Positions 1-50,099 of a stretch of 50,099 nt of DNA are shown here, in pieces. Source of the stretch: Elusimicrobiota bacterium (GTDB lineage: Bacteria > Elusimicrobiota > Endomicrobiia > Endomicrobiales > Endomicrobiaceae). Each line of letters starts with the position of its first letter. Position 1 is the first letter of the stretch. The notes beneath the pieces were generated by a model that saw only the letters and a list, made by a program, of their open reading frames with translations, did not search any database and was not told the origin of the DNA. The DNA is taken from NCBI GenBank assembly GCA_017528425.1, contig JAFXOV010000012.1, positions 1 to 50,099 of the forward strand, read 5' to 3'. Both the position numbers and the translations under genes were made by a program.

Positions 1-74
1 GGTGCGATGCCCGAGTTGGTTAAGGGGACGGTCTGCAAAACCGCCTTGCATCGGTTCGAATCCGATTCGCACCT
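1..74 (+). tRNA. tRNA-Cys (GCA)
   Basis: Full cloverleaf. The acceptor GGTGCGA (1-7) pairs with TCGCACC (67-73) and the discriminator is T74, as is usual for tRNA-Cys. The anticodon loop reads CTGCAAA, giving anticodon GCA, and the T arm has GGTTCGAATCC. CCA is not encoded. The promoter must lie outside the window. Confidence 0.95.
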
Positions 75-84
75 TTTTTATTTT

Positions 85-161
85 GCTCGGTTAGCTCAGT
101 TGATTAGAGTGCTTCCTTGACGTGGAAGAGGTCGTAGGTTTGACTCCTACACCGAGCACCA
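85..161 (+). tRNA. tRNA-Val (GAC)
   Basis: Cloverleaf with acceptor GCTCGGT (85-91) pairing with ACCGAGC (151-157), discriminator A158 and an encoded CCA (159-161). The anticodon stem CTTCC/GGAAG encloses TTGACGT, anticodon GAC. It lies 10 nt after tRNA-Cys and is probably co-transcribed with it. Confidence 0.95.
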
Positions 162-163
162 AG

Positions 164-300
164 TTAATTTATAGTTGATAATTTATAATGTATAATTTCG
201 GTAAAAATTTGCAGAGCAAATTTTTGATAGATAATAAGTTTTTTGCTTTGCAGAAAACACATCAATTATCAATTGTAAATTATAAATTGTAAATTGTCTT
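164..300 (+). repeat. modular palindromic element, copy A
   Basis: AT-rich intergenic palindrome between tRNA-Val and yajQ. A left arm of TTTATAATGTATAATTT-type repeats and a right arm of TCAATTATCAATTGTAAATT-type repeats are roughly complementary. Between them are two triloop hairpins: a 10-bp stem AAAAATTTGC-aga-GCAAATTTTT and a 9-bp stem GTTTTTTGC-ttt-GCAGAAAAC. The same architecture recurs near 31610, 33285, 34489 and 40547. Confidence 0.7.
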
Positions 301-311
301 TTGGGGGTATT

Positions 312-809
312 ATGGCAAATAATTTTTCGTTTGATATTGTATCTGAAGTAAATTTTATGGAAGTTGATAATGCTATAACTCAGGCACAAAAAGAACTTTC
401 GCAAAGATACGATTTTAAAGGTTCAAAATCTTCCATAGATTATAATAAACAAGACAAAAAAATCACTTTAATAGGTGATGATGAATTTAAATTAAAAGCT
501 TTAATAGATATAGTTGAAGGAAAATTTGCAAAAAGAGGCGTTCCTTTAAAATCTATGGAATTTAAAGCTAAAGAACAAGCTTTTGAAGGAACAATCAGAC
601 AAGTTATAGAGCTTATAAGCGGTTTGCCAAGTGACAAAGCAAAAGAATTAACAAAGATGATAAAAAACGAAAAGTTTAAGGTTAACACACAAATCGAAGG
701 TTCTAAAATAAAGGTAACTTCACCTAAAAAAGATGAGCTTCAAGCGGTAATAGCATTTTTGAAAAATGCAAAGTTTTCATTGCCGTTACAGTTTACAAAT
801 TACAGATAA
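312..809 (+). CDS. yajQ: YajQ family nucleotide-binding protein
   Basis: A 165-residue protein that matches the YajQ/UPF0234 family over its full length (family about 160 aa). It begins MANNFSFDIVSEVNF, followed by the family pattern of a duplicated RNA-recognition-like fold, with FKGSKSSIDYN near residue 36 and KLKALIDIVEGKFAKRGVP near 57. Family members bind nucleotides, and a homologue (XC_3703) binds cyclic-di-GMP; the role in this organism is unknown. I chose ATG 312 rather than the in-frame upstream ATG 294, because the family N-terminus starts here and a G-rich ribosome site (GGGGGT) sits 3 nt before it. It directly follows palindromic element A and precedes tRNA-Ser, so it is probably monocistronic. 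Confidence 0.93.
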   Translation: MANNFSFDIVSEVNFMEVDNAITQAQKELSQRYDFKGSKSSIDYNKQDKKITLIGDDEFKLKALIDIVEGKFAKRGVPLKSMEFKAKEQAFEGTIRQVIELISGLPSDKAKELTKMIKNEKFKVNTQIEGSKIKVTSPKKDELQAVIAFLKNAKFSLPLQFTNYR

Positions 810-844
810 TTCCGTAGATTGTAGATATTTTAAAAAAACTTTTA

Positions 845-850
845 TATAAT
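845..850 (+). promoter_or_regulatory. -10 box of the tRNA-Ser promoter
   Basis: A perfect TATAAT lies 16 nt before the tRNA-Ser 5' end. The only -35-like hexamer (TTGTAG, 819-824) is 20 nt away, so the -35 is weak or absent. Confidence 0.4.
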
Positions 851-866
851 AGTGCAATATCATTTT

Positions 867-953
867 GGAGAGATGGCCGAGTGGTTGAAGGCGCAGTCCT
901 GGAAAGACTGTTTATCGGTGACGGTAACAAGGGTTCGAATCCCTTTCTCTCCG
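867..953 (+). tRNA. tRNA-Ser (GGA)
   Basis: Class II tRNA with a long variable arm. The acceptor GGAGAGA (867-873) pairs with TCTCTCC (946-952) and the discriminator is G953. The anticodon loop CTGGAAA gives GGA. The variable arm (around 911-929, ATCGGTGACGGT) fits serine. CCA is not encoded. Confidence 0.95.
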
Positions 954-1000
954 TTTCTTTATTAATAATATCCTTCTACATTAAAAGTGTGTAGGAGCGA

Positions 1001-1028
1001 TTGACATTTTGAGAAAAAATGATATAAT
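1001..1028 (+). promoter_or_regulatory. sigma-70 type promoter of the autotransporter gene
   Basis: TTGACA (1001-1006) and TATAAT (1023-1028) match consensus with a 16-nt spacer. The predicted transcript starts near 1035, which leaves too little leader for an ATG at 1043 and supports ATG 1091, preceded by AAGGAG at 1074-1079. The near-perfect promoter suggests strong expression. Confidence 0.85.
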
Positions 1029-1090
1029 AGTAGCGTATAGTTATGTCTGTTTTTTTTGTATTTACAACTATGCAAGGAGAAAAGAAAAAA

Positions 1091-4000
1091 ATGAAGAAAT
1101 TAATAGCGTTAAGTTTTGCATTTGCGATAGCGTCGATGCTATGCACAAGTGTGTTTGCAAACACGTTGGACATTTACAGTTATGAAGGAAACGAGGGGTT
1201 AGTAGAGAGAACAGATCCTATCAGTAAAGGAGATGTTTTAAACATTAAGACGACTTACATTAGGCAGACTCAAGATAATTATAAGAACAACATATTGTCT
1301 AAGGGTATAATTATCAATGGCGATGGAGAAGTTTCAGGCACAGCTGCTGTTACAAACGGAGCATTTGTTACGGTTGATGGCGGCCAATATGATGGTTTTT
1401 ACATGGATTCAAGTGCAACTTCAACGATGAACAATTTGGGTTTAACCAATTATGCCGGAACCATTATCGGTATCTATGGAGAACAAGGTGAAGATATAAA
1501 AGCTGAATTAACATTAAAGGATGTAGATCTTTATGTTAATGCCAGTGCCAGTGGTGATAGTGCTGCAAGTGTTTACATTGAAGGAAAAAATTCAAAACTT
1601 AATATAGTTTCCGAAAACAGAGATGTAAAAATCCATGATAACAATTGGTTCGGTTTTGAGTATGGTTCAACAGTTAATTTTAAAGGTAACAAAATAGATC
1701 TTTCTAATGACGTTCGTGCAGATGAATCTACTATAAATAACAGCAGCAATTTAACCTATAAAGGTGAAATGCGTTTGGAAGGTAAAACAGTAATGAATAA
1801 TACCGGTGAATTCAGTAATGCAGCCGGTTACATAAGGGTTTATGACGATAGTGTAATCAATAATAAAGGTTATTTCAGCAATGTAAACGGCAGTACTGTT
1901 TGTTTGGGCGGATGTTTGGAATACATTAGACCAAATAATTTTATGTTAAAAGCAGAAAGTAATGCTCTTAATTTGATTGATATGGGTATGAGTAATGGTC
2001 AGGATTATATAATACATTCTCCCGTATTCAATAATGATGAAGAATTATATAATGAAGGCAGAATTATTGTAGGTGAATATGCAATATTTAATAATAATGC
2101 CGATATTTACAATTACGGTAATATAGAAGTTTATGACGGCGGTAAATTTAACAATAAAGGTTATATCGAACAAGATGCGGATCAAACTTACGGTGAAATA
2201 AATGTTTATGGTGAATTTGACAACAAAAGCGGCGCCGAGATAGTTTCAAATACCAAGATTTATGTAGGTAAACAAAACCAATATTCAAACGACAATGAAA
2301 ACGTAGCTGCAGGTCAATTAATATCGGAAGATTATGACTTGTCAGATTGGTATGCAATATTCGATAATAACGGAAAAATATATTCCAAAGGTGAGAAGAG
2401 TAATATCACTGTAGATACTGATGGTATATTTAACAATAACAAGACAATAGTTTCTGACGGTCAAATAACCATATATGGCCAATTTAATAACAAAGGTACA
2501 ATAGACGGTGCATATATTTATTTGGATACAAATTATACCGGTTCATCTTCCAGAAAAACTATAGCTAAAGCATCTACACCTAGAATGGTAGACTTTGCAG
2601 AGTATCGAGTACCTGTGTTAAGAAACTATAACAGAATAGATGTTTCAGAAGGTTTTTACGGGACCGGTACAATATACAATAACGGAACAATAAATTTAGG
2701 TGGTGAAGTTAATCCGGCATTTAGTGGTACAGTTTTAGTTGATCACGGAACAATAAATTTAATGAAAGACAGTTATTTCCTTAATGGTTGTGTTCAACAT
2801 ATTTATTCTGAAGGAACATTAAATTTAATAAACGAAACTCTTGATTACGTATATATGGACCAGTTGTACCTTGAAGGAGATATGTATTTGAAGATGGATA
2901 TAGATTTGGCAGGGCCAAGTCCTGAGCAGCAAAACAGAGGTGACTACTTATATGTAAATTATTGTCAATCAGGTTCAAGGCCTTATAATCCTGAAAGATC
3001 TGTAGCAAATTCTCAGATAGTGTATGACGATATTGATTATCACCAAATACTTATAAACAGTTTGGATATTTGGTCTGATTCTGAAAAAGATATAACAAGT
3101 GTTATAATAGCAAATGAAATTCCTCAAGAAGCAATTCATTTGGCAGGTAGTCAAAGATTGGTATATGGACCTATGTATGGATACAAAGTAACAATTTCTA
3201 CTACGGTTTATGAATCACCTGACTCCGGTATTCAGATTGAGGAACCTGTTAATGTAGTATATAATTATAATGCACAAGAACTTACAACGGGAGAAAACGA
3301 AGAAGAAGAAATAGTAGTAGAAGGAATGGATTACGGAAATGTATTAACATTCCAAAAGTTAAAAGATCACTACAGCCCTGAAATCGAGCAATCGAAAGTA
3401 GCAATTGCCGGTGCAAATATATCACAAGAAGAAATATTTGATACCGTATTGAACAACGCAGGAAACTTCTCTTTCTTCCAAAAACAGGGAACATCTGCCG
3501 GAGATGTTGAAGACAGTTCAGCTCCGACATTATGGATAAAGGGTTTTGGCAGTAAAGAAGATGTAGATTTGGAAGATTATGTAACAGTAAAAACAACATA
3601 TTACGGAGCAATGATAGGTGTAGATTGGGAAAGACAATACAGTGAAACATTTGACGCAACATACGGTATATTCGGAAGTTATATAGGCGGAGAATTGAAA
3701 AATGATGACTACACCAACAGCAAAGTAACCCAAAACGGTGCATATTTGGGTGTAAGAGCTAACTGGTATTTCGGAGAATTGAGCAAATTCTTTGTAAACG
3801 GAATAATAGATTACGGATTCATAAACAATAACTCGGAAACAAGAACGGAAACAAACGATTTCAATTCTCAAGTAATAGGTTTGGCAGCAAGAGCAGGTTA
3901 CAACTTTGAATGGGCAAACAAGAGCTTTACTGTTCAACCGAGTTTCGGAATAACCGGTAAATATATAATTACCGATGATATCGAAGCTAAACTTACCGAC

Positions 4001-4309
4001 GAATCGTCTATAAAAGAAGAAATCGGTAACATAACAAATATAACATACGAACCGGGCTTGAAATTAATAAAGAATTTGGGAAGATGTTGGATATTGACCG
4101 GAGAAGGAAAATATGTAATAGAACAAGTTGACGGAGAAGTAAAAGTAGAAGAACAAGTATTGCCTGATACAAGTTATGAAAACTATACAGATTTAGGTTT
4201 AGGCGTAGAAAAGATATGGGGATACACAGTATTACATTTGAAAGCTAATAAGACATTCGGCGGAAGAGACGGTTTCGGAATAAATGCCGGAATAGAGTTT
4301 AAGTTTTAA
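1091..4309 (+). CDS. autotransporter (type Va) outer-membrane protein
   Basis: A 1072-residue secreted protein. Residues 1-23 form a signal peptide ending in VFA-N. The passenger (about 25-790) is rich in Asn/Gly and repeats short units of the FNNKG / YNxGxI kind, typical of a beta-helix; two cysteines occur close together near residue 276 (VCLGGCLEY). Residues from about 813 (TLWIKGFGSKED) to the end look like a 12-strand autotransporter barrel, with alternating aromatic residues and a terminal Phe (INAGIEFKF) as needed for BAM-dependent insertion. Start ATG 1091 is chosen over 1043 because of the promoter position, the AAGGAG site and the signal peptide. No catalytic motif was recognised in the passenger, so adhesin or surface-layer function is inference. 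The next gene is an OmpA-like lipoprotein. Confidence 0.88.
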   Translation: MKKLIALSFAFAIASMLCTSVFANTLDIYSYEGNEGLVERTDPISKGDVLNIKTTYIRQTQDNYKNNILSKGIIINGDGEVSGTAAVTNGAFVTVDGGQYDGFYMDSSATSTMNNLGLTNYAGTIIGIYGEQGEDIKAELTLKDVDLYVNASASGDSAASVYIEGKNSKLNIVSENRDVKIHDNNWFGFEYGSTVNFKGNKIDLSNDVRADESTINNSSNLTYKGEMRLEGKTVMNNTGEFSNAAGYIRVYDDSVINNKGYFSNVNGSTVCLGGCLEYIRPNNFMLKAESNALNLIDMGMSNGQDYIIHSPVFNNDEELYNEGRIIVGEYAIFNNNADIYNYGNIEVYDGGKFNNKGYIEQDADQTYGEINVYGEFDNKSGAEIVSNTKIYVGKQNQYSNDNENVAAGQLISEDYDLSDWYAIFDNNGKIYSKGEKSNITVDTDGIFNNNKTIVSDGQITIYGQFNNKGTIDGAYIYLDTNYTGSSSRKTIAKASTPRMVDFAEYRVPVLRNYNRIDVSEGFYGTGTIYNNGTINLGGEVNPAFSGTVLVDHGTINLMKDSYFLNGCVQHIYSEGTLNLINETLDYVYMDQLYLEGDMYLKMDIDLAGPSPEQQNRGDYLYVNYCQSGSRPYNPERSVANSQIVYDDIDYHQILINSLDIWSDSEKDITSVIIANEIPQEAIHLAGSQRLVYGPMYGYKVTISTTVYESPDSGIQIEEPVNVVYNYNAQELTTGENEEEEIVVEGMDYGNVLTFQKLKDHYSPEIEQSKVAIAGANISQEEIFDTVLNNAGNFSFFQKQGTSAGDVEDSSAPTLWIKGFGSKEDVDLEDYVTVKTTYYGAMIGVDWERQYSETFDATYGIFGSYIGGELKNDDYTNSKVTQNGAYLGVRANWYFGELSKFFVNGIIDYGFINNNSETRTETNDFNSQVIGLAARAGYNFEWANKSFTVQPSFGITGKYIITDDIEAKLTDESSIKEEIGNITNITYEPGLKLIKNLGRCWILTGEGKYVIEQVDGEVKVEEQVLPDTSYENYTDLGLGVEKIWGYTVLHLKANKTFGGRDGFGINAGIEFKF

Positions 4310-4329
4310 TAGTTGATATTTTATATATG

Positions 4330-4365
4330 GGACGGGACTAATATTATAAAACATAAATCCCGTCC
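4330..4365 (+). promoter_or_regulatory. inverted repeat between the autotransporter and ompA-like genes
   Basis: GGACGGGA (4330-4337) and TCCCGTCC (4358-4365) form a perfect 8-bp stem with a 20-nt AT-rich loop. It is not followed by a T run, so it is not a classical terminator. It may be an mRNA-processing or stability element that lets the downstream lipoprotein be expressed differently. Role inferred only. Confidence 0.4.
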
Positions 4366-4414
4366 TATATCTGTAATTTATAAAGAAAATAAAAGATGGA
4401 GGATATATAAAAAA

Positions 4415-5083
4415 ATGAAGAAGATATTAGGCTTAATGATGATGTTGTTGATGGCAGTATGTATAACAAGTTGCGGAACGAAATATGCAAGACCGGACAG
4501 ATGTGTATGTGAAGATCATGATCATGTTGCTGCAGCACCGGCTCCTGCACCTGAACCCGAACCTGAACCTGAACCCGAACCTGAACCTGTACAAGCAATA
4601 AAAGAAGTTATAGAAGAAGCAGTAAAAGAAGAAAAGAAAGAATTTACAATCGATTTCGAAAAGATTGCAAACAAAAACTTGTTTGAATTCGATTCGGATA
4701 AATTATCATCAGATAGCCATGCAGGATTGGATGTAGTAGTAGCATTCTTAAAAGAAACACCTAACGTAACCGTAAAAATAGAAGGACATACAGATAGCAT
4801 CGGTTCACAAGCATACAACCAGAATTTGTCTGAAAGAAGAGCAAACTCTGTAGCAAAATATTTAACCGGTCACGGAGTTGAAAAAGAAAGAGTAACTACC
4901 GAAGGTTTCGGTTTCTCAAGACCTATAGCAAGCAACAAGACAGCAGAAGGAAGAGCTCAGAACAGAAGAACCGAAATGAAATTCACTATAAATGATTTGG
5001 TAAATCAAGATGAAGCAACAAAATCCGGAGAATTAAAAGAAGTTATACAAGAAGAATCCGGAGAAGCTTCAGCTGCTCAATAA
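4415..5083 (+). CDS. OmpA/Pal-like peptidoglycan-binding lipoprotein
   Basis: A 222-residue lipoprotein. The signal peptide ends in a lipobox (ITSC, Cys20), so it is probably lipid-anchored. It is followed by a Pro-Glu tract (about residues 46-60; the DNA is six-nucleotide repeats GAACCT/GAACCC), then an OmpA C-terminal domain (about 85-190) with NLFEFDSDKL, GHTDSIGS, NLSERRANSV and the closing GRAQNRRTEMKF. The Asp and Arg of the TDS and NRR motifs that hold diaminopimelate are present. It should tether the outer membrane to peptidoglycan. ATG 4415 is chosen over upstream in-frame starts because the signal peptide begins here, with GGAGG at 4398-4402. The Pro-Glu linker may vary in length by slippage. 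It lies 105 nt after the autotransporter gene. Confidence 0.9.
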   Translation: MKKILGLMMMLLMAVCITSCGTKYARPDRCVCEDHDHVAAAPAPAPEPEPEPEPEPEPVQAIKEVIEEAVKEEKKEFTIDFEKIANKNLFEFDSDKLSSDSHAGLDVVVAFLKETPNVTVKIEGHTDSIGSQAYNQNLSERRANSVAKYLTGHGVEKERVTTEGFGFSRPIASNKTAEGRAQNRRTEMKFTINDLVNQDEATKSGELKEVIQEESGEASAAQ

Positions 5084-5110
5084 TAATAAAAGCAGAGCAT
5101 AAATATAAAA

Positions 5111-5139
5111 AGACAGGGAATAGCCCCCTGTCTTTTTTT
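5111..5139. terminator. bidirectional rho-independent terminator
   Basis: AGACAGGG (5111-5118) pairs with CCCTGTCT (5126-5133) and is followed by TTTTTT. An A-rich stretch on the left gives a U tract on the other strand. It separates the + strand ompA-like gene from the convergent minus-strand hydrolase gene. Confidence 0.9.
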
Positions 5140-5159
5140 ATTTTGCCATTGTTGTTGCT

Positions 5160-5216
5160 TCCATACATCTATACATCCATCCCGCTATCTCTCAAAATTT
5201 GCTTAGTAAATTTTCA
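5160..5216 (-). repeat. partial palindromic element, copy H
   Basis: A single arm of period-8 repeats (CATACATCTATACATCCATC, 5162-5181) adjoins a triloop hairpin AAAATTTGC-tta-GTAAATTTT (5195-5215, one G-U pair). The hairpin overlaps the last codons of the minus-strand hydrolase gene. It resembles one arm plus one core hairpin of the modular elements at 164, 33285 and 34489. Confidence 0.45.
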
Positions 5217-5932
5217 AATCCCTTATTATGTGTCGCATTTTCGATAATAACACAGTTTGATTTATCTACAACTTCCAACGTAAGTTGATACGGAATGATT
5301 TTATCTTTTTTACCGATATAATGTGTTTGTTCTATATCGGGGATAGTATCCAAATCCAAAGAATCTTTTAACGGAACATAATTAAAATATGTTGTCCATC
5401 TCGTATGATTTAAAAGACCGGCAACAGTTATCCATTTAATAACATTCAGTTCCTGCCTGTATTGGTTTATTATAAGTCCGCAAATTAAAGCTCCGCCGGA
5501 ATAACCTATTAAAACAACTTTTTTATCACCTGCAATTTGTTTTATTGCCTGAGCCATATTATCGACTATTTTTTGTGAAAATCGTCCGGTAGTCCAATCA
5601 ATATTGTTATGGTTGTTATTTTTAATATACTGGCAAGGTCTTGCCAAATACACGACATTGGCGTTGGTATCGTTAAAAACAATATTTCTTAAAAAATGAC
5701 TTCTGGGTGTAGGATCTGTTGTAGGATACCCGTTAGAAGTGTAAGCATGACCGTCACCCTCCACATAAATTCTTATCGGTAAACTTTCATCTTCTGTTTT
5801 TTGCCAACTTGCCAAAACATAGTCGTCCGTAGTTATCTCTTTATATATAAAATCTTCGGGCGGTTTTGTTTGTATTGTAGAACAAGAACAGAATAAAAAG
5901 ATAAAAGATAAAAATATAAAATTTTTTCTCAT
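5192..5932 (-). CDS. alpha/beta-hydrolase lipoprotein
   Basis: A 246-residue protein with a hydrophobic N-terminus ending in FCSC (lipobox-like, Cys17), so probably a membrane-anchored lipoprotein. The rest reads as an alpha/beta-hydrolase: YVEGDGHAY near 57, ARPCQYI near 98, the nucleophile elbow GYSGG near 145 (Ser as nucleophile) and a C-terminal NATHNKGF with the likely catalytic His. Substrate unknown. It is the third gene of a minus-strand operon, 1 nt after the glycerol-1-phosphate dehydrogenase-like gene. The last codons (LLSKF and stop) lie inside a triloop hairpin that resembles the intergenic repeat family, so the native C-terminus may have been replaced by repeat sequence. Confidence 0.75.
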   Translation of the reverse strand: MRKNFIFLSFIFLFCSCSTIQTKPPEDFIYKEITTDDYVLASWQKTEDESLPIRIYVEGDGHAYTSNGYPTTDPTPRSHFLRNIVFNDTNANVVYLARPCQYIKNNNHNNIDWTTGRFSQKIVDNMAQAIKQIAGDKKVVLIGYSGGALICGLIINQYRQELNVIKWITVAGLLNHTRWTTYFNYVPLKDSLDLDTIPDIEQTHYIGKKDKIIPYQLTLEVVDKSNCVIIENATHNKGFENLLSKF

Positions 5933-5933
5933 G

Positions 5934-6989
5934 TTATTTTATTACCTGTTTTAGTATATCATCGGTTTCAATAAATTTTATTGCCTTATCAAAAGAATCT
6001 TGTTCCGATAAAATCGTATAATAATTTTGTTTTATTGCAGGTGCAAGTTTTAATGCTTTTATAAATTCTTGTTTGTTTATAGGATCTTGAGCTACGAAAT
6101 TAAAAAATCCGGTTTTTAACAAGAAATCTTTTACTTTATCTTGTTGATTATTTTGTAATAATGAACATAAATAAGTTGCTATTCCCACCTGTAAACCGTG
6201 CATTTTTTGGTTGGCACAAACCGCATCAAGAGCATGAGATATTAAATGTTCGCTTCCGCTTGCCGGTCTTGAAGATCCTGCAATTTCCATTGCTATACCG
6301 CTTAACACAAGCGAGTTTACCATTCTGTATTTGAATTCGTTATCTTCAGGTTTTAAGTCGTTACATAAATATACTATATCCAACGAATTGTGTGCCATAA
6401 GACCTGCAAAATCGTTAAAATATTCATATCCTTTTAAAAATGATTGTTTCCAATCGTGAAGTGCCGTAATTTTTGAAATAGTGTCACCTATACCGGAATA
6501 TATTGAAGATTCGGGAGCACTGGATATTACATCAATGTCTGCAACTACTCCGTAGGGTATTGTAGATTTTACGCTTTTTCTTTTTCCGGCAACAAGTAAA
6601 GAAGTGTTCGGACTGCAAAAACCGTCGTTAGATACCGATGTCGGAACTGTTATGTAAGGCAATTTTAATATATGTGCACAATATTTTCCGTAATCAAGCG
6701 CTTTACCTCCGCCTATACCTAACAATACTTTAGTAGCGGACGGAATTTTAAATGCTGTATGTATGGCATTTTCTATATTTATATCGGAAATGTTATCTTT
6801 ATGAACAATTTTTATGTTATATTTTTCGAGTCCCGAATAAAGTTTGTCCGCAACTATATTTTCTATACCGTCACTGAAAAACAAAGCAACTTCGGTAAAG
6901 TTCCTGTCAACGAGATATTTACCTATTTTTGCAATTTTCCCGTTACCGATTTTAAGTAAAGAAGGAATATTTATTTCTTTATTATTCAT
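5934..6989 (-). CDS. sn-glycerol-1-phosphate dehydrogenase (AraM/EgsA-like)
   Basis: A 351-residue member of the iron-containing alcohol dehydrogenase / glycerol dehydrogenase superfamily, closest in motifs to G1P dehydrogenase. It has GIGGGKALDYGK near 90 (dinucleotide site), the G1PDH-type PTSVSNDGFCSP near 115 with the metal-ligand Asp, and two His metal sites, SEHLISH near 245 and MHGLQVG near 262. The family reduces DHAP to sn-glycerol-1-phosphate using NAD(P)H; in archaea this sets lipid stereochemistry and in Bacillus AraM supplies heptaprenylglyceryl phosphate. It overlaps the upstream HAD phosphatase gene by 8 nt. The enzyme that would use G1P is not in the window, so glycerol dehydrogenase-like activity on another ketose phosphate remains possible. 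Confidence 0.8.
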   Translation of the reverse strand: MNNKEINIPSLLKIGNGKIAKIGKYLVDRNFTEVALFFSDGIENIVADKLYSGLEKYNIKIVHKDNISDINIENAIHTAFKIPSATKVLLGIGGGKALDYGKYCAHILKLPYITVPTSVSNDGFCSPNTSLLVAGKRKSVKSTIPYGVVADIDVISSAPESSIYSGIGDTISKITALHDWKQSFLKGYEYFNDFAGLMAHNSLDIVYLCNDLKPEDNEFKYRMVNSLVLSGIAMEIAGSSRPASGSEHLISHALDAVCANQKMHGLQVGIATYLCSLLQNNQQDKVKDFLLKTGFFNFVAQDPINKQEFIKALKLAPAIKQNYYTILSEQDSFDKAIKFIETDDILKQVIK

Positions 6990-7647
6990 ATATGCTCCTG
7001 ATATAATTTAAAATGTCGGTAAAATCTTTAAAAGGTTCCGTCTTTATATTTTCTTTCCTGCATAATTCCAAAAGCATATCTTTTGCAAAAACGACATCTG
7101 CGATTTTGGCGGATTTAAAGTCCGGTTTCCCGTCACCGGCATATATGGTGAAAAAACCGTCATCTTTTAATTTTTGAACTATTTTTTCTTTGGATATTCC
7201 CGTGTTTGAATTATAGTAAGGTGAAGTTTCTTCGGGAGCAACAAGTTTCATGCCGTCTTGTTGAGAATATGTTGCATCGTTTGAAACCAAGATAATATTA
7301 TATTTCGATAAAGTGTCGGCAATTCTTTTTTTTATGTAATAGTTTGTTCCCGCACTGCAAATATAAAAAGGAATTTTTTCCTCCATACAATATTTTGCCG
7401 TATCATAAAAGTATGGATCAACTTCTATTGTGGAAATAAAGTCGTCTAATTCCTGTTGGGTTAAATGTATCTGAGAAAATATTCCGGTAAGAGCATCAAT
7501 ATGCTTTATTTTCCCGTTAAGATAATCGTTCCATGGTGCAAGAGCATCTTTTTTATCTTTTAAAAGAGTATCTATTACCATATAAAAGAAATCTTTTTTT
7601 GATATTGTTCCGTCAAAATCACTTATTAAAACAATTTTATTTTTCAT
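6982..7647 (-). CDS. HAD-family phosphatase (MtnX/phosphoserine-phosphatase-like)
   Basis: A 221-residue HAD-superfamily hydrolase. Motif I is DFDGT (residues 10-14) with both catalytic aspartates, motif II is the Ser of YICSAGT near 110, and motif IV is GDGKPDFKSAK near 168. Length and the C1-type helical cap after motif I resemble subfamily IB, which includes phosphoserine phosphatase and MtnX. The exact substrate cannot be read; coupling to the downstream G1P dehydrogenase-like gene suggests a sugar- or glycerol-phosphate, which is inference. First gene of the operon: a TATAAT on the minus strand (7661-7656) ends only 8 nt before the ATG and no Shine-Dalgarno is visible, so translation may be leaderless. 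Confidence 0.75.
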   Translation of the reverse strand: MKNKIVLISDFDGTISKKDFFYMVIDTLLKDKKDALAPWNDYLNGKIKHIDALTGIFSQIHLTQQELDDFISTIEVDPYFYDTAKYCMEEKIPFYICSAGTNYYIKKRIADTLSKYNIILVSNDATYSQQDGMKLVAPEETSPYYNSNTGISKEKIVQKLKDDGFFTIYAGDGKPDFKSAKIADVVFAKDMLLELCRKENIKTEPFKDFTDILNYIRSIYE

Positions 7648-7706
7648 AATAATTTATTATATAAAATTTAGAGTAAATTTTAATTAAAAAAGCAACCTGT
7701 TTTTCC

Positions 7707-7734
7707 TTGATTTACCTTATAGTATTTTTATAAA
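7707..7734 (+). promoter_or_regulatory. candidate promoter of the tandem aas operon
   Basis: TTGATT (7707-7712) and TATAAA (7729-7734) are separated by 16 nt. A second TATAAT at 7748-7753 lacks a good -35. The region 7648-7776 is divergent with the HAD operon. Confidence 0.45.
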
Positions 7735-7776
7735 ATTATATGGTTGTTATAATTTAAAAACCGGGTTAAAAAATAT

Positions 7777-10700
7777 ATGAAAAACTTAATGAAAATATTT
7801 TTGAATAAAGGATATTTTCCTTTTTGCATATCTCAGTTTTTGGGCATTTTCAATGACCAGTTCTTTAGAATAGCATTGGCTGTTTACATAATGATGGGCG
7901 CAAATTCCCTGTCGCAGGGAACAAGATATTTCTTTGCATCGTTTTTGATAGCGGTATTTATGTTGCCGTCGTTACTGTTTTCGGCAACAGCCGGTGAAAT
8001 TGCCGACAAGTACAGAAAAGATATTATTATAAGAATCGTAAAGATAGCTCAACTTTTGTTGGCTTTTATAGGAATAGCCGGTTTCTTGTTGCATAGTGTT
8101 ACGATTTTATTAATAGTATTATTTTTGGCAGGAACCATTTCAACTTTATTTTCTCCGACAAAATACAGCGCTATTCCGGAATTTTTGAAACAAGAAGATC
8201 TCGTTGCCGGAAACACAATAATTCAAGTCGGAAATTATATTTCAATGTTGTTGGGAATTATTTGCGGTATACTGGTATATTCGATAGATAGAAGTTGGCT
8301 TTTTCTTATATATTTAGCAGTAGCTGTAATAGGATTTATTGCTTCTCTTTACATTCCGGAACTGAAAACCAGCACACAAAAATTTAAAATTTCGAAGAAT
8401 TTCATTAAAACAACAATAAAAAATATGCATTACTTAAAATATACAAAAGATATTTATATGTGTATTTTAGGTATATCGTGGTTTTGGTTCATCGGTGTTG
8501 TGTTGGTTTACCAAATTCCGAACTTTGCGGAAATCGTTTTAAAAGGTCAAAAAGATTTGTATACATTTTTGGCATTGCTTCTTACATCGGGAGTTTTTGT
8601 GGGAGCATTACTTTCATATTTCTTGTTAAAGAAAGAAATATCCGTAAGATATGTTCCGATATCAGTAGTTTTAATGACATTATTTATAGTGGACTTATCG
8701 TTTAGTGCAAAATATGCACATGTTGCATTAACAACAAACATTGCATTAACCAGCTTTCTTTCAACTTTTTCCGGTATAAGAATAATAATAGATGTTTTTG
8801 CATATTCGCTTTTTGCGGGACTTTATATCGTTCCGTTAATAACAATGTTGCAAGTGTTGGCAAAAAGAAAAATCAGAGCAAGAGTATTTGCTGTAAACGA
8901 TATTGTTAGTGTACTGTTTATGATAGCAGGCTCTTCCGTTTGTTTCTTGTTTATAAAAATGGGACTTGCTTTCCCTGTAGTTTTAACGATAATAGCAATA
9001 TTTAATGTGCTTGCCGCTATATACATAAGTACTCTTTTACCTGCACACCTTTTAAGAATAATAGCAAAAAGATTTATAGATATTTTGTATAAAATAGAAG
9101 TTGTCGGTATGGAAAATTTTGAAAAATGTAAAGGCGGAACTTTAATTATTGCAAACCACACTTCTTTGATAGACGGTCTTATTCTTTCGGTAACTTTCGG
9201 AGAAAAACTTTCGTTTGCAATTAACAGTGATGTAACAAACAAATTTTGGTTAAAACCTTTCTTAAAAATAATAAAATATTTCCCTGTAGATAACACAAAT
9301 GTGATGGTTGTTAAATCGATAATCGATGAAATAAAAGAAGGCGGAATAGTGGTGATTTTCCCCGAAGGAAGAATTACCACTACAGGCGGACTTATGAAAG
9401 TTTATCCCGGTCCTGCCGTTATTGCCGATAAGAGCGATGCCGATATTTTACCTATATGTATCGAAGGTATACAATATTCCGATTTTTCATATTTTGGAGC
9501 AAAAACAAAAAGTAAAAGACAAAGAAAAATTAAACTTACAATTTTGCCTCCGAGAAAACTTGATGTAAACCAATCGTTGTCCGATACAAGAAGAAGAAAT
9601 ATTGCCATGACAAAACTTTACGATATTATGTGCGAAATGAAGTTCGCAAGCAATTTTTCCGATAAGACTCTTGTTGAATCTTTAATAGACAGTTTATCTT
9701 TAGTCGGAAGAAGAAAAGAAATATTGGATGATATCAACAGACAACCTATAAGACTCGGCAGATTTTTAGGCGCCATATTTGCTTTTGCACATAAGATAGT
9801 TAAACAAACGGAAAATAAAGAGTATGTCGGAATTATAGCTGCCAACACAAAAACAATGATAGAAATATTTTTTGCTTTGTCGGCACTGAACAGAATTCCG
9901 GCAATGATAAATTTTACCGACAGTATTGAAAATATTCTTTACAATTTACAAAATGTCGGTATAACAAAAGTTTATACTTCAAAAAGATTCATAAAAGCTT
10001 CAAATTTAGGAAATTTAATAAATGCTTTAAAAGAAAATAAAATAGAAGTTATTTATGCCGAAGATATTAAAGACAGTCTTACATTATTTAATAAGGTAGC
10101 GGCATATATAAAATCTTATTTTCCCAGAACATATTACAGAAATATTTGTTCTACTTTCGACGTGTTTTCTCCGGCCGTTGTATTATTTACATCAGCATTT
10201 AAAGGAAAAAGTAAAGCGGTAGTTTTATCACATAAAAATATACAAGCTTCCAGAGCACAACTTTCAAGTGTTATGGATTTCGGTATTATGGACAGTTTCT
10301 TTAATGCAATGCCGATATTTTCTTCTTTAGGTCTTGTTGCAGGAACATTGTTACCTATTTTAAGAGGTATAAAAGTTTTTGAATATCATTCGCCGTTACA
10401 CTATAAGATGGTATCGGAACTTGTATATGATACGGATTCTACCGTTTTGTTGGGAACGGACACTTTCCTTAACGGGTATGCTCAAAATGCTCATCCTTAC
10501 GATTTTTATGCAATAAGATATGTTATAGCCGGAATAGAAAAACTTAAAGAAGAAACAATACATATTTGGGAAGAAAATTTCGGTAAGAGAATTTTTGAAG
10601 CTTACGGAACAACCGAAACAGCTTCTACAATTTCAATAAACACTCCTATGTATTTTAAAGAGTATAGCGTGGGAAGATTTTTGCCTTCTGTCGAATGTAA

Positions 10701-11190
10701 GTTGGAATCTACCACGGCTTTTGTAGGTTCAAGCCATTTGTTGGTAAAAGGTCCTAATGTTGCAAATTGTTATATAGAAAACAAACAACTTGTTTCCAAA
10801 AAAACCGAAGGGGAATGGTTTGATACAGGTGATATTGTTGAAGTAGACAGAGAAGGTTTTGTTTTCATGAAAGGTAAATCAAAAAGGTTTACGAAAGTTG
10901 ACGGAGAAAGTATTTCTTTAACTGAACTTGAATTTAATATATCAAACATTTGGAAAGAATCTAAAAATGCCGTATTAACGGTACAGAATAACAGAAAAAA
11001 AGAAATTGTGTTGTTCACAACGAACCAATCTGCGACATTGGAACAATTACAAAAAGAAGCTCAGGAACAGAAAATTGAAAATTTTGTTTTACCGAACAAA
11101 ATAATTGTTGTGGAAAAAATTCCTATTATAGGAACCGGTGCTACCGATTATACGAAGTTGCATGAAATGTTTAAGGAACTTAACAAATGA
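7777..11190 (+). CDS. LplT-Aas fusion: MFS transporter, acyltransferase, degenerate acyl-ACP synthetase
   Basis: A 1137-residue three-domain membrane protein. Residues 1-415 form an MFS/LplT-like lysophospholipid flippase domain with about 12 helices. Residues 430-620 are a PlsC-type acyltransferase with NHTSLID (about 460, the HX4D motif) and FPEGR (about 528). Residues 640-1137 form an adenylating ligase fold. The enzyme type reacylates lysophospholipids at the inner membrane. The ligase part looks inactive: the P-loop reads TSAFKGKSK near 804 instead of TSGSxGxPK, and the C-terminal catalytic Lys is replaced by Ala (GTGATDY near 1118, GNGKVDY in the next gene). YGTTE and FDTGD are kept. 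It overlaps the next gene by 4 nt (ATGA), so the two are translationally coupled. Confidence 0.88.
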   Translation: MKNLMKIFLNKGYFPFCISQFLGIFNDQFFRIALAVYIMMGANSLSQGTRYFFASFLIAVFMLPSLLFSATAGEIADKYRKDIIIRIVKIAQLLLAFIGIAGFLLHSVTILLIVLFLAGTISTLFSPTKYSAIPEFLKQEDLVAGNTIIQVGNYISMLLGIICGILVYSIDRSWLFLIYLAVAVIGFIASLYIPELKTSTQKFKISKNFIKTTIKNMHYLKYTKDIYMCILGISWFWFIGVVLVYQIPNFAEIVLKGQKDLYTFLALLLTSGVFVGALLSYFLLKKEISVRYVPISVVLMTLFIVDLSFSAKYAHVALTTNIALTSFLSTFSGIRIIIDVFAYSLFAGLYIVPLITMLQVLAKRKIRARVFAVNDIVSVLFMIAGSSVCFLFIKMGLAFPVVLTIIAIFNVLAAIYISTLLPAHLLRIIAKRFIDILYKIEVVGMENFEKCKGGTLIIANHTSLIDGLILSVTFGEKLSFAINSDVTNKFWLKPFLKIIKYFPVDNTNVMVVKSIIDEIKEGGIVVIFPEGRITTTGGLMKVYPGPAVIADKSDADILPICIEGIQYSDFSYFGAKTKSKRQRKIKLTILPPRKLDVNQSLSDTRRRNIAMTKLYDIMCEMKFASNFSDKTLVESLIDSLSLVGRRKEILDDINRQPIRLGRFLGAIFAFAHKIVKQTENKEYVGIIAANTKTMIEIFFALSALNRIPAMINFTDSIENILYNLQNVGITKVYTSKRFIKASNLGNLINALKENKIEVIYAEDIKDSLTLFNKVAAYIKSYFPRTYYRNICSTFDVFSPAVVLFTSAFKGKSKAVVLSHKNIQASRAQLSSVMDFGIMDSFFNAMPIFSSLGLVAGTLLPILRGIKVFEYHSPLHYKMVSELVYDTDSTVLLGTDTFLNGYAQNAHPYDFYAIRYVIAGIEKLKEETIHIWEENFGKRIFEAYGTTETASTISINTPMYFKEYSVGRFLPSVECKLESTTAFVGSSHLLVKGPNVANCYIENKQLVSKKTEGEWFDTGDIVEVDREGFVFMKGKSKRFTKVDGESISLTELEFNISNIWKESKNAVLTVQNNRKKEIVLFTTNQSATLEQLQKEAQEQKIENFVLPNKIIVVEKIPIIGTGATDYTKLHEMFKELNK

Positions 11191-13364
11191 TAAATACATT
11201 AGTAAAAATTTTGATTAATAAAAAATTAGTAATTGCTTTATCCAAGCTTTTCTTGGGTATTCAAGTAAAAGGGTTAGAAAATATTAAAGATTTGCAGGGA
11301 AAGGCTTTGTTCGTTGTAAATCATAACTCTTTTATAGATGCATTTTTGTTGTGGGCATTTATTCCGGAAGAATTATGTTTTACTATTAACCCTATAGTTG
11401 CAAAAAAATGGTATGTAAAACCGTTATTAAACATTGCAAAATTTTTCCAAATAGAACCTAACAACCCTATGGCCGTAAAATCCATGATAAGAGAGGTAAA
11501 TAACGGGCACAAAATAGTTATTTATCCTGAAGGAAGAGTTACATCTACGGGCAGCATGATGAAAATTTATCCCGGTCCTGCAATGATTGCCGATAAAACG
11601 GATGCTCAAATAGTTCCTGTATACATAGACGGTACTCAATATACAATTTTTTCATATTACAGAAACAAAGTTAAGATAAGACCGAGCACAAAAGTAACAT
11701 TAAACATTTTTAAACCTACAAAATTAAACGTAGATAAAGAGTTGAAAGGCGAAGAAAGAAAAAAAGAAATTACAAAACAGCTTTTCGATATTATGACAAA
11801 TGCAAAATATTATTCCGCAAGCGATCAAAAAACTTTGTTTGAGTCTTTAATCGAAGCAAAGAACTTTGTAGGAAGAAGATTTAAGATTGTGGAAGATATA
11901 GCAAGAAAACCCATAAATTACGGCCAACTTCTGACTGCCGCATTTGTTTTAGGTAAACAGTTCACAAAGCACAGTAAACAAAAAGAAAAGGTAGGTTTTT
12001 TAATGCCGAATGCCGCAGCATCCGTGGTTGCTGTTTTCGGTATGCAGGCATATAACATTGTTCCGTGTATGTTAAACTTTTCCACCGGAACAAAAAATAT
12101 GATTTCCTGTTGTAAAACCGCTGTAATTAAAACGGTATATACTTCAAAGCAGTTTGTTATAAAAGGCGGTTTTACCGACCTTATAAAAACAATGGAAGAT
12201 GAAGGCCTTCAAATAATTTATCTTGAAGATTTGAAAAAAGAAATAACTTTACAGGAAAAACTTACGGGCTTATTTGCTTCATTCTTTCCCAAATATTATT
12301 ACAACAAAATTAAAGGTGATGTGTCTGTAGAGAAAGATCCTGCTGTAATTCTTTTTACCAGCGGTTCCGAAGGTGTTCCTAAAGGTGTTGCTTTAAGTCA
12401 CAGAAATATACAGGCAAACTTGAACCAAATAAGAGCTGTTTTGTTCTTCGACACTCAAGACAGATTTTTTATGGCATTACCTATATTCCATTCTTTCGGG
12501 TTCACTTGCGGTATGATACTTCCTATAACAAGCGCCATAAAAGTTTTCTTTTATCCTACACCATTACATTATAAAATTATTCCGGAACTTATTTACGATA
12601 CAAACTCAACAATTACATTTACCACGCCTACTTTCTTTAGCGGATACGGGAAAAGTGCACATGCTTACGACTTTTATTCCATAAGACTTGCAGTTGTGGG
12701 CGCGGAAAGAGCAAAAGAAGAAACTGCAAAAAGTTTATTTACGAATTTCGGTATAAATCTTTTGGAAGGTTACGGAGCTACGGAAACAGCTCCCGTTCTT
12801 TCCGTAAACACACCTATGTACCATAAAAAAGGTTCCGTGGGCAGAATTTTCCCGGGAATGCAAATGAGATTGGATGAAGTTCCCGGAATAAAAGACGGCA
12901 AAAAGCTTGTAGTTAAAGGCAGAAATGTAATGTTGGGTTATATAAAGAGTGATAATCCGGGAGTAATACAACCTTTGGAAGACGGTTGGTACGATACCGG
13001 TGATATCGTTTCCGTAGATAAAGATAATTTTATTACAATAAAAGGCAGAGCAAAGAGGTTTGCAAAAATTGCCGGTGAAATGGTTTCGTTAACCGCTGTA
13101 GAAGAAATGATAACTGCTTTATGGCCGACTTATCAGCATGCGGTTGTTACAATACCGGATGAAAAGAAAGGTGAACAGTTGATATTGTTTACCACAAGGC
13201 CTGACACCGTTTTCAGTGAAATAAGTGCTGCTTTTAAAGCACAAGGTTCAAGTGATTTGTTTGTACCTAAAAAGATAAAAGTGTTGGAAGAAATGATTAT
13301 TATGGGTAACGGTAAAGTTGATTATGTTACACTTGGCCAAAAAGCACTTGAGTTGTTTGGCTAA
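11187..13364 (+). CDS. aas: Aas-type acyltransferase / acyl-ACP synthetase
   Basis: A 725-residue bifunctional protein, paralogous to the preceding gene but without the MFS domain. The acyltransferase has NHNSFID (about 45) and YPEGR (about 113). The ligase has a full P-loop TSGSEGVPKG (about 391), YGATE (about 528), YDTGD, and the catalytic Lys in GNGKVDY (about 707). It should activate a fatty acid on ACP and transfer it to a lysophospholipid such as 2-acyl-GPE. E. coli Aas (719 aa) has the same size and order. The 4-nt overlap with the LplT-fused paralogue suggests a complex in which this protein supplies the acyl-ACP synthetase activity the partner has lost (inference). No classical terminator follows; a dispersed repeat begins 11 nt downstream. 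Confidence 0.92.
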   Translation: MINTLVKILINKKLVIALSKLFLGIQVKGLENIKDLQGKALFVVNHNSFIDAFLLWAFIPEELCFTINPIVAKKWYVKPLLNIAKFFQIEPNNPMAVKSMIREVNNGHKIVIYPEGRVTSTGSMMKIYPGPAMIADKTDAQIVPVYIDGTQYTIFSYYRNKVKIRPSTKVTLNIFKPTKLNVDKELKGEERKKEITKQLFDIMTNAKYYSASDQKTLFESLIEAKNFVGRRFKIVEDIARKPINYGQLLTAAFVLGKQFTKHSKQKEKVGFLMPNAAASVVAVFGMQAYNIVPCMLNFSTGTKNMISCCKTAVIKTVYTSKQFVIKGGFTDLIKTMEDEGLQIIYLEDLKKEITLQEKLTGLFASFFPKYYYNKIKGDVSVEKDPAVILFTSGSEGVPKGVALSHRNIQANLNQIRAVLFFDTQDRFFMALPIFHSFGFTCGMILPITSAIKVFFYPTPLHYKIIPELIYDTNSTITFTTPTFFSGYGKSAHAYDFYSIRLAVVGAERAKEETAKSLFTNFGINLLEGYGATETAPVLSVNTPMYHKKGSVGRIFPGMQMRLDEVPGIKDGKKLVVKGRNVMLGYIKSDNPGVIQPLEDGWYDTGDIVSVDKDNFITIKGRAKRFAKIAGEMVSLTAVEEMITALWPTYQHAVVTIPDEKKGEQLILFTTRPDTVFSEISAAFKAQGSSDLFVPKKIKVLEEMIIMGNGKVDYVTLGQKALELFG

Positions 13365-13374
13365 TTTAAATATC

Positions 13375-13640
13375 TGTTATCCCGTACTTGATACGGGATC
13401 TATAAAAAATGTTCTTTATATACTTTTTAAAATTTCTCATTTTCAAACACTAAAGCTATTCATTTGAAAATTTTAAAGCCGTGCTCCAACTTGAAAAATC
13501 CTAACAACCTAATGTAACGGATTTTTCTTTAAACATGTTCGCACTAAAAAACTTTAAGAGATTTATAGTTTTTTACTTTAAAATTTTCTGCATTCATAGA
13601 CAGCTTTAATTGTGCTTTGTAAATTAAAATTTTAAAAGAA
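13375..13640. repeat. 260-bp dispersed intergenic repeat, copy 1
   Basis: Begins with the hairpin ATCCCGTA-cttg-ATACGGGAT just after the aas stop codon and continues through TTGAAAATTTTAAAGCC, AACATGTTCGC, TTATAGTTTTTTACT and CATAGACAGCTTTAAT blocks. The same blocks in the same order occur at 49536-49793, and the first 95 bp at 15622. On the minus strand it holds the start of a small reading frame (MNAENFKVKNYKS, then a frameshift and stops). The gap 13365-13759 holds this element plus the typA promoter. Confidence 0.8.
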
Positions 13641-13662
13641 TTATGGTATGTAAAACAATCCG

Positions 13663-13689
13663 TTGTAGTTATGATTAAAATACTATAAT
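13663..13689 (+). promoter_or_regulatory. candidate typA promoter
   Basis: TTGTAG (13663-13668) and a perfect TATAAT (13684-13689) with a 15-nt spacer. Downstream, ATGTATAA-tgta-TTATACAT (13719-13738) forms an 8-bp palindrome in the leader, 8 nt before AAGGA. It may be an operator or simply an AT-rich solo repeat arm. Confidence 0.5.
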
Positions 13690-13759
13690 GGGTTTTAAAA
13701 TATACAAAAAGATTTATAATGTATAATGTATTATACATAAAGATTAAGGAAGTTCGATT

Positions 13760-15613
13760 ATGAGTACAAGAGAAGATGTAAGAAATGTAGCAATAATAGC
13801 CCATGTTGACCATGGTAAAACAACAATAGTAGATTCAATGTTGAAGGTTGCCGGTGAATGGACAGTTAAAGATGATGAAGTTCAAGATACCGTTTTGGAT
13901 TCCGATCCCATTGAAAGGGAAAGAGGTATCACAATCCTTGCAAAGTGTACCTCAATAAAATATAAAGATCATACCATAAACATAGTAGATACTCCGGGAC
14001 ATGCCGATTTCGGCAGCGAAGTTGAAAGAGTATTGAAAATGGTGGACAGCGCAATTCTTATGGTAGATGCGGCCGAAGGTCCTATGCCGCAAACAAGATT
14101 TGTTTTAAGAAAAGCATTGGAACTCGGTTTAAATCCAATAGTTGTTATAAACAAAATGGATAAACCGCAAGCAAATGCCAGTAAAGCAATAGATGATATA
14201 TTTGAATTGTTTATGAAACTCGGTGCAACAGACAGACAACTTGATTTCCCTATTTTTTATGCTTCCGGCAGGGAAGGTTGGGCAAGCACAAAAATAGATG
14301 CTAAAGGAACGGATGTTTCTCCGTTACTTGACGGCATAATAAAATATGTTCCGGCACCTGAAGCCGATAAAGATAAACATTTGCAAATGCAAATAACAAT
14401 GATAGATTATAACAACTTTTTAGGCAGAGTGGGTATCGGAAGAATTTTAAACGGTTCAATAAAAAAAGGTCAAACGGTTCTTCTTGTAAATAAAGACGGA
14501 TCAACTCAAGCAAAAGCGGTAAAAATAGAGAAGTTTTTAGGACTTTCAAAAGTTGAAGTTGAAGAAGCTTGGGCGGGAGATATAGTTTCGATATCCGGTC
14601 TTGAAGGATTAAAAGTCGGTGACACAATTTGTGAATTGGAACATCCGTTACCGCTTGAACCTTTAGCAATAGATGAACCTACAATTTCAATGGACTTTTT
14701 GGTTAACGATTCACCTTTTGCAGGCAGGGAAGGTAAATTTTTAACATCAAGACATTTAAAAGCAAGACTCGAAAAAGAAGCTCAAACCAATGTCGGTTTA
14801 AAAGTTGAAGAACTTGAAGGTGAAGGAAGATTTAAAGTTTCCGGCAGAGGCGAACTTCATTTAACCGTTCTTATAGAAAATATGAGAAGAGAAGGTTTTG
14901 AACTTGCAGTATCAAGCCCGGAAGTTATTTTTAAAGAAGTTGACGGAAAAATGTGTGAACCTATGGAATATCTTATTCTTGATATAGATTCCGATTTTCA
15001 GGGAGTAGTTTTTGAACTTATCGGTAAAAGAAGTGCACAACTTGAAAATATGGTAAGTGAAGGTAAAGATCATTTAAGGTTGGAATATATTATTCCGTCA
15101 AGAGCATTGATAGGATTTAAAAACGAATTTTTAACTGCGACAAAAGGTACCGGAATAATGCATCACAGTTTTTACGGATATTTACCGAAAGCGGATATTT
15201 CTTCTTTAAGAGGTAACGGAGTATTTATTGCTATGGCTCCGGGAAAAACCACCGCTTATGCTTTACATAATTTGGAAGACGGCGGAGAGATGTTTGTAGG
15301 TCCGGGTGAAGAAGTTTATGAAGGTATGATAGTCGGACAAAATTCCAGAGAAAGAGATCTTGTGGTTAATCCGTGCAAACCTAAAAAACTTACCAACATG
15401 AGAAGTAAAGCTGCAGATGAAGCATTAACATTAACACCGCACAGAGTTATGAGTTTGGAACAATCCGTGGAATACATTGCTCCCGACGAACTTGTGGAAA
15501 TTACACCGACATCGTTAAGGTTAAGAAAAAAGATATTAAATGCTTTGGACAGAAAAAGAACGGCAAGAAACGAAAGATACGAAGAAGCTCAACTCGAACA
15601 GGAAGAAGATTAA
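13760..15613 (+). CDS. typA: translational GTPase TypA/BipA
   Basis: 617 residues, the normal length for TypA/BipA (about 610). The G domain shows AHVDHGKTT (14-22), the switch-I RERGITI, DTPGHADF and NKMD. Domain II, an EF-G-like domain, and the TypA-specific C-terminal domain follow (motifs GVFIAMAPGKTTAYAL and GMIVGQNSRERDL near 490-535). It binds the 70S ribosome and helps 50S assembly and stress or cold adaptation. AAGGA lies 10 nt before ATG 13760. Monocistronic by position: its own promoter precedes it, and repeat copy 2 and another promoter follow. Confidence 0.97.
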   Translation: MSTREDVRNVAIIAHVDHGKTTIVDSMLKVAGEWTVKDDEVQDTVLDSDPIERERGITILAKCTSIKYKDHTINIVDTPGHADFGSEVERVLKMVDSAILMVDAAEGPMPQTRFVLRKALELGLNPIVVINKMDKPQANASKAIDDIFELFMKLGATDRQLDFPIFYASGREGWASTKIDAKGTDVSPLLDGIIKYVPAPEADKDKHLQMQITMIDYNNFLGRVGIGRILNGSIKKGQTVLLVNKDGSTQAKAVKIEKFLGLSKVEVEEAWAGDIVSISGLEGLKVGDTICELEHPLPLEPLAIDEPTISMDFLVNDSPFAGREGKFLTSRHLKARLEKEAQTNVGLKVEELEGEGRFKVSGRGELHLTVLIENMRREGFELAVSSPEVIFKEVDGKMCEPMEYLILDIDSDFQGVVFELIGKRSAQLENMVSEGKDHLRLEYIIPSRALIGFKNEFLTATKGTGIMHHSFYGYLPKADISSLRGNGVFIAMAPGKTTAYALHNLEDGGEMFVGPGEEVYEGMIVGQNSRERDLVVNPCKPKKLTNMRSKAADEALTLTPHRVMSLEQSVEYIAPDELVEITPTSLRLRKKILNALDRKRTARNERYEEAQLEQEED

Positions 15614-15621
15614 TATAGTTG

Positions 15622-15716
15622 TGTCATTCCGGACTCGATCCGGAATCTATGGAAAATAGTTCTTTTAAAATTTCTAATTTACAAGCAAAAAAGCCATTCG
15701 TTTGAAATTTTAAAAA
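15622..15716. repeat. dispersed intergenic repeat, copy 2 (truncated)
   Basis: Begins ATTCCGGA-ctcg-ATCCGGAAT (perfect hairpin) 9 nt after the typA stop and continues through AAAAAAGCCATTCGTTTGAAA. It matches the first third of the repeats at 13375 and 49536, then stops near 15716, where the promoter region of the next gene begins. Confidence 0.75.
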
Positions 15717-15740
15717 ACATATTTATTGTCGTTTTAAAAA

Positions 15741-15749
15741 TGCTATAAT
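15741..15749 (+). promoter_or_regulatory. extended -10 promoter of the outer-membrane protein gene
   Basis: TGCTATAAT is an extended -10 element (TG-N-TATAAT). No good -35 is visible at standard spacing. It lies 33 nt before ATG 15783, with AGGAG at 15770-15774. Confidence 0.6.
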
Positions 15750-15782
15750 AGGAAAAATTATTTTAAATAGGAGCAAGTAAGT

Positions 15783-16679
15783 ATGAAAAAGTTATTTTTA
15801 TTGGCAGTAGCAACAGTTATGTTGTTTTCAACAGCAGTATTTGCAGGAACAAAAGAAGGTTTGGAATTGGAATTGAAACAGTTGGCAGTTAGTATCACAA
15901 GTACCGAAGTTCACAATTCTTCAGTAGCATTTACAAATGCAAGATTAACAGCAGATCCGCAAACAGCAATTCAAGGTAAATTGGATTTTGATGCAAGATA
16001 TTTTTTACCTAAACTTTTGTGGACAAATAACCTTTATATGGAATACGGTAAAACAACAGTAAGACCGGTAGACAAAGAAGAACTTACAACGGAAAATGCA
16101 GATAAAATTACCGTAACATCGGATTTAACATACAGATTATGGACAGTAGGAGAAGAGTTTATAGGCGGTTTTGAAGCCGGTCCTTTTGTAAATATCGGTT
16201 ATGAAACGGAATTTGATGCACCTGAAATTGAAATAGAAGAAGGAGTAAAAGAAACAGGTAACAGAAAACAAATTCTCAGAGGTAAAGCCGGTGCAAAACT
16301 TTTTGAAGGTAAATATTTGAAAGAATTGTATGCAGCATATGTTTTTGAAAGAGATTTTACTTATACACCGGAAACAAACAGATCAGCTTTTGAAGCAGGT
16401 TTCAAAGCAGAAGCAGAAGTAAGAGAAGGTGTTAAATTTGTAGCATGGTCTTATTACAGAGATTATTTATCATATAGTGAAGAAACTATCAGTGATTTGG
16501 ATTATGAAGTAGAAGCGGAATTAAGACTTGATGTAAAATTGTGGAACAATCTTTCCGTAGCACCTTTTGTTAACTATTATTGTGCAGCAGCAGAACGTTT
16601 TAATTGTGTAGCAGACAATTGGTACACAGGTGTACAAATTTCTTACAGCACATTCTTTAAAAAAGCTAACGAAATATAA
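15783..16679 (+). CDS. predicted outer-membrane beta-barrel protein
   Basis: 298 residues with a clear signal peptide (MKKLFLLAVATVMLFSTAVFA-GT). The mature part alternates polar and hydrophobic residues in short strands (DARYFLPKLLWTNNLYMEYG, AGPFVNIGYETEF, WYTGVQISYSTFF) and lacks long hydrophobic helices, consistent with a 10-14 strand outer-membrane barrel. I recognise no named family. Paired cysteines near residues 265 and 273 are the only ones. It has its own extended -10 promoter and a strong terminator, so it is probably monocistronic. Assignment rests on the composition and strand pattern, not on a motif. Confidence 0.65.
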   Translation: MKKLFLLAVATVMLFSTAVFAGTKEGLELELKQLAVSITSTEVHNSSVAFTNARLTADPQTAIQGKLDFDARYFLPKLLWTNNLYMEYGKTTVRPVDKEELTTENADKITVTSDLTYRLWTVGEEFIGGFEAGPFVNIGYETEFDAPEIEIEEGVKETGNRKQILRGKAGAKLFEGKYLKELYAAYVFERDFTYTPETNRSAFEAGFKAEAEVREGVKFVAWSYYRDYLSYSEETISDLDYEVEAELRLDVKLWNNLSVAPFVNYYCAAAERFNCVADNWYTGVQISYSTFFKKANEI

Positions 16680-16697
16680 TTTTAAGTTAACATAATA

Positions 16698-16735
16698 AAA
16701 TAAGCTCTATTGTTAAAATAGGGCTTATTTTTTTT
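16698..16735 (+). terminator. rho-independent terminator
   Basis: A 14-bp stem, AAATAAGCTCTATT (16698-16711) with AATAGGGCTTATTT (16717-16730, one G-U pair), loop of 5 nt, followed by TTTTT. Ends the outer-membrane protein transcript. Confidence 0.92.
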
Positions 16736-16762
16736 GTCAATAAATGGTAAAATTACTCTAAT
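16734..16762 (+). promoter_or_regulatory. candidate promoter of the queF-feoB operon
   Basis: TTGTCA (16734-16739), 17-nt spacer, TCTAAT (16757-16762). Transcription would start about 15 nt before ATG 16784, with AGGAG at 16771-16775. The leader is too short for a preQ1 riboswitch. Confidence 0.5.
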
Positions 16763-16783
16763 AATATTATAGGAGAATTTTAT

Positions 16784-17164
16784 ATGAAAAATATGCCGGA
16801 ATTTAATAAAGTATCAAAACAATTATTACAGGCAATGCCATACCAATATGTAGGTAACAATATAAATGTTTGTATAGAAACAGACGAATTTACATGCCTT
16901 TGTCCGTGGACGGGACTTCCTGATTTTGCACATTTAAAAATTCAGTATGTTCCGAACAAAGTCGTTGTTGAACTAAAATCTTTGAAAATGTATTTGCAAT
17001 CTTACAGAATGGTTGGTATGGTTCATGAATCCGTAGTAAACAGTATTATGAAAGATATTAAAGCATTGTTAAAACCGAAACAAATATATGTTGAACTCAT
17101 ATTTAAAATCAGAGGCGGAATTACAACAACAGTTTCCGCAGGCAGCATTAAAGAAGGTAAATAA
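16784..17164 (+). CDS. queF: NADPH-dependent preQ0 reductase QueF (YkvM type)
   Basis: 126 residues, a short unimodular QueF of the T-fold superfamily. The nucleophile Cys40 and the general acid Asp47 have the family spacing in LCPWTGLPDF, and the substrate-binding ELKSLKMYLQS (about 63) and HE (81-82) are present. It reduces the nitrile of 7-cyano-7-deazaguanine (preQ0) to preQ1 in queuosine biosynthesis. No other queuosine gene is in the window. It is the first gene of a probable operon and ends 3 nt before feoB, an unusual neighbour. Confidence 0.93.
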   Translation: MKNMPEFNKVSKQLLQAMPYQYVGNNINVCIETDEFTCLCPWTGLPDFAHLKIQYVPNKVVVELKSLKMYLQSYRMVGMVHESVVNSIMKDIKALLKPKQIYVELIFKIRGGITTTVSAGSIKEGK

Positions 17165-17167
17165 TAA

Positions 17168-19084
17168 ATGTCAAAATCGATAGCATTTGTCGGTAACCCC
17201 AATGTCGGCAAATCCGTAATATTTAATAAACTTACAGGTCAGTATGCCGTTGTTTCAAACTATGCCGGAACGACAGTTGATGTTACAAGAGGAAATATTA
17301 CAATCGGCAGTGAACAGTACCAGGTTGTAGATACTCCAGGCACATACTCTTTAATGCCGTTATCCGAAGACGAGCAAGTCACAAGAGATTTAATAATAAA
17401 AGAAAAGCCCAACATTATAGTGCAGGTTTGCGACATGAAAAATATAGAAAGGTCGCTGCACTTGTTCTGTGAACTTGCATTGTTTAAAATTCCTATGGTG
17501 CTGGTTTTGAACATGAGAGATGAAGCCATTCAGTCGGGAATTAGAATAAATATAAAAAAATTAACGGAAATTTTAGGTGTTCCTATAACCTGCTGTACGG
17601 CAACAACCGGCGACGGTGTAAGTGATATTTTAAAAATCATACCGCAGGCAACCGTAAGTAATTTAAACATCGAATATAAAAACAATAAAGATATTTTAAC
17701 AATAGAAAACGTTTTAAAAGATAAAACTTCAATAGCTAAAGCTTTATCCGTATATTTGTTATCGGGCGATAAAGATATAAAACAGTATGTTCCGCAAAAG
17801 TTGCAGGAAAAAGTTTTTAGGTTGGTATCGGATACCGTTAAAAACGAATACAAAATGTTTGCGGCACAAATATTTCACGATAACAATGAAACAATATTAA
17901 AAATCGTTTCCGAAGTAAAAAAAATAAAACACAGAAAACATAAAAGTGTTATGGAAAAGTTAGGCAACATTTGTTTGCATCCGTTTTGGGGAACGATAAT
18001 AATGTTGTTCATCATTTTTATAATGTACGAATTTATAGGAGTGTTTGTTGCAGGTGTCGTTGTAGATTGGATACAAACGAAAGTTTTTGAAGAATTGATA
18101 AACCCGTTTATTGCAAACTGTTTTGATTATTTGGGAACGGGACCGGTTGTAAATTTTATAAAAGATTTATTTGTAGGTCAGTACGGAATTTTTACAATGG
18201 CAATACCGTATGCTTTTGCAATAATATTTCCTATAGTTATTGCATTTTTTTCTTTTTTCGGAATATTGGAAGATTCAGGTTATTTGCCGAGATTGTCGGT
18301 AATACTTAACAGATTATTTTCGCTTGTAGGTTTAAACGGTAAAGCCGTTCTTCCTATGGTTTTGGGAGTAGGTTGCGGAACTATGGCAGTATTAAGTTCA
18401 AGAATACTTGAGACAAAAAAAGAAAGGATGATAGTTGTAATTCTTTTATCTCTTTCAATACCGTGCTCGGCGCAGTTGGGAATTATTCTTGCAATGTTAT
18501 CGTCCGTATCTTATAAAGCAACAATAGTTTGGTTGTTATGCATATTGTTTTCGCTTTTCCTGGTAGGGAAAATTTTAGATTTTTATGTTAAAGGCGAGTC
18601 TACAAACTTTATTATAGAAATTCCTAAAATGAGAATACCGTCTATAATAAATATTTTATCTAAAGTTAAAATGAGACTTGTTTGGTACATGAAAGAAGTT
18701 GTTCCTTTATTTATTTTGGCTACGGTCGGTTTGTTTTTTATGGATAAAATTCATTTGCTTACAACACTTGAAAGATGGTTTTCACCGATAGTAGTAAAAT
18801 TTTTAGGGTTGCCTGTAGAAACGACAAGCACATTTATTATGGGCTTTTTAAGAAGAGATTACGGAGCATCCGGAATTTATACTTTGGCACAAGACGGACT
18901 TTTATCCGGAACACAAATTTTGGTTAGTGCGGTAGTTATAACATTGTTTGTTCCTTGTCTTGCACAAAGTTTGATGGTAATAAAGGAGCATGGAATAAAA
19001 ATTGCTTCAATAGTTTTTGTAGCGATAACGACTTATGCTGTTTTATTCGGCGGATTATTAAGATTTTTATTGTCGGGATTTTAA
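17168..19084 (+). CDS. feoB: ferrous iron transporter FeoB
   Basis: 638 residues. The N-terminal G domain has GNPNVGKS (9-16), GTT for switch I, DTPGT and NMRD. A helical GDI-like domain follows, then about 8 membrane helices from residue 275 with the two Gate motifs: FFSFFGILEDSGYLPR and LPMVLGVGCGTMAVLSSR, the latter holding the Cys implicated in iron passage. It imports Fe2+ across the inner membrane. There is no separate feoA; a FeoA-like domain is fused to the DtxR-type regulator at 20393, probably in the same operon. It is somewhat shorter than E. coli FeoB (773 aa), mainly at the C-terminus. Confidence 0.95.
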   Translation: MSKSIAFVGNPNVGKSVIFNKLTGQYAVVSNYAGTTVDVTRGNITIGSEQYQVVDTPGTYSLMPLSEDEQVTRDLIIKEKPNIIVQVCDMKNIERSLHLFCELALFKIPMVLVLNMRDEAIQSGIRINIKKLTEILGVPITCCTATTGDGVSDILKIIPQATVSNLNIEYKNNKDILTIENVLKDKTSIAKALSVYLLSGDKDIKQYVPQKLQEKVFRLVSDTVKNEYKMFAAQIFHDNNETILKIVSEVKKIKHRKHKSVMEKLGNICLHPFWGTIIMLFIIFIMYEFIGVFVAGVVVDWIQTKVFEELINPFIANCFDYLGTGPVVNFIKDLFVGQYGIFTMAIPYAFAIIFPIVIAFFSFFGILEDSGYLPRLSVILNRLFSLVGLNGKAVLPMVLGVGCGTMAVLSSRILETKKERMIVVILLSLSIPCSAQLGIILAMLSSVSYKATIVWLLCILFSLFLVGKILDFYVKGESTNFIIEIPKMRIPSIINILSKVKMRLVWYMKEVVPLFILATVGLFFMDKIHLLTTLERWFSPIVVKFLGLPVETTSTFIMGFLRRDYGASGIYTLAQDGLLSGTQILVSAVVITLFVPCLAQSLMVIKEHGIKIASIVFVAITTYAVLFGGLLRFLLSGF

Positions 19085-19088
19085 AAAC

Positions 19089-19730
19089 ATGAAAACAAAA
19101 CTTATACAAAATAACAGTAATGATTTGGTTGTATTTTTAACGGGTTGGGGATGTGACGATAACCAATTTAAAAATTTTTCCTCAAGCAAAAATTTGTTAT
19201 TGTGTTGGGACTATTGTACATTGGATTTTGAGTTTGATTTCAGTAAATATAATAAAGTAAGTTTATTAACTTATTCTGCGGGCGTTTTGATAGCATGTTT
19301 GCTGCAGGATAAGTTACCTGAATTAGATAAAAAAGTTGCCGTAAACGGTAATCCGTTAATGACAGATAAAAAGTTCGGTATAAGCAAAAAAATAACAGAT
19401 TTAATGGTAAATTTAAATTTAGATAACTGTATGGATTTTATATCGACCTATTTGGTTTATGATGAACAAGAAATGAAAAAATTCCTTTCTACACCTTCTT
19501 ACAGACCGTTTGAAAGTTCGAAACAGGAAATAATAAAGCTACAAGAATATTGTAATTTAAAGTTTACACCCGTGAAATTTGATAAAGTGATTTTGTCCGA
19601 TAACGATAAAGTTTTTAATCCGGTTACACAACAGGAATATTTTAAAGATAATTTTGTATTGTTAAAAAATGCAGCACATCATACACCGTTTTTGCGATTT
19701 AGTTCCGTTGACGAGCTTTTTAATTTATAG
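19089..19730 (+). CDS. BioG-like (DUF452) alpha/beta-hydrolase
   Basis: 213 residues matching the DUF452/BioG esterase pattern: VVFLTGWGCDD near 14, WDYCTLDFEFD near 40, the nucleophile elbow TYSAG with Ser63, a late Asp (ILSDNDKVF), and a C-terminal NAAHHTPF with the catalytic His. BioG releases pimeloyl-ACP from its methyl ester in biotin synthesis. No biotin gene is nearby, so the substrate is uncertain. It lies 4 nt after feoB and 18 nt before the acetyltransferase gene, inside the iron operon. Confidence 0.75.
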   Translation: MKTKLIQNNSNDLVVFLTGWGCDDNQFKNFSSSKNLLLCWDYCTLDFEFDFSKYNKVSLLTYSAGVLIACLLQDKLPELDKKVAVNGNPLMTDKKFGISKKITDLMVNLNLDNCMDFISTYLVYDEQEMKKFLSTPSYRPFESSKQEIIKLQEYCNLKFTPVKFDKVILSDNDKVFNPVTQQEYFKDNFVLLKNAAHHTPFLRFSSVDELFNL

Positions 19731-19748
19731 TTTTTTAAAAGAGGAAAA

Positions 19749-20378
19749 ATGAACCCAAATCCAAACAAAATATTTCCTAACAGAAAAATTAAAACAATAA
19801 CAAATGTTAAACCTGCGATAAAAAACAAAAATATTATTGTCGGAGACTTTACTTATTTTGCCGATACAGATTTTGAAAAGCATGTGACACACCACTATGA
19901 TTTTATAGGTGACAAACTTATAATAGGAAAATTTTGTCAGATAGCTGCAGGTGTAAATTTTGTAATGAACGGTGCAAACCATCAAATGAATGCTGTTACA
20001 ACTTTTCCTTTTTACATATTTGAAGGATGGAAACAGAAAGTTCCGCCGTTAAACAAAATGCCTGTAAAAGGTGATACAATAATAGGTAATGATGTTTGGA
20101 TAGGACAAAACGTAACAATTTTGCCGGGAGTACATATAGGAGACGGAGCAATTATAGGATTAAATTCCGTTGTAGGAAGTGATGTCGCTCCATACACGAT
20201 AGTGGCAGGCAACCCTGCAAAAGTTATAAGAAAAAGATTTGATAATGAGTTAATAAAATTGTTGCTTAAACTGAAATGGTGGGATAAGAGCATAAAAGAA
20301 ATTAACGACTTAATCCCGATTTTAACGGATAACAACTTAGCAGAAGTAAAGAAATTTCTAAAAAAATATTTGGCTTAA
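19749..20378 (+). CDS. Vat/CatB-type xenobiotic O-acetyltransferase
   Basis: 209 residues of the left-handed beta-helix acetyltransferase superfamily. It follows the streptogramin A acetyltransferase (Vat) layout closely: NPNP start, LIIGKFCQIAAGV near 58, the catalytic His78 in MNGANH, PFYIFEGW, KGDTIIGNDVWIGQNVTILPGV with hexapeptide repeats, AGNPAKVI, RFD and KWW. Vat enzymes acetylate streptogramin A from acetyl-CoA; CatB-like relatives modify chloramphenicol, and many chromosomal homologues have unknown substrates. AGAGG precedes the ATG. Position in a metal-homeostasis operon argues for a native role rather than a mobile resistance gene, and no mobile element is adjacent. Confidence 0.85.
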   Translation: MNPNPNKIFPNRKIKTITNVKPAIKNKNIIVGDFTYFADTDFEKHVTHHYDFIGDKLIIGKFCQIAAGVNFVMNGANHQMNAVTTFPFYIFEGWKQKVPPLNKMPVKGDTIIGNDVWIGQNVTILPGVHIGDGAIIGLNSVVGSDVAPYTIVAGNPAKVIRKRFDNELIKLLLKLKWWDKSIKEINDLIPILTDNNLAEVKKFLKKYLA

Positions 20379-20392
20379 TATAGGAGAAAAGT

Positions 20393-21061
20393 ATGACAAT
20401 AAATGTACACAAGAGCAAAGAAAACATAGATATCGAAGAAGCTCTCGGAGTAATTTGGACTTCTCTTCAAAGAAATGAAGACGATTTCGAAAAAGTTTCC
20501 GAAACAATAGAAAAGGGTGTATCTAAAAATATAACGAATATTTTATTGGAAAAGAATTTTATAATTAAAGAAAAAAATAAAATAAAACTTACCGATGCCG
20601 GTGAAGATTTGGGAAAACAACTTACCAGAAGACACAGACTTACCGAAAGGTTGTTGGCTGATGTTTTGGATTTTAACAGACAAGACATAGAAAAAATCGC
20701 TTGTGATTTGGAACATAACCTTTCTACCGATTTGGCAGACTCTATTTGTACGTTGCTAGGACATCCGAAACAATGTCCTCACGGAAATCCTATTCCGGAA
20801 GGAAACTGTTGTAAAAATTCAAGCAGTAAAATAGAATCTATTGTTGTTCCGTTATCAAAAATTGATATTGCCGAAGAAGTGACTCTTTCGTATATAGTTA
20901 CAACAAATCACGATTATATGCACAAACTTTTATCCATCGGGTTAGTACCGGGAACAAAATTAAAATTGCATCAAAAGTTTCCTACATATATCGTGAAAGT
21001 TAATGAAACGCAAATTGCGTTGGACGGTGAAGTTGCAAACCTTATTTATGTAAGAAAATAA
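20393..21061 (+). CDS. DtxR/MntR-family metalloregulator with FeoA domain
   Basis: 222 residues. A winged helix (about 1-70) ends in LTDAGEDLGKQL and is followed by the DtxR dimerisation signature TRRHRLTERLLADVL and metal-site residues: EHNLSTDLADSI and CPHGNPIP near 130. Residues 150-222 form an SH3/FeoA-like domain (KLLSIGLVPGTKLKL, QIALDGEVANLIYVR). A small Cys pair (NCC) separates the two. It probably represses in response to Fe2+ or Mn2+, and as the last gene after feoB it may control its own operon. Its FeoA domain could also stand in for the missing FeoA, which is speculation. TAGGAG lies 9 nt before the ATG. Confidence 0.9.
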   Translation: MTINVHKSKENIDIEEALGVIWTSLQRNEDDFEKVSETIEKGVSKNITNILLEKNFIIKEKNKIKLTDAGEDLGKQLTRRHRLTERLLADVLDFNRQDIEKIACDLEHNLSTDLADSICTLLGHPKQCPHGNPIPEGNCCKNSSSKIESIVVPLSKIDIAEEVTLSYIVTTNHDYMHKLLSIGLVPGTKLKLHQKFPTYIVKVNETQIALDGEVANLIYVRK

Positions 21062-21089
21062 AGTTGTAAAGTTTTGTATAATTTATGGT

Positions 21090-21554
21090 ATGAAAGTATT
21101 TAGGATTGTTATATTAACTTTATTGATATGTTTTTTGTTATTTGTTGCATCTGTTTATATAACGTTTAAATATATTCTTACTCCGGAAAGAATAAAGAAT
21201 TATGTTAGAACTTATATAGAAACAACTATAAGCGAACAATTTGAAAAATATAAAAAGGAATTGTTCGACAAAATATTTACTTCCGGTTTTACGATTGAAA
21301 AAAAACAAGAAGCAGGAAATAAAGAAGCTAACAAACTCGACGAAAATATAGAAAGTGTTGAAGTGTTGGAAAAATTTGATGAAGCTAATTCGTTAGCCGT
21401 TAAGTATACCAAAATGGACATGTTAGACGGAGTAAACGACATAAATCGGTTAACGGCAGAAGTCTTTAGTGACGTTAGTACAAAAATGGAAAAATTAAAA
21501 TATAAAATAAAAGATTTTTTCGGACAAGAAAATAAAGAGTTGCAAGAGGAATAA
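21090..21554 (+). CDS. small membrane-anchored protein of unknown function
   Basis: 154 residues: one N-terminal membrane helix (about 4-28), then a charged, mainly helical part (KKELFDKIFTSGF, KTKMDMLDGVND, TKMEKLKYKIKDFF). The start ILTPERIKNYV resembles the segment after the membrane helix in the AsmA-family protein at 35396 (FLPEDKIKSYI). No family recognised. It ends 1 nt before murC, so it is co-translated with it and may act in envelope assembly (inference). No Shine-Dalgarno is visible; a TATAAT at 21077-21082 is only 7 nt before the ATG, so the mRNA may be leaderless. Confidence 0.7.
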   Translation: MKVFRIVILTLLICFLLFVASVYITFKYILTPERIKNYVRTYIETTISEQFEKYKKELFDKIFTSGFTIEKKQEAGNKEANKLDENIESVEVLEKFDEANSLAVKYTKMDMLDGVNDINRLTAEVFSDVSTKMEKLKYKIKDFFGQENKELQEE

Positions 21555-21555
21555 A

Positions 21556-22908
21556 ATGTTTAACGGAAAACAGAGAATACATTTTGTAGGTATAGGCGGT
21601 TCCGGTATGAGCGGTATTGCCGAAGTTGCATTAAACTTAGGTCATCAGGTTTCGGGTTCGGATATTAAAAAAACCGAAGTAACACAAAGATTAAAAGAGT
21701 TGGGCGCAAAAATATATATCGGACATAAAAAAGAAAATATAAAAAATGTTGATGTTGTTGTAACATCTACCGCTATTTCAAAAGATAACCCTGAAGTACA
21801 ACAGGCAATAAAAGAAAAAATAATTATTATACCGAGAATAGAAATGCTTGCCGAGCTTGCAAGATTAAAATATACAATTACCATTGCGGGGACTCACGGT
21901 AAAACGACAACAACTTCGATGACGTCAATGATATTGGATGAAGGCGGATTTGATCCGACAATAGTTATAGGCGGAAAATTAAAAAATTTAAAAACAAATG
22001 CACGTCTCGGTAAGGGTGAATACATGATAGCCGAAGCTGACGAATCCGACGGTTCTTTCTTAAAACTTTCGCCTGTATTAACGATAGTTACAAACATAGA
22101 TAACGACCATCTCGACTATTACGGTTCTATGGACAACTTAAAACAAGCATTCATAAAACATATAAACAGTCTTCCGTTTTACGGTTGTGCAATGGTTTGC
22201 ACCGACAGCCCTTTAGTTAAAGAAGTGTTACCTTATGCAACAAGAAAATATATCACTTACGGATTCAAAGGAAAACCCGATATAACAGCTACCGATATTA
22301 CCGTCGTTAACGGTAATACGGAATACACTGTTCTTTATAAAGGTAAAAAATTGGGTAAAGTGTTGTTAAAAGTTCCCGGAGAACATAATGTGTTAAATTC
22401 TCTTGCCGCAATAGGTATAGGATTACAGTTTGATATACCGTTTATAACGATAAAAAATGCACTTTTTAAATTCGGCGGAGTAGGAAGAAGACTTGAAGTT
22501 AAAGGTGAACAAAAGGGTATAACAGTTATCGATGATTACGGTCATCATCCTACCGAAATAAATGCAACTCTTTCGGCTTTAAAACATAACTATCCTCACA
22601 AAAGGTTAGTTACAATATTTCAACCGCACAGATATACAAGAACACAAAACTTGTATAAAGAATTCGGCAAAGCACTTAAAAAAGCGGATGTTGTTTATAT
22701 AATGGATATTTATGCAGCAAGCGAAAAACCTATCAAAGGTGTAACCGCGGATTTAATTGTGAATGCCGCGAAACAAAATAAATGTAATGTGCAAAAATTT
22801 GAGGATATAAACTCGGTTGCAAAAACATTGAAAGAAAACGATATTTTGTTAACGCTCGGAGCAGGGAATGTTTGGCAACAGGGTGAAGAATTATTAAAAA
22901 TATTATAA
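21556..22908 (+). CDS. murC: UDP-N-acetylmuramate--L-alanine ligase MurC
   Basis: 450 residues, standard MurC length. The N-terminal Rossmann domain has HFVGIGGSGMSGIAEV (9-24), the central ATP site is GTHGKTTTTSM near 114, followed by EADESDGSF and NIDNDHLDYYG. The C-terminal domain carries DDYGHHPTEI and FQPHRYTRT. It adds L-Ala to UDP-MurNAc in the cytoplasm, the first step of stem-peptide synthesis. It lies in a division and cell-wall cluster, separated from murB by one unknown gene and a terminator. Confidence 0.97.
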   Translation: MFNGKQRIHFVGIGGSGMSGIAEVALNLGHQVSGSDIKKTEVTQRLKELGAKIYIGHKKENIKNVDVVVTSTAISKDNPEVQQAIKEKIIIIPRIEMLAELARLKYTITIAGTHGKTTTTSMTSMILDEGGFDPTIVIGGKLKNLKTNARLGKGEYMIAEADESDGSFLKLSPVLTIVTNIDNDHLDYYGSMDNLKQAFIKHINSLPFYGCAMVCTDSPLVKEVLPYATRKYITYGFKGKPDITATDITVVNGNTEYTVLYKGKKLGKVLLKVPGEHNVLNSLAAIGIGLQFDIPFITIKNALFKFGGVGRRLEVKGEQKGITVIDDYGHHPTEINATLSALKHNYPHKRLVTIFQPHRYTRTQNLYKEFGKALKKADVVYIMDIYAASEKPIKGVTADLIVNAAKQNKCNVQKFEDINSVAKTLKENDILLTLGAGNVWQQGEELLKIL

Positions 22909-22927
22909 TACAAATTAAGGAGGTAAA

Positions 22928-23629
22928 ATGATTAACTTTAAAAGTTTGGCAATTTTTGTAATAACGTTTTTTTTGATGGTTCCTGCGATTTTTGCAGGCG
23001 GTGAAATTATAACAAAAAGTCCATATGGTGAATATGTTTACGAAACTACGATTAAGGCATTGGTTGATAAGGGCGTTTCCGAAGAAATTAAACTTGTAAA
23101 TAAATCTTCGTATCCGTTAAAATTTATATCGTGTACGGTTAGAATTAACGGTAGAGATCACGATATGAGAGCTATACCGTTATTAAGGCTCGGAGTTACG
23201 GAAGGATTTGACGGCTTTTTTAAAGATGACATGACCAGAGAATTTTCGAAGTTTTTCGGAAAAGACGGAAGACTTACACATAAAAACAACAATTTTATCA
23301 AATTCACTTTTAAATTTATGGATCACGATGCGGATGTTGCCATAACCGATGTTTATGAGGATGACAAAGATATATGTTTTGTTGTTTCTGATGTTGCAAA
23401 AGATACCAATTCTATCGATGATAATGCTGTTAAGGATGAACAAGCTGCTGTTGTAACTACACCTGAAGTTACACCTCTTCCCGGGACAAAGATATCAGAA
23501 TCCAAACCGGAACCTGCTCCCGAACCGATAGCCGAATCCGTACCTAAACCTACAAGTGACGATACTATTGTTGTTATAGAAGGTAAAAGTTATTTGCTCC
23601 ACGATGGTAAAGCATATTTATTACAATAA
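22928..23629 (+). CDS. secreted protein of unknown function
   Basis: 233 residues with a signal peptide (hydrophobic 6-24, cleavage after IFA-GG). A folded N-terminal part (about 25-155) is followed by a Pro/Glu-rich linker (about 175-212, SKPEPAPEPIAESVPKP) and a short C-terminal motif GKSYLLHDGKAYLLQ in which two similar units (KSYLL / KAYLL) repeat. No family recognised. AGGAGG at 22918-22923 gives a strong ribosome site. It sits between murC and murB but ends in a terminator, so it shares the murC transcript. A periplasmic role beside cell-wall genes is only inferred. Confidence 0.75.
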   Translation: MINFKSLAIFVITFFLMVPAIFAGGEIITKSPYGEYVYETTIKALVDKGVSEEIKLVNKSSYPLKFISCTVRINGRDHDMRAIPLLRLGVTEGFDGFFKDDMTREFSKFFGKDGRLTHKNNNFIKFTFKFMDHDADVAITDVYEDDKDICFVVSDVAKDTNSIDDNAVKDEQAAVVTTPEVTPLPGTKISESKPEPAPEPIAESVPKPTSDDTIVVIEGKSYLLHDGKAYLLQ

Positions 23630-23644
23630 TTAAAAAATATTTAT

Positions 23645-23684
23645 AAAAGCACACTTGATATTAAATTAAGTGTGCTTTTTTTAT
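23645..23684 (+). terminator. rho-independent terminator
   Basis: AAAAGCACACTT (23645-23656) pairs perfectly with AAGTGTGCTTTT (23668-23679), with a T-rich tail. It divides the murC unit from the murB-ddl-ftsQAZ unit. Confidence 0.92.
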
Positions 23685-23747
23685 TTATTTTTATTAAAAA
23701 AATGGTAAAATATGAGAGTATAAAATCACAAGTTACGGAGACCTGTC

Positions 23748-24719
23748 ATAAAAACTTTTATAGAAAACTTTCTATCATCAATAAATTGTAATTATAAGCT
23801 GGGTGAACCGTTATCAAAACATACTACTCTTTGTATCGGCGGTAATGCCGATTTTTTTGTTGAAGTCGAAACGGAACAACAGTTAATATCTTTGCTGAAA
23901 TTTATAAAAGAAAACAATATAAACTTTTTTGTTATAGGCGGCGGATCGAACATTTTGTTTGGTGACGACGGTTTTAGAGGAATAGTAATAAAATTATCAT
24001 TAAATTCCACAAGTGAGTTTGGACGTATCGAAGGGTTTAAAACCGGAGATGTGGAAGCTGCACCAAACGAGATTGAAATAACAGCAAAAGACAGTGTTTC
24101 GAATACCGTAAGTGTTTGTTGCGGGGCGGCGGTAAGTTTGGCTTATTTGGCAATAAAAACCGCAGAACAGGGCTTAAGCGGGCTTGAACAAATTTCTGCA
24201 ATACCGGGAACAATCGGCGGTGCTGTGTTCGGTAATGCCGGCGTAACAAACTGTTCCGTATCCGACGTTGTTGATAAAATAGAAGTTATAGATTATTCAG
24301 GCAACAAAAAGGTTTTAACTAAGAAAGATATCAAATTTGAATACAGAAAAAGTGACTTACAAAGCAACATTATAACCAAGGTGTTTTTTATCTTGAAAAA
24401 AGCTGATAAAAATGATATTTTAAAGACGATTTCACAAGAGCTTAAGAGAAGAAAAAGCACACAGCCGCTTGGCACTAAAAATGCCGGTTGTGTATTCAAA
24501 AATCCGAAAGATGACAGTGCAGGTCGTCTGATAGACTCTTTAAAACTTAAATGTTACAGCGTTGGCGGCGTGGAAATATCCGATGTGCATGCAAATTTCT
24601 TTGTTAACAAGAACAACGGTTGTGCCAAAGATATGTTGAACTTAATTGAATTTGTAAAAGATGAAGTTTATAAAAAATATAACATAAAACTTGAAACGGA
24701 AATAAAGATAATAAAATGA
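23748..24719 (+). CDS. murB: UDP-N-acetylenolpyruvoylglucosamine reductase MurB, apparent ATA start
   Basis: 323 residues if started at ATA 23748. FAD enzyme that completes UDP-MurNAc. The family N-terminus LSKHTTLCIGGNADFFVEV (about 21-39) and the FAD loop VIGGGSNILFGDDGF (about 63-77) are present, then SGLEQISAIPGTIGGAVFGNAG and the type-I catalytic block QPLGTKNAGCVFKNP with SAGRLID. The first ATG/GTG/TTG in frame with a good upstream context is TTG 23892, which would remove the conserved N-terminus. The frame is open back to a stop at 23721-23723 and contains no ATG, GTG or TTG there. GGAG (23737-23740) sits 7 nt before ATA 23748, an ideal spacing. The end overlaps ddl by 4 nt. Confidence 0.88.
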   Translation: MKTFIENFLSSINCNYKLGEPLSKHTTLCIGGNADFFVEVETEQQLISLLKFIKENNINFFVIGGGSNILFGDDGFRGIVIKLSLNSTSEFGRIEGFKTGDVEAAPNEIEITAKDSVSNTVSVCCGAAVSLAYLAIKTAEQGLSGLEQISAIPGTIGGAVFGNAGVTNCSVSDVVDKIEVIDYSGNKKVLTKKDIKFEYRKSDLQSNIITKVFFILKKADKNDILKTISQELKRRKSTQPLGTKNAGCVFKNPKDDSAGRLIDSLKLKCYSVGGVEISDVHANFFVNKNNGCAKDMLNLIEFVKDEVYKKYNIKLETEIKIIK

Positions 24720-25615
24720 TAAATTTAAAAAATAAAAAAATAGGTGTGTTGTGCGGCGGAACGTCGTCGGAAAGAGAAATTTCTTTAATGTCGGGTAAAG
24801 CCGTTTATAATGCAATAAAAAAGTTAGGCTTAAAAGTTGTATTGATAGATGTAAATAAAAATGTAGCTCGGAAGTTAGTAAAAGAAAAAATAGATTTGGC
24901 ATACATAACTTTGCACGGTACTCCCGGTGAAGACGGAACAATTCAGGGTATGCTTGAAATTATGGGAATACCTTATACGGGCTGCGGAGTATTTTCCAGT
25001 TCTGCAACCATAGATAAAATAATATCAAAGAAAATGTTTGAATATGCAAAGATCCCTACAGCAAAATGGACGATAATAGAAAAGTTAAAACCGTTTGAAG
25101 AAATAGATTTTCCCGTAGTTGTAAAACCTGCATCACAGGGGTCTGCAATAGGAATATCGATAGTAAAAGATAAAAAGGAATTTGAAAAAGCAGTAAAACT
25201 TGCTTTTTCCTATGAAGACAGAATATTGGTGGAAAAATATATTAAGGGTATAGAAGTTACCGCAGGTGTATTAAACGGTAAAGCATTGCCTGTTATAGAA
25301 ATTGTGCCTAAAGGTAAATTTTATGATTTTAAATCGAAATATACCGTAGGGCAATCAAAGCATATTATTCCGGCAAGATTACCGGAAAAAGTATTGAAAA
25401 AAATACAAAATATCGCACTTAAAGTTTACGATGAGTTCAGATGTAACGGAACATGCAGAGTAGATATGATAGTAGATAAAAATAACGATATATATGTTTT
25501 GGAAGTAAACACTCTTCCGGGTATGACACAGACATCGTTATTCCCCGATGCGGCAAAAAGTATGGGTATGAGTTTTGAAGATTTAGTTTTGGAAATTTTA
25601 AAGTCGGCAAAATAA
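24716..25615 (+). CDS. ddl: D-alanine--D-alanine ligase
   Basis: 299 residues, ATP-grasp enzyme. It shows GGTSSEREISLMSG (N-terminal substrate site), LHGTPGEDGTIQGMLE, the serine loop PYTGCGVFSSSATIDK, VVKPASQGSAIGI for ATP binding and the Mg2+ site EVNTLPGMTQTS at the end. It makes D-Ala-D-Ala for the peptidoglycan stem. The short length fits DdlB-type enzymes. It overlaps murB by 4 nt (ATGA) and ftsQ begins 1 nt after it, as in many dcw clusters. Confidence 0.96.
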   Translation: MINLKNKKIGVLCGGTSSEREISLMSGKAVYNAIKKLGLKVVLIDVNKNVARKLVKEKIDLAYITLHGTPGEDGTIQGMLEIMGIPYTGCGVFSSSATIDKIISKKMFEYAKIPTAKWTIIEKLKPFEEIDFPVVVKPASQGSAIGISIVKDKKEFEKAVKLAFSYEDRILVEKYIKGIEVTAGVLNGKALPVIEIVPKGKFYDFKSKYTVGQSKHIIPARLPEKVLKKIQNIALKVYDEFRCNGTCRVDMIVDKNNDIYVLEVNTLPGMTQTSLFPDAAKSMGMSFEDLVLEILKSAK

Positions 25616-25616
25616 A

Positions 25617-26543
25617 ATGGCTATAAAAATAATTAAAGATAAAACATCAAAAAGGAAAACAACAAAAAAAACTGCCAAGAAAAAATCGAGCAGTAAAAAC
25701 ACCAGATATGTAGAAATGGCTATGCCATATAATACCATAAGTGTGTCGTCGAGATCCGGCAGCAGAAAAAAGAAAACAGGTAAGAAACTGATATTGAAAT
25801 TTCTTATGCTTGTTTTTATTGTTTGTTTATGTTTTTCGTCGGTATATGCATATAACCATTTAAAAACTTATTTATGTTCGCTTGAAAGATTTTTTATTGA
25901 CACTATAGAAATTACAGGTTGTAACAATGTTGCAGAATCGGAAATAAAAAAATTAATTCCGTTCGAAGTCGGTGAAAGTTCTTTTGCCGTAAATTTAGGT
26001 CGTGCGGAAAAAGAGTTAAAAGAGTTTAGTGCCGAAATAAAAGACATTTCCATTTACAGAACAAACTGGGGCAAAAAGATAGTTGTTTCTTTAACCGAAA
26101 GATTGCCGGAAGTATTTATTAACGACGGTGATAAAAAGTTGGGACTCGATTTTGATAACAAACCTTTCAATTTGAGAGGACATATGTTTTCAATGTCTAT
26201 TCCTACTTTGGTATTTAATACCGATGATGAAAGAAAAGAATTGTTAACTTTTTATTACAAAATAAAAAATAAAATGGGAAATCTTGTTTCGCAAATTACC
26301 GAAATTAAATACGGAGAAGTTGAAGATATAGTTCTAACAATAAACGATAAAACTATTTTGTATTGGGGACTTCCTCAAGATAACAAAACGGACGAAAAAA
26401 TAAAAAAGTTAAATAAAATTTTAGAAAAATTATCTTGGAAAACAAACAATGTGGAATATATAGATTTAAGTTTTATAGACGGAAACAAAAATAAAGTTTT
26501 TGTAGGGTATTCGGTTGTTGCCGAAGAGGAAAGCAAGGCATAA
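25617..26543 (+). CDS. ftsQ: cell division protein FtsQ/DivIB
   Basis: 308 residues. A long Lys/Arg/Ser-rich cytoplasmic tail (1-60) leads to one membrane helix (about 61-84), then a POTRA domain (DTIEITGCNNVAESEIKKLIP near 97) and the FtsQ beta domain (ERLPEVFIND, KYGEVEDIVLTIND, YIDLSF). It links FtsB/FtsL to the septal synthase complex on the periplasmic side. Identification rests on topology, the POTRA pattern and position between ddl and ftsA. No clear Shine-Dalgarno precedes it, so translation is probably coupled to ddl. Confidence 0.92.
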   Translation: MAIKIIKDKTSKRKTTKKTAKKKSSSKNTRYVEMAMPYNTISVSSRSGSRKKKTGKKLILKFLMLVFIVCLCFSSVYAYNHLKTYLCSLERFFIDTIEITGCNNVAESEIKKLIPFEVGESSFAVNLGRAEKELKEFSAEIKDISIYRTNWGKKIVVSLTERLPEVFINDGDKKLGLDFDNKPFNLRGHMFSMSIPTLVFNTDDERKELLTFYYKIKNKMGNLVSQITEIKYGEVEDIVLTINDKTILYWGLPQDNKTDEKIKKLNKILEKLSWKTNNVEYIDLSFIDGNKNKVFVGYSVVAEEESKA

Positions 26544-26558
26544 TACAGGAGTAAAAAT

Positions 26559-27794
26559 ATGGAAAAAATAGATGCTCTAATAAGTTTGGATTTGGGTACA
26601 AGTTCTATCCATGGAGTAATTGCAAAAATAAACGAAGAAAATAAAATAGAAATTTTGTCTGCGGATACGTTCGCTTCCGACGGAGTAAAAAGCGGAGTAA
26701 TTTCCGATATCGGCGCTGCGGAATTTACGGTAAAGAAATTTTTATCTAAAGCGGAAGAAGAATTTAATGTTGAAAATATAGATATGTTGTGTGCCGTAAG
26801 AGGAGCATTAATAGAAGTTAACAATGCCAATACAAGAATGAAAATAGACGAAGAAGAAGGCGGTGTTGTTACCGATCAAACTATTGCCGAACTTATGGAA
26901 AGATTGGAAGAAGGACACAAAATTCCCGACACAAAAGAAATAATCGATATAATTCCGCAACAATATAAAATAGACGAGCAGGTTGTTCAAAATCCTATTC
27001 GTATGAGCGGTAAACATTTGGAATTAACGGCTCTTGTTATTTCCGGAACAAAAAGCAATATGTCTAACATTAAACAGGCAACAGGCGGTGATAAATTAAG
27101 ATACGGATACAGTTCTATTTCCGATACTTTAGTTTCTAACGACGATAAAGATTTAGGTTGTATATTGATAGATATCGGAGGAATGACAACCGGTATAGTT
27201 GTTTATTCCGAAGGAAAACTAAAATATTCATTCGAATTAAGTTTCGGCTCTGATTATATCACAAGAGATATCGCCGCAAGACTTAAAATAACAAAAAAAG
27301 AAGCTACGAACATAAAAGAAAAATACGGGTATGTTTTGGAAGATCTCATAACCGAAAACACTGCATTCGAATATTCCGTTCCGGGCAACAAAACACAAAA
27401 ATATACCGTTAGAGATTTGGTGGATATAATAAAACCTCAGGTTGAATTACAATTGGACGAAATAGCAAAAGTATTCAAAAAGAAAGGTATAGTTCCCGGT
27501 GAGTTTGTGGGAGGTTTCATACTTACCGGCGGAGGATCTTTGCTTAGAGGTATGCCGGAAGCTTTTTCAAAATATTTCGAGGCGGTTACTAAATGTGCGA
27601 ATTTTACCGATGACGATTTTGTATGTTTTGACGACAATGTAATAAATTCTCAGGTTTACACCACGGCTCTTGCCGTACTTAAAAATAATACGAAAAATTT
27701 AAGCACATCAAATATATCGGAAAGAAAAACTCGTAAACAGAAAGGTCCCGGATTTGTAAGTACTATGAAATCTTGGTTTAGCAATTTTAAATAA
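26559..27794 (+). CDS. ftsA: cell division protein FtsA
   Basis: 411 residues, actin-like ATPase. It shows DLGTSSIHGVI (phosphate 1), the FtsA-specific 1C region, IDIGGMTTGIVVYSEG (phosphate 2) and GGFILTGGGSLLRGMPE (adenosine motif). The C-terminus ends with basic and aromatic residues (TMKSWFSNFK), consistent with the amphipathic membrane-targeting helix. It tethers FtsZ to the membrane and recruits late division proteins. AGGAG lies 8 nt before the ATG, 15 nt after ftsQ. Confidence 0.96.
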   Translation: MEKIDALISLDLGTSSIHGVIAKINEENKIEILSADTFASDGVKSGVISDIGAAEFTVKKFLSKAEEEFNVENIDMLCAVRGALIEVNNANTRMKIDEEEGGVVTDQTIAELMERLEEGHKIPDTKEIIDIIPQQYKIDEQVVQNPIRMSGKHLELTALVISGTKSNMSNIKQATGGDKLRYGYSSISDTLVSNDDKDLGCILIDIGGMTTGIVVYSEGKLKYSFELSFGSDYITRDIAARLKITKKEATNIKEKYGYVLEDLITENTAFEYSVPGNKTQKYTVRDLVDIIKPQVELQLDEIAKVFKKKGIVPGEFVGGFILTGGGSLLRGMPEAFSKYFEAVTKCANFTDDDFVCFDDNVINSQVYTTALAVLKNNTKNLSTSNISERKTRKQKGPGFVSTMKSWFSNFK

Positions 27795-27815
27795 AATTTT
27801 ATCGGGGTTATAAAT

Positions 27816-28943
27816 ATGGAAAATTTGGAAATAAGATTTCCCAGCGGCAACAGTAATGTAGTAGTCAACAAAACGGCTGATGCAAATATAAAAATTGTCG
27901 GTGTAGGCGGAGCGGGAACAAATGCCGTAACAAGAATGATAACGGCAAATATTACAGGTGTTCAATTATATGCGGTAAATACCGATAACGGAAGTTTAAA
28001 AAAATCCGCTGCGGAAAACAGAATTGCAATAGGAACAGGTTTAGGTGTCGGCGGAGATCCCGTGAAAGGTGAAATGTATGCCGAAGAAGCAATAGACAAA
28101 TTCAAAGATATGTTGCAGGGTGCCGACATGGTATTTATTACAACCGGCATGGGCGGCGGAACGGGAACAGGTGCCGCACCGGTTATTGCAAAAGTATCAA
28201 AAGATTTGGGTATATTAACAATCGGTGTTGTGACAAGACCATTTACTGCGGAAGGTCCGGAAAGAGTATCTAATGCAAATAAAGGAATTGCAAAATTAAG
28301 AGAATATACCGATGCTTTAATAGTTATTCCTAACGACAGAATATTTTCTTCTTTAATAGACGAAAAAACACATTATGAGCAAGGTTTTGCCATGGTGGAT
28401 GATGTTTTAAGAAGAGCAATTGAGTCTATTACCGATACAATAACAAAAACCGGAACAATAAATATAGATTTTGCCGATGTAAAAGGTGTGTTGGCCGATG
28501 CCGATAATGCAATTATCGGGCTTGGTGACGGTAAAAATTTTGAAGAAGCATTCCATAATGCCATTACAAACAAGTTTGTTGAAGGTGAAGATATAGTAAA
28601 TGCAAACAGAATATTGATAAATATTTCTTACTCCAAAGTAAGTGAAATTGCAATAAGCGATGCAAAATTGGCATACGAGTATGTTGCAAAAGAATTCAGA
28701 CACTACAAATCGTTGAAAGTCGGCAACATAGAAAATAATGATCTCGATACAAAAATAAGAGTGGCTATAATAGCTTCGTTTAGAAGCGAAGAAGAAAAAG
28801 CAAAAGCCAATGCCGATTTGTTCGAAGATGCCGAAAACGAAAAACAGCAAGAAGAACAAAAACAACTGGAAACAAAAAAAGAAGATTCGAACGATGTATT
28901 CGGCAGACCGGCCTACGAAACACATAGACCCAGAAAATTATAA
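27816..28943 (+). CDS. ftsZ: cell division GTPase FtsZ
   Basis: 375 residues, tubulin homologue. It has VGVGGAGTNAV (T1), the signature GMGGGTGTGAAPV (about 111), the T6 region NDR and the T7 synergy loop DFADVKGVLADAD. The globular core ends near 318, followed by a Glu/Lys/Gln-rich linker. The C-terminal peptide reads DVFGRPAYETHRPRKL rather than the usual DIPxFLRR-like form, though it keeps a basic end, so FtsA contact may differ. Last core gene of the division operon, 21 nt after ftsA. Confidence 0.97.
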   Translation: MENLEIRFPSGNSNVVVNKTADANIKIVGVGGAGTNAVTRMITANITGVQLYAVNTDNGSLKKSAAENRIAIGTGLGVGGDPVKGEMYAEEAIDKFKDMLQGADMVFITTGMGGGTGTGAAPVIAKVSKDLGILTIGVVTRPFTAEGPERVSNANKGIAKLREYTDALIVIPNDRIFSSLIDEKTHYEQGFAMVDDVLRRAIESITDTITKTGTINIDFADVKGVLADADNAIIGLGDGKNFEEAFHNAITNKFVEGEDIVNANRILINISYSKVSEIAISDAKLAYEYVAKEFRHYKSLKVGNIENNDLDTKIRVAIIASFRSEEEKAKANADLFEDAENEKQQEEQKQLETKKEDSNDVFGRPAYETHRPRKL

Positions 28944-28948
28944 AGGTT

Positions 28949-29614
28949 ATGCAAAAAGATAATATTGTAACTATAGAAAAGAATTTTGAGACTTTTCATT
29001 TAACCACAACAAGATTGTGCGGTAATATGAAAGATACAAATGAAAGGGAATCTTTTTGCAATTCTTTCGGTATAGACGGCACAAAAATAGTTTTTGCAAA
29101 TCAGGTTCACGGAACATCCGTAAAAAAAGTATCAAAACAAGATTGCGGTAAGTTTATGGATTCTTGCGACGGTCTTATAACCGACGATAAAGATATAATG
29201 TTATGCATTTTTACCGCAGACTGTATGCCCGTATTTTTAGCTTCAAGAGATTATTCCGTGGTTGCCATGGTACATGCAGGTTGGCGAGGTCTTGCCGGTG
29301 GTATTATTGAAAGCGCAACGATAAGATTTTTAGAAGATTTCGGTATAAGCACACAAGATATATTCGCATATGTAGGGCCGCACATAGGACAATGTTGTTA
29401 TCAGGTGGGGGATGAACTTAAAAAAGCTTTTAACAGACCTGCAGATGAAGAATATTTTTCTTTAGCAAAGGAAGCACAAAGACAGTTTAAAAAATTAGGT
29501 ATAAAAAAATCATATATAAATTCTCATTGTACCTGTCATGAATATGAAATGTTTTTTTCTTACAGAAGGGAACCTACCGATAAAAGAATGATGTCACTTA
29601 TTAAGTGCAAATAA
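28949..29614 (+). CDS. pgeF: peptidoglycan editing factor PgeF / YfiH laccase-domain protein
   Basis: 221 residues of the YfiH/DUF152 family. It shows NQVHGTSV near 51, DGLITDDKDIMLCIFTADCMPVFL with the Cys metal ligand, MVHAGWRGLAGGI with the His, GPHIGQCCYQV and a closing SYRRE. Members correct misincorporated L-Ser in MurNAc-L-Ser precursors in E. coli, and related proteins cleave purine nucleosides. It lies 5 nt after ftsZ, a frequent position for this family, and closes the operon before a terminator. Confidence 0.92.
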   Translation: MQKDNIVTIEKNFETFHLTTTRLCGNMKDTNERESFCNSFGIDGTKIVFANQVHGTSVKKVSKQDCGKFMDSCDGLITDDKDIMLCIFTADCMPVFLASRDYSVVAMVHAGWRGLAGGIIESATIRFLEDFGISTQDIFAYVGPHIGQCCYQVGDELKKAFNRPADEEYFSLAKEAQRQFKKLGIKKSYINSHCTCHEYEMFFSYRREPTDKRMMSLIKCK

Positions 29615-29638
29615 TGTTAAATAAATCGATATAAACAA

Positions 29639-29672
29639 AAAACTCGGGACAAATTATATCCCGAGTTTTAAT
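29639..29672. terminator. rho-independent terminator, likely bidirectional
   Basis: AAAACTCGGGA (29639-29649) pairs perfectly with TCCCGAGTTTT (29659-29669). It lies between pgeF (+) and the convergent tRNA-Phe (-). Confidence 0.92.
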
Positions 29673-29684
29673 ATTTTTAAAAAG

Positions 29685-29757
29685 TGCTGAGGGGCAGAAT
29701 CGAACTGCCGACACAAGGTTTTTCAGACCTTTGCTCTACCGACTGAGCTACCTCAGC
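29685..29757 (-). tRNA. tRNA-Phe (GAA)
   Basis: On the minus strand: acceptor GCTGAGG with CCTCAGC, discriminator A, anticodon loop CTGAAAA (GAA) and T arm GGCAGTTCGATTCTGCC. Two extra flanking bases on each side also pair (GT/AC), but the U8-A9 position fixes the ends. CCA is not encoded. Confidence 0.95.
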
Positions 29758-29768
29758 ACTTTACTTCT

Positions 29769-30101
29769 TTATTCTTGAATAAGATCATCTTCCGGCTTTT
29801 CTTCAACCGTAACAACTTCTTCCTCTACGGGAGCTTGTTGTTTTTTAAAAGCTTTTGAATATCTTGCTTTACCTTTTTCTACAAATTCCGAAACTTTTGT
29901 TTTACTTTCGGAAACAAATTTTTTACCTTTTTCTCTTAAATCTGTTCCTACTTCGTTTGCATCTTCAACGAAGTCTTCGGTTAATTTTTTCAAATGAGCT
30001 CTTGTTTCTTTTCCCGTTTTGGGAGCATACAACAAAGCTGCTGCTGCACCTATAACTGCACCTAACAAAAAAGCAAAAAGACCACTGTCTCTGTTATCCA
30101 T
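29769..30101 (-). CDS. YtxH-domain small membrane protein
   Basis: 110 residues. The N-terminal glycine/alanine-rich helix (FLLGAVIGAAAALLYAPKTGKETR, broken here for description) followed by a long charged helix is the YtxH/DUF883-like pattern, where the turn YAPKTGKE is typical. The charged part (KKLTEDFVEDANEVGTDLREKGKK) should form a coiled coil, and the acidic tail ends DDLIQE. Function unknown in all members; some are stress-induced. It lies 11 nt after the DUF948-like gene, an arrangement seen in other bacteria, so both probably form one transcript with tRNA-Phe downstream. Confidence 0.85.
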   Translation of the reverse strand: MDNRDSGLFAFLLGAVIGAAAALLYAPKTGKETRAHLKKLTEDFVEDANEVGTDLREKGKKFVSESKTKVSEFVEKGKARYSKAFKKQQAPVEEEVVTVEEKPEDDLIQE

Positions 30102-30112
30102 ATATGCGCCTC

Positions 30113-30382
30113 CTACTTCTTTTTTTTAAAGAGCATAGTCGTTACTGCAGGTACTACTGTTGCAACTATTTTAACCCAAGCTTTCGGAAAAAGACTAGCT
30201 ACTTCCATAACTCCTTCCGAAACTTTATGAACAGAATCTAATTCGACATTAACTTTGTCTATGGTTTCTTCCAGCTTTTTTGTTGTTTTTGCCACTTGAA
30301 TCAAAGTAAGTATAAGATAAATAATCGCAACTATAAGGGCTACTGTCAACAAAACTATACAAACTGTAATTATTTCGTTCAT
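30113..30382 (-). CDS. DUF948-like small membrane protein
   Basis: 89 residues: N-terminal membrane helix (about 4-30), then an amphipathic segment with heptad spacing (TTKKLEETIDKVNVELDSVHKVSEGV) and a second hydrophobic stretch (VKIVATVVPAVTTMLF) ending in four lysines. This agrees with the DUF948 family in size and layout. Function unknown. It is transcribed ahead of the YtxH-like gene; 38 nt separate it from the end of the ABC ATPase gene, so it may belong to the same minus-strand transcript. Confidence 0.75.
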   Translation of the reverse strand: MNEIITVCIVLLTVALIVAIIYLILTLIQVAKTTKKLEETIDKVNVELDSVHKVSEGVMEVASLFPKAWVKIVATVVPAVTTMLFKKKK

Positions 30383-30420
30383 ATCTTTTAGATTTTACCA
30401 AAAAAATATTTTTTTTTCAA

Positions 30421-31524
30421 CTATATAATCGTTTTTCCGGACTCAAGTTCAAACAAATGAATCTTTTTCAAATCGAAAACTAACTCTATAACTTGATTAG
30501 GTTTAGATTTGTTGTTTGAATCTACTTTTGCAACCATTATATTTTTGCCGGTACTGAAATGCAAATATATTTCGCTTCCCAAAGGTTCAACAATATCTAC
30601 CGTTGCGGAAAAACCGCTAACTACCTGATGAGAAATGTTTGCAAAAAGTTTATCGTAAATATCTTCAGGTCTTACACCCATAACAATCTTTTGATTTACG
30701 AAAGGTTCAACTTTATCTTTCATGAAATCGGGAACTTTAACATCAAAAGAACCTTCTTTTAATACTAAACCGTCAGCTTCTTTATATACTTCAACGTTGA
30801 AGAAGTTCATCGGAGGTGTTCCTATGAACCCCGCAACGAACTTATTTGAAGGTTTATCGTAAAGTTCCAACGGACCTGCGATTTGTTGAATTATACCGTC
30901 TTTCATAACACAAATCTTGTCACCCATTGTCATAGCTTCCGTTTGGTCATGGGTAACATATATCATTGTACTCTGTAATCTTTCGTGCAATTTCTTTAAT
31001 TCGGCTCTCATTTGTACTCTTAACTTTGCATCGAGGTTTGAGAGAGGTTCATCGAATAAAAATACTTTCGGTTTTCTAACGATTGCTCTACCTACGGCAA
31101 CTCTCTGTCTTTGTCCGCCGGAAAGTTGTTTAGGCTTTCTGTCCAACAAGTGGGCTATACCCAAAATGTCGGCAGCTTCTTTAACTCTTTTATCTATTTC
31201 TGCTTTATCGTAACCTTTAAGCTTTAAAGCAAAAGCCATATTTTGGTAAACTGTCATGTGAGGATACAAAGCATAGTTCTGGAAAACCATTGCTATATCT
31301 CTGTCTTTCGGAGGAACGTCATTAACTCTTTTGCCGTCTATAAATATATCACCTGCGGTAATATCTTCAAGACCTGCAACCATTCTCAAAGTTGTGGTTT
31401 TACCGCAACCGGAAGGACCTACGAGAATACAAAATTCTTTATCTTTAATTTCCAAGTTAAAATCTTTAACGATTTTAACATCGCCATAACTTTTGTATAC
31501 ATTCTTTAAAATAATCTCGGCCAT
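30421..31524 (-). CDS. ABC transporter ATPase, UgpC/MsmK/MalK type
   Basis: 367 residues from ATG 31524. ATPase domain with Walker A GPSGCGKTT, Q-loop FQNYALYPH, signature LSGGQRQRVAVGRA, Walker B FLFDEPLSNLDAKLR and the H-loop VTHDQTEAMT; a C-terminal OB/TOBE domain from about residue 235 (PMNFFNV, GVRPEDI). It energises carbohydrate importers of the CUT1 class. No permease or binding protein is in the window, so it is probably a shared ATPase serving several importers, as MsmK does. An in-frame ATG 12 nt upstream overlaps the GGAGG site (on the minus strand, 6 nt before ATG 31524), so 31524 is the better start. Confidence 0.93.
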   Translation of the reverse strand: MAEIILKNVYKSYGDVKIVKDFNLEIKDKEFCILVGPSGCGKTTTLRMVAGLEDITAGDIFIDGKRVNDVPPKDRDIAMVFQNYALYPHMTVYQNMAFALKLKGYDKAEIDKRVKEAADILGIAHLLDRKPKQLSGGQRQRVAVGRAIVRKPKVFLFDEPLSNLDAKLRVQMRAELKKLHERLQSTMIYVTHDQTEAMTMGDKICVMKDGIIQQIAGPLELYDKPSNKFVAGFIGTPPMNFFNVEVYKEADGLVLKEGSFDVKVPDFMKDKVEPFVNQKIVMGVRPEDIYDKLFANISHQVVSGFSATVDIVEPLGSEIYLHFSTGKNIMVAKVDSNNKSKPNQVIELVFDLKKIHLFELESGKTII

Positions 31525-31568
31525 TAATTCCTCCAAAACAGCTACAAAAATACAGTTATTGAAATAAA

Positions 31569-31597
31569 ATTATATACTTTTGATAAAAGATAGTCAA
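31569..31597 (-). promoter_or_regulatory. promoter of the UgpC-type ATPase gene
   Basis: On the minus strand TTGACT (31597-31592), exactly 17 nt, then TATAAT (31574-31569). The leader is about 38 nt. It is immediately followed upstream by palindromic element B. Confidence 0.8.
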
Positions 31598-31609
31598 ATA
31601 ACATATTGG

Positions 31610-31727
31610 GTTATGGGGTGAAGGGGTGAACGGATTAAAGGTTTTCAACTTTTTGCTGTGCAAAAAGTTTCTCACCCTTTCACCAACAAATTGTTTACAA
31701 TTTGTGTTCACCTTTTTACCTGTCGTT
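31610..31727. repeat. modular palindromic element, copy B
   Basis: Left arm of period-8 repeats (GGGGTGAAGGGGTGAA, 31615-31632 region), a 10-bp triloop hairpin AACTTTTTGC-tgt-GCAAAAAGTT, a complementary arm piece CTCACCCTTTCACC, a second hairpin ACAAATTG-ttta-CAATTTGT, then TTCACCTTTTTACC. Architecture as in copies A, C, D, E, but the arm sequence is entirely different. It separates two divergent promoters. With the promoters and the trpB2 leader it fills the gene-free stretch 31525-31897. Confidence 0.7.
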
Positions 31728-31732
31728 TTAGT

Positions 31733-31761
31733 TTGACACATTTTCCTATATAATGTAAAAT
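31733..31761 (+). promoter_or_regulatory. promoter of trpB2
   Basis: TTGACA (31733-31738), 17-nt spacer, TAAAAT (31756-31761). An overlapping TATAAT at 31749-31754 lies too close to the -35. This predicts a leader of about 130 nt. Confidence 0.7.
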
Positions 31762-31822
31762 AAAAAGATATGTTTTACGAATATAACAAAATTTATATAC
31801 AAGATTTTTTGTTTCAAAAACA

Positions 31823-31884
31823 TTTTGAGTTTCGATGGTGAAAAATATGCAGTTTTTGTATTTTTAACCGAAAAAAACTCAAAA
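31823..31884 (+). promoter_or_regulatory. structured 5' leader of trpB2
   Basis: TTTTGAGTTT (31823-31832) pairs perfectly with AAACTCAAAA (31875-31884), which directly abuts the GGAG ribosome site (31885-31888). Inside, C33-G70, GGT (31837-31839) with ACC (31867-31869), and AAAAAT (31841-31846) with ATTTTT (31860-31865) extend the stem around a 13-nt loop. No T-box or known riboswitch core is visible. Possible translational control; unproven. Confidence 0.5.
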
Positions 31885-31897
31885 GGAGAATTTTATT

Positions 31898-33274
31898 ATG
31901 TCAAAATTAAATAACAGTAAAAAAATAATGTTAAGTGAAGAAGATATACCTAAACAGTGGTACAATATACAAGCGGATTTGCCTCATCCATTGGAACCTG
32001 CCTTCAATACAAGAACAGGCAAAATTGCAACAAAAGAAGATTTATGCCAAATTTTCCCGGAAGCAATTGTTGAACAGGAAGTAAGCAGAGAAAGGTGGAT
32101 AGATATTCCGGATCAGGTAAGAGATGCTTACAAAATATGGAGACCGTCTCCTCTTGTAAGAGCAACAAATCTTGAAAAATTTTTGGATACACCTGCAAAA
32201 ATATACTTTAAAAATGAAGGTGTAAGTCCTTCCGGAAGCCACAAATCAAATTCCGCAATAGCACAAGCTTATTATAATATGAAAGCGGGAACAAAAAGAA
32301 TAGCAACCGAAACAGGTGCCGGTCAATGGGGTTCTGCTCTTGCTATGGCTTGTAAAATGTTCGGTATAGAATGCGTGGTATATATGGTAAAAGTTTCTTT
32401 CCAACAGAAACCTTACAGAAAATCTTTAATGCAGGTTTACGGAGCAAATGTTTATGCAAGCCCTTCAATGCAAACCGAAGCGGGAAGAAAAGTGTTGGAA
32501 AAAGATCCTGACTGCACAGGTTCTTTAGGTATAGCGATATCCGAAGCAATTGAAGATGTTTTGACACACGAAAATGCAAAATATTCGTTAGGCAGTGTAT
32601 TGAATCATGTTGCAATGCACCAAACTGTTATAGGTTTGGAAGCAAAGAAACAGTTGGAAATGGTAGATGAATATCCTGATATAGTAATTGCTTGCTTGGG
32701 CGGCGGTTCGAATTTTTCCGGTTTGGCATTTCCTTTCATAATGGATAAGATAAACGGAACACACAAAGATTTAAGGGCAATAGCTGCGGAACCTTCGGCA
32801 TGTCCTAAACTTTCCAAAGGTGTATATGCTTACGATTACGGTGATTTGTCAGGTTTTACACCTGCATTTAAAATGTATACATTAGGTCATACATTTATGC
32901 CGAGCGGTATACATGCCGGAGGATTAAGATATCACGGAGCATCACCTTTGGTTTCTGCAATAGTAAAAGAAAAACTTGCAGAATCCGTAGTGGTAAAACA
33001 AAGAGAAGTTTTTGAAGCGGCAGTAACTTTCGCAAGATGCGAAGGAATACTTCCCGCACCGGAATCTTCTCATGCAATAAGAGTAGCAATAAACGAAGCA
33101 TTAAAAGCAAAAGAAGAAGGTAAATCTAAAACTATATTGTTCAATTTGTCAGGTCACGGACATTTTGATTTAACCGCTTACGAACAATACTTGGCAGGAA
33201 AAATTCAAGATTGTAATTATTCCGAAGAAGAAGTCCAGGAAGCATTAAAAGATTTACCGAAAGTAAATATCTAA
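31898..33274 (+). CDS. trpB2: TrpB2-type tryptophan synthase beta chain
   Basis: 458 residues, the long TrpB2 class (about 430-460 aa; TrpB1 about 400). The PLP lysine lies in SGSHKSNSA near residue 115; the phosphate-binding loop GGGSNFSG is near 268; the N-terminal extension ([16 protein letters not shown]) is typical of TrpB2. It condenses indole (or a related acceptor) with L-serine. No trpA or other trp gene is nearby, so it may act as an indole-salvage enzyme or an O-phosphoserine-linked TrpB2; this is inference. AGGAG lies 10 nt before the ATG, at the foot of the leader hairpin. Confidence 0.93.
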
Positions 33275-33284
33275 TAAAGAAGAA

Positions 33285-33447
33285 GATTGGAAGATTGGAG
33301 GATTGGAAGATTTGAAGAGAATTTGTATTTTTTTTGCTTTGCAAAAAAATCTGAATATTTAACAAAAATCACTTTGTGATTTTTACAAATTTGCTTCCAT
33401 TCTTCTATTCTTCTAATCTTCTATTCTTCCAAAATATGGAGTATTTG
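33285..33447 (+). repeat. modular palindromic element, copy C, with ribosome-site hairpin
   Basis: Left arm of period-9 repeats (GAAGATTGGAAGATTGGAG...), hairpin TTTTTTTGC-ttt-GCAAAAAAA, hairpin AAAAATCAC-ttt-GTGATTTTT, right arm CTTCTATTCTTCTAATCTTC complementary to the left arm. It ends with AAATAT-gga-GTATTT (33432-33446), placing GGAG (33438-33441) in the loop, 10 nt before the pyruvate kinase ATG. Confidence 0.75.
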
Positions 33448-33451
33448 TATT

Positions 33452-34486
33452 ATGGCTAACAAGACAGGGATTATTTGTACAATGGGACCTTCCACAAGGT
33501 CTGCAAAAATAATAAAGAGTCTTTCCGATAACGGAATGACCGTTGCAAGACTCAATTTTTCTCACGGAACTTTCGAACAATACGAAAAAGATATTGCTTT
33601 AATAAGATCCGTAAACAAGAAGTATAAAAGGAACATTAAAATTTTAGGTGATTTGGAAGGACACAGAATAAGAATAGGTATGTTGGAAGGCGGAAAACCT
33701 GTTGAATTAAAAAAAGATCAAAAGGTTGTGTTAACCAACAAAAAACTTATAGGAAATTCAAAAACTCTTTCAATCGATTATTCCGGACCTATGTCCGATT
33801 TGAAAAAAGGACTTGAAATTTTTATAGATGACGGTAACTTAAAGCTTACCGTTGTATCTGCCGGTAAAGATTCCGTTACAACCGTAGTTGGAATGGATTA
33901 TCTTTTGAAAGAGCATAAAGGCATAAACATACCTGCCGCAAAATTGCATTTTCCGGAAATAGAAGAACACGATAAAAAACATATTGAATTTGCAATAAAA
34001 AATAAACTTGATTATATTGCAAATTCGTTTGTAAGAAATAAATCCGATATGAAATATTTGAAAAAAACAGTTTCGCAACAACATCCGAAATGTCAACTTG
34101 TAGCAAAAATCGAAGATAGGGAAGGTATAGATAATGTTGCTTCTATTTTAGAGGTTTGTGACGGAATAATGGTTGCAAGAGGCGATATGGGAATTTCTAT
34201 TCCGTTATGGACAGTTCCTGTAGTTCAAAAATATATCATAAGAAAATGCAGATCAAGACAAAAATTTGTTATAACAGCAACTCAAATGCTTGAAAGTATG
34301 GTGGAAAATCCGGTTCCTACAAGAGCTGAAGTCAGTGATGTTGCAAATGCAATTATAGACGGCAGCAACTTTGTAATGTTGTCTGCGGAAACCGCTGTAG
34401 GGAAATATCCGGAAAAAGCAGTTGCAATGATGGGCAATATTATAAAATTTACCGAAAAAAATATTTACAGATTACCGTTAGTCTAA
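33452..34486 (+). CDS. pyk: short pyruvate kinase lacking the C-terminal domain
   Basis: 344 residues against about 470 for the family. The A domain (TIM barrel) and B domain are present: RLNFSHG near 33, VAKIEDREGI (catalytic Lys region) near 220, VARGDMGISIP near 240, and ATQMLESMVENPVPTRAEVSDVANAI near 275, ending at SAETAVGKYPEKAV. The allosteric C domain is absent. The loop normally DTKGPEIR reads DLEGHRIR, which keeps the Arg but changes residues near the active site. It should convert PEP and ADP to pyruvate and ATP without the usual effector control, or have changed specificity. The start codon is preceded by a hairpin that exposes GGAG in its loop. Confidence 0.88.
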   Translation: MANKTGIICTMGPSTRSAKIIKSLSDNGMTVARLNFSHGTFEQYEKDIALIRSVNKKYKRNIKILGDLEGHRIRIGMLEGGKPVELKKDQKVVLTNKKLIGNSKTLSIDYSGPMSDLKKGLEIFIDDGNLKLTVVSAGKDSVTTVVGMDYLLKEHKGINIPAAKLHFPEIEEHDKKHIEFAIKNKLDYIANSFVRNKSDMKYLKKTVSQQHPKCQLVAKIEDREGIDNVASILEVCDGIMVARGDMGISIPLWTVPVVQKYIIRKCRSRQKFVITATQMLESMVENPVPTRAEVSDVANAIIDGSNFVMLSAETAVGKYPEKAVAMMGNIIKFTEKNIYRLPLV

Positions 34487-34488
34487 AC

Positions 34489-34645
34489 GACAATGTATAA
34501 TTTATAATGTACAATGTACAATTGTCGGTAAAAATTGCAAAGCAATTTTTAATAAGTTATTTAGATTTTTTACTTTGTAAAAAATACATTAATTATAAAT
34601 TTTAAATTGTAAATTATAAATTAAAAAATACGGAGTATTTTTTAA
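34489..34645 (+). repeat. modular palindromic element, copy D, with ribosome-site hairpin
   Basis: Left arm ATGTATAATTTATAATGTAC type; triloop hairpin AAAAATTGC-aaa-GCAATTTTT; triloop hairpin ATTTTTTAC-ttt-GTAAAAAAT (34565-34585; C-G and T-A changes at both sides relative to other copies keep it paired); right arm ATTATAAATTTTAAATTGTAAATT; then AAAAAATAC-gga-GTATTTTTT (34623-34643), a perfect 9-bp stem with the GGAG ribosome site at its tip, 2 nt before the zip ATG. It starts 3 nt after the pyk stop. Confidence 0.8.
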
Positions 34646-35353
34646 ATGCAACAAATTTTATTTTCTCTTTTAGCAATGTGTTCCGCGCTTATAGGAACTT
34701 TTGTAGTGTTAAAGTTTTCCGAATGGGCAAGGAAACATTCCATATTGTTAATAGGTTTTGCCGCAGGTGTTATGCTATCTATAGCATTTGTTCATTTGTT
34801 GCCGGAATCGGTGGAACATAATCCGCATGCAATAATTTATGCTTTTGTCGGATTTTTGTTTATGTTTGTTATCCAACATTTTATATTTTTTCACCCTTGT
34901 CATGATGATCATTGTCATGTCCATTTGGGAACACTTTCAACGTTCGGTTTATCGTTACATTCATTTTTCGACGGTATAGTTATAAGTATAGGATTCGGAG
35001 CAAATGCTTATATCGGTCTTATGACAACAATAGCAATAATGTTGCATAAGTTGCCCGACGGAGTAACGATTACCGGAATTTTAATGCACGCGAAAAAAAC
35101 AACAAAACAAATAATTTTATATTCTTTAACGGTAGCGGTATTTACTCCCGTAGGAACACTTGCCGGACTTTTCTTCGCTAACCAAATATCTCATTTAATT
35201 GCAGACTTTTTAGCATTTACGGCAGGAACATTTATATATTTATCTGCGGCAGATCTCATTCCGGAAACGCATAAGGCATCTAACAAAAAGGCCGGGATTT
35301 GTTTGTTATTAGGTGTAATAATTGTTTCTTTCCTGGGACATATGGCACATTAA
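34646..35353 (+). CDS. ZIP-family metal transporter
   Basis: 235 residues, about 7-8 membrane helices. It carries the ZIP signature in helix IV (LHSFFDGIVISIGFG) and the helix V metal site HKLPDG, and an N-terminal HLLPES. A His/Cys/Asp-rich loop (FFHPCHDDHCHVH, about residues 88-100) is a likely metal-sensing or metal-delivery loop. It imports Zn2+, possibly Fe2+ or Mn2+, through the inner membrane. Its ribosome site is in the loop of a perfect hairpin, so translation may be regulated. Confidence 0.92.
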   Translation: MQQILFSLLAMCSALIGTFVVLKFSEWARKHSILLIGFAAGVMLSIAFVHLLPESVEHNPHAIIYAFVGFLFMFVIQHFIFFHPCHDDHCHVHLGTLSTFGLSLHSFFDGIVISIGFGANAYIGLMTTIAIMLHKLPDGVTITGILMHAKKTTKQIILYSLTVAVFTPVGTLAGLFFANQISHLIADFLAFTAGTFIYLSAADLIPETHKASNKKAGICLLLGVIIVSFLGHMAH

Positions 35354-35354
35354 C

Positions 35355-35377
35355 GATGGAAGAGTAGAAGATTGAAA
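35355..35377 (+). repeat. solo repeat arm (type C)
   Basis: GATGGAAGAGTAGAAGATTG, just after the zip stop codon, resembles one arm of the palindromic element at 33285 (GGAAGATTGGAAGATTTGAAG), without core or partner arm. Confidence 0.35.
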
Positions 35378-35395
35378 GAAAAAAAGGATAAAGTA

Positions 35396-38215
35396 ATGAA
35401 GAAACTAAAAGTTTTATTAATTTCATTGGTAGGTTTAGTTGTAGTTTTATCACTTGCGATTGTTATCGCAATAAAAGTTTTTTTACCGGAAGACAAAATA
35501 AAATCTTATATTGTGGATTATGCAAAAAATAATCTTAACAGAGAAGTTACTTTCGATAAACTTTCCTTTAAGATTATCGGTATAGATTTAAAGAATTTTA
35601 AAATGTCGGAAAGATCCACTCTTAACGACGGAACATTTATAAAAGCCGACGATTTTATAGTAAAAATTTCTCCGTGGCCTTTACTTGCAAAGAAAGTTCA
35701 AGTTAGCAGAATTTTGTTGGATTCGATAGATATAAACATAATAAAAGATGAAAACGGTCTTTTCAATTTTGACGATATAATAAAATCGTTCCAAAGTGAA
35801 GAAACTTCACAAGAGACAAAACAGGAACAAGTTGAAAACAAAGATTCTTCAAGTTCGTTCGATGTAAAAATACATCATTTCGATATAAAACATGCAAACA
35901 TAGTTTATATAGATAAAGCATCAAACTTGGAAGCAAGCATTAAGAACTTTAACTTAAAAACAAAAGATTTTTCGTTAACCGAAATGTTCGGCTGTGAAAC
36001 ATCGTTCGATTTAGCCGTTAAACAAAACAAGCTCGACATCTCTTTACCGTTAAGTGCAAAATTTAAAACCAATTTAAACAATTTCGATATGGATAAACTC
36101 TTTTTGGATGTTGAAACTTTTGAAACAAACTTTAATAATGCAACAATAAGTTTGCAAGGTAAAATAGAAAATATAAATGCTCCCGATATAGATTGTAACC
36201 TTATATTGAAAAATATCGACGACCAAACTTTTAAAGATTTTTTTGAATCCAAAGCTAAATTTCAAGCTGACGAAATAACATTTAAAACGAAATCCGTAAT
36301 AGATATAAACGGAATGAAAGCAAACATCGAAAGTTTGAGCTTGGTGTTACCGAACTCAACTGCGGATGCTTCCGGAACCATAGATTGGGGTAAAGAGGAT
36401 ATAGAATACAACATAAAACTTAACATCGATTTACTTGTAGATAATTTTGCAAAACTTATTCCCGAATACAATCTGACAGGAAGATTAAAAACAAATGTAG
36501 AAGCAACTCAAAATTTTTGTGAAGGGACATTTGTATTTGAAAACATTTCTTCAAAATCGGAATTCGGTAACATATCGAATTTAAATGCGGATTGTTACTT
36601 GAAAGCGGAAAACAGTTCACCGTTACACAAAGCGGACTTTTCAACACTTGGTATAGATTCTTTAAGTTTCAATATTAATAAGTTATCGTTAAAATACAAC
36701 GATGCTGAAATTTCGTTGGTAGGGGAACTTGCAAAGCAGTTAAGATCCGCACTTACATTAAATTTAAAATCTAAAAATATTACAAACAATACATTTAAAA
36801 ACTTTTTTGAATGCCCCGTAAAATTTATAGTTCCCACGCTTGATATCGATACAATTTTAAGTTTTAACTTAAACACAAAAGCGGCAGACATAACAAAATT
36901 GAATATAAAAATTCCCGATTCTTCCGCCGATGTAACCGGTTCGTTGAACTGGAAAAAACAAAACAATTTTGTTTACAATTTAGCAATAAACCTTAAATTG
37001 TTGTTAGATAACATCGCAAAGAATTTCCCGGAATATAAAATGAAAGGTAAAATTGTTTCCGATGCAAAAGTTTCCAACAACGATTTTTCCGGAACATTAA
37101 ATTGTTCCAATGTATCTTTTGTATATTTGCCTATTGCTACAGTTTCTAACCTTAACATAGAAGCAACGGCAAAATCCAAAAAGAATATAGTAATAAAAAC
37201 GATTAAAGGTTTATTTAACGAAGGTAACTTTGAAGGTAACGGTTCTTTAATAAACAAAGATATTAAATTTAATTTTAATATGGATAAACTGAAAATTGCC
37301 GAAAGTTCGCAAAGTTCTAAACAGGAACCTAAAAAAGAAGAAAAGAAATCATCATCTTCACAGGATTTTAATTACAATATTTATACAGACATATCAATTA
37401 ACGATATAAATACTCCTTACCTGGTAAGCAAAAAAGCTACATTGAAAACCGCTCTTAAAACCGTAACAAGTACGTGCAAAAAAACTAACGGAACTTTTGC
37501 TTTAACCATAGATGCCGGAACAATATCCAATGTCAACAAATTAACCGATAACAAAATGGCAAACACATTTTTATCGTTATTTAATATTGTAAACAATAAC
37601 AGAACAAAAGAAACAAAAGGTAACAGTAAAAACGATATCAGTTTTCAAAATATTATATGTGATGTGTTGTTCACCGACGGTGTAATAAAAACAAACGATG
37701 TTTCAATAAAAATTCCTACCGCAAAAATTATTGCTAAGGGAACTGTCGATATGAAAACGGAAGCTTTAAATCTTTCCGTAACTGCCGGTGATTATACGGG
37801 AATGAAAATTAAAGGAACAATGGCCGATCCGAAAATTTCTTACGATGTTGCTTCAGCGGCAGCTACCCTTTTAGGTGACAGCAATATTACAAACTCTTTA
37901 ATGGGGTTGTTCGGTAAATCCAACAAGAAAGAAGAAACAAAGAAACAAGATACAACTCAAGAAACCGTACAAGAAACAACTTCTGCACAGGAAACAAAAC
38001 AAGAATCAGCACAGGAAACTACAACATCGGAAACTAAACAAGCAGAAACTGTTCAGCAAGAAGTAAAACAAGAAGAACAAAAACAAGAAACCGTTCAGGA
38101 AACAAAACAGGAAGAAACTGCACAACAGGAAGTTAAACAAGAAGAAGTAAAACAGGAAGAAACGAAATCCGAAGAACCGAAAACAGAAGGAACATCGGAA
38201 GAAAGTAACAATTAA
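35396..38215 (+). CDS. AsmA-family envelope protein
   Basis: 939 residues. An N-terminal membrane helix (about 4-27) leads into an AsmA N-terminal domain (KIKSYIVDYAKNNLNREVTFDKLSFKIIGIDLKNFKMSE, shown here in two pieces by family: chorein-like start; then SPWPLLAKKVQVSRILLDS). Long beta-rich repeats follow: the units around LVLPNSTADASGTIDWGK and IKIPDSSADVTGSLNWKK are near copies, indicating a repetitive bridge structure. The last about 85 residues are a low-complexity Gln/Glu/Thr/Lys tail. AsmA-like proteins form bridges for lipid transfer between inner and outer membranes. ATG 35396 with AAGGA is preferred to the TTG at 35372. Confidence 0.85.
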   Translation: MKKLKVLLISLVGLVVVLSLAIVIAIKVFLPEDKIKSYIVDYAKNNLNREVTFDKLSFKIIGIDLKNFKMSERSTLNDGTFIKADDFIVKISPWPLLAKKVQVSRILLDSIDINIIKDENGLFNFDDIIKSFQSEETSQETKQEQVENKDSSSSFDVKIHHFDIKHANIVYIDKASNLEASIKNFNLKTKDFSLTEMFGCETSFDLAVKQNKLDISLPLSAKFKTNLNNFDMDKLFLDVETFETNFNNATISLQGKIENINAPDIDCNLILKNIDDQTFKDFFESKAKFQADEITFKTKSVIDINGMKANIESLSLVLPNSTADASGTIDWGKEDIEYNIKLNIDLLVDNFAKLIPEYNLTGRLKTNVEATQNFCEGTFVFENISSKSEFGNISNLNADCYLKAENSSPLHKADFSTLGIDSLSFNINKLSLKYNDAEISLVGELAKQLRSALTLNLKSKNITNNTFKNFFECPVKFIVPTLDIDTILSFNLNTKAADITKLNIKIPDSSADVTGSLNWKKQNNFVYNLAINLKLLLDNIAKNFPEYKMKGKIVSDAKVSNNDFSGTLNCSNVSFVYLPIATVSNLNIEATAKSKKNIVIKTIKGLFNEGNFEGNGSLINKDIKFNFNMDKLKIAESSQSSKQEPKKEEKKSSSSQDFNYNIYTDISINDINTPYLVSKKATLKTALKTVTSTCKKTNGTFALTIDAGTISNVNKLTDNKMANTFLSLFNIVNNNRTKETKGNSKNDISFQNIICDVLFTDGVIKTNDVSIKIPTAKIIAKGTVDMKTEALNLSVTAGDYTGMKIKGTMADPKISYDVASAAATLLGDSNITNSLMGLFGKSNKKEETKKQDTTQETVQETTSAQETKQESAQETTTSETKQAETVQQEVKQEEQKQETVQETKQEETAQQEVKQEEVKQEETKSEEPKTEGTSEESNN

Positions 38216-38228
38216 TTTGTATAAATAG

Positions 38229-38257
38229 TTGTTTAAGTGTAACTTTTTTGTTATACA
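38229..38257 (+). promoter_or_regulatory. candidate promoter of the tolC-macAB operon
   Basis: TTGTTT (38229-38234), 17 nt, TATACA (38252-38257). Leader of about 30 nt, with AAGGA at 38282-38286 before ATG 38294. Confidence 0.4.
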
Positions 38258-38293
38258 TATAGTCTAATACAGAAACTATATAAGGACTTTTTG

Positions 38294-39550
38294 ATGAAAA
38301 AAGGTTTATTATTGTTATCTTTTTTGTTTGGTTTTGTTTGTTTTGCAAATGCCGAAACACTTACTTGGCAAGATTGTATAGATATGGCAAACAAAACAAA
38401 CAGTACCCTTGTAATGGCAAAACAAGATTTACAAATTGCGGAATACGATTACAATGTTATATTGAATAAATATTATCCGTCCGTAAATTTCAGATACGGA
38501 TTTACAAGAAGCGGTAACGGACGTACAGGAAACAATTGGAGTGCAAGTTTAAATGCTTCGCAAACAATATACAATTTTCAGTCAAATGCACAAGTTCACA
38601 GCCAAAAAGCTACAATAAATAAAACGGTAGCACAACTTACAAAATCTTCCGCGGATGTTTATTATTCTATAAGACAAGCATTTTTGCAGATGTGTTATGC
38701 TCAGGAAAATATTACTTTGTTGGAAAGTATTTACGACATGAGAAAACAGTCTGCCGATATTGTTAGGTTACAATACGAAGGCGGTAAAGAAAGTAAAGGT
38801 AACATGTTAAGAGCTCAGGCACAAAAACAGTCCGCTTATGTAAATGTGTCTAATGCTAAAAGAGATTTGGCCGTTGCAAGAAGAACTCTTGCACAAACTT
38901 TGGGAACAGAGTTAAGTCCGGTATGCACGGTAGATTATAAGTTGGAAGAAGTTGAAGATAACGAAAAAGTAGATGTTGATAATGCGGTAGCAAACTGTCC
39001 CGATGTTATCCTTTCATCTTCTACATTGGAAATAACGAAATGCAGTATAGATTCTTCCAAAGGGAACCTTTATCCGAACATTTCGGCTTCCGCTTCTATA
39101 GGAGTATCGGACGAAAATAATCCTATACCACCTGCAGACAGCAAAAGTTGGAGTGTAGGTGTGGCTTTAAACTATCCTATACTTTCGGGCGGTCTTACAA
39201 GCACACTTAACACAATAAAAGCAGCAAACGTATCTTTAGATAAAGCTCAGGAAAGCTATAAACAAACTATACTTACAACAAAAACAAGCTTGGAAGAGAT
39301 TTTGGCAAATATAGAAAGAACAAAAGATAATATAGAAATTTATCAGATGTTTTTGGAAGCGGCAACTCAAAGACAAAAAGAAGCAACAATAAAATATAGA
39401 GCGGGGACAATGGAATTCCAAACTTGGCAAGATATTGAACAAGAATATGTGAACAATAAAATGTCGCATCTTTCCGCTTTACTTAATTATAATTTGGCGT
39501 TAGCTAAAAGGGACAAGCTCTTAGGTGATACGCATGGAGAAATAAAATGA
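38294..39550 (+). CDS. TolC-family outer-membrane efflux protein
   Basis: 418 residues with a signal peptide (MKKGLLLLSFLFGFVCFANA-ET). The two OEP repeats are visible: long helices with Ala/Gln-rich heptads (YYSIRQAFLQMCYAQENITLLESIYDM near 125 and the second copy near 345) and barrel strands (NYPILSGGLTSTLNTIKAANVSL). It forms the trimeric exit duct through outer membrane and periplasm. It overlaps the adaptor gene by 4 nt and is followed by a MacB-like ATPase, so all three parts of a tripartite pump are together. Confidence 0.92.
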   Translation: MKKGLLLLSFLFGFVCFANAETLTWQDCIDMANKTNSTLVMAKQDLQIAEYDYNVILNKYYPSVNFRYGFTRSGNGRTGNNWSASLNASQTIYNFQSNAQVHSQKATINKTVAQLTKSSADVYYSIRQAFLQMCYAQENITLLESIYDMRKQSADIVRLQYEGGKESKGNMLRAQAQKQSAYVNVSNAKRDLAVARRTLAQTLGTELSPVCTVDYKLEEVEDNEKVDVDNAVANCPDVILSSSTLEITKCSIDSSKGNLYPNISASASIGVSDENNPIPPADSKSWSVGVALNYPILSGGLTSTLNTIKAANVSLDKAQESYKQTILTTKTSLEEILANIERTKDNIEIYQMFLEAATQRQKEATIKYRAGTMEFQTWQDIEQEYVNNKMSHLSALLNYNLALAKRDKLLGDTHGEIK

Positions 39551-40545
39551 AAAAAGTAGCAATAATTTTTGCCGTACTTCTTGTATTGGGAATAATAATA
39601 ACTTACCAACTTAGAGATAAAAAAGAAAAAGTTGCGGCTGTAAGTTATGTACCTCTTGTAGTATCAACGGCGGATGTAAAAGAAGTTATTGATACTACCG
39701 GTGAAGTTTCCGCTTTAAACAGAGTGGAAATAAAACCGTCCGTTTCAGGCAGGGTAGACAGACTTTTGGTAAACGAAGGAGATACGGTAAGAAAAGGGCA
39801 AGTGTTAGCATATTTAAGTTCTTCCGACAGAGTTGCAATACTTGATGCCGTAAGAGCCAATCCTAACGAAAACATAAAAGATTGGGAAAACACATACAAA
39901 GCAACACCGGTCATTTCTCCCATGAACGGTAAAATAATTTTAAGAAATGTTGTTGAAGGACAAACCATTTCCACAAACGATATTCTGTATGCATTGGCAG
40001 ATGAACTGATAGTTTTGGCAAGTGTTGATGAAGCCGATATCGGTAAAATTAAAAACGGACAAAGAGCGGAAATAACTCTTGATGCATATAAAGATGTTAC
40101 AATTAACGGTAAAGTTTTCCAAATTTTAGAAGAAGGTAAAAACGTAAGTAACGTTATTACATATTACGTAAAAATAAGACCGGAAAAAACCCCGGAATTT
40201 TTTAAATCGTTAATGACTGCAAACATTGATATTATTGTAAAAGAACAAAAAGATGCTGTCGTTATTCCTTGGGACAGTTTTCAGGAAGATGAACAGGGCA
40301 AAACATTTGTTTTGGTTGGCGACAATGTGCAACAGTCTAAACATACTATAACAACAGGTATTTTAGATGGTGACAACGTTGAAGTAACTTCCGGACTTTC
40401 TAAAGGTGACACGATTTTAGTTAAACAGGATAAATATAATATTGCTACAACCAAAGAGGTTACTAAAGGATTTTTATCTATGGGACCGGGAAAAAGAAAA
40501 AGTAACAAAGAAATTTTGAATAACGGACAGAAAAAAAACAATTAG
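39547..40545 (+). CDS. periplasmic adaptor (MacA/HlyD-type) with minimal hairpin
   Basis: 332 residues. An N-terminal membrane anchor (about 4-20), then the biotinyl-lipoyl halves KPSVSGRVDRLLVNEGDTVRKGQVLAYL (split: first half) and SPMNGKIILRNVVEGQTIS (second half), a beta-barrel domain and a membrane-proximal domain ending in GLSKGDTILV. In MacA the two lipoyl halves are separated by a long helical hairpin of about 70 or more residues; here only about 30 residues intervene (SSSDRVAILDAVRANPNENIKDWENT). The contact with TolC must therefore differ. It bridges MacB-type ATPase and TolC. Start overlaps tolC (ATGA). Confidence 0.88.
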   Translation: MKKVAIIFAVLLVLGIIITYQLRDKKEKVAAVSYVPLVVSTADVKEVIDTTGEVSALNRVEIKPSVSGRVDRLLVNEGDTVRKGQVLAYLSSSDRVAILDAVRANPNENIKDWENTYKATPVISPMNGKIILRNVVEGQTISTNDILYALADELIVLASVDEADIGKIKNGQRAEITLDAYKDVTINGKVFQILEEGKNVSNVITYYVKIRPEKTPEFFKSLMTANIDIIVKEQKDAVVIPWDSFQEDEQGKTFVLVGDNVQQSKHTITTGILDGDNVEVTSGLSKGDTILVKQDKYNIATTKEVTKGFLSMGPGKRKSNKEILNNGQKKNN

Positions 40546-40546
40546 T

Positions 40547-40663
40547 AATTAGAAATTATAAATTAGCAATTAATGTATTTTTTGCTTTGCAAAAAATCTA
40601 AAAAATAAAACACCAAAATTACTCATTACTAATTAACCAAAAAATTGCGGAGTAATTTTTTTA
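40547..40663 (+). repeat. modular palindromic element, copy E, with ribosome-site hairpin
   Basis: Left arm AATTAGTAATTAGAAATTA; core ATTTTTTGC-ttt-GCAAAAAAT; right arm TTACTCATTACTAATTA; then AAAAAATTGC-gga-GTAATTTTTT (40639-40661, one G-U pair) with GGAG (40649-40652) at the tip, 2 nt before the macB ATG. AAAATTACT (40615-40623) in the right arm is the exact complement of AGTAATTTT (40651-40659), so a second, exclusive pairing is possible. Confidence 0.78.
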
Positions 40664-42619
40664 ATGGAAAAACATATACCATTATTATCAATAAAAAATA
40701 TTACGAAAGTTTATACTATCGGGGATAACAGACTTGATATTTTAAAGGGCATAAATTTAACCGTAGAAGAGGGTGAATTTGTAGCTATTATGGGACCTTC
40801 CGGTTCGGGAAAGTCTACTCTTATGCATATATTAGGTTTGCTCGACAGACCTACCGACGGTGTATATGAAATTTACGGTGAAAATGTTTTAAAATTTAAT
40901 GATAATCAAACTGCATTTTTAAGATCAAAAATCATAGGTTTTGTGTTCCAACAATACAATTTATTAAACAAAATGACTGCCGCAGACAATGTTGCTTTAC
41001 CTATGGTATATTCCGGCGGCAAAAACAGAAAAGAAAAAGCGGAAAAACACCTTGCGGAAGTAGATTTAAGTGACAGAACAGAACATAAACCTACACAGCT
41101 TTCCGGAGGGCAACAACAAAGAGTAGCAATAGCAAGAGCATTGGTAAACGATCCTAAAATAATTTTTGCCGATGAGCCTACCGGAAACTTATCTTCAAAA
41201 CAGTCCAACGAAATAATGCAGATATTAACCGACTTAAACAAAAAAGGTATAAGCATTATTTTGGTTACGCATGAACCCGACATTGCAAAATGGGCGGACA
41301 GACTTATAATGATTAAAGACGGACAGGTATTATCCGACACAATTCAAAAGAAAAAAGAAAGAAAAAATACGGAACCGTTAAAAATAAAAAAAGAAAGTTC
41401 ACATTTAAGTATAGCCGAATTTGCGGAAAACTTTTTTTCTGCAATAAGAGCAATTATTTCCAACAAAACAAGATCAATGTTAACAATGCTTGGTATTATC
41501 ATAGGTGTTGCTTCGATTATATCCATGTTGGCTTTAGGTAGCGGAGCACAGAAAGCGCTTGAACAACAAATAACATCTATGGGAACCAATTTATTATATT
41601 TAATGCCGGGACGAATTTCGTTGGGTGGTGTTTCCGGTACGGTTGCAAGAAGAATTTATTTAAAAGATGTTGAAGCGCTTGCAGAAAATACCGAACTTAT
41701 AAAGAATATAGATCCTAATGTAAACGGTTCGGTACAAGTAGTTTACGGTAATAAGAATTCAAATACATCTATTACAGGTGCAACTCCCATTTATCAATAT
41801 TTGCAAAATTCCGTTCCTCAATACGGCAGATTTTTTACAAAATCCGAAAATGAAAATTTAGCTAAAGTTTGTGTTATAGGAACAACGGTGGTAAAAAATT
41901 TGTTCGGGAATGAAAACCCCGTAGGTAAATATATTAAAATTAACAGAAAACAGTTTAGGGTTATAGGAATATTACCGGTAAAGGGGGCTCAGGGGTATAG
42001 AGACGGTGACGACATGGTTATAGTTCCTATAAATACCGCAATGAAAAGATTGTTGGGTACAAATTATGTATCTTCCGTTGCTGTTGAAGTTCAAGACGGT
42101 AAAATGAGTGAAACGGAAACATATTTATTAAAAACAATGCTTGAAAGAAACAAACTTACACCCGAACAGGCGGATGCTTTCAGAATAAGAAATATGTCGG
42201 ATATGATACAAATGCTTACATCAACAACACAAACAATGACCATGCTTTTAGGTGCCGTTGCGGGTATTTCGTTGATAGTTGGCGGTATAGGTATTATGAA
42301 CATAATGCTTGTAAGTGTAAGTGAAAGAACAAGAGAAATAGGTTTAAGAAAAGCTATAGGAGCAACAAAAATAGCAGTTCTTTTACAGTTTTTGATAGAG
42401 TCTTCGGTATTATCTTTGCTGGGCGGAATATTAGGTGTAAGTTTAGGTGTCGCCGTATCTGTTATTGTGTCTAAAGTTGCAGGTTGGGCAACATTTATAT
42501 CATCTTTCTCTGTTATTTTGTCGGTAGGCTTTTCTGCGCTTGTAGGTATAATTTTTGGTTTATGGCCTGCAAAGAAGGCGTCGGAATTATCGCCAATCGA
42601 AGCTTTAAGACACGATTAG
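40664..42619 (+). CDS. macB: MacB-type ABC transporter (ATPase fused to permease)
   Basis: 651 residues. The N-terminal ATPase (1-230) has Walker A GPSGSGKST, Q-loop, signature LSGGQQQRVAIARAL and Walker B IIFADEPTGNLSS. A linker leads to the first membrane helix (about 268-290), then a periplasmic MacB domain (about 300-520, GNKNSNTSITGATPIYQYL) and three FtsX-type helices (about 525-645) with the motif ERTREIGLRKAIGATK. It is a mechanotransmission transporter for macrolides, lipoproteins, heme or peptides, working with the adaptor and TolC genes just upstream; cargo here unknown. The ribosome site lies in a hairpin loop (copy E). Confidence 0.93.
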   Translation: MEKHIPLLSIKNITKVYTIGDNRLDILKGINLTVEEGEFVAIMGPSGSGKSTLMHILGLLDRPTDGVYEIYGENVLKFNDNQTAFLRSKIIGFVFQQYNLLNKMTAADNVALPMVYSGGKNRKEKAEKHLAEVDLSDRTEHKPTQLSGGQQQRVAIARALVNDPKIIFADEPTGNLSSKQSNEIMQILTDLNKKGISIILVTHEPDIAKWADRLIMIKDGQVLSDTIQKKKERKNTEPLKIKKESSHLSIAEFAENFFSAIRAIISNKTRSMLTMLGIIIGVASIISMLALGSGAQKALEQQITSMGTNLLYLMPGRISLGGVSGTVARRIYLKDVEALAENTELIKNIDPNVNGSVQVVYGNKNSNTSITGATPIYQYLQNSVPQYGRFFTKSENENLAKVCVIGTTVVKNLFGNENPVGKYIKINRKQFRVIGILPVKGAQGYRDGDDMVIVPINTAMKRLLGTNYVSSVAVEVQDGKMSETETYLLKTMLERNKLTPEQADAFRIRNMSDMIQMLTSTTQTMTMLLGAVAGISLIVGGIGIMNIMLVSVSERTREIGLRKAIGATKIAVLLQFLIESSVLSLLGGILGVSLGVAVSVIVSKVAGWATFISSFSVILSVGFSALVGIIFGLWPAKKASELSPIEALRHD

Positions 42620-42628
42620 CGGATTATC

Positions 42629-42712
42629 TTTTGAGTTTATGCGTCGTTATGCCTCGGCTCATTTACCTTTTAGTGTAAACTTCGCTTCGGCAAGCCTAGC
42701 ATAAATTCAAAA
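42629..42712. repeat. intergenic inverted repeat with internal stems
   Basis: TTTTGAGTTTATGC (42629-42642) and GCATAAATTCAAAA (42699-42712) form a 14-bp stem with one G-U pair. Inside, TGCC-CGGC and GC-CGGCA blocks and TTTAC/GTAAA (around a loop of 8) give further pairing. TTATCTTTTGAGTTTAT occurs again at 42736-42752 as a direct repeat. It follows the macB stop codon by 9 nt. No T run follows, so it is not a standard terminator. Confidence 0.55.
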
Positions 42713-42788
42713 TATTGCACCGAAGATTAGAGGCTTATCTTTTGAGTTTATATTTTTTGTAACTTTAGTAGTTTAGATATAGTCTTAA

Positions 42789-42828
42789 TTATGCATTGTA
42801 CATTGTAAATTATAAATTATAAATTGTA
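42789..42828 (+). repeat. solo AT-rich repeat arm
   Basis: TGCATTGTACATTGTAAATTATAAATTATAAATTGTA is nearly identical to the stretch at 49797-49832 and to arms of element D, but has no core or partner arm. It lies just upstream of the GGGGG ribosome site of the Spy-like gene. Confidence 0.5.
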
Positions 42829-42844
42829 GTTTAAGGGGGATAGT

Positions 42845-43384
42845 ATGAAAAAACTTTTAAGTTTGGCAGTAGCGTTGTTAGTAACAACTTCGTTGTATGC
42901 AGTACCACCGCAGGATAAAGGCGATATGCCTGAACCGCCACAAATGCATCATCACAAAGGACCTGATTTTGAAAAGATGGCTAAAGAGTTGGGAATTACC
43001 GACGAACAAAAAGATAGGTTGAATGCAATGATGAAAGAAGATATGTCGAGAAAAAAAGAATTAAGAGAAGTGATTAAACAAAAGATGGAAGCTATTGATG
43101 CAGAACTTTTAAAAGAAAATATTGATATGAATGCAATAAATGCTTTAGCTGCTGAAATTCAACAGACAAGCGCAGATATTTCAAGAATAAATGTTGAAAG
43201 TAAATTGAAAGTCAGAAGCGTTCTTTCTTTTGAGCAATACACTAAAATGGAACAAAACAGAAAAGAAATGATGGAAAAGTTTAAAAAAGAGTTTAAAAAT
43301 GACTTAGAAAAAGCTTTCAAAGATAAAGCCGATAAAAAAGAAATTAAAAAAGCTGACAAGAAAGATAAAAAAGCAAAAAAATAA
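42845..43384 (+). CDS. Spy/CpxP-like periplasmic protein
   Basis: 179 residues with a signal peptide (MKKLLSLAVALLVTTSLYA-VP). A Pro/Met/His-rich segment (MPEPPQMHHHKG, about 28-39) may bind metals. It is followed by four helices with the LTxxQ-like motifs ITDEQKDRLNAMM (about 51) and LSFEQYTKMEQNR (about 123). The C-terminus is almost only Lys, Asp and Glu. Spy-type proteins are ATP-independent chaperones induced by envelope stress. Position after a MacAB-TolC pump suggests a stress-response group; a separate promoter was not clearly seen. Confidence 0.82.
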   Translation: MKKLLSLAVALLVTTSLYAVPPQDKGDMPEPPQMHHHKGPDFEKMAKELGITDEQKDRLNAMMKEDMSRKKELREVIKQKMEAIDAELLKENIDMNAINALAAEIQQTSADISRINVESKLKVRSVLSFEQYTKMEQNRKEMMEKFKKEFKNDLEKAFKDKADKKEIKKADKKDKKAKK

Positions 43385-43400
43385 TTTTTAAAACAAGACA

Positions 43401-43436
43401 AAAAAGGCAGAGAGTAAAAAACTCTCTGCCTTTTTT
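43401..43436. terminator. bidirectional rho-independent terminator
   Basis: AAAAAGGCAGAGAGT (43401-43415) pairs perfectly with ACTCTCTGCCTTTTT (43421-43435) across an AAAAA loop. It serves the Spy-like gene on + and the patatin gene on minus. Confidence 0.95.
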
Positions 43437-43450
43437 ATATATAAAAATTT

Positions 43451-44392
43451 TTAAAACAGTGCGGCTTTTAAATTTTTGTCATTATGATGAAACATTTTTT
43501 TAATAAATCTTTTACACTTTTCAGTTGCGGTATTATATTTTTTCAGTTTGTTTTTAATCTCCGCTATTTTCGATTCTGCCGCTTTTTTACCTTCGTTTAC
43601 CATTAAATTAAATTTGTTAAATTCCGACCAGGATATTTGTTTTATGTTCGGTTCGATTATAACATCGGCATTTTTTATAAGTATTTCATAAAACAAGTGA
43701 CTTGCAATAAAGTTGCATCTGTTCATAATATCTTTAGCGTTTGCAGGTAAAGTTTCCAATGTTTTCAGTTTGCTTTTAACATCGGAAGCTAAAACAAAAT
43801 CCGCTCCGAACATTTTAGCTACTGTTACAGGGGTAACATTAACATGCGCACCGTCGGTGTACCAAACGTTATCTATGTTTACCGGCGGGAAAACTCCGGG
43901 AATTGAAGCAGATGCCAAAACAATTTTTCTTAAAGGACCTTTTGTAAATATTTTTTCTTTACCGTTAGTAATATCCGTTGCCACACAAGCAAACGGAATA
44001 TTTGTTTCCGATATATCTATGTTGGGAATAACAGTGTCAACCAAATCTTCTAAAATGGAATGAGATAAAAATGAACTGCCGCCTTCCTGTGAACCGTACT
44101 TAGCGAATTCTCTGGCTTTTCTTATTAAACTTCTTGCGGAAGTCACCTGATTTTCGTCTTGCATTTTTTGCATGTTCATTTTGGAAAACAGTTTATTGAA
44201 GAAATAATCTTTTAAAGTCTTTTCTATAATTTCGGGTTTTTCACCTGTAGCATATAAGCAGCCGATAACGGATCCCATGGATGTTCCGGTGATATAGTCG
44301 AACTTGATATTGTTTGTTTCCAAAACTTTTAACACACCGATATGTGCTAAAGCTCTTGCTCCGCCGCCGCCCAACGCTATTGCCGTTTTCAT
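43451..44392 (-). CDS. patatin-like phospholipase (RssA/YchK type)
   Basis: 313 residues. It has the oxyanion hole GGGGARALAHIG (8-19), the nucleophile GTSMG (about 40, Ser) and the catalytic Asp of the dyad in DGAHVNVTP (about 180), the patatin set. No signal peptide, so probably cytoplasmic, facing the inner membrane. A basic, mostly helical tail (KNKLKKYNTATEKCKRFIKKMFHHN) may bind membranes. It is expected to hydrolyse lipid acyl esters. It is the last gene of a minus-strand group after htpX and rlmN, 16 nt downstream of rlmN. Confidence 0.9.
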   Translation of the reverse strand: MKTAIALGGGGARALAHIGVLKVLETNNIKFDYITGTSMGSVIGCLYATGEKPEIIEKTLKDYFFNKLFSKMNMQKMQDENQVTSARSLIRKAREFAKYGSQEGGSSFLSHSILEDLVDTVIPNIDISETNIPFACVATDITNGKEKIFTKGPLRKIVLASASIPGVFPPVNIDNVWYTDGAHVNVTPVTVAKMFGADFVLASDVKSKLKTLETLPANAKDIMNRCNFIASHLFYEILIKNADVIIEPNIKQISWSEFNKFNLMVNEGKKAAESKIAEIKNKLKKYNTATEKCKRFIKKMFHHNDKNLKAALF

Positions 44393-44408
44393 TCTGCAAT
44401 CCCCTTTG

Positions 44409-45455
44409 TTATTTCTTGCCTAATTGTCCGCACGCCGCACCTATATCCAAACCTTTAGGTTCTCTTATGTTTACGGTTATACCGTTTAATTTTAATATTT
44501 TTTTGAAGTTTAGTATAGATACTTGTAACGGAGTTTTGTAGTCGAAACTGTTTGTTTCGTTATAAGGAATCAAGTTTACCTGAACGCTGGGATTTACGAG
44601 ACCTGCCGTTTTCATAAGACGGGCAAGTTTGTGCGCATCGGTTGATGTGTCGTTAAAATCTTTTAATAAAATATATTCTATCGTGACCCTTGAACTTGTT
44701 TTTTTCAAATAGTATTTGCATACATTAAGCAAGTCCGCTATTGTTGTACCGAAATTATTTGGAATAATTTTTGTTCTTTGTTTGTCATCGGTTGCGTGCA
44801 ACGAAAGTGCAAACCTTACACTGTACATTTCGTTGGCAAGATTTTTTATTGCGGGAATTATTCCCATGGAAGAAACGGTAATATGTCTTTTACCGATATT
44901 CATTTCCTTTTTAGATATAAGAGTTTTTATTACGGACGTTAAATTTTTGTAGTTTAGCATCGGTTCACCCATACCCATAAACAAAACGCCGGACACTCTT
45001 TCTTTAATATCGTTTTCTATATGCAAAATTTCTTCCAATATTTCACCGCGAGACAAATTTCTTACAAACTTTGTTTTGCCCGACAAACAAAATTTACAAG
45101 AAACCGGACACCCGACTTGAGTGGAAATACAAACGGTTTTCTTGTTGTCTGCAGGTAAACATACGGCATAAATATATTTGTTATCGTAAGTTCTGAAAGT
45201 GTAACGGACTGTTCCGTCAAGGATCGATTCATCTTTAATAACGTTTGTAAAACTTCTTAATGTAAAAGAAGATTCGAGATTACCTCTTATATCTTTGGAT
45301 ATATTTGTGAATCCTTCAAAGTCTAAAACTTTTTTTGAATAAATCCACTGAATTATTTGGTCTGTTCTGTAATTTTCCGTAACGAACGGTTTTAAAACGG
45401 AATATAATTGTTTAGGTTCGATATCCAATAAAAATTGTTTTTTTTGTTTAGTCAT
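44409..45455 (-). CDS. rlmN: 23S rRNA (adenine-2503-C2) methyltransferase RlmN
   Basis: 348 residues, radical SAM enzyme. The CX3CX2C cluster is in GCPVSCKFC near 117-123, with GMGEPMLN near 168 and the mechanistic Cys in GAACGQL near the end (about 340). It methylates A2503 of 23S rRNA and A37 of some tRNAs. Its start shares one base with the htpX stop (TAATG), so the two are translationally coupled. Length typical for the family. Confidence 0.95.
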   Translation of the reverse strand: MTKQKKQFLLDIEPKQLYSVLKPFVTENYRTDQIIQWIYSKKVLDFEGFTNISKDIRGNLESSFTLRSFTNVIKDESILDGTVRYTFRTYDNKYIYAVCLPADNKKTVCISTQVGCPVSCKFCLSGKTKFVRNLSRGEILEEILHIENDIKERVSGVLFMGMGEPMLNYKNLTSVIKTLISKKEMNIGKRHITVSSMGIIPAIKNLANEMYSVRFALSLHATDDKQRTKIIPNNFGTTIADLLNVCKYYLKKTSSRVTIEYILLKDFNDTSTDAHKLARLMKTAGLVNPSVQVNLIPYNETNSFDYKTPLQVSILNFKKILKLNGITVNIREPKGLDIGAACGQLGKK

Positions 45456-46333
45456 TAATATATTACCTTCGGGGTTCCGTTTTTGCTATTATTAAAAACA
45501 CCGACCATTTCTTCAAGTTTTTTAATTCTGTCATCTATAGGAGGATGAGTAGAAAATAAGCTTGAAAGATCTTTTCCCGTTAGAGGATTAACTATAAACA
45601 TGTGTGCCGTATTTTCGCTGACATTATTTTTCTGTCTGGAATTGCCGTAAGCTAACTTTCTTAAAGCAGAAGCAAGTGCCAACGGGTCACCTGAAATTTT
45701 TGCACCGTCGGCATCGGCAATATATTCTCTTGATCTTGAAATTGCCATTTGTATAAGTGATGCAGCTATAGGTGCAAGTATCAAAAGTAATAAAGCAATT
45801 ATTATGTTTGAATTGTTTCTGTTGTTTCTTCCTCCGCTAAACCAAAAACTCATTCTTACAAGATACATAATCGCTCCGGATAAAGTTGCGGCTATACAAC
45901 TTATTAAAATATCTCTGTTTTTTATATGTGAAAGTTCGTGAGCCAAAACCCCTCTGAGTTCTCTGTCATCCAACAATCTTAAAATACCTTCCGTAACTGC
46001 AACTGCAGCATGTTGCGGGTTTCTGCCGGTGGCAAAAGCGTTGGGCATATTAGTGTTTATCTTATAAATTTTAGGTACCGGAATTTTTGCTTGCATGGCG
46101 AGTTCTGTTACTATACTGTGAAGTCTGGGATCTTGTTCCTGTGATACGGGTTTTGCTTTATACGATGCCAAAACTATGGAATCGGAAAAAAAGTAAGATA
46201 TAAAATTCATTACTACGGCAAGAATTAAGGCGATTTGCATACCTTGAACACCGCCGAGTAATTCTCCTATAAACAAGAAGAAAAGTGTCATAAGTAACAA
46301 AAGAAAAAATGTTTTAAACGAATTCATACTCAT
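45455..46333 (-). CDS. htpX: membrane zinc metalloprotease HtpX
   Basis: 292 residues of peptidase family M48. Two N-terminal membrane helices (about 8-50) are followed by the zinc site HELSH near 139, another pair of hydrophobic segments (about 155-215) and the third ligand region EYIADADGAKISG near 222. It degrades misfolded membrane proteins with FtsH. AAGGAG lies 12 nt before ATG 46333; a second in-frame ATG is 6 nt further. Own minus-strand promoter. Translationally coupled with rlmN. Confidence 0.95.
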   Translation of the reverse strand: MSMNSFKTFFLLLLMTLFFLFIGELLGGVQGMQIALILAVVMNFISYFFSDSIVLASYKAKPVSQEQDPRLHSIVTELAMQAKIPVPKIYKINTNMPNAFATGRNPQHAAVAVTEGILRLLDDRELRGVLAHELSHIKNRDILISCIAATLSGAIMYLVRMSFWFSGGRNNRNNSNIIIALLLLILAPIAASLIQMAISRSREYIADADGAKISGDPLALASALRKLAYGNSRQKNNVSENTAHMFIVNPLTGKDLSSLFSTHPPIDDRIKKLEEMVGVFNNSKNGTPKVIY

Positions 46334-46370
46334 CTATATATGTTACTCCTTTTGACAAAATACTTTTAAT

Positions 46371-46401
46371 ATTATACTAATTTTGTATATTTACACAAAA
46401 T
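46371..46401 (-). promoter_or_regulatory. htpX promoter with overlapping inverted repeat
   Basis: On the minus strand TTGTGT (46398-46393), 16 nt, TATAAT (46376-46371). The inverted repeat ATTTTGT-N8-ACAAAAT (46380-46401) covers the -35 and spacer and could bind a repressor. The remaining stretch to 46576 is AT-rich with one TATAAT (46437-46442) that may serve the downstream + gene. Confidence 0.5.
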
Positions 46402-46576
46402 GTAATAAAAAGCTATTAAAAATAATTTTTTTTTAATATAATAAGGAAGGTTTATTTTTTTTACCGAAAAATTTTAGTGAAACAATTTTTGTGTAACAAT
46501 AGTCTAAAATTTGCAGGTTGGAAAAAATTTACAGGTTTTAAGAGGAAAGTTTAAGTATTTTATAGGAGTAGTAAAA

Positions 46577-47500
46577 ATGAAAGTTTGTAAATTTTTCGCA
46601 TTGTTAATTTGTTGTTTGTTGGTTTTAGGTGCTTGTAAGGAAAAAGGGGATGTTATTGCAAAAATCGGTAATACCGATATAACAACCGAAGATTTTTCGG
46701 AAAGAATGATGGCAGCACCGCCGGCATACCAAGCATATATTAATACAGAACCGGGCAAGAAACAGTTTATTGACTTGTTGGTTAGAGAAAAGTTGGTATT
46801 GGAATCCGCAAAACAAGCCGGAATCGATAAGAGAGAAGAATATAAGAGTTCTTTGGATGAATTTAAAGCGGAACAAAAAAGACAGTTAAAAGATTACGAA
46901 GACGGTTTAATGATGGAAATGTATATAAAAGAAGTTCAAGAAAATATGATAACTGCAAGCGAAGATGAAATAAATAAATATTACGAAGAACATAAAGAAG
47001 ATTTTACAAATCCTATAGCTGTTACGGCAAAACATATTCTTGTACCTACAAGAGAAGAAGCCGAAATTGCTTTTGAAAGAATAAACAAAGGTGAATCTTT
47101 CGATAAAGTTGCACAGGAAATGTCTACGGATAAAGTTTCCGCACAAAGAGGCGGACAGATCGGTCCTTTCAGAAAAGGTGAACTTGTAAAAGAGTTTGAA
47201 GAAGTAGTATTTAATTTGAAGACCGGTGAAATTTCGGATATAGTTGAAACGCCGTTCGGATTACACATAATAACTAAAGTTTCCGAAGATAACTTGCAAC
47301 CGATTCCGGAAGATGTTGCAAAAGCGGAAATAAAAAATATTATAGAAAAAACAAAGTTTGAAAAATGGTTTGATGATGCAAAGAAGAAGTTAAATGTAAC
47401 GGTAGATTATTCAAAATTGAGTAATATAAGCGGTTTAGGTTTTACGGATGATTCCGATATACAAGAGGAAGAACCGGAATTAGAAGAGTTTGCAAATTAG
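46577..47500 (+). CDS. parvulin-type peptidyl-prolyl isomerase lipoprotein (PrsA/PpiC-like)
   Basis: 307 residues. Signal peptide with lipobox LGAC (Cys19), so lipid-anchored. An N-terminal SurA/PrsA-like helical domain (about 25-150) is followed by one rotamase domain (about 155-245: VTAKHILVPTREEAEIAF, RGGQIGPFRKGELVKEFEEVVFNLKTGEIS split by the family into the two parvulin blocks, and FGLHIITK). The C-terminus is Glu-rich (EEEPELEEFAN). It should assist folding of exported and outer-membrane proteins. ATG 46577 (AGGAG at 46564-46568) is preferred to the upstream ATG 46511 because the lipoprotein signal starts here. Next is a SurA-like gene, so two parvulins act side by side. Confidence 0.9.
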   Translation: MKVCKFFALLICCLLVLGACKEKGDVIAKIGNTDITTEDFSERMMAAPPAYQAYINTEPGKKQFIDLLVREKLVLESAKQAGIDKREEYKSSLDEFKAEQKRQLKDYEDGLMMEMYIKEVQENMITASEDEINKYYEEHKEDFTNPIAVTAKHILVPTREEAEIAFERINKGESFDKVAQEMSTDKVSAQRGGQIGPFRKGELVKEFEEVVFNLKTGEISDIVETPFGLHIITKVSEDNLQPIPEDVAKAEIKNIIEKTKFEKWFDDAKKKLNVTVDYSKLSNISGLGFTDDSDIQEEEPELEEFAN

Positions 47501-47525
47501 TATTTAGATTGGGGAGGAAAATAAA

Positions 47526-48575
47526 GTGAGAAAAATTTTATCATTGGTATGTGCAAGTTTTCTTATCAGCGGAGTTTGTTTTGCTGAAGAAGTTGTGGAT
47601 AAAACATTGGCAATAGTTAACGGTGAACCGTTAATGAGTTCGGAGTTCAATAAAATAGTTGAACCGATGGTTCAGCAATACAAGGCAATGTCTCCGGAAT
47701 CCGAACAGTCTGATGCAAAATTGAACGAATTAAAAAATCAGATTTTGGAACAAAAAGTCGAGCAGATGGTTTTAACGCAGGAAGCAAAAAAACAAAAAAT
47801 AAAAATTGTGAAAAGGGAATTGGACGAAGCTTTAAATCAGGTAAAAAAGAGATTTCCTAACGATGAAACTTTTCAATCGGAATTGAAGAAAGAAGGATTA
47901 ACTCAACTTCAGTTTGAGAAAAGAATAGAAGAACAGTTGATGGTTCAAAAACTTGTTGAAAAAGAAATGAAGAACAACATAAAACAGCCAAGTGAAACGG
48001 AAGTTAAAAAGTTTTATGATAATGTAAGAGCTAAAATGAAAGGTGAAAATTTGGGACTACCCAAAGAAGATGAAGAAACTGTTGATGCAGTTGCAAAATT
48101 ATTAAAAAGAATGTCTGCGGAACAAGTAAGATTAAACCAAATTTATATTAAGTGTGACAAAAATGCCACACCGCAGGAAAGAAAAGCCGCAGAAGGCAGA
48201 GTTGCAAGTGTTAAAAAAGAGTTGGCTTCCGGAGCAAGTTTTTCTGCAACATCTGAAAAATATTCCGAAGATTCTTTACTTAAACAAAGAAAAGGTGATA
48301 TGGGTTTTGTAGTAAAAGGCGATTTGGATAAAAGATTGGAAGAAAAAGCTTTCGGTATGACAGTAGGTCAATATACGAAAGAACCTGTACAAACAGATTC
48401 CGGATACCACTTTATAAGAGTAACGGAAAGCAGAGCAAGCCAACCTTTCACTTTTGAAGATGTTAAAAACGATTTGGCTGAAGTTTTGTACAGACAAAAC
48501 GGTAAGAAACTTTACGATAAATGGGTTGAAGGTTTAAAAGCAAAAGCAAACATAAAAATTAATCAGGTTTGGTAA
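47526..48575 (+). CDS. surA: SurA-like periplasmic chaperone / peptidyl-prolyl isomerase
   Basis: 349 residues, GTG start with GGGGAGG at 47512-47518. Signal peptide to about residue 20 (VCFA-EE). The SurA N-terminal chaperone domain (VDKTLAIVNGEPLMSSEFNK, then the helical LNQVKKRFPNDETFQSEL region) is followed by a single parvulin domain (about 200-310: VRLNQIYIKCDKNATPQE, KGDMGFVVKGDL, SGYHFIRVTE). E. coli SurA has two parvulin domains; one is usual in other phyla. It escorts outer-membrane proteins. pdxA follows directly, as in the E. coli surA-pdxA order. Confidence 0.88.
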   Translation: MRKILSLVCASFLISGVCFAEEVVDKTLAIVNGEPLMSSEFNKIVEPMVQQYKAMSPESEQSDAKLNELKNQILEQKVEQMVLTQEAKKQKIKIVKRELDEALNQVKKRFPNDETFQSELKKEGLTQLQFEKRIEEQLMVQKLVEKEMKNNIKQPSETEVKKFYDNVRAKMKGENLGLPKEDEETVDAVAKLLKRMSAEQVRLNQIYIKCDKNATPQERKAAEGRVASVKKELASGASFSATSEKYSEDSLLKQRKGDMGFVVKGDLDKRLEEKAFGMTVGQYTKEPVQTDSGYHFIRVTESRASQPFTFEDVKNDLAEVLYRQNGKKLYDKWVEGLKAKANIKINQVW

Positions 48576-48581
48576 TAACTG

Positions 48582-49511
48582 ATGTTGAAACCGAAAGTAG
48601 CAATAACGATCGGTGATCCGGCAGGAATAGGTCCGGAAATAGTTTTAAGGGCTGTAAATTCTTTGAAAGTTCAAAGGGTTTGCAGCCCTGTTGTTGTTGG
48701 TGACAAGAATGTAATATCAAAATATTTCGATATAAACAAAAAATCAAACAAAGCAGAATTTATTTTTTCTTCAAACTATTCCGAAAAATTTGTTTTGGGA
48801 AAACCTTCAAAAATATCGGGGCTTATTGCTTGTGATGCCATAAGACAAGCCGTAAAAATGTGTATGAACGGACAAGCAAAAGCTATGGTCACTGCTCCCG
48901 TATCCAAAGAATCGTTTAAGTATGCCGGTTTAAAATATTCGGGACATACGGAATTTTTGGGAGCACTTACAAAAACAAAAGATTATTGCATGATGATGAT
49001 TTGCGATAACATAAATTCCGTTATGGTAACAAGACATTTACCTGTATCAAAAGTTTCGTCCGTACTAACTAAAAAAGATATTGTTTTAACAACAAAACTT
49101 TCGGCAGATTTTATAAAAAAAATATTAAAGAGAAAACCTAAAATTTTGATATGTGCATTAAATCCTCATGCCGGAGATAACGGAATTTTGGGTAACGATG
49201 AAAAGGAAAAAATTATTCCCGCAATAAAAGAATTGAAGAAAAAAGGATACAATATTTGCGGACTTTACCCGGTTGATGTTGCTTGGGCAAAGTTTTTAAA
49301 ATATAAGTATGATTTGATTGTTGGAATGTACCATGATCAAATAATGTTACCGTTAAAAATATTGAACCCTAAAAAAATAGTAAATGTTACAGCCGGTCTT
49401 CCTTTTGTAAGAACTTCACCGGGACACGGAACGGCATTTGATATTGCAGGAAAAAATGTTGCCGATCCGTCATCAATGGAACAAGCAATACTTTACGCTG
49501 CAAGCAAATAG
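48582..49511 (+). CDS. pdxA: 4-hydroxythreonine-4-phosphate dehydrogenase PdxA
   Basis: 309 residues. It shows ITIGDPAGIGPEIV (8-21), TAPVSKESF and GHTEFLG with metal-site His, NPHAGDNG, GMYHDQIMLPLK (metal His) and the closing TSPGHGTAFDIAGKNVADPSSM. It oxidises 4-phosphohydroxy-L-threonine in the DXP-independent-of-PLP-salvage route to pyridoxal phosphate, upstream of PdxJ. It begins 6 nt after surA. The gap after it (49512-50031) holds dispersed repeat copy 3, a solo arm, and the infC promoter and leader. Confidence 0.95.
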   Translation: MLKPKVAITIGDPAGIGPEIVLRAVNSLKVQRVCSPVVVGDKNVISKYFDINKKSNKAEFIFSSNYSEKFVLGKPSKISGLIACDAIRQAVKMCMNGQAKAMVTAPVSKESFKYAGLKYSGHTEFLGALTKTKDYCMMMICDNINSVMVTRHLPVSKVSSVLTKKDIVLTTKLSADFIKKILKRKPKILICALNPHAGDNGILGNDEKEKIIPAIKELKKKGYNICGLYPVDVAWAKFLKYKYDLIVGMYHDQIMLPLKILNPKKIVNVTAGLPFVRTSPGHGTAFDIAGKNVADPSSMEQAILYAASK

Positions 49512-49535
49512 CAATTATAAAGTATAGTAAGTGTT

Positions 49536-49793
49536 TGTCATTCCGGACCTGATTCGGAATCCATGAAAAATAATTTTTTTAAAAATTTTCATTTTCAAGC
49601 AAAAAAGCCATTCGTTTGAAAAATTTAGAGCCAAGCTCTAACTTGAAAATTTCGGACAGCAAAATGAAACCGAAATTTTCTTCAAACATGATCGCTTTAA
49701 AAAACTCTTTTGATTTATAGTTTTTTACTCTAAATTTTTCTGCACTCATAGACGGCTTTAATCATGCTTTTCAAATGAAAATTTTAAAAGAGC
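49536..49793. repeat. 260-bp dispersed intergenic repeat, copy 3
   Basis: Begins ATTCCGGA-cctg-ATTCGGAAT (one G-U pair), then AAAAAAGCCATTCGTTTGAAA, AGAGCCAAGCTCTAACTTGAAAA-type, AACATGATCGCTTTAAAAAACT, TTATAGTTTTTTACT and CATAGACGGCTTTAATCATGC blocks. Same order and spacing as copy 1 (13375) and, for its first 95 bp, copy 2 (15622). Confidence 0.8.
49579..49749 (-). CDS. small ORF inside repeat copy 3
   Basis: A 56-residue open frame, start MSAEKFRVKNYKS and end AFLLENENF, spanning most of repeat copy 3. Copy 1 keeps the first 13 codons with similar residues (MNAENFKVKNYKS), then has a 1-nt length difference and stops, so it is broken there. No ribosome site or promoter was recognised and no family match is apparent. 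It is either a decayed gene fragment carried by the repeat or a chance open frame. Confidence 0.2.
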   Translation of the reverse strand: MSAEKFRVKNYKSKEFFKAIMFEENFGFILLSEIFKLELGSKFFKRMAFLLENENF

Positions 49794-49796
49794 AGT

Positions 49797-49832
49797 TAAT
49801 TATACATTGTACATTATAAATTATAAATTGCC
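49797..49832 (+). repeat. solo AT-rich repeat arm
   Basis: AATTATACATTGTACATTATAAATTATAAATTG, nearly the same as at 42789-42828 and as the arms of element D. It lies directly upstream of the infC promoter. Confidence 0.5.
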
Positions 49833-49841
49833 GTTTTGCTG

Positions 49842-49870
49842 TTGACTTTTTAAAATAATTTATTTATAAT
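49842..49870 (+). promoter_or_regulatory. infC promoter
   Basis: TTGACT (49842-49847), exactly 17 nt, TATAAT (49865-49870). Transcription should start near 49877, giving a leader of about 155 nt before the start codon. Confidence 0.85.
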
Positions 49871-49892
49871 AATCGAACTAAATTGGTAAAGA

Positions 49893-50002
49893 AGTCGTCC
49901 CGACTCACCTTCACCTTATTTTTAGGGAAAAGGTTTTAGACATTTAGAGTTATATGTTTTTATATAGGGACGGGTATCTTTATCCGTTCTATTTTTATTT
50001 TT
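49893..50002 (+). promoter_or_regulatory. infC leader with attenuator-like terminator
   Basis: Three competing structures. A 5' hairpin AGTCG-tcc-CGACT (49893-49905). A terminator-like hairpin with ACGGGTA (49970-49976) and TATCCGT (49981-49987), extendable by three pairs to 49967/49990, followed by ATTTTTATTTTT. A possible anti-terminator, CGTCCC (49896-49901) with GGGACG (49967-49972), that would break both. This suggests transcription attenuation ahead of infC; sequence-based inference only. Confidence 0.5.
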
Positions 50003-50037
50003 GCAGGTGAAAATCCTGCGAGGGGGATTGTATAGAT

Positions 50038-50099
50038 ATTCGAAGATATCGTACTAATCAGTACATAAGAGTACCGGAAGTAAGACTTATTGATGAAAA
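50038..50099 (+). CDS. infC: translation initiation factor IF-3, 5' end only, non-ATG start
   Basis: Runs off the window. The frame translates as RRYRTNQYIRVPEVRLIDE, the family N-terminus (compare N-x-x-IRAxEVRLID). The frame is open only back to 50011 after TGA 50008-50010 and contains no ATG, GTG or TTG, so translation must start at ATT 50038 or ATA 50032; both are non-standard. The ribosome site GAGGGGG (50020-50026) lies 5-8 nt before ATA and 11-14 nt before ATT. E. coli infC uses AUU, which lets IF-3 repress itself, so ATT is taken as the annotated start with ATA as the alternative. rpmI and rplT usually follow. Confidence 0.85.
   Translation, partial: MRRYRTNQYIRVPEVRLIDE

What the first reader, a model, noticed from the sequence alone, without database searches (positions are those of the whole stretch)
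23748..23750. murB appears to start with ATA
The conserved MurB N-terminus (SKHTTLCIGGNADFFVEV) is read in a frame that is open back to 23721 and contains no ATG, GTG or TTG before it. The only usable codon near a ribosome site is ATA 23748, with GGAG exactly 7 nt upstream. A TTG at 23892 would delete the family N-terminus. ATA starts are very rare; they may throttle synthesis or require special IF-3 behaviour. A one-base error (ATG read as ATA) is a simpler possibility.
Basis: partly seen in the sequence, partly recalled or inferred. Interest (0 to 1): 0.6.

Follow-up and report, generated by a model that had tools for sequence, protein, structure and literature searches.

The report
Cell-wall gene murB starts with AUA
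In this uncultured Endomicrobiaceae bacterium the essential cell-wall gene murB begins with the very rare start codon AUA, and most relatives in its order use the equally rare AUU at the same place, so this looks like a conserved weak start that gene-finding programs do not consider rather than a sequencing error.

Summary
The murB frame opens after a stop at 23721-23723 and has no ATG/GTG/TTG before TTG 23892. ATA 23748-23750 has GGAG (23737-23740) exactly 7 nt upstream. It is the only one of 40 large open frames in the window without a canonical codon near its 5' end.

Of 76 genomes of the order Endomicrobiales with a readable murB N-terminus, about 52 have ATT at the homologous codon, usually with AGGAG/GGGAG exactly 7 nt upstream. 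Twenty relatives, and outgroups, have ATG or GTG at that position, which marks it as the true start. In 18 genomes no canonical start exists upstream. A sequencing error (ATG read as ATA) is therefore unlikely.

The ATT mostly lies inside the end of murC, whose Leu-Leu codons forbid ATG in that register, yet it is conserved far beyond murC's coding needs (45/46). In this genome's lineage an inserted gene freed murB from murC; the Shine-Dalgarno and a non-AUG codon were kept (ATA here, ATT in sisters). infC starts with ATA throughout this genus.

Best reading: a real, Shine-Dalgarno-driven AUU/AUA start, weak and probably IF3-sensitive. The regulatory role is inferred.

The parts
23748..23750 (+). 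ATA start codon of murB
   Evidence: Homologous to ATT in ~52 Endomicrobiales genomes and to ATG/GTG in 20 others and in outgroups
23737..23740 (+). Shine-Dalgarno GGAG, 7 nt before the start
   Evidence: Sequence; spacing conserved in relatives, also where murC no longer overlaps
23748..24719 (+). murB, UDP-N-acetylmuramate dehydrogenase, 323 aa, with stop codon
   Evidence: NF010480 298.3 bits against cut-off 259; MurB_C and FAD_binding_4; solved MurB structures match
23703..23711 (+). putative extended -10 element TGGTAAAAT (inference)
   Evidence: Read from sequence; TAAAAT at a similar place in G002, G006, G013; not called by the two-hexamer scan
23645..23679 (+). terminator-like hairpin between the inserted gene and murB
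   Evidence: 15 pairs followed by a T tract
22928..23629 (+). inserted gene of unknown function that separates murB from murC
   Evidence: Same arrangement in G002, G003, G006; homologues lie elsewhere in G001, G008, G013; no significant Pfam match
21556..22908 (+). murC; its C-terminal codons overlap the murB start in most relatives
   Evidence: Pfam Mur ligase domains; overlap in 46 relatives

Best explanation
Translation of murB starts at AUA 23748, placed by the GGAG Shine-Dalgarno 7 nt upstream and presumably read by initiator fMet-tRNA. The arrangement found in most of the order, probably ancestral, is a murC-murB overlap: the murB start lies inside murC's last codons (Gly-Glu-Glu-Leu-Leu, GGAGAAGAxTTATTA), which supply both the Shine-Dalgarno and ATT but cannot supply ATG in that register without losing a murC leucine. 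AUU thus became the standing start of murB. In this genome's lineage a gene was inserted between murC and murB; murB kept its Shine-Dalgarno and a non-AUG start, now AUA here and AUU in sisters. Such a start should give low MurB output and be discriminated against by IF3, as at infC. Shown by sequence: position, homology, conservation, uniqueness in the window. Inferred: low efficiency, IF3 sensitivity, any regulatory benefit.
For: No other start candidate with a Shine-Dalgarno. ATT at the homologous codon in ~52 order members, ATG/GTG there in 20 others and in outgroups. 18 genomes have no canonical codon upstream. ATT formed by murC codons in 45/46 overlapping genomes against 4-62% at eight other [LIV]-Leu pairs of murC. 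After loss of the overlap, seven genomes keep a Shine-Dalgarno and ATT/ATA, while two with ATG (G005, G010) have no Shine-Dalgarno. Codons 25-48, lost with TTG 23892, are under the strongest constraint, pN/pS 0.08-0.14 against five sisters. infC starts with ATA in the window's genome and eight others of its genus. AUA starts at infC and ccpN, and AUU at cvfC1, are shown in S. aureus with extended Shine-Dalgarno and ~10-30% of AUG output (PMC13009471).
Against: No protein or ribosome data. Reads at 23748 were not seen, so ATT rather than ATA cannot be excluded in this genome. The first ~24 codons are weakly constrained (pN/pS 0.40-0.73), so the exact codon rests on alignment and Shine-Dalgarno spacing. 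In many overlapping relatives a TTG or ATG seven codons upstream could also serve. 16S rRNA is absent from the assembly, so the anti-Shine-Dalgarno was not checked.
Confidence: 0.86

Rival explanations
1. Sequencing or assembly error: the true codon is ATG and was read as ATA.
For: A one-base change would restore a normal start; same-genus G005 and G010 have ATG at this position. Reads could not be examined.
Against: Nearest relatives G002, G003, G006, and G013, have ATT, each from a separate assembly; the strong Shine-Dalgarno goes with ATT/ATA and is missing in G005/G010; infC uses ATA in the same genome.
Confidence: 0.04
2. murB starts at TTG 23892, giving a shortened protein.
For: It is the first canonical codon in frame.
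Against: No Shine-Dalgarno; removes SKHTTLCIGGNADFF, which solved MurB proteins contain and which is the best conserved stretch between sisters (pN/pS 0.08-0.14).
Confidence: 0.01
3. In the overlapping relatives murB starts at the NTG seven codons upstream (-31), so AUU is not generally used and the window is a decayed case.
For: TTG, ATG or GTG is present at -31 or -32 in about 30 overlapping genomes, sometimes with a GGAG 4 nt upstream; in G023 the ATT has become GTT while ATG stands at -31.
Against: The NTG follows from murC Val-Trp and shows no excess of ATG (15 of 46, against a median of 33% A at third positions of L/I/V columns); it is CTG or absent in others, and 18 genomes have none; canonical starts elsewhere lie at -24; ATT is conserved beyond murC coding needs.
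Confidence: 0.08
4. Translation enters the murB frame from a short upstream ORF by frameshift or coupled reinitiation, so that no start codon in the murB frame is needed or only with coupling.
For: ATG 23702 opens a 29-codon out-of-frame ORF ending just after the murB start, and ATG 23712 a 3-codon ORF (read). In overlapping relatives murC ends 16-17 nt after the ATT, which could favour reinitiation.
Against: ATG 23702 overlaps the putative -10 element and may not be transcribed; no counterpart was seen in the leaders of G002, G003, G006 (not tested further); a terminator-like hairpin separates murB from the gene before it.
Confidence: 0.03

Closest known systems
infC (IF3 gene): AUU in E. coli, AUA in S. 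aureus
   Same: Rare start of the AUU/AUA class with a strong Shine-Dalgarno, conserved between species; the window's genus itself uses AUA for infC (S. aureus infC AUA, PMC13009471; E. coli AUU and feedback cited).
   Different: infC is autoregulated by its own product; MurB has no known role in initiation, and its start is tied to an overlap with murC.
S. aureus cvfC1 (AUU) and ccpN (AUA), PMC13009471
   Same: Conserved non-canonical starts directed by a strong Shine-Dalgarno; reporters gave about 10-30% of AUG output.
   Different: Experimentally mapped; other genes and another phylum; no overlap reported in the section read.
E. coli pcnB (AUU) and Borrelia pncA (AUU)
   Same: Single genes with an AUU start; for pncA databases list a truncated protein because the start is missed (PMC13398362; pcnB cited).
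   Different: Reported in single organisms; here the start is conserved across an order.

Membership tests
Genes with a conserved AUU/AUA start codon | No ATG/GTG/TTG in frame that keeps the conserved N-terminus | tested here: met
   also in 17 other genomes of the order
Genes with a conserved AUU/AUA start codon | Well-spaced Shine-Dalgarno before the codon | tested here: met
   GGAG with 7 nt in the window; same in 48 ATT relatives by a strict scan
Genes with a conserved AUU/AUA start codon | Non-canonical codon conserved between species at the homologous position | tested here: met
   ATT in about 52 order members, ATA in the window; ATG/GTG in 20
Genes with a conserved AUU/AUA start codon | Initiation shown by protein or ribosome data | not testable with these tools
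   No such data held
IF3-regulated genes (infC type) | Expression falls with excess IF3 and rises when IF3 is weak | not testable with these tools
   Needs a reporter; only the codon class is met
MurB (UDP-N-acetylmuramate dehydrogenase) | Match to the equivalog model above its curated cut-off | tested here: met
   NF010480, 298.3 bits against 259

The most novel reading that the evidence does not exclude
Across Endomicrobiales murB is kept on an IF3-discriminated start (AUU/AUA), as infC is, so that supply of peptidoglycan precursor is tied to IF3 and ribosome status; the start was first locked by the murC overlap and then retained by selection for weak, regulated initiation.
Probability: 0.25. 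Interest if true: 0.75.

Novelty: new member of a known kind. Interest (0 to 1): 0.55.

Why it matters
AUU/AUA starts are rarely documented outside infC and a handful of genes. Here an essential metabolic gene appears to use one across most of a bacterial order, with a readable cause (an overlap whose upstream codons forbid AUG) and a natural experiment (lineages where the overlap was broken: seven kept AUU/AUA with its Shine-Dalgarno, two have AUG and no Shine-Dalgarno). Gene callers limited to ATG/GTG/TTG would truncate or extend MurB in these genomes. The family contains a cultured species (Endomicrobium proavitum), so the prediction can be tested directly.

Tried and rejected
Two regex attempts to find infC failed or were partial before tblastn worked. 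16S rRNA is absent from the assembly. Literature: no held paper joins murB with non-AUG starts; the two papers holding both Endomicrobium and murB are about other subjects by title and abstract; Hecht 2017 is not held. TTG 23892 rejected by pN/pS. The idea that ATT is merely a by-product of murC codons was tested and is insufficient. The naive product of per-genus codon probabilities (about 1e-14) is not used as a p-value because genera are related.

Full report
Observation. The window contains murC (21556-22908), a gene of unknown function (22928-23629), murB, ddl (24716-25615), then ftsQ-like, ftsA-like and ftsZ-like genes (the last three named from their sequences only). The murB frame follows TAA 23721-23723 and has no ATG, GTG or TTG before TTG 23892. 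ATA 23748-23750 is preceded by GGAG 23737-23740 with a 7-nt spacer. The product is MurB by NCBIfam equivalog score and Pfam. Of 40 large open frames in the window, only murB lacks a canonical codon near its 5' end.

The organism. The nearest named contigs are rumen Elusimicrobia MAGs and Candidatus Praeruminimicrobium purgamenti, which NCBI places in Endomicrobiaceae, Endomicrobiales. G019 (one contig of 1,588,979 bases) and G117 (1,643,562 bases) match, from memory, the sizes of Endomicrobium proavitum and Elusimicrobium minutum; that is a lead, not a test.

Relatives. I read the murB 5' region in genomes of the whole order and in outgroups. Counting codons back from the conserved histidine of SKHTT, outgroups of the class and phylum and 20 order members have ATG or GTG at -24 or within a codon or two of it. 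About 52 order members have ATT there (48 by a strict Shine-Dalgarno scan; G021, G031, G060, G076 by eye), and the window has ATA. Three are unclear (G011, G062, and G023 with GTT). The Shine-Dalgarno is AGGAG, GGGAG, AGGGG or GGAG, nearly always exactly 7 nt away. Eighteen genomes, in families f1, f3, f4, f5 and f6, have no canonical codon upstream in the open frame, so AUU or AUA is the only candidate at the homologous place. Genus g10 holds both states at the same position: ATG in G028, G033, G036 and ATT in G019.

The overlap. In 46 genomes the murB start lies inside the end of murC (typically DVWKKGEELLTLI), with GGA GAA GAG TTA TTA supplying GGAG and, out of frame, ATT. ATG in this register would need TGN in place of the murC leucine. 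The pair forms ATT in 45 of 46, whereas eight other adjacent [LIV]-Leu pairs in murC do so in 4-62%. Genomes with 53-57% GC in these genes, where TTA/TTG make up only 8-29% of leucine codons, still use TTA here. The in-frame NTG at -31 comes from murC Val-Trp; its first base follows the Val/Ile third base (A 15, T 23, C 7, G 1 of 46), with no excess of ATG, and the Trp is sometimes lost.

The break. In G000, G002, G003 and G006 a gene with homologues elsewhere in related genomes sits between murC and murB; G009 and G030 have other insertions, and G013 has a different gene upstream. These seven genomes no longer have the murC constraint, yet keep a GGAG-like site and ATT or ATA. G013's only upstream ATG overlaps the -10-like element. 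G005 and G010, which have ATG, have no Shine-Dalgarno by the same scan. Across the order 17 of 20 ATG/GTG starts lack one by that scan, while 48 of 52 ATT starts have one. This fits a strong Shine-Dalgarno compensating for a weak codon, although in overlapping genomes murC codons also supply it.

The window's own leader. A terminator-like hairpin (23645-23679) ends the inserted gene. An extended -10-like TGGTAAAAT (23703-23711), with TAAAAT also in G002, G006 and G013, suggests murB has its own promoter and a short leader; this is inference, since the two-hexamer scan did not call it. TTG 23892 is excluded by constraint: codons 25-48 have pN/pS 0.08-0.14 against G001, G002, G003, G006 and G008, lower than the rest of the gene (0.23-0.29); only against the more distant G009 is the order reversed.

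infC. In the window's genome and eight others of its genus, infC starts with ATA behind GAGGGG- or GAGGAGG-like sites, with no canonical codon in the open frame before it except a distant TTG in G009; other order members appear to use ATA, GTA or GTC. AUA is thus an accepted start in this genus at the very gene known for IF3 feedback in E. coli. S. aureus infC and ccpN also use AUA, and reporter work there gave about 10-30% of AUG output for non-canonical starts (PMC13009471). Elevated IF3 inhibits initiation at non-canonical codons in E. coli (PMC2268962).

Judgement. The non-canonical start is very likely real (0.86). That it is weak is likely from precedent. That it links murB to IF3 status is possible (about 0.25) and untested. 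Kind: a new member of the known class of conserved AUU/AUA starts, with an unusual and legible evolutionary cause.

Noticed in passing
L133 (G000:C64, infC) and L127, L128, L130, L134-L137, L139: infC starts with ATA in the window's genome and eight other species of its genus; other order members appear to start infC with ATA, GTA or GTC. GTA/GTC starts would be very unusual.
   Followed up: partly
L154 (G023): The single overlapping genome where the ATT has become GTT; it has ATG 7 codons upstream, a possible shift to a canonical start.
   Followed up: no
22928-23629: Gene of unknown function with a signal-peptide-like N-terminus, inserted between murC and murB in four species and found at other places in three relatives.
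   Followed up: partly
23702-23791: Out-of-frame 29-codon ORF overlapping the murB start, and a 3-codon ORF at 23712-23723; probably chance.
   Followed up: no

Follow-up and report, generated by a model that had tools for sequence, protein, structure and literature searches.

Codons that match the initiator anticodon badly are selected against by IF3. The IF3 gene, infC, starts at AUU in E. coli, where IF3 represses its own synthesis (PMC5472188), and AUU is also described as the infC start codon of B. subtilis (PMC1805508; PMC6097659) and Listeria (PMC13068326). In S. aureus, retapamulin profiling (Ribo-Ret) places the infC start at AUA, with a strong Shine-Dalgarno sequence (PMC13009471). 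Streptomyces infC is given an ATC start, and the GTC start of a second Streptomyces gene, sigR, is repressed by IF3 (PMC5472188). The L20-leader RNA of B. subtilis is described as narrowly distributed, within the Firmicutes (PMC6097659).

The DNA analyzed here (the window, 50,099 nucleotides) is contig C21 of a 2.08-Mb Elusimicrobiota assembly of 64 contigs, and its 3' end, at 50099, falls within infC. The last 132 bases are identical to the end of contig C64, where infC is complete (184 codons from stop to stop, 177 counted from ATA) and is followed by rpmI and rplT. Because both contigs belong to one assembly, this overlap is not an independent read of the start. The whole protein matches TIGR00168 with 211.7 bits (cut-off 60) and also matches IF3_C, and its identity as IF3 is thus backed by two profile libraries. 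The nearest named relatives by IF3 identity are Candidatus Ruminimicrobiellum (Elusimicrobiota), at 97% and 96%. The frame is preceded by a stop (TGA, 50008-50010) and reads, from 50011, AAA TCC TGC GAG GGG GAT TGT ATA GAT ATT CGA AGA TAT CGT ACT AAT CAG. Read directly, it contains no ATG, GTG or TTG between this TGA and the conserved IF3 core TNQYIRVPEVRLID. The initial annotation had reported an infC without a canonical start codon, with ATA at 50032 and ATT at 50038 as candidates. Both codons stand where it placed them, and the missing canonical start is confirmed up to the core. The features of the locus are collected in Table 1.

Table 1. Features of the infC and murB regions of the window (positions in the window).
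Feature	Position	Strand	Basis
Candidate sigma-70-like promoter, TTGACT-17 nt-TATAAT, upstream of leader	49842..49870	+	read directly; comparable boxes at this site in relatives within the genus
L20-leader-like transcription attenuator (putative)	49883..50001	+	RF00558, 43.4 bits, E 2.9e-7
Leader first stem, AGTCG/CGACT	49893..49905	+	readable cells all paired in 21 sequences; UA/CG both-sided change in 6
Terminator stem (49967-49974 with 49983-49990) and T tract	49967..50002	+	97.6% of cells paired; both-sided changes in 4/8 pairs
Stem TTGCAGG/CCTGCGA, 3' arm adjoining Shine-Dalgarno	50001..50021	+	arms coevolve between genera
Shine-Dalgarno GAGGGGG	50020..50026	+	GGAGG-type match, 13/14 points; spacing to ATA 5 nt
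Proposed infC start codon ATA	50032..50034	+	column [AG]T[AC] in 68/68 order genomes; ATG in L083, L093
infC (IF-3), 5' part, continues on contig C64	50032..50099	+	TIGR00168 whole-protein match; contig overlap
murB Shine-Dalgarno-like GGAGA, 6 nt before ATA	23737..23741	+	read directly
murB, proposed ATA start	23748..24719	+	NF010480, 298 bits; ATT/ATG/ATA start column in relatives

Sequence comparison indicates that infC almost certainly starts at ATA 50032, since this codon follows a strong Shine-Dalgarno sequence by 5 nt, aligns exactly with the ATG of two further Endomicrobia, L083 and L093, and stands in a conserved column. The same evidence bears out the earlier proposal of AUA as the likely start. 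The Shine-Dalgarno score is at least as high as that of 29 of the 30 ATG genes in the window scored in the same way. The anti-Shine-Dalgarno of this genome is assumed, because no SSU (16S) match was found in the assembly.

Of 340 genomes of the phylum, 304 gave an infC match in a protein search, and 110 of these were read (30 loci returned by the search and 80 fetched regions). Within the order Endomicrobiales, 73 genomes had an infC match and 68 were read, that is, all but G266, G273, G280, G285 and G292. Aligned on the core, these 68 carry GTC (34), GTA (17), ATA (16) or ATC (1) at the column of ATA 50032, and NTG in none. All nine genomes of the genus that were read, the window included, share the ATA and so fall in the AUN class of start codons; GUC or GUA occupies the column in 51/68. 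This prevalence of GTC and GTA over AUN among the relatives was invisible to the initial annotation. A Shine-Dalgarno sequence of the GGAGG/GGGGG type lies 4-6 nt before the column in 65/68 genomes, the exceptions being L136 (7 nt, best match AGAGG), L137 (3 nt) and L154 (8 nt to its ATA). As controls, rpmI starts with ATG in 29 and GTG in 1 of 30 family loci (L004-L033), and rplT with ATG in all 28 of these loci that could be read. Position 50031, just before the infC start, is C or T in 68/68 genomes. Elsewhere in the phylum, loci of family f18 suggest ATC. The non-canonical start is not universal, as families f15 and f16 appear to use ATG and TTG, respectively. The alignment with relatives and the start-codon survey that had been proposed for this gene have thus yielded a weak start column across the order, with two families apparently on canonical codons.

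The history of the column was followed on a rapidly built maximum-likelihood IF3 tree that left out the start column. The start codon changed at least 15 times within the order (6 changes at the first base and 11 at the third), and every change remained among AUA, AUC, GUA and GUC. The 11 third-base moves were all between A and C, which has a chance of about 1 in 180,000 if the three alternatives were free, a figure that ignores tree error and transition bias.

The explanation that most probably accounts for this locus combines a weak AUA start, through which IF3 would repress its own synthesis, with a transcription attenuator that would sense L20. The near-perfect Shine-Dalgarno sequence would position the ribosome 5 nt upstream of AUA 50032, a codon whose third position pairs poorly with the CAU anticodon of fMet-tRNA. 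Because of this poor pairing, initiation would be weak and would depend on the occupancy of the 30S subunit by IF3. Plentiful IF3 would lead to rejection of AUA and a decrease in IF3 synthesis, and scarce IF3 to an increase. As a second control, the leader attenuator would set transcription of infC-rpmI-rplT according to L20. GUC and GUA are mismatched with the anticodon at positions 1 and 3, and to judge from the alignment, most of the order would use them. IF3 self-repression, which the initial annotation brought up from E. coli infC, is supported as the natural interpretation of the infC start.

Between the terminator and the Shine-Dalgarno sequence lies a short stem that may separate the latter from the U-rich terminator tail. 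Its arms are TTGCAGG/CCTGCGA in several members of the genus and TTCGGAT/GTCCGAG, TTGGCT/AGCCAG and others elsewhere. Over 68 rows, in which L146 has no stem and L126 has a short upstream stretch, the stem scores 7.04 vs. 5.58 for shuffled sequences (sd 0.22, 50 shuffles). Native arms score 12.0 vs. 7.4 for arms swapped between genera (18 genera, Wilcoxon p 0.001; 62 distinct rows, with L126 and duplicates left out). Under the latter score, four of the 62 rows lack the stem (L010, L020, L029 and L146); a long insertion appears to separate the two arms in L010.

The leader precedes infC-rpmI-rplT and closes with a terminator, as is expected of an L20_leader. Across 21 aligned leaders, pairing is kept in 98.4% of 250 cells of the first stem and terminator, two-sided changes occur in 5 of 12 pairs, and none of 500 shuffles reached the covariation score of the stems. 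Its RF00558 score of 43.4 bits falls short of the gathering cut-off of 58.7 bits, and across the phylum, 87/340 genomes reach an E-value of 0.001 or lower, whereas 0/340 exceed the cut-off. The order accounts for 44 matching genomes, and in 33 of them the match lies, by our own reading, within about 70 nt upstream of infC. The leader thus gives the impression of functioning as an L20 leader, yet it is no member by the Rfam criterion. Four strongly reduced genomes, of 0.4-0.6 Mb and from genus g3 (L142, L147, L151 and L159), show no L20-leader motif by eye and have tRNA-like or unrelated sequence upstream of infC, where the leader seems to have been lost. Despite the absent motif, all four keep a strong Shine-Dalgarno sequence and a weak infC start. 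RNAalifold pairs a leader ACCTT with the infC Shine-Dalgarno sequence. An L20-like leader in Elusimicrobiota would extend the distribution of this RNA beyond the Firmicutes range stated in PMC6097659. No report of an L20 leader in Elusimicrobia was found among titles and abstracts, a search that covered subscription journals thinly.

Other placements of the start can be weighed against the same alignment. ATT 50038 would give an AUU start as in E. coli, and in the alignment it would give the same N-terminal length as IF3 structures from species that we take to be Geobacillus and Thermus. However, this codon lies 11 nt from the GGGGG of the Shine-Dalgarno sequence (50022-50026), and its column is AAC in 39/68 order genomes and ATT in 8/68. 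Column conservation and spacing tell against it, and it is rejected as a very unlikely start; it does not deserve the equal rank that the initial annotation gave it. Starts further upstream could draw on the in-frame NTG codons that precede the column in 36/68 relatives. However, in 30/68 genomes, the window among them, the stretch from the last in-frame stop to the core is free of NTG, in two more the sole such codon is an ATG inside the core, past the column, and in the close relative L123 the upstream ATG of its neighbors falls out of frame. The out-of-frame TTG 50028, which would need a frameshift, opens a frame of only nine codons that TAA 50055-50057 closes, and codons of this sort stand in different frames in different relatives. 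With no in-frame NTG and an early closure of the TTG frame, upstream and frameshifted starts are rejected for the window as extremely improbable. The site is 68 bases from the contig end, where a sequence or assembly error might have removed an ATG, an outcome that had been named as fatal to the claim. This is contradicted by the column, which holds no NTG in 68 genomes, and an error is excluded by the identical start codon in 8/8 other genomes of the genus, which leaves it a negligible chance.

A different objection accepts AUA as the start and questions its purpose. The weak codon might merely keep IF3 low, without feedback, and drift among weak codons would follow if high IF3 is harmful. 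A conserved weak start does not by itself demonstrate feedback. On the other hand, IF3 feedback through such codons has been demonstrated in E. coli, and the GTC start in Streptomyces is repressed by IF3 (PMC5472188). A near-optimal Shine-Dalgarno sequence would also be odd if low output were the sole aim. A weak start without feedback is thus improbable, and self-repression by IF3 through AUA is the preferred reading.

The initiator tRNA is a possible partner of the weak start. A review describes its three G-C pairs as highly conserved across all domains of life (PMC7949028). Discrimination against CUG is lower when pair 30-40 is changed (PMC11497404). In all ten order genomes searched, the anticodon stem is AGG/CCU (A29-U41), not GGG/CCC. 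ARAGORN identifies eight fetched copies (L224-L231, about 1471-1555 in each) as tRNA-Met(CAU). Mycoplasmas and some alphaproteobacteria are exceptions to the three G-C pairs. In the window's own genome, the canonical GGG/CCC pattern gave no match and a looser pattern found the A29-U41 form. It occurs twice in the assembly (G000:C34 and G000:C43); one copy stands 4 bases from a contig end, and the pair may reflect overlapping contigs. Among 48 further genomes of the phylum, 36 matched (AGG/CCU in 31, GGG/CCC in 3, from f12, f14 and f15, and 2 apparently spurious) and 12 did not. Altogether, 58 genomes were searched, with A29-U41 in 41, GGG/CCC in 3 and no usable match in 14. It is conceivable, though doubtful, that Endomicrobiales combine infC starts on AUA, AUC, GUC or GUA with the A29-U41 tRNA in a shifted set-point of IF3 feedback, with murB and perhaps further genes in an IF3-tuned set. 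If so, a weaker grip of the tRNA would relax start-codon scrutiny, and IF3 would need a still poorer codon on its own gene. The link between A29-U41 and the infC starts is only suggestive and is weakened by family f16, in which A29-U41 goes with a TTG start of infC.

murB had been named as a second likely AU(A/U) start within 50 kb, and comparison with relatives agrees. The window's murB frame has no NTG before the conserved sequence. In 29 anchored murB genes from 30 family loci (one locus lacked the anchor), the column of ATA 23748 holds ATT in 11, ATG in 10, ATA in 2 and other codons in 6, which supports a second weak start; two genomes of the same genus as the window (L202 and L203) have ATG. 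In the rows compared, a visible Shine-Dalgarno sequence is mainly a feature of the ATT class, which, unlike the ATG class, tends to be preceded by GGGAGA or GGAGA. Standard gene callers likely misplace the infC start in this order and the murB start in several genera.

A gut bacterium and its relatives would thus begin the IF3 gene at a codon that IF3 normally rejects, a trick that is itself known. The initial annotation held that its conservation in a distant lineage would be notable. The weak starts are present here, yet they are less surprising given those described in E. coli and Streptomyces (PMC5472188), B. subtilis (PMC6097659), S. aureus (PMC13009471) and Listeria (PMC13068326). At least 15 changes within the rejected class, in the gene of the start-codon inspector itself, amount to natural evidence that a weak start is under selection, and AUA, AUC, GUC and GUA form an allele series for testing how IF3 reads codons. 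GUC or GUA infC starts and Endomicrobium infC were not found reported in titles and abstracts, with subscription journals thinly covered.

The window's infC belongs to a known kind, of which the order-wide GUC/GUA starts, the stem at the Shine-Dalgarno sequence and the L20-like attenuator make a variant. It resembles E. coli infC in a start outside NTG and in the order infC-rpmI-rplT, which we take to be that of E. coli. It differs in its AUA instead of AUU, in the GUC, GUA and AUC of its relatives and in the leader attenuator upstream, and feedback here is inferred. The closest overall architecture is the B. subtilis operon, with an AUU start and an L20-interacting leader; both have a non-canonical start and a leader terminator before infC, but the present leader falls short of the Rfam threshold. 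The stem adjoining the Shine-Dalgarno sequence is conserved among the Endomicrobiales genomes. S. aureus infC shares the AUA start and strong Shine-Dalgarno sequence (PMC13009471); it belongs to another phylum, and its start was mapped experimentally, whereas the one proposed here comes from sequence. In Streptomyces sigR, IF3 controls a GTC start (PMC5472188), and the same is proposed for infC in most Endomicrobiales, but GTC there starts a sigma factor gene, whereas here it would be the start codon of IF3's own gene. What is unfamiliar is the set of codons and their repeated change, not the mechanism.
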